DNA of 64,000 nt from Psychrobacillus sp. NEAU-3TGS (GTDB taxonomy: Bacteria; Bacillota; Bacilli; Bacillales_A; Planococcaceae). Position 1 is the stretch's first letter. Each line of letters opens with the position of its first letter. Below are positions 1-64,000 of the stretch, piece by piece. The position numbers and the translations under genes are program-made. The stretch is from positions 453,610 through 517,609 of the forward strand of contig NZ_JAPNOZ010000012.1 in assembly GCF_029955155.1 (NCBI RefSeq), in the 5' to 3' direction. The notes beneath the pieces are model-generated. The model did no database searches and was not told where the DNA came from. It was given only the letters and a program-made list of their open reading frames with translations.

Positions 1-44
1 GGAAGCCGTGCCCGCGGAAAGCGTCCACCCTGTAGCGGAAATCC
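1..44. repeat. Partial copy of dispersed intergenic repeat family A
   Basis: The first 44 bases match the 3' end of the repeat at 12731-12850 (shared words include GTGCCCGCGGAAAGCGTCCAC and then GCGGAAATC). The copy runs off the left edge. It lies downstream of the livF terminator, as expected of an intergenic element. Confidence 0.7.
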
Positions 45-128
45 AAGCGTCCACTTCATTCAACTCACTACCGCACAGTTTCCCTATACTGTTAACCAAG
101 CCATAGAACTTTTACTCTCCTAAACCAC

Positions 129-168
129 AAAAACTTTCACCAAGTTACTAGAACTTAGTGAAAGTTTC
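129..168 (-). terminator. Rho-independent terminator of the first liv operon
   Basis: An inverted repeat just beyond the livF stop pairs AAACTTTCAC-type arms around a short loop. Read on the minus strand, it ends in a run of T. It closes the first five-gene liv transcription unit. Confidence 0.75.
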
Positions 169-173
169 GTTGG

Positions 174-887
174 TCAATGACCACCTAAATATGCCTGGCG
201 TACTTCTTCGCTTGCTTGTAAATCTTTTGCAGGGCCCGATAGAACAACTCTACCAGTTTCGATTACATACCCACGACTCGCAACAGATAGCGCCATGTTA
301 GCGTTTTGTTCGACTAATAAAACAGTTGTTCCATCGCGATTAATATCTTCAATTACTTGGAAGATTGTTTTAACCATTAAAGGAGCCAACCCCATCGAAG
401 GTTCATCTAGTAAAACTAGCTTTGGCTTTGCCATAATAGCACGACCCATTGCGAGCATTTGTTGCTCTCCACCCGAAAGTGTTCCTGAAAGTTGTTTTTT
501 ACGTTCTAATAGTCTTGGGAAAATATCATACACTTTTTGCATATCGCTATGGATTCCCGCTTTATCTTTCCGTAAGAATGCTCCCAATTCTAGGTTTTCT
601 TCTACTGTAAGATTAGCGAATACACGACGTCCTTCTGGAACATGTGATAACCCGGCTTTTACGATAGATTGCGCTTGTTTACCGGAAATCGATTTGTTCA
701 AAAATTCAATTTTCCCTTTTTTCGGTTTTAATAATCCGGACAAAGTTTTTAACAATGTACTTTTTCCAGCACCATTTGCCCCGATTAATGTGACAATTTC
801 TCCTTCATTTACATTAATTGATACATCTTTAAGGGCTTGAATGTTCCCGTAAAATACATCTATATTCTCCACTTTAAGCATTGACAT
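174..887 (-). CDS. livF: Branched-chain amino acid ABC transporter ATPase LivF (copy A)
   Basis: Cytoplasmic ATPase, 237 aa, that powers import of leucine, isoleucine and valine together with LivG, the permeases LivH and LivM and the lipoprotein LivK. Walker A is GANGAGKST (residues 36-44), the signature LSGGEQ is at 137-142 and Walker B LVLLDEP at 157-163. The usual H-loop histidine is replaced by Gln in VEQN, which is normal for LivF. It overlaps livG by 14 bp and is last in its operon. A second copy at 5394-6107 differs at only a few residues. Confidence 0.95.
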   Translation of the reverse strand: MSMLKVENIDVFYGNIQALKDVSINVNEGEIVTLIGANGAGKSTLLKTLSGLLKPKKGKIEFLNKSISGKQAQSIVKAGLSHVPEGRRVFANLTVEENLELGAFLRKDKAGIHSDMQKVYDIFPRLLERKKQLSGTLSGGEQQMLAMGRAIMAKPKLVLLDEPSMGLAPLMVKTIFQVIEDINRDGTTVLLVEQNANMALSVASRGYVIETGRVVLSGPAKDLQASEEVRQAYLGGH

Positions 888-1662
888 CGTGAACTTCCTC
901 CCCTAAATAAGCCTCAATTACTTTAGGATGGTTTCGAATCACTTCTGGTGATCCTTCCGCAAGAAGCTGACCATGGTCGAGCACATAAATTCGTTCACAA
1001 ACACCCATAACTAAATTCATATCGTGTTCAATGAGTAGTATAGTCAAATCGAATTTATTTCGAATAAACGCGATTAAATCCATTAAATCTTTTGTTTCTT
1101 GCGGGTTCATCCCTGCTGCCGGTTCGTCCAATAAAAGAAGTTTTGGATTGGCTGCTAATGCACGAGCAATTTCTAATCTTCTTTGCTGCCCGTAAGGTAA
1201 ATTCTTTGCTAGCTCATCCTTATACTTGTCTAAATTAAAAATCTTTAGGAATTCTATCGATTTTTCTTCCATTTCTTTTTCACCAGAAAAATGGGAAGGT
1301 AGCCTTAAAATAGAACTTATAATAGAATGCTTAGCGATAGAGTGGTAAGCAACTTTGACGTTATCTAATACAGAAAGTTCATTAAAAAGGCGAATATTTT
1401 GGAACGTACGGCTAACCCCTTTTCTAGTTACTTTGAAAGGAGGTAACCCATTAATCCGTTCTCCATTAAAAAGAATATCTCCTTCAGTAGGAACATAAAC
1501 TCCAGTAAGTAAGTTAAAACTAGTCGTTTTCCCAGCGCCATTTGGACCAATCAGACCAACTAATTCTCCTTGATTTAGTACCATATTCAAATTTTGAACA
1601 GCTTTTAAACCACCAAACTGAATACCAGTATTTTTCACTTCTAATAAAGGCTTATTTTCCAT
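874..1662 (-). CDS. livG: Branched-chain amino acid ABC transporter ATPase LivG (copy A)
   Basis: Second ATPase of the LIV importer, 262 aa. Walker A GPNGAGKTT is at residues 39-47. The signature is the LivG-type PYGQQRR, followed by Walker B LLLLDEP and the H-loop IEHDM. It overlaps livF at one end and livM at the other, so translation is probably coupled through the block. The paralogue at 6094-6882 has scattered substitutions, mostly in the helical domain around residues 95-135. Confidence 0.95.
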   Translation of the reverse strand: MENKPLLEVKNTGIQFGGLKAVQNLNMVLNQGELVGLIGPNGAGKTTSFNLLTGVYVPTEGDILFNGERINGLPPFKVTRKGVSRTFQNIRLFNELSVLDNVKVAYHSIAKHSIISSILRLPSHFSGEKEMEEKSIEFLKIFNLDKYKDELAKNLPYGQQRRLEIARALAANPKLLLLDEPAAGMNPQETKDLMDLIAFIRNKFDLTILLIEHDMNLVMGVCERIYVLDHGQLLAEGSPEVIRNHPKVIEAYLGEEVHDVNA

Positions 1663-2602
1663 GTTGGCTGCCTCCTTTTGGCGTTCTCCAAAGCTTGAAG
1701 TAATCCGTAATTTCCATCGTGCCCATTAATCCCTTAGGTCTATATAACATTACTATAATTAGTACAAGACTATAAATAATCATACGAGTTTCAGGATATC
1801 CCTGAAGATATGTAGAAACTATCGTTAAAAGAATTGCTGAAAGAACGGCACCTGATAGACTACCAAGGCCACCTAGAACTACGAATATTAGAATATCAAA
1901 AGATTTTAAAAAGCCAAATTGACTTGGTTGGATAATATAAAAGTTATGGGAAAATAAAGCACCTGCTACTCCAGCAAAGAATGAGCCGATTGCAAATGCG
2001 ATTACTTTATAATAAGTCGTATTTATCCCCATCGCATCCGATGCGATTTCATTTTCTCTAACGGAGATGGCCGCTAAACCATGTCTTGAGTTTGTGAAAT
2101 TGACGATCACCACAAGTGTAATAACTAGACAAACAAATGCATATGTCCAAGTAGTCAAATGGGAAACTTGCATCCCAGCGGCGCCACCAACTGCATCAAT
2201 ATTTAAGAACACAATTCGAATGATTTCCGCAAATCCAAGTGTTGCAATTGCCAAGTAATCGCCTTTTAATCTTAAGCTTGGAATTCCTACAATTAGTCCT
2301 GCTAATGCTGCAATAACCCCACCTACAATTATCGCTACGGCAAAAGGTAATTGTAATTTCATCGTTATGATTGCGGATACATATGCACCTACAGCTAAAA
2401 ATCCTGCATGACCAATAGAAAATTGACCTGTAATCCCAATAACCAAATGTAGGCTGACAGCTAAAATAATGTTAATGGCGATAAGTATGAGCGTATTAGA
2501 ATAAAATTGATTCATCATCTCCGTTGAAATCAGTACTTGGATGACTACATACACTAATACAGCTAATAGGATAAATGGCCAAAACTGTTTAGACTTTTTC
2601 AT
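1652..2602 (-). CDS. livM: Branched-chain amino acid ABC transporter permease LivM (copy A)
   Basis: Inner-membrane permease, 316 aa from the chosen start, with multiple hydrophobic helices and the LivM-type segment GITGQFSIGHAGFLAVGAY. The reading frame extends 14 codons upstream, but I choose the ATG of MKKSKQ because AGGTGG lies 9 nt before it and the longer form would overlap livH. Nucleotides 1929-2248 match the second copy with one mismatch while flanking sequence differs at a much higher rate, a sign of gene conversion. It pairs with LivH to form the channel. Confidence 0.92.
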   Translation of the reverse strand: MKKSKQFWPFILLAVLVYVVIQVLISTEMMNQFYSNTLILIAINIILAVSLHLVIGITGQFSIGHAGFLAVGAYVSAIITMKLQLPFAVAIIVGGVIAALAGLIVGIPSLRLKGDYLAIATLGFAEIIRIVFLNIDAVGGAAGMQVSHLTTWTYAFVCLVITLVVIVNFTNSRHGLAAISVRENEIASDAMGINTTYYKVIAFAIGSFFAGVAGALFSHNFYIIQPSQFGFLKSFDILIFVVLGGLGSLSGAVLSAILLTIVSTYLQGYPETRMIIYSLVLIIVMLYRPKGLMGTMEITDYFKLWRTPKGGSQHGK

Positions 2603-2615
2603 CTCTATATACCAC

Positions 2616-3491
2616 CTACACTTTCTCCCGTGTATTTTTGCCAAAGATTCCAGAAGGTCTGAAAATCAGAATTAAGATAAGGATAATGAATGCCGCAGCA
2701 TCTCTCCATAATGAGAAGCCTAGAGCACTAACAATCGTTTCTACAACTCCAAGTACTAGACCGCCAACCATTGCCCCAGGAATAATTCCAATTCCCCCAA
2801 GAACCGCAGCGACGAATGCTTTTAAGCCTGGAATAACCCCCATTAGAGGATCGATCTTTGTATAATACACTCCAAAAATTACACCAGCAGCCCCTGCTAA
2901 AGCTGAACCAATAGCAAACGTTGCAGAAATCGTATTATCTACATTAATCCCCATTAGCTTTGCCGCCTCTACGTCATGTGAAACAGCGCGCATCGCTTTT
3001 CCTGTTTTCGTTTTATGGACGATAAATTGTAGCAGGATCATAAGAACGACAGAAACAGAAAGAATTAACACAGATTGTATACTAATTTGAGCCCCTAAAA
3101 TGCTAAATGTTTTGTTGGAGAAAATATTCGGATAAGCTTCCGGTTGAGCTCCGCGAATATAAATTACGCCGTATTCTATTAGTAAAGATACACCAATCGC
3201 AGTTATAAGTGCCGCAATGCGTGTAGCATTACGCAAACGTTTATATGCAATACGTTCGATAATCACTCCAAATAACGCGCAAGCTACCATAGAAATAATT
3301 AATGCAGGGAAAAATCCTAGTCCAAAAACAGTAATCGAGTAAAAACCGATAAACGAGCCTACCATAAACACATCACCATGTGCAAAGTTGATTAATTTAA
3401 TAATGCCGTATACCATCGTGTAACCGAGGGCGATTAATGCGTATATACTTCCGAGTGAAATACCGTTAATCAATTGTTGTATCCATTCCAT
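2616..3491 (-). CDS. livH: Branched-chain amino acid ABC transporter permease LivH (copy A)
   Basis: Membrane permease, 291 aa, very hydrophobic. The N-terminal GISLGSIYALIALGYTMVYG and the following INFAHGDVFM segment are typical of LivH. The start is supported by AGGGAG about 8 nt upstream. It follows livK after an 85-bp gap that holds a hairpin, so the binding protein is probably made in excess of the membrane parts. The paralogue is at 7836-8711. Confidence 0.94.
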   Translation of the reverse strand: MEWIQQLINGISLGSIYALIALGYTMVYGIIKLINFAHGDVFMVGSFIGFYSITVFGLGFFPALIISMVACALFGVIIERIAYKRLRNATRIAALITAIGVSLLIEYGVIYIRGAQPEAYPNIFSNKTFSILGAQISIQSVLILSVSVVLMILLQFIVHKTKTGKAMRAVSHDVEAAKLMGINVDNTISATFAIGSALAGAAGVIFGVYYTKIDPLMGVIPGLKAFVAAVLGGIGIIPGAMVGGLVLGVVETIVSALGFSLWRDAAAFIILILILIFRPSGIFGKNTREKV

Positions 3492-3534
3492 GAAGTTTCA
3501 CTCCCTTATGCGTTCAATTTCTTTTTGTGTAGAT

Positions 3535-3559
3535 AAAAAGGAGGGATATCAATCCCTCC
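3535..3559 (-). terminator. Intercistronic hairpin between livK and livH (copy A)
   Basis: GGAGGGAT and ATCCCTCC form a tight stem, followed by T5 on the minus strand. It is probably a partial terminator or 3'-end stabiliser that lets livK transcripts accumulate above livHMGF. The second operon keeps a similar hairpin with a different sequence at 8756-8780. Confidence 0.6.
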
Positions 3560-3576
3560 CATTTTACGACTAACTC

Positions 3577-4755
3577 TTAAGGATTAACTTTCGTATTAAA
3601 TACTTGCTTTCCATCTACGAATTCTAAGATTGTAGCCGATTTAACTGGATGGTGGTTTTCATCCACTGAATATAAACCTGTTACTAAATCTAGATTATCT
3701 GTAGCTTTTAAAGCATCCTTAATTTTTGTTCCATCTGTAGAACCTGCACGCTCAATTGCATCTTTTAATAAATATACAGTGTCGTATCCAAGTGCATTAA
3801 ATGAGTTCGGTGCTTTTCCGTATTTGTCATTAAACTTATCTGCAAATTCTTTTGCTTTTCCATCTGGATCTTCTGCAGAATAGTGATTAATAACAAATGT
3901 ATTGTTTAACGCCTCTGCTCCAGCCAAATCAACGATTGTTGGTGAATCCCATCCATCAGCACCCATTAAAGGAACTGTAATTCCAAGTTCACGAGCTTGT
4001 TTGACGATCAAACCAACTTCTTCATAATAACCAGGAATAAAGATAAACTCCGGATTTGCACCTTTAATACGAGTTAACGTAGATCTGAAATCTGTATCTT
4101 TTGCTACATAAGATTCTTGCTGTACGATTTTACCGCCAGCAGCTTCAAAGTCTTTAATAAATGAAGCAGCAAGACCTTTTGCATAGTCACTCGCGTTGTC
4201 CGCATAGACTGCTGCAGTTTTTACTTTCAGTTCATTTGCTGCAAAGTTTGCAGCTACAGTTCCTTGGAATGGATCAATGAATGATGTACGGAATGCATAT
4301 TCATTAACAGAACCATTATCAGCAACTGTTACAGTTGGACTAGTGCCAGATGGTGTAATCATTGGAGTTTTGCTGTCATTAGCAATCTGCACTTGTGCTA
4401 CAGAGTTACCGCTTGTTGCAGGCCCAATTATTGCAGCTACTTTATCTTGACTTGTTAATTTGATCGCGGCACTTGTTGATTCAGCAGCGTCCGATTTATT
4501 GTCTACGGTTACTAATTTAATTTGTTTCCCATCAATACCACCAGCGGCATTGATTTCTTCTACAGCTAAATTAAATCCGTCATTTTGAGATGATCCATAT
4601 GATGCTACTGGACCAGATAGTTCTAGGTTAACACCGATTTTGATCTCGTCTCCTCCCTTAGAACCACTACCTTCTTCCCCTGCTCCACATCCTGCTAGCA
4701 TTCCCACTAGAAGAGAAGAAGCAAGAAATAATGAAGCAAACTTTGATTTCTTCAT
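3577..4755 (-). CDS. livK: Branched-chain amino acid binding lipoprotein LivK (copy A)
   Basis: Extracytoplasmic solute receptor, 392 aa, of the type I periplasmic-binding fold. A lipoprotein signal peptide ends in the lipobox LAGC (Cys23), followed by a Gly/Ser/Glu linker. The mature protein starts IKIGVNLELSGPVASYG and contains the TPSGTSPTVT ligand loop. AGGAGG precedes the ATG. It is first in its operon. The paralogue at 8796-9998 differs at several likely pocket positions, so the two may prefer different ligands. Exact substrates cannot be read from sequence. Confidence 0.93.
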   Translation of the reverse strand: MKKSKFASLFLASSLLVGMLAGCGAGEEGSGSKGGDEIKIGVNLELSGPVASYGSSQNDGFNLAVEEINAAGGIDGKQIKLVTVDNKSDAAESTSAAIKLTSQDKVAAIIGPATSGNSVAQVQIANDSKTPMITPSGTSPTVTVADNGSVNEYAFRTSFIDPFQGTVAANFAANELKVKTAAVYADNASDYAKGLAASFIKDFEAAGGKIVQQESYVAKDTDFRSTLTRIKGANPEFIFIPGYYEEVGLIVKQARELGITVPLMGADGWDSPTIVDLAGAEALNNTFVINHYSAEDPDGKAKEFADKFNDKYGKAPNSFNALGYDTVYLLKDAIERAGSTDGTKIKDALKATDNLDLVTGLYSVDENHHPVKSATILEFVDGKQVFNTKVNP

Positions 4756-4871
4756 TTTAAATAACCTCCTATTTTGTTCGATAATTCTGAATTTATAAGT
4801 CGTACTTCTTAATTTTATATTTTAATAAGTAACCGCTCAGAAACTATCAATTTATTCGTATGAACTATCTC

Positions 4872-4900
4872 ATTGTAAAACAAAGTATTTATTCAGTCTA
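4872..4900 (-). promoter_or_regulatory. Putative sigma-A promoter of liv operon A
   Basis: On the minus strand TAGACT and TACAAT are separated by 17 bp. The same hexamers and spacing occur before the second operon (10120-10148), although much of the surrounding spacer has diverged. That conservation is the main argument; the -35 match itself is only four of six. Confidence 0.55.
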
Positions 4901-4923
4901 CAATAATTTTTCTCCCAGTTCTA

Positions 4924-4938
4924 AAATTTCAGAAATTA
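4924..4938. promoter_or_regulatory. CodY-like site upstream of liv operon A
   Basis: The 15-mer AAATTTCAGAAATTA matches the CodY consensus AATTTTCWGAAAATT at 12 of 15 positions. It sits 24 bp beyond the -35 hexamer, the same distance as a weaker copy (10 of 15) at 10172-10186. CodY control of branched-chain amino acid uptake is well established in Bacillales; its action here is inferred. Confidence 0.45.
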
Positions 4939-5319
4939 CATTAGAATAATATTTTATAAGTATTTATAAACCCTTGTAGATATTAGGTTTGGTGTATAAT
5001 GTATTCTATATATTACCAGAATGTTTACTTTAAATTTTATTTTTAAAGATAGACTTAATTGGTCTTTTTTATCGATAAGTCTGGTATTATTGTTAATTTA
5101 TAGTAAATTTACAGGTCATCAATTGATTTTATTTTTAATTATTTGTACTCAAAATTAGTTCGGTATCCGCAATAAAAAAGGGTTCATATGGTACTAATGG
5201 AATGCAAACTAGATAACGAAAATAAGAAATTATGTATCAGCAAGTAAAAAAATAGCTTTCCTTAAGTCCCTCTTTCTATCATGCGCTGTATAAATTACTA
5301 GATACTAAAAAAGTGTATA

Positions 5320-5360
5320 AAAAAAACAGATATAGAAAAGAGTCTTTTCTATACCTGTTT
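5320..5360 (-). terminator. Rho-independent terminator of the second liv operon
   Basis: A long near-perfect stem (AACAGGTATAGAAAAG-type arm) is followed by a run of eight T on the minus strand, starting 34 bp after the livF stop. It separates the two operons transcriptionally. Confidence 0.85.
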
Positions 5361-5393
5361 CGATTTATAGACCTATTTTACAGCCTTGTCTTT

Positions 5394-6107
5394 TTAGTGT
5401 CCGCCTAAATATGCTTGTCTTACTTCTTCGCTTGCTTGCAAATCTTTTGCAGGACCTGATAGAACAACTTTGCCAGTTTCGATCACATACCCACGACTTG
5501 CAACAGAAAGAGCCATATTTGCGTTTTGTTCAACCAACAAAACGGTTGTACCATCTCGGTTAATATCTTCAATTACTTGGAAGATTGTTTTAACCATTAA
5601 AGGTGCTAATCCCATGGATGGTTCATCTAGTAAAACTAGCTTTGGCTTTGCCATAATAGCACGACCCATTGCGAGCATTTGTTGTTCTCCTCCGGAAAGT
5701 GTACCAGAATGCTGTTTCTTGCGTTCTAGTAGTCTCGGGAAAATCTCGTACACTTTTTGCATATCGCTATGAATACCCGCTTTATCCTTCCGTAAGAATG
5801 CTCCCAATTCTAGATTTTCTTCTACTGTAAGGTTAGCAAATACACGACGTCCTTCTGGAACATGCGATATACCAGATTTCACGATAGATTGTGCTTGTTT
5901 GCCAGCAATGGATTTTTGGAGAAACTCTATTTTTCCATTTTTCGGTTTTAATAATCCTGATAGCGTTTTCAATAAAGTACTTTTACCAGCACCATTTGCA
6001 CCGATCAGTGTTACAATTTCCCCTTCATTTACATTGATAGAGACACCTTTAAGGGCTTGAATATTCCCGTAAAATACATCTATATTTTCTACTTTAAGCA
6101 TTGACAT
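5394..6107 (-). CDS. livF: Branched-chain amino acid ABC transporter ATPase LivF (copy B)
   Basis: ATPase of 237 aa, nearly identical to copy A. Walker A GANGAGKST (36-44), LSGGEQQ and LVLLDEP are all intact, as is the family-typical VEQN in place of the H-loop His. Differences from copy A are few and conservative (for example K57N and L133H). It is last gene of the second liv operon and overlaps livG by 14 bp. Both copies look functional, so this is a recent or homogenised duplicate rather than a decaying one. Confidence 0.95.
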   Translation of the reverse strand: MSMLKVENIDVFYGNIQALKGVSINVNEGEIVTLIGANGAGKSTLLKTLSGLLKPKNGKIEFLQKSIAGKQAQSIVKSGISHVPEGRRVFANLTVEENLELGAFLRKDKAGIHSDMQKVYEIFPRLLERKKQHSGTLSGGEQQMLAMGRAIMAKPKLVLLDEPSMGLAPLMVKTIFQVIEDINRDGTTVLLVEQNANMALSVASRGYVIETGKVVLSGPAKDLQASEEVRQAYLGGH

Positions 6108-6882
6108 CGTGAACTTCCTCCCCTAAATAAGCCTCAATAACCTTAGGATGGTTACGGATCTCTTCTGGTGATCCTTCCGCAAGAAGCTGACCATGGTCAA
6201 GTACATAAATTCGTTCACAAACACCCATGACTAAATTCATATCGTGTTCTATAAGCAAAATAGTCAAATCAAATTTATTTCGAATAAATGCGATTAAATC
6301 CATTAAATCTTTCGTTTCTTGTGGGTTCATACCAGCTGCCGGTTCATCCAATAATAGAAGTTTTGGTCCTGTTGCCAAAGCACGAGCTATCTCTAATCTT
6401 CGTTGCTGCCCGTAAGGTAAATTCTTTGCTAACTCATCTTTGTACTTATCTAAACTGAAAATCTTCAAAAACTCAATGGACTTCTCTTCCATTTCTTGTT
6501 CCCCTTTAAAATGGGAAGGCAAGCGTAATACGGAGCTGAGAATATTATGCTTAGCAAGTGAGTGATAGGCAACTTTTACATTTTCCAACACGGACAAATC
6601 ATTGAACAAACGTATATTTTGAAATGTACGACTTATTCCTTTTCTAGTAACTTTAAAAGGAGGCAAACCATTTACTCGTTCCCCGTTAAAAATGATATCT
6701 CCCTCAGTTGGTACATATACACCCGTTAACAAGTTAAAACTAGTCGTTTTCCCAGCACCATTTGGACCAATCAGACCAACTAATTCTCCTTGATTTAGTA
6801 CCATATTCAAATTTTGAACAGCTTTTAAACCACCAAACTGAATACCGGTATTTTTCACTTCCAATAAAGGCTTATTTTCCAT
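6094..6882 (-). CDS. livG: Branched-chain amino acid ABC transporter ATPase LivG (copy B)
   Basis: ATPase of 262 aa with the same motifs as copy A: GPNGAGKTT, PYGQQRR, LLLLDEP and IEHDM. The 5' part of the gene (about 6781-6840) is identical to copy A at the DNA level, while the middle carries many silent and some amino acid changes, so identity is patchy. It overlaps livF and livM and belongs to the second complete importer. Confidence 0.95.
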   Translation of the reverse strand: MENKPLLEVKNTGIQFGGLKAVQNLNMVLNQGELVGLIGPNGAGKTTSFNLLTGVYVPTEGDIIFNGERVNGLPPFKVTRKGISRTFQNIRLFNDLSVLENVKVAYHSLAKHNILSSVLRLPSHFKGEQEMEEKSIEFLKIFSLDKYKDELAKNLPYGQQRRLEIARALATGPKLLLLDEPAAGMNPQETKDLMDLIAFIRNKFDLTILLIEHDMNLVMGVCERIYVLDHGQLLAEGSPEEIRNHPKVIEAYLGEEVHDVNA

Positions 6883-7822
6883 GTTGACCGCCTCCTTTTG
6901 GCGTTCTCCATAGCTTGAAATAATCTGTAATTTCCATCGTGCCCATTAATCCCTTAGGTCGATATAACATTACTAAAATTAACACAAGACTATAAATAAT
7001 CATACGAGTTTCAGGATATCCTTGCAGATAGGTAGAAACTACCGTTAATAATATGGCTGACAGTACTGCACCTGAGAGACTACCAAGACCACCTAGAACT
7101 ACGAATATTAGAATATCAAAAGATTTTAAAAAGCCGAATTGACTTGGCTGGATAATATAAAAGTTATGGGAAAATAAAGCACCTGCTACTCCAGCAAAGA
7201 ATGAGCCGATTGCAAATGCGATTACTTTATAATAAGTCGTATTTATCCCCATCGCATCCGATGCGATTTCATTTTCTCTAACGGAGATGGCCGCTAAACC
7301 ATGTCTTGAGTTTGTGAAATTGACGATCACCACAAGTGTAATAACTAGACAAACAAATGCATATGTCCAAGTAGTCAAATGGGAAACTTGCATCCCAGCA
7401 GCGCCACCAACTGCATCAATATTTAAGAACACAATTCGAATGATTTCCGCAAATCCAAGTGTTGCAATCGCTAAATAATCTCCTTTGAGTCTTAAACTTG
7501 GAATACCAACAATTAATCCCGCTAGAGCAGCTACAATACCACCTATAATAATAGCAACTACAAATGGAAGATGTAATTTCATAGTGACAATAGCTGAAAT
7601 GTAAGCGCCTACAGCCAAAAATCCAGCATGACCTATCGAAAATTGTCCAGTTATACCGATTACCAAATGTAGGCTTACCGCTAAAATTATATTGATGGCA
7701 ATTAATATAAGCGTATTAGAATAAAATTGATTGATGATTTCAGCTGAAATCAAAAACTGCACAACTGCGTACACTAATACCGCTACTACAATAAATGGCC
7801 AAAACTGTTTAGACTTTTTCAT
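6872..7822 (-). CDS. livM: Branched-chain amino acid ABC transporter permease LivM (copy B)
   Basis: Permease of 316 aa. The start is the ATG of MKKSKQ, with AGGTGG 9 nt upstream as in copy A. Positions 7149-7468 match copy A almost perfectly, whereas the adjoining 60 bp differ at roughly a quarter of positions. Such a sharp boundary is best explained by recent gene conversion. The conserved GITGQFSIGHAGFLAVGAY segment is intact. Confidence 0.92.
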   Translation of the reverse strand: MKKSKQFWPFIVVAVLVYAVVQFLISAEIINQFYSNTLILIAINIILAVSLHLVIGITGQFSIGHAGFLAVGAYISAIVTMKLHLPFVVAIIIGGIVAALAGLIVGIPSLRLKGDYLAIATLGFAEIIRIVFLNIDAVGGAAGMQVSHLTTWTYAFVCLVITLVVIVNFTNSRHGLAAISVRENEIASDAMGINTTYYKVIAFAIGSFFAGVAGALFSHNFYIIQPSQFGFLKSFDILIFVVLGGLGSLSGAVLSAILLTVVSTYLQGYPETRMIIYSLVLILVMLYRPKGLMGTMEITDYFKLWRTPKGGGQHGK

Positions 7823-7835
7823 CTCTATATACCAC

Positions 7836-8711
7836 CTACACTTTCTCTCGGGTATTTTTACCAAAGATTCCAGAAGGTCTGAAAATCAGAATTAAGATGA
7901 GAATAATGAATGCTGCAGCATCTCTCCATAAAGAGAAGCCTAGAGCACTAACAATCGTTTCTACAACTCCGAGTACTAGACCGCCAACCATTGCCCCAGG
8001 AATAATTCCAATTCCTCCAAGAACCGCGGCAACAAATGCTTTTAAGCCCGGAATGACTCCCATTAAAGGATCAATCTTTGTGTAATACACCCCAAAAATT
8101 ACACCAGCAGCCCCTGCTAAAGCTGAACCAATAGCAAACGTAGCAGAAATAGTATTATCTACATTAATCCCCATTAGCTTCGCAGCCTCTACGTCATGTG
8201 AAACAGCCCGCATCGCTTTTCCTGTTTTCGTTTTATGTACAATGAACTGCAGCAAGATCATCAGTACAACGGAAACCGACAGAATGAGAACAGATTGAAT
8301 GCTAATTTGTGCACCTAAGAATTCAAAAGATTTATTGGAGAATATATTAGGATATGCTTCTGGTTGAGCTCCTCTAATATAAATCACTCCATATTCAATC
8401 AATAACGATACTCCAATTGCCGTTATAAGCGCAGCAATCCTTGTTGCATTTCGTAAGCGTTTATATGCAATACGTTCAATAATCACACCAAATAATGCAC
8501 AGGATGCCATGGACAAAATAAGTGCTGGGAAAAAACCTAACCCAAAGACAGTAATCGAATAAAATCCAATGAAAGAACCAACCATGAACACATCACCGTG
8601 TGCAAAGTTGATCAATTTAATAATTCCGTAAACCATCGTGTAGCCTAGGGCAATTAATGCATATATACTGCCGAGTGAAATACCGTTAATCAATTGCTGT
8701 AACCATTCCAT
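7836..8711 (-). CDS. livH: Branched-chain amino acid ABC transporter permease LivH (copy B)
   Basis: Permease of 291 aa with the LivH N-terminus GISLGSIYALIALGYTMVYG and the INFAHGDVFM segment. Most differences from copy A are silent; the main amino acid changes lie around residues 65-72 and 127-131, the latter probably in an external loop. It follows livK by 84 bp, with a hairpin in the gap. Confidence 0.94.
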   Translation of the reverse strand: MEWLQQLINGISLGSIYALIALGYTMVYGIIKLINFAHGDVFMVGSFIGFYSITVFGLGFFPALILSMASCALFGVIIERIAYKRLRNATRIAALITAIGVSLLIEYGVIYIRGAQPEAYPNIFSNKSFEFLGAQISIQSVLILSVSVVLMILLQFIVHKTKTGKAMRAVSHDVEAAKLMGINVDNTISATFAIGSALAGAAGVIFGVYYTKIDPLMGVIPGLKAFVAAVLGGIGIIPGAMVGGLVLGVVETIVSALGFSLWRDAAAFIILILILIFRPSGIFGKNTREKV

Positions 8712-8755
8712 AAAGTTTCACTCCTAAAGTCTCTAGATTTCAACTTATAATAAAA

Positions 8756-8780
8756 AGAGGAGGGATATAATCCCCCCTCT
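8756..8780 (-). terminator. Intercistronic hairpin between livK and livH (copy B)
   Basis: AGAGG/GGGAT and ATCCC/CCTCT arms form a stem followed by T5 on the minus strand. It has the same place and likely role as the hairpin at 3535-3559 but a different sequence, so the structure rather than the sequence appears conserved. Confidence 0.55.
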
Positions 8781-8795
8781 ATAATCAGGCTTATC

Positions 8796-9998
8796 TTAAG
8801 GATTAACTTTCGTGTTAAATACTTGTTTTCCATCTACAAATTCAATAATTACAGCTGATTTTATCGGATGGTGATTTTCATCAACAGAATATAACCCTGT
8901 TACTAATTCTAGTTGATCAGTAGCTTCGATTGCTTCTTTAATTTTCGTACCATCTGTAGAACCAGCTCGTTCAATTGCATCTTTCAACAAATAAACTGAA
9001 TCGTATCCAAGTGCGTTGAATGAGTTAGGCTCTTTTCCATATTTCTTATTAAAGCTTTCTGCAAATGCTTTCGCTTTTCCATCTGGATCATCAGCTGAAT
9101 AGGCAGTAATAATAAACGTGTTATTTAATGCATCTGCTCCAGCTAAGTCAACGATTGTTGGAGAATCCCAACCATCTGCCCCCATTAATGGAACGTTAAT
9201 TCCTAATTCACGAGCTTGTTTAACAATCAATCCTACTTCTTCGTAATATCCAGGGATAAATACAAATTCCGGATTAGAAGATTTGATACGCGTTAATGTA
9301 GAACGGAAATCTGTATCTTTTGCAACATAAGACTCTTCCGCAACAATAGTACCTCCAGCTGCTTCAAAATCTTTAATGAAAGAAGCCGCAAGACCTTTCG
9401 CATAATCACTAGCATTATCCGCATAAACTGCTGCAGTTTTCACTTTCAATTCATTAGAAGCAAAGTTTGCAGCTACCGTACCTTGGAAAGGATCGATAAA
9501 TGCTGTACGGAATGTAAATGGATTTACTTTTCCATCGTCTCCAACAGTTACAGTCGTACTTGTACCAGAAGGAGAAATCATAGGTGTTTTAGTATCAGTT
9601 GCAATTTGTACTTGAGCAACTGAGGCACCACTTGTAGCAGCTCCAATAATTGCTACTACTTTATCTTGACTCGTTAACTTAATCGCAGCACTTGTTGCCT
9701 CCGCAGCGTCCGATTTATTATCAACTTTAATAAGTTCTATTTTTTTGCCATCAATACCCCCATCAGCATTGATCTCTTCAACAGCTAGATCGATAGCATC
9801 CGCCTCAGATGTTCCGTAGGATGCTACTGCACCGGATAGCTCAAGATTGGCTCCTATTTTAATAGTCTCCCCTCCATTAGCACTACTACTTTCCGAGCCT
9901 TTTGAACTACTACCTTCTTCTCCTGCTGCACATCCCGCTAGCATCCCAACTAGCAGAGAAGAAGCAAGAAATAATGAAGCAAATTTCGATTTCTTCAT
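8796..9998 (-). CDS. livK: Branched-chain amino acid binding lipoprotein LivK (copy B)
   Basis: Solute receptor of 400 aa, first gene of the second liv operon. The signal peptide is almost identical to copy A up to the lipobox LAGC (Cys23). The Ser-rich linker after the Cys is longer by about 8 residues. Pocket regions differ from copy A: LELSGAVASYGTSEADAIDL in place of SGPVASYGSSQNDGFNL, SPSGTSTTVT in place of TPSGTSPTVT, and TAYSADDP in place of NHYSAEDP. It is the most divergent pair of the duplication, which suggests altered ligand range. Confidence 0.93.
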   Translation of the reverse strand: MKKSKFASLFLASSLLVGMLAGCAAGEEGSSSKGSESSSANGGETIKIGANLELSGAVASYGTSEADAIDLAVEEINADGGIDGKKIELIKVDNKSDAAEATSAAIKLTSQDKVVAIIGAATSGASVAQVQIATDTKTPMISPSGTSTTVTVGDDGKVNPFTFRTAFIDPFQGTVAANFASNELKVKTAAVYADNASDYAKGLAASFIKDFEAAGGTIVAEESYVAKDTDFRSTLTRIKSSNPEFVFIPGYYEEVGLIVKQARELGINVPLMGADGWDSPTIVDLAGADALNNTFIITAYSADDPDGKAKAFAESFNKKYGKEPNSFNALGYDSVYLLKDAIERAGSTDGTKIKEAIEATDQLELVTGLYSVDENHHPIKSAVIIEFVDGKQVFNTKVNP

Positions 9999-10119
9999 AA
10001 AATAAAACCCCCTTGTTTTAGTTTGATAATTCTGAATATATAAGTCATACTACTTACCATTCTCTTTTTTTGGTAAGAAACTATTCAGAATTAATCAAGT
10101 TATTGTTGTGAACAATTTC

Positions 10120-10148
10120 ATTGTAAAACAAAGTTTATATTCAGTCTA
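10120..10148 (-). promoter_or_regulatory. Putative sigma-A promoter of liv operon B
   Basis: TAGACT and TACAAT with a 17-bp spacer on the minus strand, the same arrangement as at 4872-4900. Conservation in both copies supports function. Confidence 0.55.
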
Positions 10149-10171
10149 TACATATTTTTCTTTTTCTTCGG

Positions 10172-10186
10172 AAATTTCAGATATCC
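10172..10186. promoter_or_regulatory. Weak CodY-like site upstream of liv operon B
   Basis: AAATTTCAGATATCC matches the CodY consensus at 10 of 15 positions. Its left half is identical to the better site at 4924-4938, and both lie 24 bp beyond the -35 hexamer. Confidence 0.3.
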
Positions 10187-10423
10187 TATAAATATAATAA
10201 TTTTAAAATCATGAAAAAGCCTTTAAAATAAGCGTTTTCGCAGCACTATTATTCTAAAATAATATCTAAATATCATCTTATTAATCTTATAAATAAATGG
10301 ATTTTTTATCATTATAACTAATATATTAGTTATTTTTACCAATTTAAGAAATATATGATTATTTTTACTTTTCACTTTTTGTTCTGTATACTATTAATTA
10401 GTTCGACAACCGCAATAAATTGA

Positions 10424-10484
10424 ACTCAGACAAAAATCGCCACGTTGTGTGGCAATGCCTGAGTGATCAACATTCAGTTGATCA
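10424..10484 (+). other. Structured leader-like region upstream of pepF
   Basis: ACTCAG (10424-10429) can pair with CTGAGT (10459-10464) and encloses a GCCAC/GTGGC hairpin. It is followed directly by the palindrome TGATCAAC...GTTGATCA (10464-10484). The GCCAC hairpin resembles one at 39271-39300. No known riboswitch class is recognised. Confidence 0.35.
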
Positions 10485-10599
10485 AAAACAATCAGGGATT
10501 AACAGGCTGTTTATCTTCATTTATTTGATTAGTTTCTAATACGAAAGACATAGTGAGGGTATTTCCGCCTTTTAAACCCGAATAAAAGGAGAGATAAAA

Positions 10600-12408
10600 A
10601 TGATACAAAAGTTACCCAATCGTGAAGAAGTGAAAGTGGAAGAAACATGGAATTTAGCTGATTTATTTGCAAGTGAAGATGATTTCACAAATATTTTAGA
10701 AGAAATTGAGAAAGACGTTCAGCTATTTTCCGAAAAATATAAAGGTACCATTAATAGTCCTTCTTTAGCAGCAGAAGCATTAACCGATTACTCCGCTATC
10801 TATGAAAAAATTGTTCCTGCAGGGACATATGCTAGTCTATCTCTTAGCACAGATCAAACAAACACGACAGCACAAATGAGAGCCAATAAGTTTAGCTCCC
10901 TATCCGCTAAGATTAGTAGTGAACTTTCTTTTGTTACGAGTGAATTAGTAGAGTTGTCGGACGAAACCATGGTAGAAGCGGCAAAGCTTGCACCTAACTT
11001 CCAACTTTATCTAGACAAGTTATTAAAAAAGAAAAAATACCAATTGCATCCCGAAGTAGAGAAAACACTTGCCGCATACTCCGCTTCCTTTAATGCGCCA
11101 TACAAATTATATAACACGACCAAAATGCAAGATATCTCTTTCGACAACTTTGACGTAGATGGAAAACCATATCCATTAAGCTATGTGTCTTTTGAAAATG
11201 ATTGGGAAGCCGAATCAGATCCTGCTCTTAGACGAGCTGCATTCGATGCTTTTTCTTCCAAGTTAAAAGAATATCAACATACGACTGCTATAACCTATGA
11301 CATGCATATACAAATGGAAAAAACAACCGCTGATATTCGTGGATATGATTCCGTTTTTGATTACTTATTATTCAACCAAGAAGTAGATCGCACTCTTTAT
11401 AATCGACAAATTGACTTAATCATGAATGAACTTGCGCCGCATATGCGTAAATATGCAAAATTGCTTCAAAAAGTACATGGTTTAGAAAAAATGACTTTTG
11501 CAGATTTAAAAATCTCTTTGGACCCAAACTATGAGCCTACCATTTCGATAGAAGAATCGAAAAAGTATATAGATGATGCATTGGCTATAATGGGCGAAGA
11601 ATACTTGGAGATGGTGGATCGTTCTTATAAAGAACGTTGGATCGATTTTGCACAAAACACTGGCAAGTCAACAGGTGCATTTTGTTCTAGTCCATATGGT
11701 AATCATCCATATATCCTTATCTCATGGTCTTCTAGAATGAATGAAGTATTTGTTCTTGCTCACGAGCTAGGACACGCCGGTCATTTTTATCATGCAAATA
11801 AAGAACAAACAATATTCAATGCAAGACCTTCTTTGTATTTTATCGAAGCCCCTTCCACAATGAATGAGATGCTTGTAGCCAATCATTTACTAAAAAGCTC
11901 CGATGATCCGAAATTTAAACGCTGGGTCATTGCTTCTATTGTGGCACGCACGTACTACCATAATTTTGTGACACATTTACTGGAGGCAGCTTATCAACGC
12001 AAGGTATATGAACGTGTTGATCAAGGGTTGAATGTCAATGCTCAAATTTTGAACGACTATAAACGAAGTGTGTTGGAAGAATTCTGGGGTGATGCAGTAG
12101 AAATATCGGAGGGTGCTGAACTGACATGGATGCGCCAACCGCATTACTATATGGGACTGTATCCTTATACGTATAGTGCTGGTTTAACAATTTCTACGCA
12201 AGTCGCAAAACGCATTTTAAACGAAGGTCAATTAGCTGTAGATGAGTGGACAAACGTATTAAAAGCTGGTGGTACTAAATCACCTGTAGAGCTCGCGAAA
12301 ATGGCTGGCGTAGATATTACAACCGAAGAGCCGTTGCGCGATACGATTGCTTATATAGGATCACTTATCGACGAGTTAATCAGTCTTACAGAAGAAATTG
12401 AACAGTAA
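10600..12408 (+). CDS. pepF: Oligoendopeptidase F (M3 family)
   Basis: Cytoplasmic zinc metallopeptidase, 602 aa, which cleaves short peptides and so recycles peptide nitrogen. The zinc site is HELGH at residues 388-392 within VLAHELGHAGHFYH, with the downstream EAPSTMNEML segment supplying the third ligand (M3 family knowledge). Length and the N-terminal NREEVKVEETWNLADLF match the PepF branch. The ATG follows AAAGGAGA. It has a strong terminator at 12530-12567. Its position beside two leucine-type transporters fits general amino acid acquisition but does not prove co-regulation. Confidence 0.93.
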   Translation: MIQKLPNREEVKVEETWNLADLFASEDDFTNILEEIEKDVQLFSEKYKGTINSPSLAAEALTDYSAIYEKIVPAGTYASLSLSTDQTNTTAQMRANKFSSLSAKISSELSFVTSELVELSDETMVEAAKLAPNFQLYLDKLLKKKKYQLHPEVEKTLAAYSASFNAPYKLYNTTKMQDISFDNFDVDGKPYPLSYVSFENDWEAESDPALRRAAFDAFSSKLKEYQHTTAITYDMHIQMEKTTADIRGYDSVFDYLLFNQEVDRTLYNRQIDLIMNELAPHMRKYAKLLQKVHGLEKMTFADLKISLDPNYEPTISIEESKKYIDDALAIMGEEYLEMVDRSYKERWIDFAQNTGKSTGAFCSSPYGNHPYILISWSSRMNEVFVLAHELGHAGHFYHANKEQTIFNARPSLYFIEAPSTMNEMLVANHLLKSSDDPKFKRWVIASIVARTYYHNFVTHLLEAAYQRKVYERVDQGLNVNAQILNDYKRSVLEEFWGDAVEISEGAELTWMRQPHYYMGLYPYTYSAGLTISTQVAKRILNEGQLAVDEWTNVLKAGGTKSPVELAKMAGVDITTEEPLRDTIAYIGSLIDELISLTEEIEQ

Positions 12409-12425
12409 GACTAAAAGTAAGAAAA

Positions 12426-12447
12426 GCCGGGCAAAAAGACGCCCGGT
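12426..12447 (+). terminator. GC-rich hairpin after pepF
   Basis: GCCGGGC and GCCCGGT form a stem just after the pepF stop. The following T tract is weak (TCCTTT), so it may be a 3'-end stabiliser rather than the main terminator. Confidence 0.4.
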
Positions 12448-12511
12448 CCTTTAAGAGCAAAACCTGTCTCTATCCTTTCCGTAGTGCTTTGGACAGACTT
12501 ATCGCTATGTG

Positions 12512-12580
12512 ATTACCGAGTTACTTTTTGAGATGCTGGTCGTGACTAACGTCACGACCAGCATCTCTTTTTCGGTAATT
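12512..12580. terminator. Large inverted repeat with strong bidirectional terminator
   Basis: A 17-bp perfect stem (GAGATGCTGGTCGTGAC and its complement around TAAC, 12530-12567) is followed by T5. Outer arms ATTACCGA and TCGGTAAT (12512-12519 and 12572-12579) extend it. It is unusually long for a terminator. Confidence 0.75.
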
Positions 12581-12730
12581 TTATGGCGTATATCTATCCG
12601 TCGCCCTCCTGCAATTGTTAGAAACAGGTAAGTGCTCAGAAAGCTTTTCTTCCTACATTAACTAAAACTAATCTTATTATCTTTAGCGATAAGCTATGCT
12701 AATCTTAAATAGAGTACTGCACACTATATT

Positions 12731-12850
12731 GATTGGAGTGAAAGGTGGCGACTCCAGCGGGAACAGCACGAGCTGAAAGCCCCGCAGGAACGTAGTGACG
12801 AGGAGATTGAAGCCGTGCCCGCGGAAAGCGTCCACCTGAAACGGAAATCA
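12731..12850 (+). repeat. Dispersed intergenic repeat family A, full copy
   Basis: About 120 bp beginning GATTGGAGTG and ending CGGAAATCA, relatively GC-rich against an AT-rich surround and capable of folding. Other copies are at 1-44 (partial), 16022-16178 (inverted) and 16297-16420. Repeats of this look are common in intergenic DNA of Bacillaceae and Planococcaceae; their function is unknown to me. Confidence 0.8.
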
Positions 12851-12930
12851 TAGGACTACTTAATTCTTACAAATCCCTTAAATCCAGTGTATACAGGACA
12901 ATTTTATATACTTTCTTATCTTTTAAAAAA

Positions 12931-12962
12931 GGAGCCTGAAGTGAATGACCACTTCAGGCTCC
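12931..12962. terminator. Bidirectional terminator between pepF and the efflux gene
   Basis: A perfect 13-bp stem, GGAGCCTGAAGTG and its complement, has A6 on its left and T5 on its right, so it can terminate transcription from either side. Confidence 0.8.
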
Positions 12963-13003
12963 TTTTTATATTTTCCAACTAAACTTCATTTCCTCAAGAA
13001 AAA

Positions 13004-13029
13004 AAGCTAAACCGTCGCCGGCTTAGCTT
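13004..13029 (-). terminator. Terminator overlapping the stop codon of the efflux gene
   Basis: AAGCTAA and TTAGCTT with a CCG/CGG inner stem form a hairpin followed by T5 on the minus strand. The stem includes the TAA at 13023-13025. Confidence 0.65.
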
Positions 13030-14492
13030 GCTTTCCCTACTTTTACTCTCTTCACAAATAAAGATAATACTAATGCAACTACAGTAACAAGCGTTGCGAT
13101 AAAGAATGTGTGGTTGATACCTTCTAACATCGCTTTCATGCCTAAATCAATTTTAAATTGAGCAAGTCCTTCTTGAGTTGTTGGCATATTACCGGCTGCT
13201 GCCGCCTCACCAGCGAGTCTCTCTGCAGAAGTCTCCATTCTTGCGTTCATGATCGTTAAGAATATCGCAGAACCGATTGCCCCAGATACTTGTTGCAATG
13301 TATTATTCATCGCAGTACCATGTGGATTCATATTCATCGGTAATTGGTTCAATCCATTTGTCATAATAGGCATCATTACCATCGACATACCAAACATACG
13401 AAGCGTATAAATTCCCATGATGTAATAGTAACTAGTATCTTGCGTAAATTCACTCATGTAATGTGTAGCAATCGCCGTAATCGTAAGTCCAGTGATTGCT
13501 AATATTCTAGCACCATATTTATCAAAAATCTTCCCTGTGATTGGTGACATGATCGCCATCGCGAGTGCACCAGGTAGCATCAATAAACCTGAATGGAATG
13601 GTGAAATTCCACGTATTGTTTGTACATAAAGCGGAGTTAAAATCATTCCAGAAAACATCGCTGCAGATACCACAATCGAAATAATCGATGACAAAGTAAA
13701 CATTGGATATTTATAAATTCTAACATCCAGCATTGGTTCTTCTAGTGTTAACTGTCTCCATACAAAAAGAACAAGTGCGATAAATCCAATGATGATTGTT
13801 CCATAAACGATTGGGGCTCCCCAACCTTTATCCCCCGCAGTACTAAACCCGTATAATAATGAGCCAAATCCTATACTTGATAAAATAAGGGAAAATACAT
13901 CTAATTTCACTTTACTATTAGGTGTAATGTTGCGAAGTTTAAAAATAGCAAACAATAAAACAATTACCGCGAACGGTAATATTACTTCAAATAGTGCACG
14001 CCACTCGGCATGTTCTAATATAAAACCTGATAAAGAAGGTCCAATTGCAGGAGCTAAAATCATAACTAATCCAAACATACCCATCGCAGCTCCGCGGCGT
14101 TCAATTGGGAATGCGGATAACATAACATTCATAAGAAGTGGCATCATCATTGCTGAACCTGCCGCCTGAATCATTCGTGCTGCGATTAATACTCCAAACA
14201 CCGGAGCTAGAGCCGCTAATAATGTACCAACTGTGAAAAGTACCATCGCCGTGATAAATAATTTTCTATTGGAAAATCTTTGTACAAAAAAGGCACTGGC
14301 TGGTATTAAAATCCCGTTTACTAACATATAACCTGTCGTTAACCATTGCACTACAACTGGTTTTACATCGAATTCGATCATTATCGTTGGTAATGCTACA
14401 TTTAATAGTGTATTATTCAAAAACGCAATGAATGCTCCTACAAAGAGGATTGCAATCATTGCATATGGGGGCTTATGTTGCATTTCTTCCAT
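13023..14492 (-). CDS. DHA2-type (14-TMS) MFS drug efflux transporter
   Basis: Inner-membrane proton antiporter of the EmrB/QacA type, 489 aa from the chosen start. It begins with a helix containing NNTLLNVALPTIM, a motif typical of drug:H+ antiporter 2 proteins, and has many further hydrophobic helices consistent with 14 spans. The frame opens further upstream, but I choose the ATG of MEEMQHK because AGGAGG lies 10 nt before it, while the next upstream ATG is only 1 nt from it. It is divergent from a TetR regulator with palindromic DNA between, so it is probably repressed by that protein. Substrate unknown. Confidence 0.85.
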   Translation of the reverse strand: MEEMQHKPPYAMIAILFVGAFIAFLNNTLLNVALPTIMIEFDVKPVVVQWLTTGYMLVNGILIPASAFFVQRFSNRKLFITAMVLFTVGTLLAALAPVFGVLIAARMIQAAGSAMMMPLLMNVMLSAFPIERRGAAMGMFGLVMILAPAIGPSLSGFILEHAEWRALFEVILPFAVIVLLFAIFKLRNITPNSKVKLDVFSLILSSIGFGSLLYGFSTAGDKGWGAPIVYGTIIIGFIALVLFVWRQLTLEEPMLDVRIYKYPMFTLSSIISIVVSAAMFSGMILTPLYVQTIRGISPFHSGLLMLPGALAMAIMSPITGKIFDKYGARILAITGLTITAIATHYMSEFTQDTSYYYIMGIYTLRMFGMSMVMMPIMTNGLNQLPMNMNPHGTAMNNTLQQVSGAIGSAIFLTIMNARMETSAERLAGEAAAAGNMPTTQEGLAQFKIDLGMKAMLEGINHTFFIATLVTVVALVLSLFVKRVKVGKAS

Positions 14493-14590
14493 TACTTTCA
14501 TTCCTCCTATTTCTTTAAAGCTTCGTTTCTGTCTTATAACACTTGAATATTTTATACTCATCGTCCAAAAAAAGCAAATAAAATATTTTA

Positions 14591-14620
14591 ATCAACTAAA
14601 ATAGTTTGATAAACGTTGAT
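14591..14620. promoter_or_regulatory. Putative TetR operator between efflux gene and regulator
   Basis: Three half-sites alternate in orientation: ATCAAC (14591), GTTTGAT (14604) and GTTGAT (14615). They lie in the 177-bp divergent spacer about 50 bp before the tetR start. Autoregulation plus control of the pump would be typical. Confidence 0.45.
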
Positions 14621-14669
14621 TTAACAGTTATTATAGAAATTATACTACTAGTCTAAAGGTGATTATTTA

Positions 14670-15554
14670 ATGAACACTAAAAAACGAAATGTATTAATAG
14701 CGGCACAAAGATTATTTATTGAAAAAGGTTTTAGGTCTACTACCGTCAACGATATAATTGAAGAAGCAAATGTATCCAAAGGTACGTTTTATAATTATTT
14801 TTCATCTAAAAATGAATGTATTATAGCTATTCTCGAAAATGCAAGAAATGAAACATTGATTAAAAGAAGAGAAATTCATGCTCAACATAATAGTTCGGAT
14901 ATTAATGTGTTATCCAAACAAATGTCCGTACGATTTATCGTCTTTCAGGAGCATAATCTATTTCCTCTTTTTGCATCTATTATTAATTCACAAGATGTGG
15001 ATCTTCGTGATCTGATCAAACGAAATTATATGGAAGAAATCAACTGGCTTTCTATTCGATTAGTAGATGTCTTCGGTGAACAGACAAAAAATGTAGCAAC
15101 AGACTGTGCAGTTCTCACACTTGGTATGATTCAGCAACTACAGCACCCGTGGATCAATAAATCTGCTAATATTTCCTTTGATCAATTAATTCATTTTATC
15201 CTGAGAAGAATTAAAACAATCATTTATGACATGGCGGAAACGAATGATTCCCTATTGAATAATTCCTTTTTCAAATTAAATACAGAAACATCATCTGTTA
15301 CAAAGGAGCATGTAATCGAGCTGTTGCATACCTTTTATTTAGAAGAAAAAGAAGCATTTTCATCGAATACCATACAAGCAATTGAGTTTGTATTAGAAGA
15401 ATTGTCGAAAGAAACACCCAGAATCTTTTTGCTAGAAAATATCGTCCCTGCCTTAACAGAAGCATTTACTGAAAGTCAGCTCGAACAAAAATCTACTATT
15501 ATTATGTACAAACTGTGGAAGCTTTTAGACGGATGGAAAGAAGGTCAAGCATAA
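14670..15554 (+). CDS. TetR/AcrR family transcriptional regulator
   Basis: DNA-binding repressor, 294 aa. The N-terminal helix-turn-helix is clear (TTVNDIIEEANVSKGTFYNYF, residues 25-45). The remainder is a helical ligand-binding region longer than the usual 190-220 aa family size, with an extra C-terminal segment of about 90 aa. It is divergent from the DHA2 pump and likely controls it. Its stop TAA overlaps the ATG of the next gene, so the two are translationally coupled. Confidence 0.85.
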   Translation: MNTKKRNVLIAAQRLFIEKGFRSTTVNDIIEEANVSKGTFYNYFSSKNECIIAILENARNETLIKRREIHAQHNSSDINVLSKQMSVRFIVFQEHNLFPLFASIINSQDVDLRDLIKRNYMEEINWLSIRLVDVFGEQTKNVATDCAVLTLGMIQQLQHPWINKSANISFDQLIHFILRRIKTIIYDMAETNDSLLNNSFFKLNTETSSVTKEHVIELLHTFYLEEKEAFSSNTIQAIEFVLEELSKETPRIFLLENIVPALTEAFTESQLEQKSTIIMYKLWKLLDGWKEGQA

Positions 15555-15832
15555 TGGACAAAGTGATTTCCCAATATCAAGCGGATGAAAATGTGATGAT
15601 TCAGTTGTTTGCCAGCTGGTGTGCAATCCATCAATTAAATGCATCAACGTTGTATGCACAAGCCTACCCTCAGCAAGAAAAGAATTTACTTCTAGAAAAA
15701 GCAATAGAAGAAATGGATACTGACGCTGTAACAGTAGACACAGAAACACTTTTAAATGTGCTCCAACTTTTCGGCAATGAAGATCTTGCTTTCGTCGTTT
15801 CTGAAGAATCCGAAAAACTTAAAAAGCGTTAG
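15554..15832 (+). CDS. Small protein of unknown function coupled to the TetR gene
   Basis: A 92-aa acidic, probably soluble and helical protein beginning MDKVISQYQADENVMIQLF. Its ATG shares an A with the TetR stop (TAATG), which decides the start over an upstream in-frame ATG lying inside tetR. No signal peptide or membrane segment is visible. I do not recognise the family. Coupling suggests a role linked to the regulator or to the efflux response. A clear terminator follows at 15872-15895. Confidence 0.6.
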   Translation: MDKVISQYQADENVMIQLFASWCAIHQLNASTLYAQAYPQQEKNLLLEKAIEEMDTDAVTVDTETLLNVLQLFGNEDLAFVVSEESEKLKKR

Positions 15833-15871
15833 ATCAATCAAAAAAGCAAAGATACAAAAGTACAAGACTAA

Positions 15872-15895
15872 GCAGCCAAAATTACATTTTGGCTG
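15872..15895 (+). terminator. Terminator of the tetR operon
   Basis: CAGCCAAAAT and ATTTTGGCTG form a stem with loop TAC, followed by T5. Confidence 0.8.
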
Positions 15896-16021
15896 TTTTT
15901 GTTATGAACAAAAGTCCTAAAGCATCTTCCTCTTGCCAATTAAACTTATGGGAACGATAAAATGCAATAAGATACATAATATAAAACCTGTGCGGTAGTG
16001 AGTTAAATAAAGTGTCCTCAG

Positions 16022-16178
16022 GAATTCCGCTGCAGGGCGGGCGCTTTCCGCCGGCTTGGTTTCAGCCGCTTCCTTTGCTCCTGCGCAAGCTCGTCGCAAA
16101 AGTAAATTTCGCTACGCTCAGTCCAGCGTCTTCAGCTCAAGCTATTCCAGCTGGACGCCACCCTTTCGCTACAATCCA
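16022..16178 (-). repeat. Dispersed repeat family A, inverted copy with internal insertion
   Basis: Read on the minus strand, both ends match the 12731-12850 repeat (CAATC/GGACTCC-like start, GCGGAAAGCGCCC near the end). The middle carries about 45 extra bases, including GCGACGAGCTTGC, which also occurs in the different repeat at 46918-46939. It faces the copy at 16297-16420, making a long imperfect inverted pair. Confidence 0.6.
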
Positions 16179-16296
16179 GTAGAGACTGCTAATTACTAAA
16201 AAAAGATGCACTAAATCTAGTATTGTTTTTCTAAAGGAAAAACCTTTGATTAATTGAATAGGATTTACTTTATAGTGATTATTAGTAGGATCTATT

Positions 16297-16420
16297 GATT
16301 GGAGTGCAAGGCGACGACTCCTGTGGGACTAGCGAGACAGGCGAGACCCCGCACGAAGCGGAGCGGAGGAGGAGGCTCACCACTCGCCTCACGGAAAGCG
16401 TCCGCCTGGAGCGGAAATCA
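16297..16420 (+). repeat. Dispersed repeat family A, full copy
   Basis: Begins GATTGGAGTG and ends GCGGAAATCA like the 12731 copy. Internally AGGCGAG (about 16339) can pair with CTCGCCT (about 16384), so the element probably folds. The word CAGTTTCCCTATAC about 30 bp downstream also follows the copy at 1-44. Confidence 0.8.
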
Positions 16421-16553
16421 TGGCGGATATCTTAGTATCTTACCTTGCAGTTTCCCTATACAACAATTAAATTAAAACATTCCGTTCCTTATGCTTCTTG
16501 AAAAAGATATTCCTATGTCTAATTTTTCTATAGCTTCCTAACCAACAAAAAAA

Positions 16554-16586
16554 GCATAGGAATGCGATTTTATCGCATTACTATGC
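16554..16586 (-). terminator. Terminator of the ppx-ppk operon
   Basis: GCATAG and AATGCGAT arms pair with ATCGCATT and CTATGC, followed by a T run on the minus strand. Confidence 0.8.
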
Positions 16587-16595
16587 ATTAAACAG

Positions 16596-18704
16596 TTATA
16601 CATGCTGGATATGGCTAGATGCTTTCTCTAGAAAAATCCGTTGGCTATTGATCCTCTTTCCATCCACTTCTTTAAAATGATAAATACCTTCTGAACTTTG
16701 TACTCTTGCTTTAACATTATCCTGCAGTTCGATATCTATAATTTCCATTACTCGCTTTTTAATAGCTGGCGCTAGCACAGGAAACAAAATCTCCACTCGC
16801 TTGACCATATTACGAGTCATCATATCTGCAGAAGATAAATATAATCTACTTGATCCATTCCTATGAAACCAATAGATTCTAGAATGTTCCAAAAATCTTC
16901 CTACGATACTTGTAACCGTTATGTTCTCACTCACTCCCGCGATTCCTGGGCGTAAGCAGCATATGCCACGCACGATCAAATCGATTTTTACACCGACAGC
17001 TGAAGCTTCGTACAATTTAACGATTAAATCTTTATCCGTCAATGAATTCATTTTGAGTTTAATATGACCATGGAAATAAGCTCGATGATATTCTATTTCT
17101 TCATCGATCAAATATAAAAACTTGTCACGAATATCATATGGAGATACTACCAGCTTATTGTATTCTGGTTTATTTGTATAACCACTTAAATAGTTAAAAA
17201 ACTGTGTCGCATCGGACCCAATTTTCTTATTGGTCGTAATAATTCCCATATCAGTATATATACGAGCAGTTTTATCATTATAATTTCCCGTTCCTAAATG
17301 GACAAATTGTTCAATACGGTTGTTTTGACTTCTGATAACTAAAGTAATCTTCGAATGTGTTTTTAAATTATGCATGCCATAAATAACAAGACAACCCGCT
17401 TTTTCTAGTTCACGGGCCCAATGGACGTTGTTTTCTTCATCGAATCGCGCCTTCAATTCAACAAGAACGGTCACTTGTTTTCCATTTTCAGCCGCCCTTT
17501 TTAAAGCCAAAATAATGGGCGAGTTTCCACTCACTCTGTACAGTGTTTGTTTAATCGCTAACACCTTAGGATCATCCGCTGCCTTATCTATGAAATCGAT
17601 GATTGGCTGAAAGGATTCATAGGGATGATGAAAAAACAAATCCTGTTTTAATGCTTTTGCAAAAATATCTTCATCGCTTGCTAAATCTTTTGGTGGTTGC
17701 GGGATAAAAGGTTCATAGAAGAGCTCGTTATAATTTCCTTCAAAAAATGGGATAAAAGAAAATAAAAAAGTAAGATCAAGTGGTCCATGTATTTTGTACA
17801 CATCGTCTCGATGTATTTCTAGCTGCTCCAATAAATAGTTAAGTACCTTTTGCTGGATTTCGCTCGTTTTTACTTCAAGCCTACTTACCGCTCCCCACTT
17901 CCGTTTTTTAAGTTCCTTTTCTATTTCAATTAGTAAATCACGTGCCCCTTCTTCATGAATCGTTAAATCTGCATTTCGAGTAATTCGAAACGGATTTGTA
18001 TGCCTTACTTCGTATCCATGAAAAAGTTTAGCTATATTCGCAATTATGACATCTTCTAATAATACTGCGGCAAAGGTTCCATCCTTTGTTTTTACTTGGA
18101 TAAATCTTCTTAATACAGAAGGAACTTGTACAATCGCAATTTTATTTTGTTCATTGTATTTGCCTTTGCCACTCTCGTTTTCTACCATCACCAATATATT
18201 CATTGTTTTGCTTAATAATATTGGGAAAGGTCGGTAAGCATCTACTGCGACTGGCGTTAGTATCGGGAATATTTCTTCATCAAAAATAACTTGTAATTCT
18301 TTCACCTGTTCTTTCGATAACAGAGAATACTTCAATAAGGAAATACCATGCTGTGGTAGCTGATTTTCTACTAACTCTGTATATATAGCCATTTGCCTAT
18401 CAACAAGATTCTTAGTAATCGCTGATATTTGGGCCAATTGCTCTTTAGGGGTCAGCCCCGCTTTGTTTTCCGGTTTGTTAAAGCCAGCTCTTACTTGATC
18501 TTGAAGTCCTGCTACACGCACCATAAAAAATTCATCTAAATTAGAGCTGAAAATAGCTAAAAACTTTAAACGTTCTAACAGTGGATTTGTATCATCTTCA
18601 GCTTCCTGTAAAACCCGCTCATTAAAAGCTAACCAACTAATTTCTCTATTATTATAATTTGCATAATCATTAAATGGATGATCATCTACTATTTTATCGG
18701 TCAC
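16596..18704 (-). CDS. ppk1: Polyphosphate kinase 1
   Basis: Reversible synthesis of inorganic polyphosphate from ATP, 702 aa, close to the usual PPK1 length. The catalytic pair is visible as H450 (THSKITLV) and H469 (FVHLGTGNYN); the 19-residue spacing equals that of the E. coli pair. N-terminal YNNREISWLAFNERVLQEA is the family opening. It follows ppx by 18 bp, so polymer making and breaking enzymes are co-transcribed. A PhoP-box-like motif upstream of ppx suggests phosphate control. Confidence 0.95.
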   Translation of the reverse strand: MTDKIVDDHPFNDYANYNNREISWLAFNERVLQEAEDDTNPLLERLKFLAIFSSNLDEFFMVRVAGLQDQVRAGFNKPENKAGLTPKEQLAQISAITKNLVDRQMAIYTELVENQLPQHGISLLKYSLLSKEQVKELQVIFDEEIFPILTPVAVDAYRPFPILLSKTMNILVMVENESGKGKYNEQNKIAIVQVPSVLRRFIQVKTKDGTFAAVLLEDVIIANIAKLFHGYEVRHTNPFRITRNADLTIHEEGARDLLIEIEKELKKRKWGAVSRLEVKTSEIQQKVLNYLLEQLEIHRDDVYKIHGPLDLTFLFSFIPFFEGNYNELFYEPFIPQPPKDLASDEDIFAKALKQDLFFHHPYESFQPIIDFIDKAADDPKVLAIKQTLYRVSGNSPIILALKRAAENGKQVTVLVELKARFDEENNVHWARELEKAGCLVIYGMHNLKTHSKITLVIRSQNNRIEQFVHLGTGNYNDKTARIYTDMGIITTNKKIGSDATQFFNYLSGYTNKPEYNKLVVSPYDIRDKFLYLIDEEIEYHRAYFHGHIKLKMNSLTDKDLIVKLYEASAVGVKIDLIVRGICCLRPGIAGVSENITVTSIVGRFLEHSRIYWFHRNGSSRLYLSSADMMTRNMVKRVEILFPVLAPAIKKRVMEIIDIELQDNVKARVQSSEGIYHFKEVDGKRINSQRIFLEKASSHIQHV

Positions 18705-18722
18705 AATATATTATCCTCCATT

Positions 18723-20252
18723 TCAGTTAAACACTAATATGACTTGATGATTTACGATTTTCTCCAAATGTTTTTTTAATTTTTCGGCCTGGTATTTCTC
18801 TAACAGATAATTGCCAGCAACGGTAAAGGTTAGAACTATTTCATCTGACGCTTGTGTTAATGTAACTTGTTTAATATTCGAACGCCCTAACACATCCATG
18901 CCTTTTGTAAAACGAATCAAAGCTCCAATATCCCGTAGTTTTTTAGCTTCGTTTCCTGGGATGATTTTTTCGTACGCAAATACATATTGTTTAAACGTAT
19001 CCTTATTTTTATAGGATGAGAGGAGCGCTATTATTAACCTTTCTTCATTGGAAAGTCCATCTACGTTTAAGTTGGTTAATAGATAGAAAGTATGCTGACT
19101 TGCGGCATCTTGATCTATATGTTCACCTATATAAAATAATATGTATGCATAGCGCAATAATTGCTCATTTTCTAGCGGTTCTATATAATTCCATTCAATA
19201 AATTGCTCATAAATAGTTGTAAAAATATCGTATAAGTGCAAAGTACTTTCTTCATTCACATGGAATTTCCCCAAAATATGGCGAATTGCATTTTGCGCAA
19301 CTTCATTCACATTAAACTCTATTGGATATTTCTCTACCAATTCGGACAGAATAATGCCTTCCCTTAAACCTCGTTTGCTATATATAAAAGAAGGTGACTT
19401 TACCACATCCATAAACAGTCGAAAAGTTTCCAGTGCGGTAACAATAATATCTGCTCGATCACTAGATAAGCCATCTATTTTTTTTAGTTCGTCTAATGAG
19501 CAATTGGCAAATTGTGAGCTAATGTCTTCTAAGTCTATTGCTTGCAATTCATATTGATGAATTCCATTCAAAGGGAAATCTTTTCTCTGCTGATCCACTT
19601 GCGCAATGTTACGTGCACTACCTCCGATTGCAACAATTGGAACTTGAAGACTATGTATCCAAGTAAGCGGTCGAAGCTGTTCCATAATATAGTTGCTTAA
19701 CTCGCTTCTTTCTTCTGGAGTCATTTCCGCATTTTCCATAAATCTTCTTTTTAATGACACTGCACCGAATGGTAAGCTATGCATATGGACTAGCTTTTTG
19801 TTTTCATAGTACGTGATTTCCGTACTTCCCCCACCCATATCAATAGTTATAGCTGTTGGTATATTTGTTGAGTGAATAACTGCTAAATAGCCAAAATACG
19901 CTTCTTGTTCAGCTGTTAAAATTGATAGGGATAAACCTAATTTGTCTTCTATGTATGCTAAAATCTCTTCCTTATTTTCTGCTTGGCGGATAGCTGCAGT
20001 TGCCGCTGCAAAAACATGCTTGACTTGTATATCTTTCAGTATTTCTTTGAATTTCGTTAATGTTTCTAATAACACTTGAACACCGTCTTCATTTAAATTA
20101 CCTTTTGAATCGATATACATACTAAGCCTCGCAACCGTTTTAAAATTATGATGCTCCAATAAACCTTGTAATGAGTTGTAACTGTATACTACGAGTCGAA
20201 TAGAGTTCGATCCTATATCAATTATTGCTCTTCGATTTGTCATTGTGTCCAT
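18723..20252 (-). CDS. ppx: Exopolyphosphatase / guanosine pentaphosphatase
   Basis: Hydrolyses terminal phosphates of polyphosphate, 509 aa. It has the ASKHA ATPase-like motifs DIGSNSIRLVVY near the N-terminus and DMGGGSTEI near residue 140, plus a C-terminal helical HD-type half found in the long form of the enzyme. The start ATG (MDTMTNRR) has GAGGAG 9 nt upstream. It is first gene of the ppx-ppk operon. Confidence 0.92.
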   Translation of the reverse strand: MDTMTNRRAIIDIGSNSIRLVVYSYNSLQGLLEHHNFKTVARLSMYIDSKGNLNEDGVQVLLETLTKFKEILKDIQVKHVFAAATAAIRQAENKEEILAYIEDKLGLSLSILTAEQEAYFGYLAVIHSTNIPTAITIDMGGGSTEITYYENKKLVHMHSLPFGAVSLKRRFMENAEMTPEERSELSNYIMEQLRPLTWIHSLQVPIVAIGGSARNIAQVDQQRKDFPLNGIHQYELQAIDLEDISSQFANCSLDELKKIDGLSSDRADIIVTALETFRLFMDVVKSPSFIYSKRGLREGIILSELVEKYPIEFNVNEVAQNAIRHILGKFHVNEESTLHLYDIFTTIYEQFIEWNYIEPLENEQLLRYAYILFYIGEHIDQDAASQHTFYLLTNLNVDGLSNEERLIIALLSSYKNKDTFKQYVFAYEKIIPGNEAKKLRDIGALIRFTKGMDVLGRSNIKQVTLTQASDEIVLTFTVAGNYLLEKYQAEKLKKHLEKIVNHQVILVFN

Positions 20253-20302
20253 TAGCTTTTGCTCCTCTATTATTTATTTTAAACGCTACTGCCCGATGTA
20301 TT

Positions 20303-20330
20303 TGTAAATGTTTTGTAAATTTATTTGAAA
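20303..20330 (-). promoter_or_regulatory. PhoP-box-like direct repeats upstream of ppx
   Basis: On the minus strand, three hexamers TTTCAA, TTTACA and TTTACA are spaced exactly 11 bp start to start. Bacillus PhoP binds TT(A/T/C)ACA-like hexamers with 11-bp periodicity. They lie about 50-80 bp upstream of the ppx start and in the right orientation, suggesting induction of polyphosphate metabolism under phosphate limitation. Confidence 0.5.
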
Positions 20331-20444
20331 GCTTTATACTATTCATAGTTTGTTAAATTAACGTAATATTTTATGATTTTTTCCCTTGATCCTTTCGTAT
20401 CATGTACAATAAGAGAAAATAACGATAGGAGGATTAACAGACAG

Positions 20445-21722
20445 ATGAAAAAGTTCACCAAAGAGGAGAACAGTTGGTCACTTTACGACTGGGGTTCATC
20501 AGCATATTCAATCATTATTACTACCGCAGTGTTTCCTATATTTTATAAATCTTCAGCGACAGCAGCGGGGGTAGATGCTGCTGATTCTACAGCTTATTTA
20601 GGGTATACGATTGCTATATTCACCTTTATATTAGCAATGCTTGGACCTATTTTAGGTACAATCGCTGATTATCGTGGAATGAAAAAGAAGTTTTTTACGT
20701 TTTTCTTTATACTCGGTGTGACATTCACAGCAATGCTTGCATTTGTACCGTTCGATAATTGGTTACTATTGCTCATTTTCTATACGTTAGCTGCACTTGG
20801 CGCAACTGGTGCAAATGTGTTTTATGATGGTTTTATCGTCGACGTGACGACAAACGAACGAATGCATAAAGTATCGGCTCGTGGGTTCAGTCTTGGTTAT
20901 ATTGGTAGTACTATACCCTTTTTAGTAAGTATAATCATCATCGTGTTATCTCAACAGGGAATTATTGCGTTATCTACAACAAATGCTAGCCGAATCGCAT
21001 TTCTCATCACAGCAATTTGGTGGGTTGTATTTTCTATTCCACTGTACAAAAACGTCAAACAGATTCATTTTATCGAACGAGAAGGAAAGCCTGTTATCCA
21101 AAGTTTTAAACGCTTAGGTAAAACTTTTAAAGAAATTCGTCAATATAAAGCATTGTTCTTATTTTTACTAGCATACTTTTTTTATATTGATGGAGTTGGT
21201 ACCGTCATTAATATGTCTACCGCGTATGGCACAGATTTAGGTCTTAGCGCCACAAGTCTATTAATCATTCTTTTTGCTACTCAAGTTGTCGCAGCGCCAT
21301 TCGCACTGTTATATGGGTGGCTTGCAGGAAAGTTTTCCGAAAAGAAAATGCTGTATGTAGGAATTATTGTCTATATTATAGTATGTACGTATGCATTTTT
21401 CTTAGAAACCGTTGTGGATTTTTGGATTTTAGCAATGTTAGTTGCCACTTCCCAAGGTGGAATCCAGGCACTTAGCCGATCCTATTTTGGAAAGCTTGTA
21501 CCGAAAGAAAATTCCAATGAGTTTTTCGGCTTTTATAATATTTTCGGTAAGTTCGCTTCAATTATGGGACCGTTATTAGTTGCGTTCACTGCACAAGTAA
21601 CAGGTAAATCGAACTATGGTGTGTTTAGTTTAGTCATTTTATTTATTGTAGGACTAATCATTTTGTCAAGAGTACCAGAGCCAAAGACTAGTCCTAGTGT
21701 AGACGAAGTGAGTTCAACTTAA
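20445..21722 (+). CDS. MFS transporter, UMF1/Atg22-like family
   Basis: Integral membrane protein, 425 aa, about 12 hydrophobic segments. The N-terminal SWSLYDWGSSAYSIII motif and the later LSRSYFGKLVP motif are typical of the bacterial UMF1 family (vacuole effluxer Atg22-like). The frame extends upstream, but I choose the ATG of MKKFTKEEN because AGGAGG lies upstream (12 nt, slightly long). Substrate is unknown; amino acids or other metabolites are possible. It is monocistronic, with a terminator shared with the convergent gene. Confidence 0.8.
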   Translation: MKKFTKEENSWSLYDWGSSAYSIIITTAVFPIFYKSSATAAGVDAADSTAYLGYTIAIFTFILAMLGPILGTIADYRGMKKKFFTFFFILGVTFTAMLAFVPFDNWLLLLIFYTLAALGATGANVFYDGFIVDVTTNERMHKVSARGFSLGYIGSTIPFLVSIIIIVLSQQGIIALSTTNASRIAFLITAIWWVVFSIPLYKNVKQIHFIEREGKPVIQSFKRLGKTFKEIRQYKALFLFLLAYFFYIDGVGTVINMSTAYGTDLGLSATSLLIILFATQVVAAPFALLYGWLAGKFSEKKMLYVGIIVYIIVCTYAFFLETVVDFWILAMLVATSQGGIQALSRSYFGKLVPKENSNEFFGFYNIFGKFASIMGPLLVAFTAQVTGKSNYGVFSLVILFIVGLIILSRVPEPKTSPSVDEVSST

Positions 21723-21730
21723 TCGTTAAA

Positions 21731-21768
21731 AAAGAGAGGTAGTAGAAAATTTCTACAAACCTCTCTTT
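21731..21768. terminator. Bidirectional terminator between convergent genes
   Basis: AAAGAGAGGT and ACCTCTCTTT arms enclose an inner TAGAAA/TTTCTA stem. An A run on the left and a T run on the right make it usable from both sides. Confidence 0.8.
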
Positions 21769-21775
21769 TTACTAT

Positions 21776-22369
21776 TTATTTAATAATGTTTTTTACGATA
21801 AACGAAGTAGTAATGCCAACAGAAAGCACGGTTATACAAGAATATAACAAAGAAACAGATTCAACTAGTACACTTCCTATCGAAACAACCAAAATATCAA
21901 TAGACAAAATACACAAACCAGGATTAATATGCAACCTATTCGCAACCATTTGTGCTAGTAAATCTGTTCCTCCAACTGTGATTTCAGATCGAAGCATACT
22001 ACCTATTCCAAGCCCTATCAAAACACCGCCACCCAGTGCCCCAATCACCTCAGAAGTAATATATTTCTCACCAACGATATGTAAAGGGTACAAAAAATCA
22101 ATGATAACGGACGAAAACAGCAGTCCGTGTATGCCGTTGTAAAAAAATGCACGAAAATATATCCATGCCAAAAGAAAAATAGGAGTACTTATACATAATA
22201 TTGCAAGGCCCACCTTCATATCCAGTAAATAATGGATGATTAAACCTAGTCCAATTCCCCCACCGTCCAGTAAATGAAAAGGAACTAAAAAAAGGTTAAT
22301 CCCTATTGCTATCAAGATACTTCCCATAAAAATAACGAGCGATTTGTGTATGAAAAACATTTTCCCCAC
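21776..22369 (-). CDS. YitT-family membrane protein lacking the C-terminal DUF2179 domain
   Basis: Hydrophobic protein of 197 aa, with about five to six membrane helices. GINLFLVPFHLLDGGGIGLGLIIHY and the GGTDLLAQM segment mark the YitT (DUF161) fold. Typical YitT proteins are about 280 aa with a cytoplasmic DUF2179 tail; here the protein ends after the membrane part, so it is a natural short form or a truncation. Function unknown. It ends convergently with the UMF1 transporter. Confidence 0.75.
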   Translation of the reverse strand: MGKMFFIHKSLVIFMGSILIAIGINLFLVPFHLLDGGGIGLGLIIHYLLDMKVGLAILCISTPIFLLAWIYFRAFFYNGIHGLLFSSVIIDFLYPLHIVGEKYITSEVIGALGGGVLIGLGIGSMLRSEITVGGTDLLAQMVANRLHINPGLCILSIDILVVSIGSVLVESVSLLYSCITVLSVGITTSFIVKNIIK

Positions 22370-22499
22370 CTTCCACTAATTCATGTATATGTTTTGACAC
22401 ACAAAAATACACAGGAAAATCGAAGGCGTTCGAAAAAGTTCATTGCATATTAAAAATGATTCGTGGGTTAAGTGTTGGAGATTGCTACTTTTTCAGGAG

Positions 22500-23372
22500 T
22501 TATTTCACCATCTCCCAAAATTGTGCAGAGGCTTTTGAAATAGGTTCCTCTTTTAATCTCATCAAAACTGGTTCCACACTAAAATCAAATTGTTGCAGCT
22601 CGTATATTTTAAAGTGTTCGAAGAAAAATGATTCGTAGTGCATTCTCGGAATAATGGAAATGCCAAGTCCTCGATTCACAAGCGCAACGACCATTGGAAG
22701 ATCTCTACATTCTACAATAATATTTGGTTTCAACCCAAATTCATCAAACGCTTTTTTTATATTTTCATGAAAAGAGTGTCCTTCCATAGCACCTAGCATG
22801 ATAAACGGTAGATGGGCAATTTCTTTTAAAGTAGGTTGAGCGGAGAGAGAGGCTGTCCAACTATTAGGAACCATGAGAATGGCGGGCTGTTTTTTCAAGG
22901 ATTTTTTCACATATTGCTCCGTGTCATTTGGTCTTATCAGTAAAGCAATATCAATTTCTTTTTGTGTTAACTTCTTTAATAGTCCTTCCGAATCCCCAGA
23001 GAAAATGTTGATTTTGACTTGCGAAAACTCTGATCTAAATTCTGCAATATAATCAGTTAACATATTAGAACATGCAGAAGACACTCCGATTCGTACGGTT
23101 CCTGCAGTACCTTCTTCTATTTCATGTATACGCCTTTTGACTTCTTCTGTTTGGTTTACTAATTGGTCCGCATATTGAAATAATAACTGTCCTGTTTCGG
23201 ATAACTCCCATTTTTGACGATAGCGATAGATTAAAGTTGAACCTAGCTCTGTTTCAAGCTTTTTTAAAAGCTGACTTAATGGAGGTTGCGCAATATGCAA
23301 TATTTCTGCTGCTTTAGAAATGCTCCCTTGTTTGACGATTTCCCTATAATAATATAATTGTCGTATATCCAT
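22500..23372 (-). CDS. LysR-type transcriptional regulator
   Basis: Regulator of 290 aa with the winged helix at residues 1-60 (MDIRQLYYYREIVKQGSIS, then AAEILHIAQPPLSQLLKKLE) and a periplasmic-binding-like effector domain from about residue 90. It is divergent from the YczE-like membrane protein with 111 bp between, the usual geometry for a LysR regulator and its target. The effector is not evident. Confidence 0.88.
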   Translation of the reverse strand: MDIRQLYYYREIVKQGSISKAAEILHIAQPPLSQLLKKLETELGSTLIYRYRQKWELSETGQLLFQYADQLVNQTEEVKRRIHEIEEGTAGTVRIGVSSACSNMLTDYIAEFRSEFSQVKINIFSGDSEGLLKKLTQKEIDIALLIRPNDTEQYVKKSLKKQPAILMVPNSWTASLSAQPTLKEIAHLPFIMLGAMEGHSFHENIKKAFDEFGLKPNIIVECRDLPMVVALVNRGLGISIIPRMHYESFFFEHFKIYELQQFDFSVEPVLMRLKEEPISKASAQFWEMVK

Positions 23373-23395
23373 TTTCTCACTCCATTATATGTGTT

Positions 23396-23405
23396 TTCAT
23401 ATGAA
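23396..23405. promoter_or_regulatory. Short palindrome in the LysR/YczE divergent spacer
   Basis: TTCATATGAA is a perfect 10-bp palindrome 24 bp before the lysR start. ATAC and GTAT half-sites follow further downstream. It is a weak candidate for regulator binding. Confidence 0.25.
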
Positions 23406-23483
23406 GAGTATACCAAATATATATTTTTCGTATAACAAATTACATGCTACTATGAAAAATAGATTATATCTAGAGAGGAGAAT

Positions 23484-24164
23484 ATGATGAATCATATGAA
23501 TATAACTATCAAAAGACTTAGTTTGTACGTAATCGGTTTGTTTTTTCTATCCCTTGGTGTCAGCTTTTCCATTGTAGCAGATTTTGGTGTATCACCAGTC
23601 TCTTCATTGGCATATGCATTTTCTTTATCTTTCGGTTTATCAGTCGGGATGATGACAATAGTAGCAAATGTATTATTCATTATTATCCAAGTAATTTTGA
23701 GTAAACGATTCGATTTGAGAGAATCTATCGTACAATTAATTATTACATTTTTGTTTGGATTTTTTATGGATGCAACCTTGTTTCTCGTACAATTGCTACC
23801 TTCATCCGAATCAATTGTCATGCGATGTGTCTTTTTGATGATAAGTTTATTTGTTGTTTCTATTGGTTTACTAGGATATTTCAATGCAAAGTTTCCATTA
23901 ATGCCGTATGATGCCCTAACGTACGCAATAAGTGAAAAGTTTAAAATGAAATTTAGTAAAGCCAAGATTTCTAGTGACTTATTGAATGTTTGTGTAGCAG
24001 GTTTAGTATGCATTATATTCATACACTCATTAGGGTCCATTGGAATTGGCACGCTAGTTGCTGCATATTTTATCGGGAAAATATTAGGTTGGTTAATGAC
24101 CCACTTTCAAAAATATTTAGTAAGATGGATTGCTAAAAATAATGAAGAAGAAATAAATAGTTAA
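23484..24164 (+). CDS. YczE/YyaS/YitT-family membrane protein
   Basis: Integral membrane protein, 226 aa. The features LSLGVSFSIVADFGVSPVSS, FNAKFPLMPYDALTYAIS and GIGTLVAAYFIGKILGW are typical of COG2364 (YczE). The start ATG follows GAGAGGAGA. Members are poorly characterised; YczE of B. subtilis has been linked to surfactin production. A divergent LysR regulator suggests inducible expression. It is one of two YitT-like proteins within 2.5 kb. Confidence 0.8.
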   Translation: MMNHMNITIKRLSLYVIGLFFLSLGVSFSIVADFGVSPVSSLAYAFSLSFGLSVGMMTIVANVLFIIIQVILSKRFDLRESIVQLIITFLFGFFMDATLFLVQLLPSSESIVMRCVFLMISLFVVSIGLLGYFNAKFPLMPYDALTYAISEKFKMKFSKAKISSDLLNVCVAGLVCIIFIHSLGSIGIGTLVAAYFIGKILGWLMTHFQKYLVRWIAKNNEEEINS

Positions 24165-24173
24165 ATATCAAAA

Positions 24174-24217
24174 AAGTATTAAGAGGTATGACTAAGTCAA
24201 GCCGCTTAACACTTTTT
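24174..24217 (+). terminator. Probable terminator after the YczE-like gene
   Basis: AAAGTATTAAGAGG and CCGCTTAACACTTTT can pair with a few mismatches, and the second arm ends in T5. Confidence 0.5.
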
Positions 24218-24258
24218 AGGTAATACTATAGCTGTCAATTGATTAATTCATTTCTTAA

Positions 24259-24741
24259 TTAGTTTTGTAGTGCAAATGTTGCGGGCATTACGACCGCTAC
24301 TACTTCCCCTTTAGCACATAGCGTATCTCCAGCAAAAACTTCTGTTGTGACTTTCCATTTCTTCGGATGGATTTCCTCAATCGTTCCCACTGCTTTCAAC
24401 GTTACATTTTGTGGAGTTGGCTTTAGAAAATCTACATGCAAAGATCCTGTGACAAATCTTGGTGGTGCTTCCCCACTTCCAGGTTCAAAGCCATTTTTGC
24501 GATGTAACGCAAGTGAAGCTGAGCCCGTCCCATGACAATCGATCAGCGAAGCGATTAATCCGCCGTATACAAAGCCAGGAATCGCGGTATGCTTTTCGTT
24601 TGGATCATAAATTGTTTCCGTATGATTTCCGTTCCAAGCTGTTCGGAAATGATGTCCTTCCTCATTTAATCTCCCACAACCAAAACACCAAGCGAAATCC
24701 TCTGGGTAATCATCTTGAATTGCATGAACTTCATTTCTCAT
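24259..24741 (-). CDS. PaaI-like hotdog-fold thioesterase
   Basis: Probable acyl-CoA thioesterase, 160 aa. The N-terminal WCFGCGRLNEEGHHFR and the following PGFVYGGLIASLIDCHGTGS segment resemble PaaI-type hotdog proteins, in which a conserved Asp or Asn near the GG...D helix is catalytic. It stands alone with its own spacers. The physiological acyl-CoA cannot be told from sequence. Confidence 0.75.
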   Translation of the reverse strand: MRNEVHAIQDDYPEDFAWCFGCGRLNEEGHHFRTAWNGNHTETIYDPNEKHTAIPGFVYGGLIASLIDCHGTGSASLALHRKNGFEPGSGEAPPRFVTGSLHVDFLKPTPQNVTLKAVGTIEEIHPKKWKVTTEVFAGDTLCAKGEVVAVVMPATFALQN

Positions 24742-24895
24742 CGTAAGTCCCCCTTTATGATTCCATACTACTATACTTTAATATATTTGAAAATTACAAA
24801 AAGAAGATTGATTAACTTGGTTAAAACTTCACTTTTCCAAAATTAATATAATATCAGAAATTTGATAAATTATTCTCTAAGAATCGTTTTACAAT

Positions 24896-24938
24896 ACAAA
24901 AAACTGTAGACACTCTTTTCAGAGATTGTCTACAGTTT
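24896..24938 (-). terminator. Terminator of mtnU
   Basis: A perfect 12-bp stem AAACTGTAGACA and complement, followed by T-rich sequence on the minus strand just after the mtnU stop. Confidence 0.8.
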
Positions 24939-24941
24939 CAT

Positions 24942-25721
24942 TTATTTATATAGTTCTTCTCTTCTATCCGAAAAGACTGGAATGCGCGCACGTATTTCTT
25001 CAATTTCTTCTAGATTTAGATCGAGGATTTCAACGCACTCCTCGTTTGCACCATTCCATATAATTTCTCCCCAAGGGCTTATTACCATGGAATTTCCACC
25101 AAATTCATTATGAGGATCGCTTCCCACACGATTCACTGCTATGAGAAAACTTTGGTTTTCAATTGCCCTTGCTTGCAAAAGTATTTTCCAATGATCGATT
25201 CGTTTAGCCGGCCATTGCGCTGGTATAAACATCACCTTAGCACCGTTTAACGAATGCGCTCTTGTCCATTCAGGAAAACGCAAATCATAACAAATGATTC
25301 CGCCCATCTTAACTCCATCAAGCGTAAATATATTCTTCTCACTACCAGCTTCTAGGTAAAGATGTTCATCCATTAATTTAATCAAATGAGCTTTGTCATA
25401 TTCCCCAACAACTTCACCCAAAGAATTCGTCACATACATAGTGTTATAAAATTTGTCCCCTTTTTTGATCGAAACAGAACCTCCAACAATATGTATATTT
25501 AATTCTTTTGAGAGTTGAGATAATAATTTTTTCGTTTCTTCGCCGTTCACATCAGCGATTTCTTCAAGACGAGTTAGATCATAACCCGTATTCCACATTT
25601 CAGGTAATACTACTGTATTTGCCCCTAAAGATTCGGCTTCTCTAATCTTTTCCTCTACCTTGAGAAAATTTTCTTTTGGCTCACCAAAAACAATATCTAA
25701 TTGAACACAAGCAACTTTCAT
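24942..25721 (-). CDS. mtnU: Carbon-nitrogen hydrolase, MtnU-like omega-amidase
   Basis: Nitrilase-superfamily amidase, 259 aa from the chosen start. The Glu-Lys-Cys triad is visible in VLPEMW, KAHLI and ICYDLRFPEW. I choose the ATG of MKVACVQLD (GGTGG 7 nt upstream) over a longer frame. It is divergent from an MtnE-like aminotransferase, as ykrU and ykrV are in B. subtilis. MtnU-type enzymes hydrolyse the 2-oxoglutaramate left when glutamine donates its amino group to 4-methylthio-2-oxobutyrate. The exact substrate here is inferred from this pairing. Confidence 0.8.
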   Translation of the reverse strand: MKVACVQLDIVFGEPKENFLKVEEKIREAESLGANTVVLPEMWNTGYDLTRLEEIADVNGEETKKLLSQLSKELNIHIVGGSVSIKKGDKFYNTMYVTNSLGEVVGEYDKAHLIKLMDEHLYLEAGSEKNIFTLDGVKMGGIICYDLRFPEWTRAHSLNGAKVMFIPAQWPAKRIDHWKILLQARAIENQSFLIAVNRVGSDPHNEFGGNSMVISPWGEIIWNGANEECVEILDLNLEEIEEIRARIPVFSDRREELYK

Positions 25722-25806
25722 CTCGACACCACCTATAGACATAATACTAAAAAGATTATAAGATTTGTCTAATATATGCAACTATTAAAAAAAAGAGGTT
25801 ATGTAC

Positions 25807-26970
25807 ATGGACTTTTCGAATCGATTAAAAAATCTACCCCCACAATTTTTTGCTACACTCGTTCAAAAGGTAACAATCGCTGTAGCAGAAGGAAGAGATG
25901 TCATCAATCTCGGACAAGGAAATCCAGATCAACCAACACCTGAACATATTGTAAAAGCATTACAAGATGCGGCTGCTAATCCAGGATCTCATCGATATTC
26001 TCCTTTTAGAGGTACAAATGATTTAAAACAAGCTGCGGCTGACTTTTATAAACGTGAATACAATGTCGACATTGATCTGAATACAGAAGTAGCCATTATG
26101 TTCGGCACCAAAATAGGATTAGTGGAATTACCACTAGCAATAATGAATGAACAAGAGTTAATGCTTCTTCCAGACCCAGGATATCCAGATTATTTATCAG
26201 GTGCGGGACTTGCAAATGTTCGTTTTGATACGATGCCCTTACTAGAGGAAAATGATTATTTGCCAGATTACAGCAAATTAACAGAAGAACAAAAACAAGA
26301 GGCTAAACTGATGTATTTAAACTACCCGAATAACCCAACAGGTGCTATAGCAACTAAAGAATTTTTTGAAGAGACTGTGAAACTGGCAAAAGAGTCGGAT
26401 ATTGCGATCGTTCATGATTTCGCATATGGTGCCGTAGGATTCGACGGGCAAAAACCTTTAAGCTTTATGCAAGTAGAGGGCGCAAAAGAAGTCGGATTGG
26501 AAATGTACACACTATCCAAAACATACAATATGGCTGGTTGGCGAGTTGGATTTGCAGTAGGAAACGCTAAAATGATTGAAGCGATCAATATCATTCAAGA
26601 TCATTTATTCGTTAGCCTCTTCCCTGCTGTTCAATCTGCAGCTGCAGCAGCACTAAATGAGAGTCAACAATGTGTAGATGAGTTGGTTTCATTGTATGAA
26701 GGTAGAAGAAATGCATTAATCGAGGCATGTTCTAAAATGGGTTGGGATGTAAAAGCTCCGAAAGGATCTTTCTTTGCGTGGTTACCTGTTGCGAAAGGTT
26801 ATTCGAGCGAAGAGTTCGCAGATTTATTACTCGCTAAAGCAGATGTAGCGGTTGCCGCTGGTAATGGATTTGGCACATTTGGCGAAGGCTACGTACGTGT
26901 GGGCCTATTAGTTGATGAAGAAAGATTAGTAGAAGCTGTGGAACGAATTGCAAAACTAGAATTGTTTTAA
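25807..26970 (+). CDS. mtnE: PLP-dependent aminotransferase, MtnE-like
   Basis: Fold-type I class I/II aminotransferase, 387 aa. The Schiff-base lysine lies in LSKTYNMAGWRVGF (about residue 238), with NYPNNPTGA and the DINLGQGNPDQPTP-like N-terminus typical of the YkrV/MtnE branch. The ATG at 25807 (MDFSNR) is preferred to the one at 25801 because AGAGG is then 8 nt away. Likely role: final step of methionine salvage, transaminating 4-methylthio-2-oxobutyrate with glutamine. No other mtn genes are in the window. Confidence 0.82.
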   Translation: MDFSNRLKNLPPQFFATLVQKVTIAVAEGRDVINLGQGNPDQPTPEHIVKALQDAAANPGSHRYSPFRGTNDLKQAAADFYKREYNVDIDLNTEVAIMFGTKIGLVELPLAIMNEQELMLLPDPGYPDYLSGAGLANVRFDTMPLLEENDYLPDYSKLTEEQKQEAKLMYLNYPNNPTGAIATKEFFEETVKLAKESDIAIVHDFAYGAVGFDGQKPLSFMQVEGAKEVGLEMYTLSKTYNMAGWRVGFAVGNAKMIEAINIIQDHLFVSLFPAVQSAAAAALNESQQCVDELVSLYEGRRNALIEACSKMGWDVKAPKGSFFAWLPVAKGYSSEEFADLLLAKADVAVAAGNGFGTFGEGYVRVGLLVDEERLVEAVERIAKLELF

Positions 26971-26977
26971 AAAATGA

Positions 26978-27012
26978 GGCTGTCTCGAAGGTATTACTTT
27001 TGAGACAGTCTT
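26978..27012 (+). terminator. Terminator of mtnE
   Basis: GGCTGTCTC and GAGACAGTC arms form a stem shortly after the stop codon, followed by TTCTTATTT. Confidence 0.7.
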
Positions 27013-27065
27013 CTTATTTGTTTTAGTGAGGAGTTTGGCTCGTTCTCGGATCTTAATTTATAAAT

Positions 27066-27275
27066 GCGCAACATTATAACTATTACGCGCAACGTTGAAG
27101 TACGTATGCGCAACGTTTCTCCAAAATGAGTCACTGTCATCGGCGTCTCACTCCAAGTAAACTTGCTGTTCTGAGAATTAGTTGTTTTCATAGGCACTTT
27201 GGTTGCTCTTCATCTGATTTGGTTGCTTTTAGACTTGAACTGGTTGCTTTCAGTGATTGGTTCGTTGCCCTTTGC
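27066..27275. repeat. 21-bp phased GTTGC-type array, locus 1
   Basis: GCGCAAC occurs at 27066, 27087 and 27108 (steps of 21). After a spacer, the reverse-complement-like core GTTGC occurs at 27202, 27222, 27243 and 27264, with GTTGT at 27181 (steps of 21, 20, 21, 21). A second locus at 39404-39644 shares the cores, the flank CCAAGTAAACTT and the end GGTTGCCCTTTGCCA-like word. No credible gene lies here. Confidence 0.75.
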
Positions 27276-27335
27276 CAGTTATTGGATTAAAGTCAGTATA
27301 AAACTAATTTTTAGCTGCGCTTCACTCAAAATAAA

Positions 27336-27370
27336 AAGAGTGACTCCAAAAACTCATCTTGGTGTCACCC
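27336..27370 (-). terminator. Terminator of the PPC-domain gene
   Basis: GGTGACACCAA and TTGGAGTCACTC arms form a stem followed by T5 on the minus strand. Confidence 0.8.
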
Positions 27371-27377
27371 CATTTGC

Positions 27378-27884
27378 TCACTTCTCTATTCTTTTTGGTT
27401 CCGTCGCATCTTTCTCTATCGGATAAAATTGATTGGCCCCTGTTTCTGAATCAAATTTACGTTGAAATTCCATCCCCGTAACTTCTGCTAGAACGAGATC
27501 CACTGTTATAACTGGATTTACCCCCTTGATAAAATGACCTCCAAAAATATTTCCTTTTTGATCACACATTGTCCCGTGAAAATGAGTCTCGTATTCTCCT
27601 TCTCTCTTACAAATAACTCCCGTACCTTGTAAAAACTCGATTGGTCCTTCCTTAACTACAAGGTCATTATATCCAACGCCAATTATCGAGGCATCATTCG
27701 GAACTAAATACACAAACCCACTTTTTTGAAAGCTACCAAAACAGCTGATAATCGTTGCATATTCTATCTTATTTTCTGCACATAATTGTTCGATTCCTTC
27801 TAGCAGATCTGTTCCGTATACTAATCTCGCACCAATTGTTTTGCCGAGTTGGCCAGTCGCATAATTTACTCTTACTGCTGACAT
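27378..27884 (-). CDS. PPC/DUF296 domain protein
   Basis: Single-domain protein, 168 aa, of the plant and prokaryote conserved (PPC, DUF296) fold. The signature is the HFHGTMCDQKGNIFGGHFI segment (histidines probably binding metal) and the late VDLVLAEVTGMEFQRKFD strand. Stand-alone bacterial members are often annotated as DNA-binding by homology to plant AT-hook proteins, but no AT-hook is present here and function is unknown. It is monocistronic and divergent from the methionine operon. Confidence 0.75.
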   Translation of the reverse strand: MSAVRVNYATGQLGKTIGARLVYGTDLLEGIEQLCAENKIEYATIISCFGSFQKSGFVYLVPNDASIIGVGYNDLVVKEGPIEFLQGTGVICKREGEYETHFHGTMCDQKGNIFGGHFIKGVNPVITVDLVLAEVTGMEFQRKFDSETGANQFYPIEKDATEPKRIEK

Positions 27885-27965
27885 TTTTTCATCATCCTTG
27901 TATATTTATTTATTGATAATTACTTTAAACTATTTGGACTGAATATTTCAATTAGAAAAAATAAG

Positions 27966-27994
27966 TTGACTTTAATAAATTGATGTAGTAAATT
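27966..27994 (+). promoter_or_regulatory. Putative promoter of the SAM-riboswitch operon
   Basis: TTGACT (27966) and TAAATT (27989) are separated by 17 bp and lie about 40 bp before the riboswitch, which places transcription start near 28000. Confidence 0.55.
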
Positions 27995-28032
27995 AATTCT
28001 CATGGAACTGATGAAAAATTTAATAGCTTACA

Positions 28033-28148
28033 TCTCTTATCAAGAGTAGCTGAGGGACTGGCCCGATGAAGCTCGGCAACCATCTACATAATAGTTATGT
28101 AGAAAGGTGCTAAATCCTGCAAAACGTATTGTTTTGGAAGATAAGAGA
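28033..28148 (+). ncRNA. SAM-I (S-box) riboswitch
   Basis: The P1 helix is formed by CTCTTAT (28034-28040) and ATAAGAG (28141-28147). Between them are the class hallmarks AGAGTAGCTGAGGGACTGGC, GATGAAGCTCGGCAACC and a P3-like hairpin ACATAATAGTTATGT, then GGTGCTAAATCC. The 3' strand of P1 continues into AGAGAGG, which can instead pair with the terminator arm CCTCTCTT, the usual antitermination switch. SAM binding would stop transcription of the genes below. Confidence 0.95.
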
Positions 28149-28169
28149 GGACAAATTGTATTTTTATGT

Positions 28170-28205
28170 GCCTCTCTTTCTTTTGAAAGAGAGGCTTTTA
28201 TATTT
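28170..28205 (+). terminator. Riboswitch-controlled terminator
   Basis: GCCTCTCTTTC and GAAAGAGAGGC form a stem around TTTT, followed by TTTTATATTT. It lies 22 nt after the SAM-I aptamer and 38 nt before metQ. Confidence 0.9.
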
Positions 28206-28242
28206 ATTCAACATTCCTAATAATAATTAGGAGGAAGCAACA

Positions 28243-29064
28243 ATGAAGAAATTAGGTTTACTTTTATCAAGCGTACTATTAACTGGAGCACTTGCTGCGT
28301 GTGGCGATGATTCTAGTAGTGGAGATAAAGCGTTAGACGAAAAAAAATTAGTTATTGGTGTAACTGCTGGACCGCATGAACAGATCGTAGAAAAAGCAAA
28401 AGAAGTAGCTGCTAAAGATGGATTAGAAGTGGATATTAAAGTTTTTTCTGACTACATATTACCAAACACAGCTTTATCTCAAGGTGACTTAGATGCTAAC
28501 AGTTACCAACACGAACCTTTCTTAAACACGTTTAACGAAGACCATGGCACGGACTTAGTACCGGTTGGAAAAACGATACTAAACCCAATGGGCGTGTATT
28601 CGGATAAATATAAGTCAATTGATGAACTTCCAGATGGTGCAACTTTCGGATTACCAAATGACCCAACAAATGGCGCTCGTGCGTTATATATTTTAGAAGA
28701 AAATGGACTTATCAAAATTAAAGAAGACAAACGAGAAACTGCCTCTATTTATGACCTAGAGGAAAATCCAAAAAACTTAAAATTTATTGAGCTAGAAGCT
28801 GCTCAAATTCCAAAGCAGTTAAGTGAAGTAGACGCTGCTGCAATCAATACAAATTTTGCACTAGATGCTGGGATCAATCCAAAAGAAGATTCTATTTTAC
28901 TAGAGTCATCTAACTCTCCATATGTGAACTATGTGGTTGTCCGTGCGGAGAATAAAGATGATCCTACGATTCAAAAATTTGTAAAAGCTTATCAATCAGA
29001 AGAAGTAAAACAATTCATCGAAGAAGAATTTCAAGGATCTGTATTACCTAGCTGGGATGAGTAA
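28243..29064 (+). CDS. metQ: Methionine-binding lipoprotein MetQ
   Basis: Membrane-anchored receptor of a methionine ABC importer, 273 aa. The signal peptide ends in the lipobox LAAC (Cys20). The NlpA/MetQ family marks are GVTAGPHEQIVEKAKEVA, QGDLDANSYQHEPFL and the DPTNGARAL loop. AGGAGG precedes the ATG. It is first gene below the SAM riboswitch and is followed by a hairpin (29075-29098) before metN, so it is probably made in excess of the ATPase and permease. Confidence 0.93.
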   Translation: MKKLGLLLSSVLLTGALAACGDDSSSGDKALDEKKLVIGVTAGPHEQIVEKAKEVAAKDGLEVDIKVFSDYILPNTALSQGDLDANSYQHEPFLNTFNEDHGTDLVPVGKTILNPMGVYSDKYKSIDELPDGATFGLPNDPTNGARALYILEENGLIKIKEDKRETASIYDLEENPKNLKFIELEAAQIPKQLSEVDAAAINTNFALDAGINPKEDSILLESSNSPYVNYVVVRAENKDDPTIQKFVKAYQSEEVKQFIEEEFQGSVLPSWDE

Positions 29065-29074
29065 AGAATTTGAG

Positions 29075-29098
29075 AACGTTACCGACTTCGGTAACGTT
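29075..29098 (+). terminator. Intercistronic hairpin between metQ and metN
   Basis: AACGTTACCG and CGGTAACGTT form a 10-bp stem with loop ACTT, followed by a short broken T run (TTCTTT). Probably a partial terminator or 3'-end protector for metQ mRNA. Confidence 0.55.
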
Positions 29099-29121
29099 TT
29101 CTTTAGAAAGGAAGACATCTA

Positions 29122-30141
29122 ATGATCGTTTTAGAAAATATTTCAAAAGAATTCAATAGTAAAAACGGCAAAGTAAAGGCAGTAAACAATGTTAACATCC
29201 ATGTAAAAAAAGGAGAAATTCATGGAGTTATTGGATATAGTGGTGCTGGTAAAAGTACACTTATTCGCTGTGTAAATTTACTTGAAAGACCAACAGAAGG
29301 CAAGGTTTATATTAATGGAGTAGAAACCACTTTCCTCCCCCTTCCCAAATTACGTGAAGCTCGCAATAAAATAGGAATGATCTTCCAAGGATTTAACCTA
29401 CTAAAAACAGCTACTGTTTATGATAATATTGCGATTCCTCTTAAACTTCTTGGTTATAACAAAGCAGAAGTTCAAAATAGAGCAGAAAAATATCTAGAGA
29501 TTGTTGGATTAACAGATAAACATAAAAATTATCCAAATCAGTTGTCTGGTGGTCAAAAGCAACGTGTTGCTATTGCAAGAGCCCTTGCACAAGAACCAGA
29601 AATTCTGTTAAGTGATGAAGCAACTAGCGCACTTGACCCAGAAACAACCGATTCTATTTTAGATCTACTTTTAAAAATAAATAAAGATCTAGGAATAACT
29701 ATTTTGCTCATCACCCACGAGATGAATGTTATCCAAAAAATTTGTGATCATGTATATGTCATGGAAAACGGGCATGTTGTAGAACAAAATAATGCGATTC
29801 AATTATTTACAAAGCCTACACATTCTACAACTAAAAAGTTTTTAAGTACGATTAGTCAGCGCAATCTGTCCCCTGCTTTAATCTCACAATTACATGTAAC
29901 AGGAGCGGTTACTCGGTTAACATTCGTAGGTGAAAGCACTGGGCAGCCATTACTTGCAGAAGTAAGTCAAAGATTTAATGTTAAACCAAATATACTAACT
30001 GCCAATATTATCGAATTGAAAAATGGCATTGTTGGAAACATTGTTATTCATTTAATAGGAGAAAACGACCAAGTAAACGCTGCATTACAGTTTTTAGAAG
30101 AAAGTGGCGTAGGTGTTGAGAACTTGGAGGGACAATCATGA
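29122..30141 (+). CDS. metN: Methionine ABC transporter ATPase MetN
   Basis: ATPase of 339 aa. Walker A GYSGAGKST is near residues 38-46, followed by LSGGQKQ and Walker B ILLSDEATSALDP. The C-terminal 75 residues form the NIL-type regulatory domain that binds methionine and inhibits transport in MetN. It overlaps metI by 4 bp (ATGA). Confidence 0.94.
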   Translation: MIVLENISKEFNSKNGKVKAVNNVNIHVKKGEIHGVIGYSGAGKSTLIRCVNLLERPTEGKVYINGVETTFLPLPKLREARNKIGMIFQGFNLLKTATVYDNIAIPLKLLGYNKAEVQNRAEKYLEIVGLTDKHKNYPNQLSGGQKQRVAIARALAQEPEILLSDEATSALDPETTDSILDLLLKINKDLGITILLITHEMNVIQKICDHVYVMENGHVVEQNNAIQLFTKPTHSTTKKFLSTISQRNLSPALISQLHVTGAVTRLTFVGESTGQPLLAEVSQRFNVKPNILTANIIELKNGIVGNIVIHLIGENDQVNAALQFLEESGVGVENLEGQS

Positions 30142-30809
30142 GCAGACTAGATACATTTATCAACCAATGGCTACCGATCATCGGAAAATCGGTTGTGGAA
30201 ACATTTCAAATGGTTGGAATTTCTTTGTTTTTCTCCGTGCTTATCGGAATACCGCTAGGAATTTTAATCGTATTAACTAGACCAGGTCAAGCATTGGCAA
30301 ATAAGTTTTTATACCAAACAAGCAACTTATTGATCAATATACTTCGTTCTATTCCATTTATCATTTTACTATTTTTTATTCTACCATTTACAAAATTTAT
30401 CGTTGGTACGACTATTGGGGTAAAAGGCGTAATCGTCCCTCTCGTTATTTATACAGCACCGTATATAGCACGTTTGATGGAGTCTGCGCTACTCGAAGTG
30501 GAAAATGGTGTAATTGAAGCTTATACAGCGATGGGTATTAAAACTAGATCGATAATATGGCATGTATTATTACGCGAAGCACGCCCTTCTATTATTTTAG
30601 GTTTAACCATTTCTACTGTTAGTTTAATAGGAGCAACCGCAATGGCTGGTATGGTCGGTGCTGGAGGTCTTGGGGATTTAGCTTATCGTTTCGGACATTT
30701 GCGTTATGAAGTCGATGTTATGTATGCAACTGTCTTCATATTAATCATTCTTGTTCAAAGCATTCAATCTATTGGGAATAGACTTGCTGCAAAACTGAAA
30801 AAAGATTAG
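30138..30809 (+). CDS. metI: Methionine ABC transporter permease MetI
   Basis: Membrane permease, 223 aa, about five helices. The EAYTAMGIKTRSIIWHVLLREA segment is the cytoplasmic EAA loop that contacts MetN. Translation is coupled to metN by a 4-bp overlap. Only 14 bp separate its stop from the next gene, with no terminator, so transcription probably continues into the three metabolic genes below. Confidence 0.93.
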   Translation: MSRLDTFINQWLPIIGKSVVETFQMVGISLFFSVLIGIPLGILIVLTRPGQALANKFLYQTSNLLINILRSIPFIILLFFILPFTKFIVGTTIGVKGVIVPLVIYTAPYIARLMESALLEVENGVIEAYTAMGIKTRSIIWHVLLREARPSIILGLTISTVSLIGATAMAGMVGAGGLGDLAYRFGHLRYEVDVMYATVFILIILVQSIQSIGNRLAAKLKKD

Positions 30810-30823
30810 TTGGAGGTTCTTAC

Positions 30824-31600
30824 ATGTCGAACAATTTATATGTAGAAAAGAATGGCGCTATTGCTACTCTAATTTTTAATCGTGCAGAGAAGAAAAATTC
30901 ATTTTCCCTTGCTATGTTTAAACAGTTAGGAACAATATTAGAGGAATTGCAAATGGATTCCCAAGTTAAAGTACTGATCTTAAAAGGTGTTGACGAAACA
31001 GCTTTCTCAGCAGGTGCAGACATTTCGGAGTTTCTAGAAAATCGCTTTTCTGCCGTGAGGGCAAAAGATTATAATGATGCAACGCTCGAATCGATTGAAA
31101 AACTGTATCGTTTTACAAAGCCTACGATTGCCCTTATTAAAACTTTGGCAATCGGTGGCGGCTTAGAGCTTGCTAACTCCTGTGATTTTAGATTTGCAAC
31201 AGCTGGCAGTAAGCTTGGCATTACGGCCGCTAACATCGGCATTATTTATAATTTGACGAGCACCAAACGTTTGGTGAACTTAGTTGGGCCCTCTAAAGCA
31301 AAGGAATTATTATACACGGCTAAATTGATTGGTGCTGAAGAAGGAAAAGAAATTGGCTTAATCGATTATGTGTATGAAATGGATGAAATCGAAGAAAAGT
31401 GTTTAGAGTTTGCTGGACAAATTATTCGTAAATCCTCTGTTGCAAATAACGGCATTAAACAAGTTATCCAATCGATTATCGACGGTGAAAATGCAGAAAC
31501 AAAAGAAATTGAGCAACTTATTTTGGACTCATTTAGTTCAGAGGATTATAAAGAAGGCATTGCTGCGTTTTTAGAAAAAAGAAAACCTAATTTTTCATAA
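30824..31600 (+). CDS. Crotonase-fold (enoyl-CoA hydratase/isomerase family) protein
   Basis: Soluble acyl-CoA enzyme, 258 aa. FSAGADISEF and GGGLELANSCD supply the two oxyanion-hole regions. The Glu equivalent to E144 of rat enoyl-CoA hydratase is present (E115), but the position equivalent to E164 is Ala135 (LGITAANIG), so simple hydratase chemistry is doubtful and isomerase, hydrolase or another crotonase activity is possible. TTGGAGG lies before the ATG. It is fourth in the SAM-riboswitch operon. Confidence 0.82.
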   Translation: MSNNLYVEKNGAIATLIFNRAEKKNSFSLAMFKQLGTILEELQMDSQVKVLILKGVDETAFSAGADISEFLENRFSAVRAKDYNDATLESIEKLYRFTKPTIALIKTLAIGGGLELANSCDFRFATAGSKLGITAANIGIIYNLTSTKRLVNLVGPSKAKELLYTAKLIGAEEGKEIGLIDYVYEMDEIEEKCLEFAGQIIRKSSVANNGIKQVIQSIIDGENAETKEIEQLILDSFSSEDYKEGIAAFLEKRKPNFS

Positions 31601-31612
31601 GGAGTGGTACGC

Positions 31613-32746
31613 ATGTCAAACTTAGATTTATTGCTAAAAAATATAAGTTCAAATGAAAAATATCCCATAAATTTTGCTGAATTGGAACAAGCGGCTAAAG
31701 AGAAATTAGAAGTCGGTCCTTTTGGTTATATACGCTCTTCAGCTGGCGGTGAAGAAACACTTCGAAAAAACACAGAATCATTCGCTAAATATTCCATTGT
31801 TCCTAGGTTTCTAAACGACGTTTCTTCCTTAAATACTGAGATTACACTGTTCGGTCAAATATACCCTCACCCTCTTTTCGTTGCTCCTGTTGGAATGAAC
31901 AAAATCGCACATGAAGACGGAGAAATAGCAGTAGCAAAAGCAGCGGCGAAGTATAACTTCCCTTATATTCAAAGCACAGTTTCTAGCTATTCAATAGAAG
32001 AAGTTGCTGCCGCTACAGAAGGAAGCACCAAGTGGTTTCAATTGTATTGGTCGAAAAACAAAGAAATTTCCTATAATATCGTGAAAAGAGCTGAAAAAGC
32101 TGGGTACAAAGCGATTGTCGTAACAGTTGATACTGTTATGCTCGGATGGCGTGAAGAAGACTTACGCAACCAATTCTCACCGCTTAAAAAAGGGATAGCA
32201 AAAGGGAATTTTATAACGGATCCTGTGTTTATGGCTTCCCTTCCGGATCAAACGGAGGATTCTATTATTAATGGCATCGTAGATTATCTATATCATCCAT
32301 CCTTAAATTGGGACGCTATTGCCGAACTGAAAGAACAAACTTCTTTACCGATACTGATTAAAGGCATTCTGCATCCAGAAGATGCAAAACTTGCAATTGA
32401 AAAAGGAATCGATGGCATTATCGTATCAAATCACGGCGGACGCCAGTTAGATGGTGTAGTCGCAAGCATTGATGCCCTTCCTGAAATAGTGGAAGCAGTC
32501 GATGGTAGAATTCCGGTGTTATTTGATAGTGGTATCCGACGTGGCGCGGATGCATTGAAAGCTCTTGCACTTGGCGCTACTGCTGTATGTATCGGTCGTC
32601 CTTTTGTGTGGGGATTAGCTGCTGGTGGTCAAGCAGGCGTTGAACGGGTATTAGAAAGCTTCCTGGAAGAAACTAAAGTCTCCATTTCTTTAAGTGGTGT
32701 AAGGCATGTAACTGATCTTCATAAGTTGAAAGTAGTTAAAAGCTGA
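31613..32746 (+). CDS. FMN-dependent 2-hydroxyacid oxidase (lactate oxidase family)
   Basis: Probable L-2-hydroxyacid oxidase, 377 aa, giving a 2-oxo acid and, if an oxidase, hydrogen peroxide. The TIM-barrel flavin motifs are clear: VAPVGMNK, FQLYWSKNKE, the active-site VSNHGGRQLDG, and LFDSGIRRGADALKALALGA for phosphate binding. GGAGTGG precedes the ATG at 31613, preferred over an upstream GTG. It starts 12 bp after the crotonase gene. Substrate unknown; the SAM-regulated context makes a sulfur 2-hydroxy acid worth testing. Confidence 0.85.
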   Translation: MSNLDLLLKNISSNEKYPINFAELEQAAKEKLEVGPFGYIRSSAGGEETLRKNTESFAKYSIVPRFLNDVSSLNTEITLFGQIYPHPLFVAPVGMNKIAHEDGEIAVAKAAAKYNFPYIQSTVSSYSIEEVAAATEGSTKWFQLYWSKNKEISYNIVKRAEKAGYKAIVVTVDTVMLGWREEDLRNQFSPLKKGIAKGNFITDPVFMASLPDQTEDSIINGIVDYLYHPSLNWDAIAELKEQTSLPILIKGILHPEDAKLAIEKGIDGIIVSNHGGRQLDGVVASIDALPEIVEAVDGRIPVLFDSGIRRGADALKALALGATAVCIGRPFVWGLAAGGQAGVERVLESFLEETKVSISLSGVRHVTDLHKLKVVKS

Positions 32747-32771
32747 GGTTTATTAAAGGTGGTAAGTTTAG

Positions 32772-33962
32772 ATGGAACAGGCATTGAAAGGTATGAAAGT
32801 GGTCGATTTATCTCAAGTATTAGCCGGCCCCTATTGCACGATGGTTCTTGGAGATATGGGTGCGGATGTTGTTAAAGTAGAGAAATTTCCACTTGGGGAT
32901 GACACTCGTACGATGGGCCCTTATATTAATGAAGAAAGTTATATGTATATGATGGTAAACCGCAACAAACGCGGGGTTTGTCTTAACTTAAAAACAGATG
33001 AAGGTTTACAAGTTTTATATAAGTTAATAGAAGAAGCTGATGTTTTTATAGAAAACTATCGTCCAGGCGTTACGAAAAAACTTGGCATCGATTATGATAC
33101 GCTGAAATCGATCAATCCAGGGCTGATCTATTGTTCCATTTCAGGTTATGGTCAAACAGGTCCATACAAGAATAAAGGCGGATTTGACATAATGGCACAA
33201 GGTTTGTCTGGTCTAATCGATATGACTGGTGAACGTACTGGAAAACCTGTTAAAGTTGGGATTGCCATTCATGACATCGCAGCTGCTCAAACAGCTATTC
33301 AATCCATTCTAGCGGCCTATATTCACTGTCTAAAAACTGGGAACGGACAATATATAGATGTATCGCTAGTCGATTCAGGTCTAGCTTGGACAGTGTGGGA
33401 AGCGGCTGCCTTTTTCGGTAAAGGCGAAGTCCCTCGTAGAAACGGTACAGCACATCGTGTATCTGCTCCTTATCAAGGTTATAAAACAAAAGATGGCTTC
33501 ATCCTTATTGGTGCAGCAAATCAAAAGCTATGGGAAAAATTTTGCATGTCTGTGATTAACAAACCGGAATGGATCGAGGATGAACGATTTTTAACGAATA
33601 GTATACGAGCTCACCATGTAGATGAATTAGAAATTGAATTAGAAAATGTGTTGAAAGATCATGATTCCTCCTACTGGTTAGATATGTTAGATAAAAATGG
33701 TATCCCTTCTGGACCAATTTACTCGTACGATCAAACACTTGCAGATGAGCATATTCTTTCAAGAGAAATGATTTTAGAATATGAGCATCCTGTTGCTGGT
33801 GCGATGAAGACACTCGGCTTCCCTGCTAAATTCTCAGAGACACCAGGTCAATTTAAAAGCCCCGCTCCCCTTCTTGGTCAGCATAATAAAGAAGTGCTAA
33901 CGGAGCTTGGTTATTCGGTTGAAGAAATTGATACTTTCCAAAAGAAGCATGTCCTTTCTTAG
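32772..33962 (+). CDS. Family III CoA-transferase (CaiB/BaiF/Frc type)
   Basis: Transfers CoA between carboxylic acids through an enzyme-bound aspartyl anhydride, 396 aa. The N-terminal KVVDLSQVLAGPYCTMVLGD and VKVEKFPLGDDTR are family marks, and the likely catalytic Asp is D139 in GGFDIMAQG. The central GNGQYIDVSLVDSGL region is typical. It is last in the SAM-riboswitch operon, 25 bp after the oxidase gene and before a strong terminator. CaiB, crotonase and oxidase together suggest activation and conversion of a small organic acid. Confidence 0.87.
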   Translation: MEQALKGMKVVDLSQVLAGPYCTMVLGDMGADVVKVEKFPLGDDTRTMGPYINEESYMYMMVNRNKRGVCLNLKTDEGLQVLYKLIEEADVFIENYRPGVTKKLGIDYDTLKSINPGLIYCSISGYGQTGPYKNKGGFDIMAQGLSGLIDMTGERTGKPVKVGIAIHDIAAAQTAIQSILAAYIHCLKTGNGQYIDVSLVDSGLAWTVWEAAAFFGKGEVPRRNGTAHRVSAPYQGYKTKDGFILIGAANQKLWEKFCMSVINKPEWIEDERFLTNSIRAHHVDELEIELENVLKDHDSSYWLDMLDKNGIPSGPIYSYDQTLADEHILSREMILEYEHPVAGAMKTLGFPAKFSETPGQFKSPAPLLGQHNKEVLTELGYSVEEIDTFQKKHVLS

Positions 33963-33980
33963 AAAATGTAACTAAACTGA

Positions 33981-34012
33981 ACGTTTACTCGAATAGAGTA
34001 GACGTTTTTTTT
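33981..34012 (+). terminator. Terminator of the SAM-riboswitch operon
   Basis: ACGTTTACTC and GAGTAGACGT form a stem followed by eight T. No other strong terminator is seen between metI and here. Confidence 0.85.
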
Positions 34013-34088
34013 AATGAGCAGAAGTTTTATAAAGGGACCATAAAGTGGTAAGATTAAATGGAGATGTCATTAAAAGAAGGTAATATAA

Positions 34089-34655
34089 ATGGTAAAGCGA
34101 TTAGTTGTAACAGGTTATAAAGCACATGAATTAGGAATCTTTAATGATTCGCATCCAGGTATTCCAGTTATTAAGCAAGCGATAAAAAACAAATTAATCG
34201 CTCTTATGGATGAGGGATTGGAATGGGTAATACTAAGTGGACAGCAAGGTGTCGAAACTTGGACGGCTGAAGTCGTACTTGAATTAAAAGAGGAATTTCC
34301 TTCATTAAAGTACGCCATCATTACACCTTTTTTAGAGCAAGAAAAGAATTGGAATGAGCTAAAACAAGAAAAATATAGAAGCTTATTATTTCAAGCCGAT
34401 TATGAAACAAGTTTAACCAAAAGACCGTATGAAGCACCTTGGCAATTCATCGAAAAAAATAAATTTTTACTTCGTAATTCGGATGGTATACTTATTGTTT
34501 ACGATGAAGAAAATGAAGGCTCTCCAAAATTTATAAAAAAACTAACGGAAGCATATATGGAAAAAGAAAATTATACCCTTTTTACGATTGATGCTTATGA
34601 CCTTCAAACGATTGCGGAAGAAATAGTAGAAGAAACGAGGAATGATTTTATATGA
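34089..34655 (+). CDS. ypsA: YpsA-like SLOG-superfamily protein (DUF1273)
   Basis: Soluble Rossmann-like protein, 188 aa. LVVTGYKAHELGIF at the start and WVILSGQQGVETWTAEVV are the YpsA nucleotide-binding-type motifs. In B. subtilis YpsA affects cell division when overproduced, but its chemistry is unknown. AGAAGG precedes the ATG. It overlaps the next gene by 4 bp. Confidence 0.85.
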   Translation: MVKRLVVTGYKAHELGIFNDSHPGIPVIKQAIKNKLIALMDEGLEWVILSGQQGVETWTAEVVLELKEEFPSLKYAIITPFLEQEKNWNELKQEKYRSLLFQADYETSLTKRPYEAPWQFIEKNKFLLRNSDGILIVYDEENEGSPKFIKKLTEAYMEKENYTLFTIDAYDLQTIAEEIVEETRNDFI

Positions 34656-35098
34656 GTAAACCAAATGTAATATGTGAAAGATATGATAAAGAAACAGAAG
34701 AACTAGTGTCTAAGGATTCGATGGAATTTTTATCCACTCCCCTCTCTCATTTCAAGGAAAAGAAAAATGAATATGCTTATTTACAATCAGAAAATCTAAA
34801 TGCTTTAAAAGTAGATGGTCTTGTCTTAGAATACGACGAAGTATTTGAAGTATACACAGCAATGTTTGGACTTGCTGTGCAAAAGAAATTGGCATCTAAA
34901 ATAGGCACTTACTTAGATGAACATTATAACAAAGAAAAAATGAACTATAGCATGATGTTCTCTGGAGATGAAGGCTTATGGGAAATTAATCTGCCGTTAA
35001 ATTACATCGATCAATTCAGCGAAAACTTTACGATAGAAGAAGCATATCAATTTCTACAATCCTTCATCTCTTCTTTAGTGGAAGCACTCGAACTTTAA
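34652..35098 (+). CDS. Hypothetical protein coupled to ypsA
   Basis: Soluble acidic protein of 148 aa with no signal peptide or membrane segment. It starts with the 4-bp overlap ATGA at the end of ypsA, so the two are translated together. Aromatic and acidic clusters (YDKETEELV, SGDEGLWEINLPLNY) look like an alpha/beta domain, but I do not recognise the family. The close coupling to ypsA may hint at a shared role. Confidence 0.65.
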   Translation: MSKPNVICERYDKETEELVSKDSMEFLSTPLSHFKEKKNEYAYLQSENLNALKVDGLVLEYDEVFEVYTAMFGLAVQKKLASKIGTYLDEHYNKEKMNYSMMFSGDEGLWEINLPLNYIDQFSENFTIEEAYQFLQSFISSLVEALEL

Positions 35099-35192
35099 TA
35101 TATTTATCCAAGTGATTTTGTATATCAGCCATTCAATTGACCAAACTATAGAGGATGTCCCATCACATTTTCTACAAGGAGGAAATATCTGA

Positions 35193-35828
35193 ATGAATCA
35201 AAACTCATTTGGTCAAGGTCAAACATATCAAAATATGCAAACAGGAAATGTACCTCCACAATTGAATCATGGCGGTCATGAATTGTTCGATGTGCATGAA
35301 GTATTATCGACGGCTCTTTCAGGATTGAATTTGAAAACAATACTTCGACCACATGTGCAAGACCAAGAACTACTCAATATTTTAAATCGTCAATATGCAT
35401 TTGCCCTGGATGAATATAATATTACGGTTGAATGTTTCAAAACAGGTAAAGATCCTTCCCATCCTACTTCTAGCTATAAAATGCAAGGTGGCAATGATTT
35501 CATCTATGGAATGAAGCCGTCTCAGCCGAAAAAGCCGATACAAGGACCAAATGAAATTACAGACGAAATGATTTCCGGGTATTTACTTGGTGCTGCAAAA
35601 GCTTCTGCGACTGCAAAAACTGCAGCTGCATTGGAAACAACAAATCCAGTTGTACGACGAGTACTTGCAGATTCTATTCCTAACTGTATTGAAATGGCAT
35701 ATGAGCTTGCTATTTATCAAAACAAGCATCATTACTACCAAGTTCCACAGTTAACGCAGCAAGATATACAAGGCATACTTAATTCTTACGCACCTGGTCA
35801 TCAATCTATGAACAACCAAGTACAATAA
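35193..35828 (+). CDS. CotF-like spore coat protein
   Basis: Spore coat protein of 211 aa. A Gln/Asn-rich N-terminus of about 30 residues is followed by two helical halves resembling the ferritin-like CotF fold (HELFDVHEVLSTALSGLN, and later EITDEMISGYLLGAAKASA). AGGAGG lies upstream. Expected to be made in the mother cell late in sporulation. It is an independent unit with its own terminator. Confidence 0.78.
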   Translation: MNQNSFGQGQTYQNMQTGNVPPQLNHGGHELFDVHEVLSTALSGLNLKTILRPHVQDQELLNILNRQYAFALDEYNITVECFKTGKDPSHPTSSYKMQGGNDFIYGMKPSQPKKPIQGPNEITDEMISGYLLGAAKASATAKTAAALETTNPVVRRVLADSIPNCIEMAYELAIYQNKHHYYQVPQLTQQDIQGILNSYAPGHQSMNNQVQ

Positions 35829-35833
35829 TACAG

Positions 35834-35866
35834 ACTCATCCCTATTTGCAGTAGGGATGAGTTTTT
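35834..35866 (+). terminator. Terminator of the coat protein gene
   Basis: ACTCATCCCTA and TAGGGATGAGT form a perfect 11-bp stem followed by T5. Confidence 0.85.
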
Positions 35867-35935
35867 ATTATCCATTATTTCCTTCCATTTACGCTATAAT
35901 AGATAGCAACTACAAACAAAGAAAAGGTGAATGGA

Positions 35936-36595
35936 ATGCGAGTTGCAATTTTTGACTTTGATGGAACACTATATGCAGAAGAGACATTCAAGCTGTTGAT
36001 GACACATTTAAAAGAACACCCCGTTTATCGAACAAAATATAAACGCTTTTACAGATCCATCGTACCGCCTTATATTGCGAATAAGTTAAAGCTGTATCCA
36101 GATGCCAAAATGAAAGCCCGTTCGATGCAACTATACATAGAAGCTTTTGATGGGATAGCAGAAAAAGAAATGGTCACGTATTTTGACGAGCTAACCAAAC
36201 CAGTCCAAAAAGATTTCAATCCAGCAGTTTTAGCAAGACTCAAAAAGCATCAAGCTGAAAATATACATATATTGCTTGTTTCTGGTGCCTATACACAGTT
36301 TTTGCATCAGGTGACCACAGGAATTTCCTTTAACCAGATTATCGGCACAGAAATTTTCTATAAAGACAGTAAAGTGGATACAAAAAGGTTTATCGACCAT
36401 GTAAATGGCACTCGAAAAACGGAGCATATATTACAAGCACTAGAAGGACAGCCAATTGATTGGGAAAATAGTTACGCATACGGAGACAGTTTTTCGGACC
36501 TCCCAGTACTAGAGCTTGTAGGTAATCCTATTGCAGTTAAACCGGAAGAAAAACTTCTAAACGTAGCAAAAGAGCGCTGCTGGGAGATTATCTAA
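35936..36595 (+). CDS. HAD-superfamily phosphatase (HAD-IB type)
   Basis: Probable phosphatase of 219 aa. Motif I is DFDGTLY close to the N-terminus, motif II the Ser in LLVSGAY, and motif III/IV YAYGDSFSDLPVLELVG. A helical cap of about 80 residues follows motif I, as in SerB-like enzymes. The ATG at 35936 is preferred to the in-frame GTG at 35927 because AAAGGTG is then well spaced. Its substrate is unknown. It lies 70 bp before the diadenylate cyclase gene. Confidence 0.82.
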   Translation: MRVAIFDFDGTLYAEETFKLLMTHLKEHPVYRTKYKRFYRSIVPPYIANKLKLYPDAKMKARSMQLYIEAFDGIAEKEMVTYFDELTKPVQKDFNPAVLARLKKHQAENIHILLVSGAYTQFLHQVTTGISFNQIIGTEIFYKDSKVDTKRFIDHVNGTRKTEHILQALEGQPIDWENSYAYGDSFSDLPVLELVGNPIAVKPEEKLLNVAKERCWEII

Positions 36596-36665
36596 AGGTT
36601 AGGAATGAAGCTAATACATAAGGGCAAACTTGTATTACCAACTATCAAAAACGAGGTATAGATGC

Positions 36666-37292
36666 ATGAGAAACGGTAATTGCGATTTTTCTCCACTGAA
36701 AGAACGATTGATACAAGAGCTTAAAGAAGTATCGCTTGAAGTTGATATAGGATTACAAACATTAGCGGAAGATAATTTCTGTCTATTAGGCAAACTAGCA
36801 ACTATTAAAGAACATTTCGAAAAAGCAGAAGCGATGGCGGCTTCCTTTTATTTAAACTGTTATCTGTCTCCGTTTACTGATCGGTATTTAGATATCTCTA
36901 CTGCCGTTCAGCATCTTTCCAACCAAAGGCATGGTGCATTAATTGTGATCGAGCGAGAGAACGCTGTCGAAACGATTATTCGCCCTGGTACTCCCATTGG
37001 CGCAAAGTTAACGCATTCCTTATTAGAATCCATATTTTATCCAGGAAATCCTCTCCATGATGGTGCCGTCTTAATTCGTAGTAATGAAATTCTTTCTGCT
37101 GCAAATGTCCTTCCATTGTCGGGCATATATGTAGGTGAAAAAAAGCTGGGTACGCGTCACCGTGCAGCAATTGGCTTATCGGAAAGGTCCGATGCGCTGG
37201 TACTCGTTGTTTCCGAAGAGACAGGAAAGGTTTCCTTTGCCCTAAACGGAGAGCTCCATCCTATTATTACAACAAGCTCTGCTATCCTTTAA
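36666..37292 (+). CDS. cdaS: Sporulation-type diadenylate cyclase CdaS
   Basis: Makes cyclic di-AMP from two ATP, 208 aa, matching the length of B. subtilis CdaS. The two N-terminal helices (residues 1-60), an autoinhibitory feature of CdaS, precede the DAC domain with catalytic DGA (132-134) and RHR (164-166). The start is the ATG at 36666, with GAGG 9 nt upstream, rather than an upstream in-frame codon. CdaS is forespore-specific in Bacillus; neighbouring coat and YjcZ-like genes fit that. Confidence 0.88.
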   Translation: MRNGNCDFSPLKERLIQELKEVSLEVDIGLQTLAEDNFCLLGKLATIKEHFEKAEAMAASFYLNCYLSPFTDRYLDISTAVQHLSNQRHGALIVIERENAVETIIRPGTPIGAKLTHSLLESIFYPGNPLHDGAVLIRSNEILSAANVLPLSGIYVGEKKLGTRHRAAIGLSERSDALVLVVSEETGKVSFALNGELHPIITTSSAIL

Positions 37293-37428
37293 CTTCTGTT
37301 ATGTTATTCGTTTAATCATTTTCAAAAATATTGACGCAGAAGTCCAAAGCCATTTTTACCTTTGACATAACATAAGAAGAGGGATGAATTTCTATATTCC
37401 TTTATCCTTACGTTGGAGGTGAAAGTAT

Positions 37429-37575
37429 ATGGGCTTTGGATATGGTGGTGGCTACGGCGGCTATAGTGGTGGTTACGAAGGTGGCGGCTATGGTGGCGGC
37501 TATGGTTCAAGTTTTGTATTGATCGTCGTGTTATTTATTCTTCTAATTATCGTAGGGGCAACTTTTATTTCATAA
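37429..37575 (+). CDS. YjcZ-like glycine-rich sporulation peptide
   Basis: A 48-aa peptide. A glycine/tyrosine-rich N-terminal half (MGFGYGGGYGGYSGG and more) is followed by one hydrophobic helix (SSFVLIVVLFILLIIVGATF). This two-part layout is that of the YjcZ family of small sporulation-associated membrane peptides. TTGGAGGTG lies 7 nt before the ATG. A strong terminator follows. The gene is easily missed because of its size. Confidence 0.85.
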   Translation: MGFGYGGGYGGYSGGYEGGGYGGGYGSSFVLIVVLFILLIIVGATFIS

Positions 37576-37605
37576 AAAGCACAACTGTACATTCATGTGA
37601 AATAC

Positions 37606-37642
37606 GCACAAAGAGCAGACTTAAAACATCTGCTCTTTGTGC
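37606..37642. terminator. Bidirectional terminator between yjcZ-like gene and hisF
   Basis: A perfect 14-bp stem, GCACAAAGAGCAGA and complement, is followed by TGTTTTCTTTT. Convergent genes on both sides can share it. Confidence 0.85.
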
Positions 37643-37661
37643 TGTTTTCTTTTATTATGCT

Positions 37662-38438
37662 TTATTGCATTCTTACGATTATATGTTTTTCTTGTAAATA
37701 GGTTTTAATTTCTGAAATCGTGTAATCACCGTAATGGATCATAGAAGCTACAAGTGCCGCATCCGCTTGACCTTCTGTGAAAACTTCCTCAATATGCTCG
37801 ATCTTACCTGCACCTCCAGAAGCGATGATTGGGACATTTACTTTTTCAGAAAGTAATTTAATCAACTCGATGTCATAGCCGTTTTTCATGCCATCTTTAT
37901 GGATGCTTGTACAAATGATTTCTCCAGCTCCAAGATCTGTAGCTTGTTGCGCCCACTCTACAACATCCATTCCTGTTTTTTCATGACCGGAATGAGTATA
38001 CACTTCCCATCTAATAATTTCTTCCTCTTCATTATAGATAGGCATTGCATCTAATCCTAAAACAACACATTGTTTTCCATAAATGTCGGCAGCTTCACGT
38101 AGAAGTTCAGGTCGTAAAACGGCTGCAGAGTTTACACCAACTTTATCCGCACCAGCGCGAAGTAAACGTTTAAAGTCATCTAAAGTGCGCACCCCTCCTA
38201 TTACAGAAAAGGGTATATATACTTGCTCTGCAACTTTTTGAATCCACTCTAGCTTAAGCTCTTGGTTTTTAAGGGAAGCAGTTGTGTCTAGATATATTAA
38301 TTCGTCTGCGCCATCTTCTGAATACTTTTTTCCAAGCTCAGCCGGATCTCCAATGATCGTTGGATTACGGAACTGTACATATTTTACTGCTTTATCATTC
38401 AATACATCGATTGCTGGAACAATTCTTTTTCTAAGCAT
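37662..38438 (-). CDS. hisF: Imidazole glycerol phosphate synthase cyclase subunit HisF (orphan)
   Basis: TIM-barrel cyclase, 258 aa, which in histidine synthesis joins ammonia from HisH to PRFAR. Both catalytic aspartates are at canonical positions (D11 in AIDV, D130 in GLDA). Second-half marks such as [14 protein letters not shown] and ASGGAG are present, but several segments are unusual ([17 protein letters not shown] for the common CLDVK...GVNF). It pairs with hisH upstream and no other his genes are nearby, so either a detached his pair or a glutamine-amidotransferase system with another substrate. Confidence 0.85.
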
Positions 38439-38452
38439 ATATGTTTAACTCC

Positions 38453-39051
38453 TCATTTACAGTAGTTGTCTAATAATTGAATGCCATATTTCCCGCTTTT
38501 TTCTGGATGGAATTGAACGCCCATCACTTGTTCGTTCCCAATCACACTAGCAAAATCTAAACCATAATTAGTTACGCCTAGTACATCCTTTTGTTCGGTA
38601 GGATTTGCATAAAAAGAATGTACAAAATAGAAGTCAGTTTGCTGTGGAATGTGTTGAAACAAGAAGTGATTTTGTACATCCTGCACTTGGTTCCACCCAT
38701 ATGAGGTACCTTTTCGACTGTTTCTTTAAATAATGGAACGCCACCTTTTATCAGTCCTAAGCATTCCACATCTCCTTCTTCACTTGTTTCTAAGAGAAGC
38801 TGCATCCCTAAACAAATCCCTAAAAGAGGAATCCCTTTTGCAACTGCCTCTTTCATGTAAGTAGTCAAGCCAGATTCATTTAATACATTCATCGCAACTT
38901 TTGCATTTCCAACGCCCGGTAAAATAAGCTTTGTGATTGCTTCATCATGATCCTCTGGATTTGTAATAAGCTTCGTTTGATAATCTAGACGGTCGATTGC
39001 TTTTAAAACACTATGTAAATTTCCTGCTCCATAATCGATTATACCAATCAT
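38453..39051 (-). pseudogene. hisH: hisH, glutamine amidotransferase subunit, broken by a frameshift
   Basis: The N-terminal 120 residues are normal HisH, with IDYGAGNLHSV and the nucleophile in GICLGMQLL. After PHMG the reading frame leaves the family. The expected continuation (WNQVQDVQNHFLF...YFVHSFYA, then QFHPEKSGKYG with the His-Glu pair) is in another frame ending at 38453. Restoring one base near 38694-38698 would repair it. Either a real recent mutation or a sequencing error; the intact partner hisF makes error or very recent loss likely. Confidence 0.85.
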
Positions 39052-39134
39052 TGTTTTGCCTCCATTAGTAGTATTCTTCTATTATGCCACCAATCGAACG
39101 AAAAAAACAGAAAAACTTTAGCGTGCTAACAGAG

Positions 39135-39167
39135 TAAAACCCAATCATTATAAGTGACTGGGTTTTA
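39135..39167 (-). terminator. Possible hairpin upstream of hisH
   Basis: TAAAACCCAATCA and TGACTGGGTTTTA can pair with one mismatch. There is no strong T run, so it is only a weak terminator candidate. Confidence 0.35.
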
Positions 39168-39261
39168 AGAAATTAAATTTTAGCGTATAAGTCTGTAGTT
39201 GATACTTATTTTGGAAGAGTTCAACTTTGTAATTAGATAAAGAGTCCACTTGGATTTTCGC

Positions 39262-39315
39262 TACGGGGCGAACGAAGGCCAAGTGCGCCACATCATGTGG
39301 CAACGCCCCTTCGCT
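39262..39315. repeat. Nested inverted repeat with GCCAC...GTGGC core
   Basis: GGGGCGAACGAAGG on the left pairs in part with CCCCTTCGCT on the right, around the palindrome GCCACATCATGTGGC. The word AAGTGCGCCACATC is repeated at 46859-46872 and a similar GCCAC hairpin lies at 10439-10453, so it is part of a dispersed family. Confidence 0.5.
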
Positions 39316-39403
39316 ATAATCGCCATATAAAATGTCGTTAGCTAATTGCGACACCGTTTAACATTGAAAGTCAGGAGATAATTATTCCAGTAAATGGTGT
39401 GAC

Positions 39404-39644
39404 GCGACCAAATGCCAGCTAAACGCAACAAAGCTGATAAAGCAGATACTTCTTGTATAGTAACCCTAAATAATGCTCCATTATTATAGTAGTCTCATTC
39501 CAAGTAAACTTATTTATGAAATATTGGTTGCTCTCACGGGTAATTTGGTTGCTTTCAGACTGCCTCTGGTTGCTCTCCGCTGTTATTTGGTTGCTTCCAG
39601 ACTAGAACTGATTGCTTTCAACTCTGTTTGGTTGCCCTTTGCCA
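39404..39644. repeat. 21-bp phased GTTGC-type array, locus 2
   Basis: GTTGC occurs at 39527, 39548, 39569, 39590 and 39631, with ATTGC at 39611, giving steps of 21, 21, 21, 21 and 20. On the left, GCGAC (39404) and GCAAC (39425) are also 21 apart. Flank TCATTCCAAGTAAACTT and the final GGTTGCCCTTTGCCA are shared with 27066-27275. Confidence 0.78.
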
Positions 39645-39725
39645 TTTATTAGGAACATTTATTCTGTAACTACATAATAATAAGGATTTAGTGCTGCTTG
39701 CCGCTCGCCCTTTGTTCTTGCTAGC

Positions 39726-41222
39726 TCAGACGCTAGCTGATCGAACGCCTTCTGTTTCTTTTATCAAGTAGGCATCCACTTTTTTGGCCACTTCTTGCCC
39801 TTCCTTTATAGCCCAAACAATGAGGCTTTGCCCTTTCCTTGCATCTCCGGCAGTAAATATTCCTTCCATATTTGTAGCGTAATCCTTAGTAGAAGCGGCA
39901 ATTTTTTTATTTACAATATTAACCCCAAATTGGTTGGCTAACGTTAGCTCAGGACCTTCGAAGCCTATAGCGACAAATACATATTGTGCGGGCCAAATTT
40001 TTTCAGAACCAGGAACTTCTCGAAAAAAATAATATCCATCCTCTCCAAGTATTTTCTCCATTTGAATCGTATGGAGCTCTTTCAAGTTCCCTTTATCATC
40101 TGACACCATTTTCGTTGTTTGAATTAAATACTCACGTGGATCTTTGCCGTATTTTGCTTCCGCTTCTTCATAAGCATATTCCAATTTATAAATATTTGGA
40201 TCGGTTGGCCACAGGTTATCTTTTCCTCTTGTAGCTGGTAACTGTGGATGCTTACCGAACTGGACAACCGATTTACAATTTTGGCGAATGGCAGTTGCGA
40301 CACAGTCTGCGCCTGTGTCCCCTCCGCCGATCACAATGACGTCCTTCCCTTTTGTATCGATAAATAGTCCGTCTTTAAAGTTTGAATCGAGCAAGCTTTT
40401 GGTTGTGGAAGTTAGGTAGTCCATTGCCAGATGTACGCCGTTTGATGTGCTGCCTTCCAGATGAAGCTCCCTTTGTTTTTGTGCACCGATACATAAAATA
40501 ATGGCGTCAAATTGTTCTTTTAATTGTTCTGCAGGAATATCCTTACCGATTTCTGTATTTAATACAAAATCGATACCTTCTTGCTTCAATAACTGAATGC
40601 GACGTTCCACCACATCTTTTTCGAGCTTCATATTAGGTATACCGTAAGTAAGTAGCCCCCCAGCACGATCCGCACGTTCGAATATAGTGACAGAATGTCC
40701 CGCCTGGTTCAGCTCATCGGCACTTGCAAGTCCAGCAGGTCCCGAGCCTACAATAGCAATTTTTTTACCAGTTCGCATAGAAGGAATTCTTGGTACGACC
40801 CACCCATTTTCAAATCCTTTATCAATAATCGTCCGTTCAATATTTTTTATAGAAACCGCAGGATCCGAAATAGCCAATGTACAAGATCCTTCACAAGGAG
40901 CTGGACAAACCCTGCCGGTAAATTCCGGAAAATTATTCGTCATGGAAAGCCTTTCAAGTGCTTCTTGCCATTTCCCTTTATATACTAAATCATTCCACTC
41001 AGGGATTAAGTTATTGATTGGACAGCCAGCCGTTGCCCCTCGAATTTCGATTCCCATATGACAAAAAGGAGTCCCGCAATCCATACATCTTGCACCCTGT
41101 GTTTGGAGTGCTTCGTCCGTTAACTTGGAAGCATACTCCCTCCAATTTTTAATACGTTTGAGAGGGGCTACTTCCTTTCCTTTTGCTCGTTCATAGTCCA
41201 TAAATCCAGTAGGCTTACCCAT
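39726..41222 (-). CDS. gltD: Glutamate synthase small (beta) subunit
   Basis: NADPH-oxidising subunit of glutamate synthase, 498 aa (called gltB in Bacillus nomenclature). The N-terminal cysteine cluster CMDCGTPFCHMG binds iron-sulfur. GSGPAGLASADELNQAG is the FAD-binding and VIGGGDTGADCVATA the NADPH-binding Rossmann motif. It passes electrons to the large subunit encoded just upstream (17-bp gap). Together they make two glutamates from glutamine and 2-oxoglutarate. Confidence 0.95.
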   Translation of the reverse strand: MGKPTGFMDYERAKGKEVAPLKRIKNWREYASKLTDEALQTQGARCMDCGTPFCHMGIEIRGATAGCPINNLIPEWNDLVYKGKWQEALERLSMTNNFPEFTGRVCPAPCEGSCTLAISDPAVSIKNIERTIIDKGFENGWVVPRIPSMRTGKKIAIVGSGPAGLASADELNQAGHSVTIFERADRAGGLLTYGIPNMKLEKDVVERRIQLLKQEGIDFVLNTEIGKDIPAEQLKEQFDAIILCIGAQKQRELHLEGSTSNGVHLAMDYLTSTTKSLLDSNFKDGLFIDTKGKDVIVIGGGDTGADCVATAIRQNCKSVVQFGKHPQLPATRGKDNLWPTDPNIYKLEYAYEEAEAKYGKDPREYLIQTTKMVSDDKGNLKELHTIQMEKILGEDGYYFFREVPGSEKIWPAQYVFVAIGFEGPELTLANQFGVNIVNKKIAASTKDYATNMEGIFTAGDARKGQSLIVWAIKEGQEVAKKVDAYLIKETEGVRSASV

Positions 41223-41239
41223 TTGTTATTCCCCCTCTC

Positions 41240-44200
41240 TTATTTTTTCGCAAGTACAGTTTGCTTCTTTTCTTGCTTTGCAGAAGTAGCTAAAAATGCC
41301 TGCATTGCCGCTGCATCATCTGTCAAACCATTGCGTTTTAAATCGGCAATTTTAGTAAGCATCAATTTGTAATCATTCGGTACTACTTTTACGAACTTTT
41401 GAACAAATACATCCCACTGATCCAGTATGTTCATCGCTTTCGTGCTCTTTGTGTAATAGTAATGATCCATTATTAATTGGCGAATTTCATGTCTTTCTTC
41501 CGAAGAATCGATTCGTTCCAATCCAATCATTTCCATGTTGCATTTTTGTTTAAATCCGTCCAAGTTATCATCAACAAGTACATACGCAATTCCGCCGGAC
41601 ATTCCTGCGCCGAAATTCTTTCCAACATCCCCTAGTATGACAGCACGACCACCCGTCATATATTCACATCCGTGATCCCCAATTCCTTCTACAACAACAT
41701 CTACTCCGCTATTGCGAACTGCAAAGCGCTCCCCAGCACGACCATTTATAAATGCAGTTCCACTTGTTGCACCGTAAAGCGTAACGTTTCCAGCAATCAC
41801 ATTTCCTTCAGCAGACCCTTTTAGCGGCGCTGAAACTATTAGTTTTCCTCCAGATAAACCTTTGCCAAAATAATCATTCACATCCCCTGTTACATACATC
41901 GATATCCCTTTTGGAACAAATGCACCGAAACTTTGCCCAGCTGCCCCTGTAAATCGAAGGGTGATCGAATCCTCCGCTAACCCTCTAGCTCCATACAATT
42001 TAGAAATTTCGCTTCCGATGATCGTTCCTACTACACGATCTGTATTTGCGATTGGATAATTTAAGTCCACTTTCGATTCGCTTAAAATTGCATGCTCTAC
42101 TTTTGGCAACAATTGTGTTAAATCAAAAGTTTGTTCTATTTTATGATTTTGAACTGTTTTAAACGTTCGAGTTCCTTCCGGTTGATAAAGAAGGGCCGAT
42201 AAATTCAGCTGTTTCGCTTTCCAATGCTCTTTTGCACGATCGCTTACTTCTAGCACATCCGTACGCCCTACCATTTCTTCTACCGTTCTAAAACCAAGCA
42301 ATGCCATATATTCACGTACTTCTTCTGCTACAAATTTCATAAAGTTAACAACGTAATCTGCACTTCCAGTGAATTTATCACGGAGCTCTGGATTTTGAGT
42401 CGCAATACCGACTGGACAAGTATCTAAATGACAAGCCCGCATCATGACACATCCTAAGACGATAAGTGGAGCAGTGGCAAAACCGTATTCCTCAGCACCG
42501 AGTAGAGCAGCCATTACAACGTCTTTACCAGTCATCAATTTCCCATCCGTTTCGAGTCTGACTCGATCACGAAGTCCGTTTAACATTAACGTTTGGTGGG
42601 CTTCGGCAAGACCGAGCTCCCACGGAAGCCCGGTATGTTTTATACTTGTTTTAGGAGAGGCACCAGTTCCTCCGTCATATCCACTAATAACAATGACATC
42701 TGCCGCACCTTTAGCAACACCTGCTGCGATTGTTCCAACACCTGATTTAGCAACTAATTTCACACTAATCCGTGCAGCTCTATTTGCATTTTTTAAGTCA
42801 TGAATTAATTGCGCCATATCCTCAATCGAATAAATATCATGATGTGGAGGCGGAGATATTAATCCAACTCCAGTAGTAGAACCACGAACATCCGCTACCC
42901 ATGGATAGACTTTATTGCCAGGTAACTGGCCCCCCTCTCCCGGTTTTGCTCCTTGCGCCATTTTGATCTGCAGCTCATCTGCTTGCACTAAATAATGACT
43001 TTTTACACCGAATCGACCAGATGCAATTTGTTTAATAGCACTGCGACGATTATCTCCGTTTGGATCTAGTTCATAGCGGCTTGGATGCTCTCCACCTTCC
43101 CCACTATTACTTTTCCCACCAATTCGGTTCATGGCAATTGCTAGTGTTTCATGAGCTTCTTTGCTTAGTGAACCAAATGACATCGCTCCTGTTTTAAACC
43201 GTTTAACAATCGAATCTACTGACTCCACTTGATTTAACGGGATACGTTCAGCATCTTTTTTGAATGTCAATAAATTACGTAAAAATCCGATCCGTTCTTC
43301 GTTCGCCATTTCAGCATATTGTCTATACAATCCATAATCCCCTCTACGAGTAGCCCACTGGAGCGTATGAATTGTTTTCGGATTGAACGCATGGTGTTCT
43401 CCTGTGCTTCTCCACTGAAAATCACTACCCGATTCTAAAGAAGCCTCCTTCGATTGGTGTGCTGCTTGATATCGTTTATTTGCTTCCTCAGCAATTGTTT
43501 CTAGATTGATTCCACCTATTTGAGAAGCCGTTCCTGTGAAATAACGATCAATCACTTCTTTACTAATGCCTACCGCTTCAAAAACTTGTGCACCGCGGTA
43601 ACTTTGAACAGTGGATACTCCCATTTTAGACATTACTTTGACGACACCATCAGCTATCCCTTTACTATATTTCGCTACAGCTTCTGTGTAGCTTGTCGTA
43701 ATATGCCCATTTTCGATTGCTTCTGCAATCGTTGCGTAAGCAAGATATGGGTTGATCGCATCTACACCGTAGCCAATTAGCGCAGCGAATTGATGTACCT
43801 CTCTTGCCTCTCCAGACTCCACGATAAGACTTACTTTCGTTCGATTCCCTGTGCGTAGTAAATGCTGGTGTAGACTGCTCGCTGCGAGTAATACAGGAAT
43901 GGTTGTATGATTTACGTCTGACTGTCGGTCGGATAGGATAAGCAAGGTTATTCCCTGCGCTATATATTCATCCGCAATTTTAGTAATAGTAGCCAAATCG
44001 TTTTCTAAGTCTTCTGACATATCGAGATAGATTGTGGCACTTTGAAAATGTTTTGACTTCATGCCTACTAGTTGTTTCAGTTGGGAATTGGTTAAAATCG
44101 GCGTATCTAAAAAGATGCGTTTGCTATTTTGTTCTGCCGGTTGCAGTAAATCTCCTTCTGCCCCAAGCAATGTCATCGTCGAGGTGACAATATGCTCTCT

Positions 44201-45775
44201 GATTGAATCGATTGGAGGATTCGTAACTTGTGCAAATAGTTGTTTAAAATAATTAAATAGCGATTGTGGTCGATCCGATAACACGGCTAGTGGTGTATCG
44301 CTACCCATTGATCCAATTGGGTCTTTCCCATCTAGAGCGATCGGAACGATATATTTTTGAATATCTTCATATGTGTAACCAAAGGCTTTTTGCTTAAATA
44401 AAAGATCCTCTATTAGCTCCGGTTTTTCATTTTCAGCTGAAATCGTTACTAAATTATCGTTTAACCACTTTTTATACGGTAGTGCATTTGCCATATCGGA
44501 TTTAATTTCTTCGTCTGAAATAATACGTCCTTGCTCCAAATCGACAAGTAACATTTTTCCTGGACTTAAACGTTCTTTGATTAAAATATTGTCTTCCTCT
44601 ACATCTACTACTCCTACTTCAGAAGAAAAAATAATATAATCATCTTTTGTCACATAGTAACGAGCCGGACGTAATCCATTTCGATCTAATATAGCTCCAA
44701 TTTGCTTACCATCTGTAAATGAAATGGCAGTTGGTCCATCCCAAGGCTCCATCAAGCTGCTGTGATAGGCATAGAAAGCCTTTTTCTCCTCACTAATATG
44801 TGGGTTTTCTGTCCAAGGCTCCGGTATTAACATCATCGCTGTATGGGCAGGTGTTCTACCGGCAAGTACAAAAAATTCAAAAGCATTATCAAGCATAGAA
44901 GAGTCACTTCCGTTTGTATCGATAATAGGTAATAATTTAGGAAGATCTTCTCCAAATGCTTTCGATACAAATTGTTGTTCACGTGCTTTCATCCAGTTAA
45001 TATTTCCACGTAACGTGTTGATCTCCCCGTTGTGAACAATATATCGGTTTGGATGAGCTCTTTCCCAGCTAGGAAAAGTATTTGTACTATAACGGGAATG
45101 TACTAACGAAAATGCAGACATAAATAACTCATCTTGTAGATCTAAGTAAAATAGATCCACTTCTTCAGGGGTGAGCAATCCTTTATAAACAATTGTTTGA
45201 CTAGAAAGACTCGCGCAATAAAATTTCTGCTCTTGTTGTTGCGCCCAATGCTCCACTTGTTTTCTGATGACGTATAATTTCCGTTCAAATGCAAGAGAGT
45301 CAGTTGTATTTACTGCTTTAATGAATACTTGACGAACGACTGGTACTGTCTCTTTTGCTTTTTCACTTAAGCATTCTGCATTTATCGGCACCGTTCGCCA
45401 GCCGATAAGCTCTTGCTCCTCTGCCGCGATTGTCTCGTTTATCTTTTGCTCAATCGCTACGCGTTCTTCCGTGTTATTTGTAAAAAATAGCATTCCTACG
45501 CCGTATGCCCCGCTTTCCGGCAAATTCCATTTGTTACAAACAACACGAAAATAGACATCTGGAATTTGTACCATTAAGCCAGCACCATCCCCAGTTTGAC
45601 CATCGCTGCCTCGCCCTGCACGGTGATCTAGTCTGCATAACATCTCTAAACCTTTTTTGACAATGTCATGTGTTTGCTTACCTTTTATATGTGCATATAA
45701 ACCTATCCCACATGCGTCATGTTCAAACGCAGGATCGTACATGCCTTGTGCTTTTGGTATTTGATGAAATGTCAT
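41240..45775 (-). CDS. gltB: Glutamate synthase large (alpha) subunit
   Basis: 1511 aa (Bacillus name gltA). A short propeptide ends before the N-terminal nucleophile Cys22 in HDACGIGLYAHIKG of the glutaminase domain. The central and FMN-binding synthase domains follow (EGGEHPSRYELD, KPGEGGQLPG, VISGYDGGTGASP), then the C-terminal beta-helix (GGRAVILGDVGKNFGAGMSGG). The start is the ATG of MTFHQIPK, with GGAGGG upstream, not an earlier in-frame codon. Transcription is expected to need the divergent activator GltC. Confidence 0.95.
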   Translation of the reverse strand: MTFHQIPKAQGMYDPAFEHDACGIGLYAHIKGKQTHDIVKKGLEMLCRLDHRAGRGSDGQTGDGAGLMVQIPDVYFRVVCNKWNLPESGAYGVGMLFFTNNTEERVAIEQKINETIAAEEQELIGWRTVPINAECLSEKAKETVPVVRQVFIKAVNTTDSLAFERKLYVIRKQVEHWAQQQEQKFYCASLSSQTIVYKGLLTPEEVDLFYLDLQDELFMSAFSLVHSRYSTNTFPSWERAHPNRYIVHNGEINTLRGNINWMKAREQQFVSKAFGEDLPKLLPIIDTNGSDSSMLDNAFEFFVLAGRTPAHTAMMLIPEPWTENPHISEEKKAFYAYHSSLMEPWDGPTAISFTDGKQIGAILDRNGLRPARYYVTKDDYIIFSSEVGVVDVEEDNILIKERLSPGKMLLVDLEQGRIISDEEIKSDMANALPYKKWLNDNLVTISAENEKPELIEDLLFKQKAFGYTYEDIQKYIVPIALDGKDPIGSMGSDTPLAVLSDRPQSLFNYFKQLFAQVTNPPIDSIREHIVTSTMTLLGAEGDLLQPAEQNSKRIFLDTPILTNSQLKQLVGMKSKHFQSATIYLDMSEDLENDLATITKIADEYIAQGITLLILSDRQSDVNHTTIPVLLAASSLHQHLLRTGNRTKVSLIVESGEAREVHQFAALIGYGVDAINPYLAYATIAEAIENGHITTSYTEAVAKYSKGIADGVVKVMSKMGVSTVQSYRGAQVFEAVGISKEVIDRYFTGTASQIGGINLETIAEEANKRYQAAHQSKEASLESGSDFQWRSTGEHHAFNPKTIHTLQWATRRGDYGLYRQYAEMANEERIGFLRNLLTFKKDAERIPLNQVESVDSIVKRFKTGAMSFGSLSKEAHETLAIAMNRIGGKSNSGEGGEHPSRYELDPNGDNRRSAIKQIASGRFGVKSHYLVQADELQIKMAQGAKPGEGGQLPGNKVYPWVADVRGSTTGVGLISPPPHHDIYSIEDMAQLIHDLKNANRAARISVKLVAKSGVGTIAAGVAKGAADVIVISGYDGGTGASPKTSIKHTGLPWELGLAEAHQTLMLNGLRDRVRLETDGKLMTGKDVVMAALLGAEEYGFATAPLIVLGCVMMRACHLDTCPVGIATQNPELRDKFTGSADYVVNFMKFVAEEVREYMALLGFRTVEEMVGRTDVLEVSDRAKEHWKAKQLNLSALLYQPEGTRTFKTVQNHKIEQTFDLTQLLPKVEHAILSESKVDLNYPIANTDRVVGTIIGSEISKLYGARGLAEDSITLRFTGAAGQSFGAFVPKGISMYVTGDVNDYFGKGLSGGKLIVSAPLKGSAEGNVIAGNVTLYGATSGTAFINGRAGERFAVRNSGVDVVVEGIGDHGCEYMTGGRAVILGDVGKNFGAGMSGGIAYVLVDDNLDGFKQKCNMEMIGLERIDSSEERHEIRQLIMDHYYYTKSTKAMNILDQWDVFVQKFVKVVPNDYKLMLTKIADLKRNGLTDDAAAMQAFLATSAKQEKKQTVLAKK

Positions 45776-45864
45776 GTGAATCCCTCCATCTTCTAGAAAA
45801 ACTAACTTAGGAATATTGTATGTTTTCAAACTAATACAAACAATATATAATTTGGATATAAATC

Positions 45865-45879
45865 ATCTATATTTTAGAT
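45865..45879. promoter_or_regulatory. GltC-type operator between gltB and gltC
   Basis: ATCTA-TATTT-TAGAT is a perfect inverted repeat that contains the T-N11-A core of LysR-family sites. It is 16 bp before the gltC start, where autoregulation and activation of the divergent gltB promoter would both be possible. Confidence 0.55.
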
Positions 45880-45895
45880 AGATTAGGAGGAAACG

Positions 45896-46798
45896 ATGGA
45901 AATACGCCAGTTGAGGTACTTTATCGAAGTAGCCGAACGGGAACATATTTCGGATGCGGCCATTCATTTGCATGTGGCTCAGTCAGCAGTTAGCAGGCAA
46001 ATCGCCAATTTAGAAGACGAGCTTGGGGTCGAATTATTTGAACGTGTTGGGAGAAATGTGAAACTGACACCAATAGGGAAGATTTTTTTAGAGCATAGTA
46101 TTTCTGCGTTACAAGCAATCGATTATGCCAAAAAGCAAATCGAAGAATACTTGGATCCGGATAAAGGGACTATTAAAATAGGCTTTCCTACTAGTTTAGC
46201 GGGCCATTTTTTGCCGACTGTTATTTCCGCATTTAAAAAAGAATACCCCCATGTCGCTTTTCATTTGAGACAAGGGTCTTATCATTATTTAATAGATGCT
46301 GTGAAAAATAGAGAGCTGAATCTTGCATTCCTAGGACCTCTTCCGCCTAAGGATCATTCGATCAACACATCCATTTTATTCACCGAAAATTTTTCGGCAC
46401 TGTTGCCCACTTCTCATCGATTGGCAAAACGAGAGAAAATTCATTTAAAGGATTTGCTAGAAGATGATTTTATTTTATTTCCAGAAGGATATATATTACG
46501 CAAGATTGCACTAGATGCCTGTAATTCCGTAGGGTTCACTCCCAACACCTCTTCCGAAGGAGAAGATATGGATGCTATAAAAGGATTAGTTGCAGCCGGT
46601 ATGGGGGTAAGCCTTCTACCAGAAAGTTCTTTCTATAATGCGACACCACGTTTTACAGTGAAGCTACCCATTGAATCACCGATTATTAGAAGAACAGTCG
46701 GCATCATTAGCCCAGCAACTAGGGATTTGTCTCCTTCTGAAAAGGTGTTTCATCAATTCGTTGTTCGTTTTTTCGCTGTACTTGGACAGTATCAATAA
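45896..46798 (+). CDS. gltC: LysR-type activator of glutamate synthase, GltC
   Basis: 300 aa and very similar in remembered sequence to B. subtilis GltC: MEIRQLRYFIEVAEREHIS, HVAQSAVSRQIANLEDELGV, EYLDPDKGTIKIGFPTSLA and EGEDMDAIKGLVAAGMGVSLLPES. Known role: activates the glutamate synthase operon when 2-oxoglutarate is high and represses its own gene. The divergent arrangement with the gltBD genes is conserved. AGGAGG precedes the ATG. Confidence 0.93.
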   Translation: MEIRQLRYFIEVAEREHISDAAIHLHVAQSAVSRQIANLEDELGVELFERVGRNVKLTPIGKIFLEHSISALQAIDYAKKQIEEYLDPDKGTIKIGFPTSLAGHFLPTVISAFKKEYPHVAFHLRQGSYHYLIDAVKNRELNLAFLGPLPPKDHSINTSILFTENFSALLPTSHRLAKREKIHLKDLLEDDFILFPEGYILRKIALDACNSVGFTPNTSSEGEDMDAIKGLVAAGMGVSLLPESSFYNATPRFTVKLPIESPIIRRTVGIISPATRDLSPSEKVFHQFVVRFFAVLGQYQ

Positions 46799-46986
46799 GA
46801 AAAGCGCAAGAGCCTATGTCTGCCCCGACAGGTAAATGGGGATGTAGGTAGGTCTGCAAAGTGCGCCACATCGTGCGGGCCAAGGAGGCAGTTCCCCAGC
46901 CACCACAAGCGATTTTGTTTGCGACGAGCTTGCACAGGAGCAGCTTTTTCCCATTTGCCCTCGAGGGGCAAGGCGCAGCTAGATCG
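46798..46986. repeat. Dispersed intergenic repeat family B
   Basis: About 190 bp starting AAAAGCGCAAGAGCC and ending GGCGCAGCTAGATCGACACTG, with CCCCGACAGG and CGAGGGGC blocks. Repeats with these words are frequent in intergenic DNA of this bacterial group. GCGACGAGCTTGCACAGGA (46921-46939) is also found, inverted, within the family A copy at 16022-16178. Open frames across it are not credible genes. Confidence 0.65.
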
Positions 46987-47024
46987 ACACTGAGTAAAAA
47001 GTATATACTTTCTTATCTTTTGAA

Positions 47025-47064
47025 AAAGACAGGAAATCGCGAGTTTCACGATTCCCTGTCTTTT
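47025..47064. terminator. Bidirectional terminator between gltC and ycsI
   Basis: AAAGACAGGAAATCG and CGATTCCCTGTCTTT pair with one mismatch, with A and T tracts on either side. The 20 bases just upstream (47002-47021) repeat those before the terminator at 12931. Confidence 0.8.
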
Positions 47065-47087
47065 ATTAGTTTTTATGAAAAAATATA

Positions 47088-47879
47088 CTATAGAACACTC
47101 AACTTTTCATCTTTTAAATCACTTATGAACATACAACCAGGCGCATGTGTTATCATAATCGAAGGCTTGCTTTGCATTGCAACCGCTTGTGGTGTAACTC
47201 CACAAGCCCAAAATACAGGGACTTCTCCTTCTTTAATCGTTACGGCATCTCCAAAATCCGGTTTTTCAATATTCGAGATTCCAATCTGTGAAGGATCTCC
47301 GATATGAATTGGAGCACCATGCACACCAGGGAATCGAGAAGTGATTTGAATGGCACGAATTGCATCTTTATGAGACATCGGACGCATACTTACTACCGTC
47401 GACCCTTCAAAAACTCCTGCTTTTTCGCACGCAATATTTGTTTTATACATAGGCACATTACATTCTTCCTCGATATGCCTGATTGGAATACCGGCTTCAA
47501 GTAAAGGTGTTTCGAATGTGAAACTACAGCCGATCAAAAATGCGACCATATCATCTTCCCAGTATTCTTTAATATCCGTAACCTCATCTGTAAATACACC
47601 ATCTTTATATATACGGTATTTAGGAATATCCGTTCGAATATCTGCTTCGTTGCCAATTAAACTTGGCGTATATGAACCTATCTCCGTTACATCCACTAAA
47701 GGACAGGATTTTGGATTTCGCTGACAAAACAGCAAAAAGTCAAATGCATGTTCTTTCTTTAAGATAGCTAAATTCGCTTGTGTATAACCTTTTGCCATTC
47801 CAGCAGTGGGACCAGTAATTTCTCCAACACGTATTTTAGCACGCAAGTCATTTGGCGACATTGTTTCAAAATTTAACAT
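47088..47879 (-). CDS. ycsI: YcsI-like putative hydro-lyase (DUF1445)
   Basis: 263 aa from the chosen ATG (MLNFETMSPNDLR). The longer frame would overlap ycsG. Family marks are GPTAGMAKGYTQANL, VAFLIGCSFTFETPL and VPVFWACGVTPQ. The family is related to mitochondrial D-glutamate cyclase, which turns D-glutamate into 5-oxo-D-proline, and it is commonly found with 5-oxoprolinase genes as here. Last of the three-gene minus-strand operon pxpA-ycsG-ycsI. Confidence 0.85.
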   Translation of the reverse strand: MLNFETMSPNDLRAKIRVGEITGPTAGMAKGYTQANLAILKKEHAFDFLLFCQRNPKSCPLVDVTEIGSYTPSLIGNEADIRTDIPKYRIYKDGVFTDEVTDIKEYWEDDMVAFLIGCSFTFETPLLEAGIPIRHIEEECNVPMYKTNIACEKAGVFEGSTVVSMRPMSHKDAIRAIQITSRFPGVHGAPIHIGDPSQIGISNIEKPDFGDAVTIKEGEVPVFWACGVTPQAVAMQSKPSIMITHAPGCMFISDLKDEKLSVL

Positions 47880-47898
47880 GTTTATCACACACTCCTCG

Positions 47899-49119
47899 TT
47901 ATTTAAATAGCAATGGAATTTGTTCAATTAGCGTCATAATACCTAACACTCCCATTATAACCACTACTAATCCCCCCGTGATCGTTAACCAAAGTGGATG
48001 CTTATAATCGCCAACTATATTTTTCTTATGGGCAGCTACCAACATGGTTCCAAGCGCTAACGGTAAAATTAGTGCATTTAGCGCACCAACAAGAAGGAGA
48101 ATATTGACCGGACGTCCGACTAAGGCAAATGTTAGAGTCGATAGTAAAATGAATAATATAATAATCCAGTTATGGTATTTTTCAATCAACGGATGGAATG
48201 AACGGATAAATGAAACAGATGTATAAGCTGCTCCTACAACAGATGTGATTGCTGCAGCCCACATTATAACACCGAACATTCTAAAACCAATCTCTCCAGC
48301 TGCGAGTTGAAAGACGGATGCCGGTGGATTTGCCGGATCAATTGCCAATCCTTGACTAACGACACCAAGCACTGCTAGAAATAGAGCAATTCGCATAATT
48401 CCTGTCACAGCAATTCCAGTTACAGAACTTTTTGTCACCTGTGGTAACGATTCCACACCTTTTACTCCAGCATCTAAAAGACGGTGCCCCCCTGCAAAAG
48501 TAATGTATCCTCCAACAGTACCACCAACAAGCGTTACTATAGCGAATATACTTATTTCGGATGGAGCAAATGTATTGATAACTGCTTCTCCAACCGGCGG
48601 TGATGTGATAAAGGCAACATACACCATTAATAGAATCATGACAAAACCTGCAACTTGAGCAACTTTATCCATTGCTTTTCCTGCTTCTTTTACAACAAAT
48701 ATAAAAATCGCAAACGCCGCACTTATAATAGCCCCTGTAATCGGGTCCATACCAAGCATAGCATTTAAACCAAGTCCTGCTCCAGCAACATTCCCAATAT
48801 TAAATGCTAGTCCACCCATTACGATGAGAATTGCTAAAAGTACTCCTAAACCCGGTATTACTTTGTTAGCAATTTCCTGACCACGTAAACCTGAAACTGC
48901 GATGATTCTCCACACATTCACTTGGGCAAAAACATCGAGTAATAAAGAAATTAATATAACGAATCCAAAACTAGCTGCAAGCTGCTGAGTGAAAACCGTT
49001 GTTTGTGTTAAGAATCCTGGTCCTATAGCTGATGTAGCCATTAAGAATGCTGCACCAAGTAAGACACTTTTTCCGACTTTCTTATTTGTATTAGCTGTTT
49101 CTATTTTTTGCTTTGTCAT
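47899..49119 (-). CDS. ycsG: NRAMP-family transporter YcsG
   Basis: Membrane protein of 406 aa with about 11 helices. It belongs to the NRAMP-related (MntH-like) superfamily, but the usual metal-binding DPGN of helix 1 is replaced by GPGFLTQTT and the helix 6 MPH motif is not seen, so metal transport is unlikely. Its place between 5-oxoprolinase genes suggests uptake of 5-oxoproline or a related organic acid, which is inference. Confidence 0.82.
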   Translation of the reverse strand: MTKQKIETANTNKKVGKSVLLGAAFLMATSAIGPGFLTQTTVFTQQLAASFGFVILISLLLDVFAQVNVWRIIAVSGLRGQEIANKVIPGLGVLLAILIVMGGLAFNIGNVAGAGLGLNAMLGMDPITGAIISAAFAIFIFVVKEAGKAMDKVAQVAGFVMILLMVYVAFITSPPVGEAVINTFAPSEISIFAIVTLVGGTVGGYITFAGGHRLLDAGVKGVESLPQVTKSSVTGIAVTGIMRIALFLAVLGVVSQGLAIDPANPPASVFQLAAGEIGFRMFGVIMWAAAITSVVGAAYTSVSFIRSFHPLIEKYHNWIIILFILLSTLTFALVGRPVNILLLVGALNALILPLALGTMLVAAHKKNIVGDYKHPLWLTITGGLVVVIMGVLGIMTLIEQIPLLFK

Positions 49120-49132
49120 ACCAATTCTCCCC

Positions 49133-49894
49133 TTATTCGAACACTGCGGAAACTACAATACTGTTACTCTCCAAAGTTTCTTTAATATATTTTGCAAAAG
49201 ATACAGCGTGTTCCCCATCCCCATGAATACAAACCGTATCAGCGTTTATCAACACTTCTGTATGTTGTTGAGAAATTACTTTTCCTTCAGTGACCATTTT
49301 AACTACTTGTTCAACGGATTGGTCTTTATCCGTTATAAGTGCATCCGTTTGTTGTCGAGACGTAAGCGATCCATCTGACTGATAAGTACGGTCTGCAAAT
49401 ACTTCATGGGCTGTATGTAAACCAATTTTTTCTCCAGCAGCCGTTAATTTACTACCTGCTAAACCGAATAATACTAATTTAGGAGAAACATCGTATACCG
49501 CTTGAGCTATTGCTTTGGCGAGCTCCGAGTCTTTAGAAGCCATATTATACAAAGCTCCATGAGGCTTTACATGTTGCATCCGCTCTCCAAAAGTAGCTAA
49601 AAACCCATTTAAAGCGCCAATTTGATAAACAACGAGGTCATAAGCTTCTTGAGGAGTTATATTCATTTCCCTTCTACCAAATCCATTTAAATCCGGTAAT
49701 CCAGGATGAGCTCCTATCTTTACGCCATTTTCAATTGCTAATTTGACAGTTTCCCTCATCACACTTGGATCTCCCGCATGAAATCCACATGCAATATTTG
49801 CGGAAGTTACATATTTCAATATTTCTTTTTGTTCTCCTAGTTTATATCGACCAAAACTTTCTCCAAGGTCACAATTTAGATCTACTCGAAACAT
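49133..49894 (-). CDS. pxpA: 5-oxoprolinase subunit A (LamB/YcsF family)
   Basis: 253 aa. The N-terminal [14 protein letters not shown] and [16 protein letters not shown] are unmistakable LamB/YcsF motifs. With PxpB and PxpC it forms the ATP-dependent prokaryotic 5-oxoprolinase that opens 5-oxo-L-proline to glutamate. It is divergent from pxpBC across a 262-bp control region. AGGGGA precedes the ATG. Confidence 0.93.
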
Positions 49895-49950
49895 TCCTAT
49901 CCCCTCCTGAAGTAAATAATTGTACTCCTAAAACTTTTCACAACACCTTT

Positions 49951-49969
49951 AGTTCCGAATAATGGAACT
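49951..49969. promoter_or_regulatory. Putative KipR operator 1
   Basis: AGTTCC-GAATAAT-GGAACT is a 19-bp inverted repeat in the pxpA/pxpB divergent spacer, of the TTCC...GGAA type known for IclR-family regulators. kipR lies 2 kb downstream. Confidence 0.55.
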
Positions 49970-49971
49970 TA

Positions 49972-49990
49972 TGTTTTGAAACATAAAACA
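49972..49990. promoter_or_regulatory. Putative KipR operator 2
   Basis: TGTTTT-GAAACAT-AAAACA has the same 6-7-6 geometry and shares GTTYYGAA...ATRRAAC with operator 1. The two centres are 21 bp apart, about two helical turns, suiting cooperative binding. Confidence 0.5.
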
Positions 49991-50156
49991 ATTTTAGCAC
50001 AGTTGGATTTTTCTGAATAGATACTATTTTGAGTTTGCTATATTTAACGGTAAGATATTTTTAACTTGTATTTTGTTATTAGAGAATTATAATTATTACT
50101 ATAATTCATTTTTAGGAACTGAAGTACCAAATTGCGAAACTAAAGGAGCTGTTTTT

Positions 50157-50885
50157 GTGCCCCATCAACAGATAAAAGCCACCATGAAACCATTGGGAGA
50201 TTCTGCACTAATCGTACAGCTTGGGGAAGGTATGAATCCAACTATTCACGAAAAAGTGAAGAACGTTTCAGAACTATTAACCAATCATCCATTTGAAGGG
50301 TTCATTGAACTGGTGCCTGCTTACAATAATATAACCGTCTATTACAATCCATATATTGTACATACGTCACAATTAGGTGCATCAACTGCTTTTGTAAAAG
50401 TAGCTAACCATATAAACCATTTAGTCGAGCAAGTTAAGAGCAGTAAAAATGAAAGCCCAAGAACTGTGTCCATACCCGTATGTTACGGAGGAGAGCTGGG
50501 ACCTGATTTAGAAAATGTTGCCCAGTATCACAATATGACTCCTGAAGAAGTTATTCAAATTCATTCGGGAGAAGAATGCCTAGTTTATATGCTAGGTTTC
50601 GCTCCTGGTTTCCCTTTTATGGGTGGAATGGATACTCGCATTGCAACACCCCGAAAAGAAACGCCTAGGTTATCCATACCGCCTGGATCTGTAGGCATTG
50701 CTGGTAAACAGACTGGAATATATCCGCTGGAAACTCCTGGAGGATGGCAAATTATTGGTAGAACGCCACTAGATTTGTTTCTACCTAAAATGTCTCCCCC
50801 AACTTTACTTCAACCAGGAGATCAGATTAAATTTGTTCCTATTTCTCCTAGTGAATACTTAGAGTATAAGGAGATGAAACAATGA
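50157..50885 (+). CDS. pxpB: 5-oxoprolinase subunit B / KipI
   Basis: 242 aa, matching B. subtilis KipI (about 240). I choose the GTG at 50157, with AAAGGAG 8 nt upstream, over an earlier TTG. Marks are LGDSALIVQLGEG, the long segment ending MLGFAPGFPFMGG, and GSVGIAGKQTGIYPLETPGGWQIIG. Besides its enzymatic role, KipI in B. subtilis inhibits the sporulation kinase KinA; whether this protein does is unknown. It overlaps pxpC by 4 bp. Confidence 0.92.
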   Translation: MPHQQIKATMKPLGDSALIVQLGEGMNPTIHEKVKNVSELLTNHPFEGFIELVPAYNNITVYYNPYIVHTSQLGASTAFVKVANHINHLVEQVKSSKNESPRTVSIPVCYGGELGPDLENVAQYHNMTPEEVIQIHSGEECLVYMLGFAPGFPFMGGMDTRIATPRKETPRLSIPPGSVGIAGKQTGIYPLETPGGWQIIGRTPLDLFLPKMSPPTLLQPGDQIKFVPISPSEYLEYKEMKQ

Positions 50886-51868
50886 GTATAAAAGTGTTGC
50901 ATTCAGGGCTGCTAACAACAGTTCAAGACATCGGAAGATACGGTTACCAAAAGTATGGAGTTATTGTTAGTGGTGCAATGGATAGTTATTCTTTACGCCT
51001 GGCCAACATTTTAGTTGGCAATAAGGAGAACGAGGCTACTCTCGAGATTACTATATACGGAACTACTCTTCAATTTGAAGAAGATATGTTAATCGCCATT
51101 ACAGGAGGAGATTTTCTTACGACGATTGATGGAACAATTGCTCCTTTATGGCGTCCTGTGCTCGTAAAGAAAAATTCTATCTTAAAGTTCCATTCAGCCA
51201 TTAAAGGAAGTCGTGCCTATATCGCTTTTGCAGGCGGCATAGATATCCCGCAAATGATGGAAAGCAAAAGTACATATATCCGAGCAAGTATTGGAGGATT
51301 CCAAGGCAGAGCTCTGCAAAAAGGAGATAAACTAAACATCGGTGTAAAAAGTACCCTTAGTGAAGCACTTCTCCAACATCTAGATGATAAAAATATCCCT
51401 TGGTCCGTTAATTTCAATGAACTAATAAACTTCAAACAAGAACCGATCATTCGTGTACTAGAAGGCACGGAGTTTGATCGGTTTGACAAAGAAAGCCAGC
51501 AAACATTTTTTCAAGAGCCCTATACATTAACAGTTCAGTCCGATCGCATGGGATATCGTTTAGAAGGTCCTTCTCTCTCCCTTTCGGAAAAATTCGAACT
51601 ATTATCAGAAGGTGTGACATTTGGAACAATTCAAATCCCTCCTAGTGGTCAACCTATCATCCTCATGGCAGACAGACAAACTACTGGTGGCTATCCTAAA
51701 TTTGGACAAGTAATTTCTGCCGACTTACCGAGTTTGGCACAGCTCCAACCAAGCTCTACCATACGATTTAAGGAAGTGTCATTGAAAGAAGCGGAGACTG
51801 TTTTACTAAAAAATGAGCAGTTCATACATAACTTAAAGACTGCTATACACTACAAATTGTTTCATTAA
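50882..51868 (+). CDS. pxpC: 5-oxoprolinase subunit C / KipA
   Basis: 328 aa, biotin-dependent carboxylase-like fold. Marks include SGLLTTVQDIGRYGYQKYGV near the N-terminus and SDRMGYRLEG plus FGTIQIPPSGQPIILMADRQTTGGYPK. It works with PxpA and PxpB in 5-oxoproline hydrolysis, and in B. subtilis it counteracts KipI. Translational coupling to pxpB through ATGA implies equal amounts. Confidence 0.93.
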   Translation: MSIKVLHSGLLTTVQDIGRYGYQKYGVIVSGAMDSYSLRLANILVGNKENEATLEITIYGTTLQFEEDMLIAITGGDFLTTIDGTIAPLWRPVLVKKNSILKFHSAIKGSRAYIAFAGGIDIPQMMESKSTYIRASIGGFQGRALQKGDKLNIGVKSTLSEALLQHLDDKNIPWSVNFNELINFKQEPIIRVLEGTEFDRFDKESQQTFFQEPYTLTVQSDRMGYRLEGPSLSLSEKFELLSEGVTFGTIQIPPSGQPIILMADRQTTGGYPKFGQVISADLPSLAQLQPSSTIRFKEVSLKEAETVLLKNEQFIHNLKTAIHYKLFH

Positions 51869-51872
51869 TCAA

Positions 51873-51905
51873 AAAAAGTCCTCTAATCTTGCTAGAGGAC
51901 TTTTT
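51873..51905. terminator. Bidirectional terminator between pxpC and kipR
   Basis: AAAAAGTCCTCTA and TAGAGGACTTTTT form a perfect stem with A and T tracts, shared by the convergent genes. Confidence 0.85.
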
Positions 51906-51906
51906 C

Positions 51907-52656
51907 TTATCTAATATAGCCTAGTTTTTCGGAAATCTCATTTGCAGCTGCAATTATTTTTTGGGAGAAAACCGCTACATTTGCATTCTGATAATTCGCT
52001 TCAATTCCAGCGATACTAATTCCAGCAATAACTTCCCCTTTATAATTAAAAATAGGTGCTGCGATTGCTGATGTATGATTTTCTAATTCTGAATGACTAA
52101 TAGTATAGCCATTAGTTCTTGCACTTTGGATACTTTCTATCAATTGTTCTTTGTCTATAATTGTGCCTAAGGCGAAAGGTTCTAGTTGGATATTTTCTAA
52201 ATAACTATCTATTTCCTCCTCTTGCAAAAATGACAATATAACTCTTGAGCAAGCCCCGGCATATAACGGACTTCTTCTTCCAATCGCAGTATACAAACGT
52301 ACTTTTTGAAAAACATCGACTTTTTCAATATAAATCGCTTCATCACCTTGTTTAACGATGAGATTAATCGCTTCTTTTAACTCTTTATGTAATTCTTGCA
52401 TAATAGGATAGGCAATTCGACGAAGATCTAATCTCGAGGAAACCAGATTTCCGTAAGTAAGAAAAAGAAGACCTAATCGATATTTTGAATCAGCTCCCTT
52501 TTCTATAAACCCCATTTCCTCTAAAGTTAAGAGCATTCGATAAACCGATGTTTTGGGAATGCTCGATAATTCAATGATATCTTGAAATGACAACGCAGCA
52601 TTGTCCATAAACAAGTTTAAAATATCCATGGAACGGACAACTGTTTTATTTTTCAT
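51907..52656 (-). CDS. kipR: IclR-family regulator KipR
   Basis: 249 aa. The winged helix is at residues 1-65 (MDILNLFMDNAALSFQDII, SSIPKTSVYRMLLTLEEMG), and the IclR effector domain follows, with YAGACSRVILSFL and SHSELENHTSAIAAPIFN. In B. subtilis KipR represses the kip operon. Inverted repeats at 49951-49990 are good candidate sites. It overlaps the upstream EamA gene by 4 bp, so the two form an operon. Confidence 0.88.
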   Translation of the reverse strand: MKNKTVVRSMDILNLFMDNAALSFQDIIELSSIPKTSVYRMLLTLEEMGFIEKGADSKYRLGLLFLTYGNLVSSRLDLRRIAYPIMQELHKELKEAINLIVKQGDEAIYIEKVDVFQKVRLYTAIGRRSPLYAGACSRVILSFLQEEEIDSYLENIQLEPFALGTIIDKEQLIESIQSARTNGYTISHSELENHTSAIAAPIFNYKGEVIAGISIAGIEANYQNANVAVFSQKIIAAANEISEKLGYIR

Positions 52657-53576
52657 ATGCTCTCCTTTATTTTATTATTTGCTTTTCTAAAGCTAAGAAG
52701 CTCATTATTCCCTCGATAATTAACGATAAAGATACTTAACCCAACCATTACTAATCCAATCAGGAGCAAATAAGTAACTGGTTCGCCTAAAAAAACAACT
52801 CCTAAAAATACGGCGATAATTGGGACAAGAAAAGTAAAAGCACCAACTTTACTTGCCTCCCCTTCATTAATCAGCTTGTAATAAATAATATAGGCTAATG
52901 GAATGCCAAAAACAGCGCCAAAACTGACACCAAATAAGTATCTACCATTCCATAAAATATCCGACCAACTTTCAAAAATAGTGCCGGTCCCTAATAAAAA
53001 TGCCCCGCCAATGATTGATTGTAATGAAACCATCCAATAAGCATCTAATCGATGGCTTACTTTTTTTACATAAATTACACCAAAAGCCCAACATACCGCA
53101 GTCACTAAGCCTAAAGCAACTCCAATTACAGAAACATGAAAAGTTAATCCATCCAGACTTACAACGACGATACCGAGAAAACCAATTAATAGACCGATTA
53201 TCTTAACCGCATTCATCTGTTCCCCTAACCAGATCCACGCAAACAAACCTAAAAGCACCGGTTGAAAATAAACAAGAATGGAAAACAATCCACCAGGTAA
53301 ATAATTGAGCCCCACCGTTTGTATACCGAAAAACAATATCGTATTAAATAAAGCCGTAATACAATACAAACGCCAATTTTCACGCCAATTAATCTTATCT
53401 AGTCGTTTCAACAAAATAATTCCTAGTAAAGTTCCACCGATGACAGCACGCATTCCTGCAAACAATAAAGGTGGAGTTGACGGTAATGTATATTTATAAA
53501 TCGGCCAACTTGCACCCCATAAAAAAACAAGAAATAAAAGTAACACAGTAGAATTCGCCCAAATCTTTTTCAACAC
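52653..53576 (-). CDS. EamA-family (DMT) permease
   Basis: Membrane protein with ten predicted helices in two EamA repeats, about 307 aa from the chosen GTG (VLKKIWANS). An upstream ATG 27 nt earlier is also possible. N-terminal FLVFLWGASWPIYKY and the second-repeat VTAVCWAFGVIYVKKVS are DMT marks. Probably exports or imports a small metabolite. Co-transcription with kipR suggests a link to oxoproline or amino acid metabolism. Confidence 0.8.
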   Translation of the reverse strand: MLKKIWANSTVLLLFLVFLWGASWPIYKYTLPSTPPLLFAGMRAVIGGTLLGIILLKRLDKINWRENWRLYCITALFNTILFFGIQTVGLNYLPGGLFSILVYFQPVLLGLFAWIWLGEQMNAVKIIGLLIGFLGIVVVSLDGLTFHVSVIGVALGLVTAVCWAFGVIYVKKVSHRLDAYWMVSLQSIIGGAFLLGTGTIFESWSDILWNGRYLFGVSFGAVFGIPLAYIIYYKLINEGEASKVGAFTFLVPIIAVFLGVVFLGEPVTYLLLIGLVMVGLSIFIVNYRGNNELLSFRKANNKIKESI

Positions 53577-53807
53577 AGCAACTTCCTTCCCCTTTGTACC
53601 CACTCTATTACTCCACTATACACCCAAAAAATAAAACAGCCTACTAGATTTTTTTCTACTTAAAACATGTTGCATACTGTTTTCAGTTAATTATTATAAC
53701 ACTATCGATATATTATTAAGAATTATCCCACTAATCTAGAATTTTCACGATTTAGTGTGTTAAAATGAATAAATGTTTAAATTAAATTGGAGGTTGGCAT
53801 CAATATT

Positions 53808-55070
53808 ATGCAAGTTACAAACACAAAATCCATTCACGTAGAAAATGTACTCATTGCACATCAATTTTTAAAGGATGTGGTTGTACATACCCCATTGCAA
53901 AAAAATGACTACTTATCAGAAAAATACGGTGCGACCATTTATATTAAACGAGAAGATTTACAACATGTTCGTTCTTTTAAACTAAGAGGCGCCTATTACA
54001 AAGTTAAAACAATGGAACGAGAAGCCAAGGAAAAAGGAATCGTATGTGCAAGTGCTGGAAATCACGCACAAGGCGTAGCTTATGCATGTGCCCAATTGCG
54101 AATATCCGCTAATATATTCATGCCGCTAACAACACCAAAACAAAAAATTGACCAAGTGAAAATGTTTGGTCGTGAGTATGTGGAAATCACCCTTGTAGGC
54201 GATACATTTGATGATTCTGCTGCGAGCGCAACTGCTTTTGCGGAAACTGAAAATAGAATTTTTATTCATCCATTCGATGACCTAGATATCATCGCAGGTC
54301 AAGGTACAGTGGCGGTAGAAATCATGAATGATATTGAAGAGCAGATGGATTATGTATTCGGCAGCATTGGCGGTGGCGGACTAATAGCCGGAGTTTCTAC
54401 CTATATAAAGAATCTCTCCCCTTTTACGAAAATAATTGGTGTGGAACCAGCCGGAGCTGGAAGCATGAAAGCTGCTCTGGCCAATGAAGGACCAGTTGTG
54501 CTTGAGACAATCGATAAATTTGTAGACGGTGCCGCTGTACAATGCGCTGGTAATTTAACATACGAAACATGTAAAAAATACGTAGATGATATCTTACTCG
54601 TACCAGAAGGAAAGGTTTGTACAACTATTTTGGATCTATACAATAAACACGCAATTATCGCAGAACCAGCTGGCGCACTACCGATTGCCGCACTCGACTT
54701 TTATAAAGAAGAAATCAAAGGAAAATCAGTTGTATGCGTCATAAGTGGTGGTAATAACGATATTGGCAGAATGCAAGAAATCAAAGAAAAATCGCTTATG
54801 TATGAAGGACTACTCTATTACTTTATCGTGAATTTCCCACAAAGAGCAGGTGCACTCCGCCAATTTTTAGATAAAGTGCTTGGACCAGAGGATGATATCA
54901 CAACATTTGAATATACGAAGAAAAACAACAAAGAAAGCGGTCCAGCTCTAGTAGGAATCGAATTAAAACATAAAGAAGATTATGATGGTCTTATTTCCCG
55001 ATTAACTGAGAATGGATTTTCGTACAAAGAAGTAAACAAGGACAGCACATTATTTGACCTACTAATTTAA
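53808..55070 (+). CDS. ilvA: Threonine dehydratase (threonine ammonia-lyase)
   Basis: PLP enzyme, 420 aa, deaminating threonine to 2-oxobutyrate for isoleucine synthesis. The Schiff-base lysine is K58 in RSFKLRGAY. CASAGNHAQG and SIGGGGLIAG bind substrate and phosphate. The C-terminal 90 residues form one ACT-like regulatory domain, so this is the Bacillus-type short biosynthetic form. GGAGG lies 14 nt before the ATG, slightly far; an upstream in-frame TTG is possible but overlaps that site. No T-box leader is seen. Confidence 0.92.
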   Translation: MQVTNTKSIHVENVLIAHQFLKDVVVHTPLQKNDYLSEKYGATIYIKREDLQHVRSFKLRGAYYKVKTMEREAKEKGIVCASAGNHAQGVAYACAQLRISANIFMPLTTPKQKIDQVKMFGREYVEITLVGDTFDDSAASATAFAETENRIFIHPFDDLDIIAGQGTVAVEIMNDIEEQMDYVFGSIGGGGLIAGVSTYIKNLSPFTKIIGVEPAGAGSMKAALANEGPVVLETIDKFVDGAAVQCAGNLTYETCKKYVDDILLVPEGKVCTTILDLYNKHAIIAEPAGALPIAALDFYKEEIKGKSVVCVISGGNNDIGRMQEIKEKSLMYEGLLYYFIVNFPQRAGALRQFLDKVLGPEDDITTFEYTKKNNKESGPALVGIELKHKEDYDGLISRLTENGFSYKEVNKDSTLFDLLI

Positions 55071-55183
55071 CGATGGCTGCTGTATTAGCATTTTACTTCT
55101 TTAGTCAGATAAACCAGAATAAATAGTAAATAAAAACTATTAAAATGTCACATTTGATTTCTAGCAATATTTCCACCAGTTTG

Positions 55184-55198
55184 ATATAATAATTATTG
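55184..55198. promoter_or_regulatory. PerR-box-like operator at the catalase promoter
   Basis: ATATAATAATTATTG matches the Per box TTATAATNATTATAA at all but three positions. It overlaps an extended -10 (TGATATAAT, 55182-55190), so repression by peroxide sensor PerR is likely. Confidence 0.65.
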
Positions 55199-55232
55199 AA
55201 TTATAAAGATTCTAATCTAGGAGGAATTATTA

Positions 55233-56720
55233 ATGCCGGAAAATACAAACAACAACAAATTAACGACTGCTGCAGGCGCTCCTGTAGTAGACAACCAAAA
55301 CTCGATGTCTGCTGGTAGAAGAGGTCCCCTTTTACTTCAGGACGTTTGGTTATTAGAAAAACTTGCTCACTTTGATAGAGAAGTAATTCCAGAGCGTCGT
55401 ATGCACGCTAAAGGTTCTGCTGCATACGGTAAATTCACTGTAACAAATGATATTACAAAATATACGAAAGCAGCAATCTTCTCAGAGGTCGGAAAAGAAA
55501 CAGACATGTTCGTACGTTTCTCAACTGTAGCTGGTGAACGTGGAGCAGCTGACGCAGAACGTGATATTCGCGGATTCTCTATGCGTTTCTATACAGAACA
55601 AGGAAACTGGGATTTAGTTGGAAACAACACACCAGTATTCTTCTTCCGTGATCCACTTAACTTCCCGGATTTAAACCATGCTGTTAAACGTGATCCAAGA
55701 ACGAATATGCGTAGTGCAAATAATAACTGGGATTTCTGGACTTCCCTTCCGGAAGCACTTCACCAAGTAACAATCGTTATGAGTGACCGCGGTATTCCAG
55801 CAACTTATCGTAATATGCACGGTTTTGGTAGCCATACATTCAGTATGATTAACGCGGACAATGAACGTGTTTGGGTGAAATTCCACATGCGTTCTCAACA
55901 GCCAATTGAGAATTTAACAGACCAAGAAGCGGAAGAATTAGTAGGAAAAGACCGCGAAAGTCACCAACGTGATCTATTAGAAAATATTGACCAAGGTAAC
56001 TTCCCTAAATGGAAAATGTACATCCAAGTGATGACAGAAGAACAAGCAAGAAATCATCCTGACAATCCATTCGATTTAACAAAAGTTTGGTACAAAGGAG
56101 ATTATCCATTAATCGAAGTTGGAGAAATGGAACTAAATCGTAACCCAGAAAACTACTTTGCAGAAGTAGAACAAGCAGCATTTACACCTGCAAACGTAGT
56201 GCCTGGTATTAGCTTCTCTCCAGACAGAATGTTACAAGGCCGTCTATTCTCTTATGGAGATGCACAACGTTACCGTTTAGGTGTTAACCACCACCAAATT
56301 CCAGTTAACCAACCAAGATGCCCTGTTCACTCTTTCCATAGAGATGGAGCTATGCGTACGGATGGCAACCTAGGTGCAACACTTCATTACGAGCCAAACA
56401 CTTATGGTCAATGGAAATCACAACCGGAATTCAAAGATCCTGCGCTAGCACTTGATGGCCCAGCAGATATTTATGACTTCCGTGAAGATGATGATAACTA
56501 TTTCGAACAACCAGGTAAATTATTTAGATTAATGAGCCCTGAGCAACAACAATTATTATTTGATAACACTGGAAGAAACATGGCAGGTGTCGACAAACAC
56601 ATTCAGTTGCGTCACATTACTCATTGCTATAAAGCAGATCCTGCTTATGGTAAAGGTGTAGCAGAAGCTTTGGATATTCCATGGGGCGAAGTAGAAGCTG
56701 CTTTAGCTTTCGCTGACTAA
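55233..56720 (+). CDS. katA: Haem catalase (monofunctional, small-subunit clade)
   Basis: 495 aa. Distal His58 is in [13 protein letters not shown], the distal Asn is in [11 protein letters not shown], and the proximal haem-ligand Tyr is in [14 protein letters not shown]. Length fits clade 3 catalases such as KatA. Decomposes hydrogen peroxide in the cytoplasm. AGGAGG precedes the ATG. A Per-box-like site upstream and a strong terminator downstream make it a single-gene peroxide-stress unit. Confidence 0.95.
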
Positions 56721-56734
56721 TATAGAGTAACAAA

Positions 56735-56760
56735 AGCACCGCAATTTTGCGGTGCTTTTT
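56735..56760 (+). terminator. Terminator of katA
   Basis: AAAGCACCGCAA and TTGCGGTGCTTT form a tight stem followed by T5. Confidence 0.9.
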
Positions 56761-56791
56761 ATAATTTTCCTTCTTTCTAAACTGACTTTTC

Positions 56792-57391
56792 CTATGCAGT
56801 GAAATCTTTCATAATTTCCACTACTTCGATTTCCCCATCAATTAACAATTCAGAAAGCTCGTTTTCTACATTTCCATGCCAATATTCTCTAGCTTGTTCT
56901 ATTTTTTGAGAAAAGGAAACCCCATCCTCTTTTGGCAATCGGTTTCCTTCTCCCTCAAAAAAATTACCATTAACTTGAAGTTTAACAATCTGTAAAACCT
57001 TCCGATTATAACTATCAAATAGTGCTTTCCATTTCATTACATCTTCATAGGTTTTTGTGGCATATAAACATGACAGTCTTGAAGGATATTGTGGATATTC
57101 TTGAAGCCTGACCATTTCAACAATTACCTCTCTTATCGCTCTTATTGTTTGATTTGCATAGTTAATGGTTACATCCGCATTTTCTTTATTCAGGGATAAG
57201 CCAGCATTTGAATAATTCTCTTGTAAAATCTGAAAAAAATCTTTTCCTTTAGCATTCATTTGTTCTCTCTCAAAAAAGAAATGATATAAAGAATTTTTTT
57301 GCTTCTTATCAAAGCTAATTATTTGACCTAGCCTCATTTTTTTCCTCGTTACAAGATGATAAACATACAACTCATTCTCTTTCATGATCAT
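56792..57391 (-). CDS. DUF2441-like protein of unknown function
   Basis: Soluble protein, 199 aa. [18 protein letters not shown] at the N-terminus, [30 protein letters not shown] in two parts, and a C-terminal EYWHGN segment resemble proteins labelled DUF2441 in Bacillus. The pattern of an N-terminal HLV strand and a central SRLSCLYA strand recalls ADP-ribosyltransferase-like folds, but that is only a suggestion. It is last in the PadR-headed gene run, 23 bp after the lipoprotein gene. Confidence 0.6.
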
Positions 57392-57414
57392 TCCCCTATC
57401 TGTCTTTGCTTAGT

Positions 57415-58683
57415 TCACTCAATTACCTCTGTTGGTGTTGTTTCTTTTAAAATAATAACGCCATCATAGGCCTTATTGGGTACCATTTCAATCGTATAAA
57501 ACATTTTTAATAGCTTTTGCCAAGAACGAAAATCGTCCCCCACGTTCACCATTTTTTGTTTACTTTTTATAATGTCTAACAATTCCTTTGACTCACTTGC
57601 TATTTCAAAATCGACGTAAAAGATAGCTGGCTCTACTTCACGAAATGCATCAACCAAATCATTATGATTCTTTATCTTATAATTCTTTCGTTTATCTGAT
57701 CCGCGGTTTAAGGCTTGAAAATTACTATTCATTAAGTCAGTACCGATTGCAAAATACTTGGCCCCATATAACTCATCTAAATAATTGCCCATCGATTTAT
57801 AACCAGCTAATGAAGCCGACGTTTTTTCGATATGCCCATTATGTCCGGAGAAGAATACCTTATCATTACCACGAGCCGCTTCCATTTCAACAATCCATTG
57901 CAAATTGTCTGCTAAGAACTGATCACGTAGTTGTTGGTAATCCCCCTCATTTAAAAATAGCTCTGTTCTTTGTTTCATTAGTTGGGCGTATTGGAAAGCA
58001 AAGGCAAACATATCCGGCGATGAATATTCGATATATGCAACTTTATTTGATTGCAGTTCTGAAATGATATGATCTAGTACTTCATCAATTTCTTTCAGTT
58101 GCTTCGTTGATAATGTTCTCATCGTATCATTTGAAGCAAATTCTAGTTGAGTTGTATATTGTTGTTTAGCATCCTTGTTGACAACTTCGTAAAAGTCAAG
58201 CAGACCTTTTTTACTGTAATCATATCGCTGCATATCATTTCCGTAAAAATATAGTTTTTCATCGCTACTAGCCGTAGCGTTATAATCATGCATCCATTGA
58301 ACAAGATCAATCATTTGCTCCGTTTTATAAATGCTATAATCAAGTGCGTTCACGGCTTCTTCTGCAGAACCTATTCCCTCTAAAATGAACTGATTAATCT
58401 CCTGTCCGCCACCAAAGTCCCCTTCTATTACAAAAACACGAACTTGTTCATTTTTAATTAGTGCTTCAAATACATCCTTTTTCAACTTCTGAAGCTCTAC
58501 ATTTCCATGTGTTGCCTCTCCCAAGCCGATTATTGTTACATCATCTGGAATATTAATTTCTTTTACAGATGAAATATATTTTTCGGCTTCATCAAACACT
58601 TTATCGTTATTGCTGCACGCCGATAAAACAATCATGAGACAAATACTAGCCAATAAGAAAGGTTTCTTTTTAGAAAAATACAT
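57415..58683 (-). CDS. Erythromycin-esterase-like lipoprotein
   Basis: 422 aa from the chosen ATG (MYFSKKK), which has AAGGGG about 8 nt upstream. The signal peptide ends in the lipobox LSAC, so the enzyme is exported and anchored. IIGLGEATHGN and FVIEGDFGGG are the motifs of the EreA/EreB esterase family (PF05139-like). Surface localisation and a PadR operon suggest a role in envelope stress or antibiotic inactivation, but macrolide hydrolysis is unproven. Confidence 0.75.
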   Translation of the reverse strand: MYFSKKKPFLLASICLMIVLSACSNNDKVFDEAEKYISSVKEINIPDDVTIIGLGEATHGNVELQKLKKDVFEALIKNEQVRVFVIEGDFGGGQEINQFILEGIGSAEEAVNALDYSIYKTEQMIDLVQWMHDYNATASSDEKLYFYGNDMQRYDYSKKGLLDFYEVVNKDAKQQYTTQLEFASNDTMRTLSTKQLKEIDEVLDHIISELQSNKVAYIEYSSPDMFAFAFQYAQLMKQRTELFLNEGDYQQLRDQFLADNLQWIVEMEAARGNDKVFFSGHNGHIEKTSASLAGYKSMGNYLDELYGAKYFAIGTDLMNSNFQALNRGSDKRKNYKIKNHNDLVDAFREVEPAIFYVDFEIASESKELLDIIKSKQKMVNVGDDFRSWQKLLKMFYTIEMVPNKAYDGVIILKETTPTEVIE

Positions 58684-58705
58684 CTTCAAATCCCCTTGTT
58701 TATTA

Positions 58706-59272
58706 TTATTCTTTTAACATGGAATACTTTCGATAAGCTTTATAGAAACTGCTAGCAAAGAAAACAACCATAAGAGCGGGAAGTAACCTCAAAAGAGCAA
58801 ATGGAGTTTCAAATAAAAATGCTTTCCAAAATAAGGAGCCTTCCATACTCCAAAGTCCTTCCGCTAAATATAAACCTGAATCCTTGTAAAGCGTATAAGA
58901 AAAAAACAAGAACACTATAGCTAAACTAGCTGAATAACCCATCCATCTTTTATAATAATTACTCGTTGACTCTCGATCTGAGAAGATTTCATTTTGGTTA
59001 TCCTCTTCTTTTTGCCAATAACGAATTCCTCCTAGCCAAGGGCCATCTATATAACTCCAACCGAAGTCTTCGTATATCCCTCTATAATCTTTAAACTTTT
59101 GCTTTGATAAATAATCTTGATAATCCAGTCGCATCACATATCTCTTGTCGGTTTTTTCAAAAGTGTATATACCTAATCCACTAATATTTGTACAACGATA
59201 GCCCTTTTGTAATTGCTCGTTCAGCCATTGCTCTTCTTTTTCAATATCAAAAAACGTCTTAAGCTTCTTCAT
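58706..59272 (-). CDS. DUF2812 membrane protein
   Basis: 188 aa from the ATG at 59272 (MKKLKTFFDIEKEEQWLNE), spaced 8 nt from GGAAG inside the end of padR. A cytoplasmic N-terminal DUF2812 domain (residues 1-105, KGYRCTNISGLGIYTFEKT) precedes two or three membrane helices. PadR-DUF2812 pairs are a common Firmicute arrangement, often induced by envelope stress or antibiotics. Function unknown. Confidence 0.8.
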   Translation of the reverse strand: MKKLKTFFDIEKEEQWLNEQLQKGYRCTNISGLGIYTFEKTDKRYVMRLDYQDYLSKQKFKDYRGIYEDFGWSYIDGPWLGGIRYWQKEEDNQNEIFSDRESTSNYYKRWMGYSASLAIVFLFFSYTLYKDSGLYLAEGLWSMEGSLFWKAFLFETPFALLRLLPALMVVFFASSFYKAYRKYSMLKE

Positions 59273-59576
59273 TTGATTCACTTCCTTCGTACAAGGATAA
59301 AATATGCAATAACCTGTTTTGTTCCATTTTTAAAGTGGCACTTCCTTCCTCAGTTATCATATAAACTTTTCTCCGACCTGACTCTCCAACAGGTTCTATC
59401 CAACCATGCTTATTCAAGTTTTCTATCGCACCGTATAATGTGCCAGCTGCTAAAATAACAGTACCGTTACTTATCTCCTCAATCTTCTGCATTACAGCAT
59501 AGCCATGGAGCGGCTCACGCAAGGCCAGCAAAATATAATGCATCGTTTCAGACAACGGCAATAATTTATGTTTCAT
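59259..59576 (-). CDS. PadR-family transcriptional regulator
   Basis: 105-aa short PadR (subfamily s2-like): winged helix LSETMHYILLALREPLHGYAVM and the wing region LNKHGWIEPVGESGRRKVYMITEEG, followed by a dimerisation helix. It heads the operon and its 3' end overlaps the DUF2812 gene. Three matching palindromes in its promoter (59594-59641) indicate autorepression. Confidence 0.9.
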   Translation of the reverse strand: MKHKLLPLSETMHYILLALREPLHGYAVMQKIEEISNGTVILAAGTLYGAIENLNKHGWIEPVGESGRRKVYMITEEGSATLKMEQNRLLHILSLYEGSESNEEA

Positions 59577-59593
59577 CTTCTCACCCTCTATTC

Positions 59594-59641
59594 AGTTCGA
59601 CTATATAGTTCAACTTAATAAAAAGATAATACAGTTCAACT
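59594..59641. promoter_or_regulatory. Triple PadR operator with 13-bp phasing
   Basis: AGTTCGACT (59594), AGTTCAACT (59607) and AGTTCAACT (59633) are spaced by 13 and 26 bp. Each is palindromic apart from the centre. The last lies between the -35 and -10 hexamers of the promoter, an ideal repression position. Confidence 0.65.
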
Positions 59642-59651
59642 GAATAGTCAA
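59623..59651 (-). promoter_or_regulatory. Putative promoter of the padR operon
   Basis: On the minus strand TTGACT and TATCTT are separated by 17 bp, about 50 bp before the padR start, and they overlap the third operator. Confidence 0.5.
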
Positions 59652-59845
59652 CAATATTTTCATAATTCATAAAAGAACTATACGTAAAAAGTTTGATAAC
59701 AAGGAAGAACAATCTAAAAAGCCGCTTCTCTTATGTAAGGGAAAACGACTTTTTGGGTATTCTTATTTAATTAAATTCAAATGAAATCCATTTTTGAAAA
59801 GTGTGACAGATAGGTTTTTAATTAATAGGTCAGCGTCACAAAATT

Positions 59846-60012
59846 TTAAGTGAAGAAAAAGTGATAAATCATTCCTACAATAAATCCTAGTAATCCAGTT
59901 ATTATATATGTATTACCGCTGCTTTTCTGTTTTTCTTGTTCCGCATATAAAGGCCTGCCATGATAAATCCAAGGCAATACACCAGTAAAATAAATAGTAA
60001 AATAGGCTTCAT
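59846..60012 (-). pseudogene. Possible small two-helix membrane protein, split by a frameshift
   Basis: An ATG at 60012 with GGTGAG upstream opens a 36-codon frame (MKPILLFILLVYCLGFIMAG, then YMRNKKNRK) encoding one membrane helix and ending at 59902. Immediately after, another frame encodes a second hydrophobic stretch (YIITGLLGFIVGMIYHFFF) to a stop at 59846. Together they would make a two-helix protein of about 55 residues. I do not recognise a family, and chance is possible. Confidence 0.3.
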
Positions 60013-60236
60013 ATTCTCACCCTACCTCTAATTTTAAGCTTCTTTCAGCCGATTAAGACAGTTATTGTTTCAAACTTTTCTTACTAATATTTTAGAGATC
60101 CCCATCATTAAATCCCGTTGACAATACAACGTTTAGTGGAAATTTTGTAGGATTTTCATCTAAATACGTATTGGCAAAAATAATAGTTGATGAGATTGCT
60201 AAAAACAATCCCAATTCAAAGTCTATTTCTAAAAAG

Positions 60237-61233
<997 letters not shown>

Positions 61234-61258
61234 AATAAACTCCTTGCTTTGCTTTTTA

Positions 61259-61270
61259 TTGTAAATACAA
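61259..61270. promoter_or_regulatory. MarR operator candidate near the marR start
   Basis: TTGTA-AA-TACAA is a short inverted repeat 26 bp before the marR start, similar in outline to the stronger site at 61300-61319. Confidence 0.35.
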
Positions 61271-61299
61271 CATTTATTATAGATTAAATTTACCCTATT

Positions 61300-61319
61300 T
61301 TTGTTGCATTTGCAACAAA
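61300..61319. promoter_or_regulatory. MarR operator candidate upstream of marR-paiA
   Basis: TTTGTTGCA-TT-TGCAACAAA is a perfect inverted repeat with 9-bp arms, a typical size and shape for MarR-family sites. It lies about 70 bp before the marR start. Confidence 0.6.
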
Positions 61320-61342
61320 TAGAATTGTATACAATTCTATTT
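61317..61342. promoter_or_regulatory. 26-bp perfect palindrome (operator or terminator)
   Basis: A perfect palindrome centred on GTATAC, with half-site AAATAGAATTGTA, directly beside the MarR site. It could be a further operator or, as a hairpin followed by TTTG on the minus strand, the terminator of the upstream oxidoreductase gene. Confidence 0.5.
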
Positions 61343-61373
61343 CTAAAGAATCACCTGAGCCCCCTCTACTTCT

Positions 61374-62366
61374 TCAATAGGATGTTAAAAAGACTTTCCC
61401 TCTAGATATTTTAGAAGATTCAACAGCATCCACCGCTTGTTTAATATTGGCTAGATCGTATTGAGAATCAAGGGACATCAAATGCATTTTTTTGTCTTCT
61501 ATTAGTCTTATCAAACAGTTAAAGGTTTCTTGCCATTTATTTGCGCAGACATTTTTATTCCAATTTCGTAAATGAAATATATTAGCATTCACCTTTGCTC
61601 TTTTTACAATATCCGCCCAGTTCACTTGTACTCCTGATAGAAGACCAATAGTTAGAAAATGACCATTTGGTTGCACACAAAAAGCTAAGTCGTTTCCAGA
61701 TGAGCCTCCAATAGAATCAATAGCAGCATCTGCACCTATGCCATTTGTCAAATCCATAACCGTTTCATATAGCGGATTTTGAGATGTATCAATCACAAAA
61801 GAAGCACCTAAATCAAGTAATTCCGCAGTATGATTGTCATTTCTAGTAACAGCAATCAATCGAAAACCTAAAACTTTTGATAATTGAGCAAAAATACGAC
61901 CAATAGAAGAACCACATGCATTAACCAATAAAACATCAGCTGGTTTTAACTTTAATACTTCATAACAAACTACCATTGCTGTAATTGGATTAATATACAT
62001 CTGTGCTGCGGTAATATCATCAATAGAGTCAGGTATAGGAACTGCAAATTCTGAAGATGTTTTAACATATTCCTGCCATGTGCCTTCTCCTCGCAATGGC
62101 AAAATACGTTTACCAATTAGATGACGAGAGACTAATGGTCCTACATCTTCTACAATACCCACACCTTCATATCCCGGGATATTCGGTAGAGTAATTCGAT
62201 GAGCATATGCTCCTCTAATCGGTATCAAGTCAGAAGGATTTATAGGCCGTGTTAACATTCGAACTAGTACTTCTTGTTCCATTGGTGATTCAATGATTTT
62301 ATTTTCAACTTTTAAGACGTCTTTAGGTCTACCAAATTCATGAAACTTAATACATTTTGCATCCAA
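61374..62366 (-). CDS. MDR-family oxidoreductase (enoyl reductase/quinone reductase-like)
   Basis: 330 aa, zinc-free medium-chain dehydrogenase/reductase. PINPSDLIPIRGAY and PNIPGYEGVGIVEDVG near the N-terminus resemble 2-enoyl thioester reductases. VNACGSSIGRIFAQLSKVLG replaces the common GxGxxG NADPH loop with GSSIGR, and IGGSSGNDLAF follows. Substrate unknown; reduction of an enoyl-CoA, a quinone or a reactive enal is plausible. It stands alone. Confidence 0.8.
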   Translation of the reverse strand: MDAKCIKFHEFGRPKDVLKVENKIIESPMEQEVLVRMLTRPINPSDLIPIRGAYAHRITLPNIPGYEGVGIVEDVGPLVSRHLIGKRILPLRGEGTWQEYVKTSSEFAVPIPDSIDDITAAQMYINPITAMVVCYEVLKLKPADVLLVNACGSSIGRIFAQLSKVLGFRLIAVTRNDNHTAELLDLGASFVIDTSQNPLYETVMDLTNGIGADAAIDSIGGSSGNDLAFCVQPNGHFLTIGLLSGVQVNWADIVKRAKVNANIFHLRNWNKNVCANKWQETFNCLIRLIEDKKMHLMSLDSQYDLANIKQAVDAVESSKISRGKVFLTSY

Positions 62367-62592
62367 AACTTTACTTCTCCTTCAATTAAATTTATTTAAA
62401 TATTTATCTTCAACTTAACTTCTAGGTAAAAGGAAACCATTTATTACTTCTATGATTCTTTCTACTCCCTATCATTTATATTGGATAACGAGTTTTATTA
62501 TATTGTTTCACAAAGAAATTGTTATTGTTTCAAAAATATCTTGCCTAATATCCTACGTAGTAAGACGGTCATTCTCCTTTACGGATTTTATT

Positions 62593-62936
62593 TTATTTCC
62601 AATAACAAATTTGAAGTTTATTGTTATCTAGATCATAAACATCAAAAAAGTTGTTTACACCATCATTATGTAATTCACTAATATTGACGCCTAGGTCTTT
62701 TAGTTTTCTATATGTTTCATTTATATCTTTTGAAAAAATATAGGATATGTTCCATTATTAGTAGACATTACATCACCTTCTTCAATCGTGAAAGGTACCG
62801 CACTGTTTCCAATACTCAAAATTCGATAACCCTCACCTTTATAAGTCTCTTTAAACCCCATAATATTTTGATACCACTTACTTGATTCTTCAACATTCAT
62901 TACCTTTATACATACGGTGTCAATTCTTTCAATCAT
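62593..62936 (-). pseudogene. VOC/glyoxalase-family gene broken by a frameshift
   Basis: The first 70 codons encode the start of a VOC protein (VCIKVMNVEESSKWYQNIMGF), then TYPIFFQKI and a stop. Shifting frame at a run of six A (62733-62738, plus strand) restores the second half: FSKDINETYRKLKDLGVNI, then FFDVYDLDNNKLQICYW, to a stop at 62593. The joined length of about 115 aa is normal for the family. The break is in a homopolymer, so error is possible. Confidence 0.8.
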
Positions 62937-62998
62937 TTATGTCACTACTTTCATTTATACTATTTGTTCTTGATCAGTATGGGAATTTACTTTTTTAC

Positions 62999-63427
62999 TT
63001 AACTGCTGCATTGGTTGAATATCAAGTTATTGATATTTACATAAGGAATTCCAGCTTCTATATAGCTTCTAACTAACTTCCATTCGTTCTTACTATTTTT
63101 TTGGAACGTCTGAAAGAACAAATTGGCTGTCTCTAAACTTTTACCTTGATTAACTAAAGTAGCTGATATAATAACCATGGTTTCACCTTCTCTTAAAGGA
63201 AGCATTGAAATTACATCAATCTTCCACTCGGCATTATTTTCTTTAGCAAATTTAAAACCTTGCTCCCATCCTTTTATTGACTCTTCATAACCAAAGTCAA
63301 CTATCTCTTCACCTGTTATTTCTCTTGCTTTATAATCTTTTGATAAGATATTTTTCAAGTCCGCTAAAGAAGAATTTCTCCATATTTCTAAATAATTATC
63401 TAAAAAACTTGAAAATGAATTTTGCAT
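62999..63427 (-). CDS. NTF2/SnoaL-like small protein
   Basis: 142 aa from the ATG of MQNSFSSFL, with AAGGAG 7 nt upstream; a longer frame lacks a good site. FLDNYLEIWRNSSLADLKNIL, WEQGFKFAKENNAEWKIDV and TANLFFQTFQ fit the cone-shaped NTF2-like fold used by many small enzymes and binding proteins. Its ligand is unknown. Confidence 0.7.
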   Translation of the reverse strand: MQNSFSSFLDNYLEIWRNSSLADLKNILSKDYKAREITGEEIVDFGYEESIKGWEQGFKFAKENNAEWKIDVISMLPLREGETMVIISATLVNQGKSLETANLFFQTFQKNSKNEWKLVRSYIEAGIPYVNINNLIFNQCSS

Positions 63428-63549
63428 AAAAAACTCCTTAAATGTGTTTATAGTTACCATTCTACATAAAAAGACTAATTCCTTTATTAAATTGCGCAAG
63501 TTCAAAAAATGATTAATATGCGCTATTCATCACAGTGGTATTCTGCACG

Positions 63550-64000
63550 TCATGGCGTCTTTTCATATCTCTCAATGATAAAGTCAATAAAATACTTACT
63601 TGCTATTGGCAATACCTTTTTATCCTGGTATGCAAGGCTAATTGTACGAATGACAGATGGCGAAATTTCTTTCGTGACAATATTATACGGACATCTACTT
63701 AGCACAAGCTTTGGTAGAATTGATATGCCAAGCCCCTGCTCAATCATGGACATAATCGTATAATCATCATGTACGCGGTATTGTATATTCGGTTCTAAGT
63801 TATTTTGTTTAAAAATAGTTAATGGCTCATTAATCTCTCCTTCATCTAAAAGGATATAAGGCCCTTCCGTTAATTCTTTTAATGTAACCTTTTCTGCTGT
63901 AGCGAGAGGATGATTTGCCGACAACACAGCAAGCAGATCATCTTCCTCCAAGGCAATGGTAGTCAAATTGGATACAGAGTTCGGATTCACAAAGCCGAAA
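63550..64000 (-). CDS. LysR-type regulator, C-terminal part (cut by window edge)
   Basis: The visible 149 codons form the effector-binding half of a LysR protein: LLAVLSANHPLATAEKVTLKEL, VHDDYTIMSMIEQGLGISILP and a C-terminal FIDFIIERYE. The frame stays open to the right edge, so the helix-turn-helix lies beyond it. Target and inducer cannot be judged. Confidence 0.82.
   Translation of the reverse strand, partial: FGFVNPNSVSNLTTIALEEDDLLAVLSANHPLATAEKVTLKELTEGPYILLDEGEINEPLTIFKQNNLEPNIQYRVHDDYTIMSMIEQGLGISILPKLVLSRCPYNIVTKEISPSVIRTISLAYQDKKVLPIASKYFIDFIIERYEKTP

Follow-up and report, generated by a model that had tools for sequence, protein, structure and literature searches.

Organization of the locus

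The window analysed here, a stretch of 64,000 nucleotides from Psychrobacillus sp. NEAU-3TGS, carries a SAM-I riboswitch followed on the same strand by metQ, metN and metI and by genes for a crotonase-family protein (ECH), an FMN-dependent 2-hydroxyacid oxidase (FMNox) and a CoA-transferase (CoAT). The features of the locus are listed below.

24942-25781, minus strand: mtnU-like omega-amidase gene (CN_hydrolase, PF00795), a neighbour outside the control of this riboswitch
25801-26970, plus strand: mtnE-like aminotransferase gene (transaminase model NF005977, 671.8 bits against a cut-off of 494)
27378-27884, minus strand: PCC (DUF296) domain gene, divergent, just upstream of the riboswitch (PF03479, 67.5 bits)
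28034-28147, plus strand: SAM-I riboswitch aptamer, or S-box leader (Rfam RF00162, 96.1 bits against a gathering score of 44.4)
28170-28195, plus strand: riboswitch terminator hairpin (11 pairs, 6 of them G-C, T-rich tail; aptamer then hairpin in the RNA fold)
28243-29064, plus strand: metQ, substrate-binding lipoprotein (PF03180, Lipoprotein_9; TIGR00363, 257.2 bits against a cut-off of 228.85)
29072-29101, plus strand: stem-loop in the metQ/metN gap (13 pairs, -19.2 kcal/mol, z -3.8)
29122-30141, plus strand: metN, ABC ATPase with NIL domain (PF00005, ABC_tran; PF09383; TIGR02314, 367.2 bits, below the cut-off of 499.7)
30138-30809, plus strand: metI, ABC permease (PF00528, BPD_transp_1; NF008049, 205.1 bits, slightly below the cut-off of 212)
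30824-31600, plus strand: ECH, crotonase-family protein (PF00378, ECH_1)
31613-32746, plus strand: FMNox, FMN-dependent 2-hydroxyacid oxidase (PF01070, FMN_dh, 430 bits)
32772-33962, plus strand: CoAT, family-III CoA-transferase (PF02515, CoA_transf_3, 441.6 bits)
33979-34007, plus strand: terminator-like hairpin at the operon end (12 pairs, T tail; pattern scan)

We take the products of the two leftmost genes to be MtnU and MtnE, although no NCBIfam model scores above its cut-off for the mtnU-like protein. An NlpA-type lipoprotein, a NIL-domain ATPase and a permease encoded in one operon identify the transporter as a MetNIQ importer. RF00162, the open reading frames and the Pfam matches thus confirm the original prediction of a SAM-I riboswitch ahead of metQ, metN and metI and then three enzyme genes, and the gaps of 14, 12 and 25 bp that it gave ahead of the last three genes are correct if FMNox starts with the ATG at 31613, which is better placed after an AAGGAG motif than the alternative GTG at 31604. 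The region 28030-28205 folds with a z score of -4.96, and the terminator between the aptamer and metQ is a predicted SAM-I expression platform. The claim that no terminator occurs until the operon end holds in that a hairpin lies at 33979-34007, a single site that is little evidence alone when the scan found 5 such sites against a shuffle mean of 4.1, but it overlooked the stem-loop between metQ and metN. This stem-loop is absent from the terminator list of the pattern scan, and structured RNA recurs in the same gap in relatives.

Conservation of the operon

Absence of the six-gene arrangement from related genomes had been set beforehand as a possible refutation; instead, the arrangement was found and extends beyond the Planococcaceae, with the gene order conserved over several genera and families. 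Among the 38 named Bacillales loci with this ECH, all 38 have metQ and all 38 have CoAT, while the riboswitch is found in 36, metNI in 35 and FMNox in 33. Such recurrence excludes chance, because every one of these loci has metQ and CoAT besides ECH. FMNox and CoAT overlap by 4 bases in 11 of 33 loci. Of 52 distinct stretches, 42 have both ECH and CoAT and 10 have neither. The other parts of the operon are more loosely joined: three loci (L119, L121 and L123) have ECH and CoAT with metQ alone and no metNI, and 8 of the 30 loci of the family sample are metQNI-FMNox operons that lack ECH and CoAT. Both Oceanobacillus sojae genomes carry the set in two parts, metQ-ECH-CoAT and metN-metI-FMNox, with a SAM riboswitch on each half, and an mtnE-like gene lies directly upstream of the riboswitch that precedes metN-metI-FMNox. 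The recurrence, the pairing of ECH with CoAT and the split in O. sojae therefore lead us to conclude, with near certainty, that metQNI, ECH, FMNox and CoAT form one SAM-controlled functional unit. No S-box was detected at the Thermolongibacillus and Brevibacillus loci L117 and L143 or at the core-only locus L052, and denser sampling around two genomes, G388 and G313 (4 and 2 genomes, respectively), brought nothing new.

The neighbouring genes show a partial association with this unit. In 32 of the 52 distinct stretches the mtnE-like gene is retained next to metQ or metN. The PCC gene, which the original prediction had overlooked, is present in 32 of the 42 stretches with ECH and CoAT and in none of the 10 stretches without them; it is not an obligate partner of the pair, since the remaining 10 of the 42 have no PCC match. 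His101, His103 and His117 of its product are invariant in 8 aligned rows, and any role of this protein in the unit would be putative. Literature searches found no description of this operon: some gave titles mainly on animal feeding or food, others titles on unrelated matters, and the titles found for DUF296 were of no help.

Predicted properties of the encoded proteins

In MetQ, the Arg, Asn and Asn residues that contact the alpha-amino and carboxyl groups are kept in 60 of 60 aligned rows, a set that takes in duplicate genomes and, where there is one, the second copy of MetQ in L066 or L122; the roles of these residues in methionine binding are taken from PMC6739813. These residues are the ones that a pocket for methionine itself would have, but all three could also accommodate an alpha-hydroxy acid.

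FMNox belongs with the (S)-2-hydroxyacid oxidases, such as lactate oxidase, human HAO1 and glycolate oxidase, with which it shares the FMN_dh family and the catalytic residues: Tyr145, Asp173, Arg180, Lys250, His274 and Arg277 are kept in 17 of 17 rows of the alignment. It differs from lactate oxidase in scoring 280.4 bits against the L-lactate oxidase model TIGR02708, far below the cut-off of 645.5, and in having Gly at the position of Ala95. In lactate oxidase the A95G substitution extends activity to longer 2-hydroxy acids. The same Gly also occurs in stand-alone FMNox paralogues (rows L067, L069 and L074) and is therefore no mark of this operon. PMC7312611 reports lower substrate specificity for the A95G variant of lactate oxidase. 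The FMNox linked to metNI does not form a single clade, since the 'trio' labels need 11 changes on the tree and the Brevibacillus rows stand in a separate clade; shuffled labels need 26.3 changes on average and 0 of 500 shuffles were as low. No stand-alone FMNox gene under its own S-box was found in 8 short loci. An FMNox-like gene (E <= 1e-40) is absent from 3 of the 5 genomes that lack FMNox in the operon yet have ECH and CoAT, so that FMNox is rejected as an obligate partner of this pair.

The ECH protein retains Glu115, but the second hydratase Glu is replaced by Ala135, a loss missed in the original prediction, and these residues disfavour a two-Glu enoyl-CoA hydratase such as DmdD or CaiD. 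Its Tyr142 aligns with Tyr140 of the E. coli methylmalonyl-CoA decarboxylase ScpB in a common N-[LI]-G-x-x-Y-N-L stretch, and its Glu115 with ScpB Glu113, whereas the position of ScpB His66 is Ala65 in ECH; the two proteins are 31% identical. The site appears to suit enolate chemistry better than hydration. The predicted fold (pLDDT 93.6) is closest to 4olq, 4wcz and 4k2n, crotonases from structural genomics that have no assigned function, so that none could be gained for ECH from structure, and ScpB chains are not among the 50 structural matches listed, which says nothing against the likeness to ScpB.

CoAT shares PF02515 with the family-III CoA-transferases CaiB, Frc, HadA and SUGCT, and its Asp168 aligns with the catalytic Asp169 of E. 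coli CaiB, which places it in that family; it scores below the cut-offs of the NCBIfam equivalog models listed for it, for example 268.6 bits against 504.2 for formyl-CoA:oxalate CoA-transferase (TIGR03253). Family-III enzymes acting on amino-acid-derived 2-hydroxy acids exist, HadA among them. The CaiB/CaiD carnitine pair of E. coli likewise joins a family-III CoA-transferase and a crotonase beside a transport function, and CoAT and ECH are each 26% identical to their counterparts, but CaiD has both Glu residues (Glu111 and Glu131). Twelve stretches have a related ECH, and in the 9 that were examined (all but L245, L247 and L251) related CoAT-ECH pairs were found near organic-acid importers, some of them near 2-hydroxyacid genes. 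The pair in L242 adjoins a LarA-type gene, a 2-methylcitrate/citrate synthase II gene and a tricarboxylate-type importer.

Discussion

This locus shares with the S-box metNIQ operons of the Bacillales the RF00162 leader with its terminator, metQ, metN and metI, but unlike them it has three enzyme genes downstream in the operon and a divergent PCC gene upstream. The original prediction of a riboswitch-led unit has proved to be partly supported: the unit is real and conserved, while the loci in which ECH and CoAT accompany metQ alone had escaped notice.

We propose that at low SAM the transcript would read through the riboswitch and MetQNI would import a methionine-like acid. FMNox would then oxidise the L (S) form of 2-hydroxy-4-methylthiobutyrate (HMTB), the likeliest substrate, to 4-methylthio-2-oxobutyrate, which an MtnE-type aminotransferase would convert to methionine while MtnU disposes of the amide by-product. 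The predicted oxidase role is in keeping with the metNI-FMNox operons that lack ECH and CoAT, and with the mtnE-like gene before the metN-metI-FMNox riboswitch in O. sojae. The methionine-type pocket of MetQ counts against the HMTB reading, as does the lack of S-boxes of their own at mtnE and mtnU in an Rfam search of the window. On the same side stand the loci with no S-box, the presence of the FMNox Gly in stand-alone paralogues and the genomes in which ECH and CoAT occur with no FMNox-like gene. On balance, we give an HMTB-like 2-hydroxy acid an even chance of being the substrate, and a SAM-riboswitch-controlled operon for HMTB-type scavenging, leaving the epimerase detail aside, a chance somewhat short of that. 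CoAT would put CoA on the acid and ECH would act on the CoA ester, perhaps by epimerisation at C2, making the other enantiomer usable too. That CoAT and ECH are such an epimerisation pair is a rather unlikely guess, and the LarA-type gene in L242 counts against it, since a second racemase would be redundant there. More broadly, we speculate, with similar doubt, that CoAT and a hydratase-dead crotonase may constitute a portable racemase acting on the CoA esters of 2-hydroxy acids, joined in Bacillales to MetQ and a SAM riboswitch. Both enantiomers of the methionine hydroxy analogue might then be scavenged, and sister pairs would act on other acids brought in from outside, again an unlikely outcome.

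Several other explanations have to be weighed. ECH may be a decarboxylase of the methylmalonyl-CoA type, CoAT activating a malonate-type acid from which ECH removes CO2, with the riboswitch reflecting a sulfur-bearing dicarboxylate. The match of Tyr142 and Glu115 with ScpB speaks for this, and the citrate/2-methylcitrate synthase and tricarboxylate-type importer beside the L242 pair suit it, but the absence of the ScpB His and an NF008506 score of 154.3 bits, where the cut-off is 257, speak against it, FMNox is left without a clear part, and we know of no malonate-type compound that feeds methionine; we consider it improbable. A single route would join all three enzymes if FMNox were a monooxygenase like lactate 2-monooxygenase, yielding 3-methylthiopropionate and CO2, after which CoAT would activate the acid, ECH would help its breakdown and methanethiol would be turned into methionine. 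Lactate monooxygenase has Gly at the Ala95 position, as FMNox does, and chains of lactate 2-monooxygenase are among the matches of FMNox, at about 282 bits. However, methylthioacryloyl-CoA hydratase needs both Glu residues, of which ECH lacks the second, no acyl-CoA dehydrogenase is found by Pfam among the six operon genes, and ECH-CoAT and FMNox each exist without the other, which makes this route very improbable.

A further alternative is that the importer is an ordinary one for methionine and that its riboswitch transcript runs into general organic-acid genes with no link to methionine. The methionine-type residues of MetQ and the association of related CoAT-ECH pairs with other importer kinds agree with it. 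Nevertheless, the conserved gene order, the short gaps and recurring FMNox/CoAT overlap, the S-box-metQ-ECH-CoAT loci without metNI, and the S-box on both halves in O. sojae leave it with a poor chance.

The reading of the operon as one for HMTB-type scavenging is directly testable through the split operon of O. sojae and the genomes without ECH and CoAT. If true, it would supply a natural role and a set of genes for the use by bacteria of the methionine hydroxy analogue fed to animals, as well as a first physiological context for the crotonase/CoA-transferase pair and the PCC gene, which databases name by family alone. The S-box regulon would also come to include, beyond the transport and synthesis of methionine, the use of hydroxy acids that resemble it.

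The operon and its genome

Features in the window are as follows.

SAM-I riboswitch (S-box; 96.1 bits) and terminator, then metQ, metN, metI and genes for a crotonase-family protein (ECH), an FMN 2-hydroxyacid oxidase (FMNox) and a family-III CoA-transferase (CoAT)
27378-27884, divergent to the riboswitch operon: DUF296-domain gene (PCC)
10415-10481: Bacillaceae-1 small RNA (RF01690, 49.8 bits)

The genome holding the window (4.42 Mb) has 12 S-boxes and six NlpA-type binding proteins. Because it also contains a second S-box metQ/I/N set (L077; 42-50% identity), the operon is not the sole candidate methionine importer of the cell. A second S-box-linked metQ copy at G000:C2:298394-299188 (L253, L076; 55% identity) has one internal stop in the match. 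Among the fetched loci, the closest named relative is Psychrobacillus lasiicapitis, with identities of 99% for ECH, 98% for FMNox and 93% for MetQ.

The 13-pair stem-loop between metQ and metN lies in a gap whose fold reaches z -3.8 against shuffles. Among loci in which metN follows metQ, 35 have a folding energy of -14.7 kcal/mol or lower in this gap, a set scored without shuffles. In six loci (L110, L111, L117, L125, L129 and L146) the gap is 184-374 bp long and folds very stably (-60 to -146 kcal/mol), suggestive of inserted structured intergenic repeats. Of the 33 loci that have both FMNox and CoAT, 11 show a four-base overlap between the two genes.

Conservation and gene linkage

FMNox was matched at E <= 1e-100 in 41 of 151 genomes of the family sample. 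Within 1.5 kb on either side, 21 of 30 fetched loci showed metI-ECH-FMNox-CoAT, eight showed metI-FMNox without ECH or CoAT, and one showed neither layout. An S-box stands ahead of metQ in 25 of 28 larger stretches (L039-L066); two exceptions, L044 and L057, are contig-end stretches without metQ, and L052 truly has no S-box. In the order sample, ECH was matched at E <= 1e-70 in 38 of 261 genomes (35 strongly, E <= 3.3e-121; three more weakly), and metI, FMNox and CoAT adjoin ECH in all 30 loci fetched. The class sample gave ECH in 21 of 398 genomes; metNI adjoins it in 11, and the other 10 carry a more distant ECH with no metNI within 1.5 kb. FMNox was found at E <= 1e-100 in 51 of these 398 genomes, and six of 24 newly fetched loci adjoin metI. 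The only ECH match in the phylum sample (1/398) was the window's own genome.

Scanned with an alignment of ECH, the named genomes yielded 165 stretches that encode a relative, and 80 of these were retained. We counted 38 loci (L109-L146; 55-99% identity) as having the window-type ECH; the remaining 42 encode generic crotonases (30-39% identity), almost all of which carry the motif of the second Glu. The hosts are Psychrobacillus, Lysinibacillus, Planococcus, Oceanobacillus, Pseudogracilibacillus, Peribacillus, Cytobacillus, Siminovitchia, Thermolongibacillus, Brevibacillus and unnamed Bacillus species. All 38 loci have metQ and CoAT, with metNI in 35, FMNox in 33 and PCC in 28. An S-box precedes metQ in 36; none was found ahead of metQ in L117 and L143, where an Rfam search was also negative.

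After removal of 16 duplicates (identical metI or metQ DNA) from 68 stretches, ECH and CoAT were both present in 42 of the remaining 52 and both missing from 10, which include two second operons of Oceanobacillus sojae (ECH and CoAT are elsewhere in the genome) and two contig-end stretches. PCC, seen only where ECH and CoAT are present, occurs in 32 of the 42 stretches but in none of the 10. In the oxidase tree, the pair L044/L048, which lacks ECH and CoAT, groups with L049, and L055, of the same type, with L128; both groupings are starred in the tree. PCC, ECH and CoAT are present in L049 and L128; L048 and L055 have none of the three, and the L044 stretch ends short of that region. Two joint losses of the three genes would explain this most simply. 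The FMN oxidase of a Psychrobacillus relative without ECH and CoAT (L048, L019) contains one in-frame TGA.

Residues and related gene pairs

In Neisseria MetQ, Arg156, Asn213 and Asn238 hold the amino and carboxyl groups of the ligand (PMC6739813). Their counterparts are kept in 60/60 ECH-linked MetQ rows and 7/7 rows from loci without ECH and CoAT; these row sets include duplicated genomes and additional MetQ copies. At the Phe98 position, 59 of the 60 rows have Tyr. FMNox retains Tyr145, Asp173, Arg180, Lys250, His274 and Arg277 in 17/17 rows and Tyr39 in 16. Gly94, at the position of lactate oxidase Ala95, is also found in all 17, three of which are stand-alone paralogues. CoAT Asp168 matches CaiB Asp169. 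His101, His103 and His117 of PCC are invariant (eight rows), which suggests a metal site; the closest proteins of known structure are annotated as hypothetical or 'putative DNA-binding'.

ECH has Glu115 in 11/11 rows of alignment A2, and Ala135 where hydratases carry Glu at the second catalytic place; in Brevibacillus, Asp replaces Glu115. A rival and less likely reading, a methylmalonyl-CoA decarboxylase-like role for ECH, would agree with its Tyr142, which matches Tyr140 of E. coli ScpB, and with the 2-methylcitrate/citrate synthase II gene in L242, one of nine stretches read with a more distant ECH; ScpB His66, however, is replaced by Ala65.

Genes near the more distant CoAT and ECH pairs
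TctC importer, tricarboxylate-type: L240, L241, L242, L246, L249
TRAP importer: L250
MFS importer: L243, L244
Nickel-pincer isomerase group 22 (LarA-type; 537.7 bits, cut-off 400): L242
LarC, adjoining ECH: L248
D-2-hydroxyacid dehydrogenase: L249

An importer gene is nearby in eight of the nine stretches (none was seen in L248), adjoining the pair or following within one gene in L240, L241, L242, L246 and L250, and about 2-3 kb away in L243, L244 and L249. These nine loci give a hint that some neighbours serve 2-hydroxy acids or their enzymes.

Proposed role and the split regulon

We propose that low SAM would allow transcript read-through and that MetQNI would import a methionine-like acid. 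2-Hydroxy-4-methylthiobutyrate may be converted to methionine by FMNox and then an MtnE-type enzyme; the names mtnE and mtnU are those we presume for the window's aminotransferase and omega-amidase genes. CoAT and ECH, judged by their protein families, would act on a CoA ester. Since ECH lacks the hydratase Glu and both often accompany FMNox, and since CoA-transferases acting on 2-hydroxy acids exist (HadA), our guess for this step is epimerisation. Omega-amidases are described as removing ketoglutaramate and so making glutamine transamination irreversible (PMC6302742). The single parts are known protein families; our searches of open-licence papers found no description of their combination under a SAM riboswitch.

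In Siminovitchia (L123), metQ-ECH-CoAT occurs without metNI. In both O. sojae genomes (L119, L121), S-box-metQ-ECH-CoAT stands alone. Among the five genomes without FMNox in the operon, FMNox was found at E <= 1e-40 in two, both O. sojae, in the order mtnE-like gene, S-box, metN, metI, FMNox (L218, L219). The six-gene unit thus occurs in O. sojae as two S-box operons, split at the metQ-metN junction, the one that holds the stem-loop in the window. No other observation argues as strongly as this split for the enzymes being part of the SAM response.
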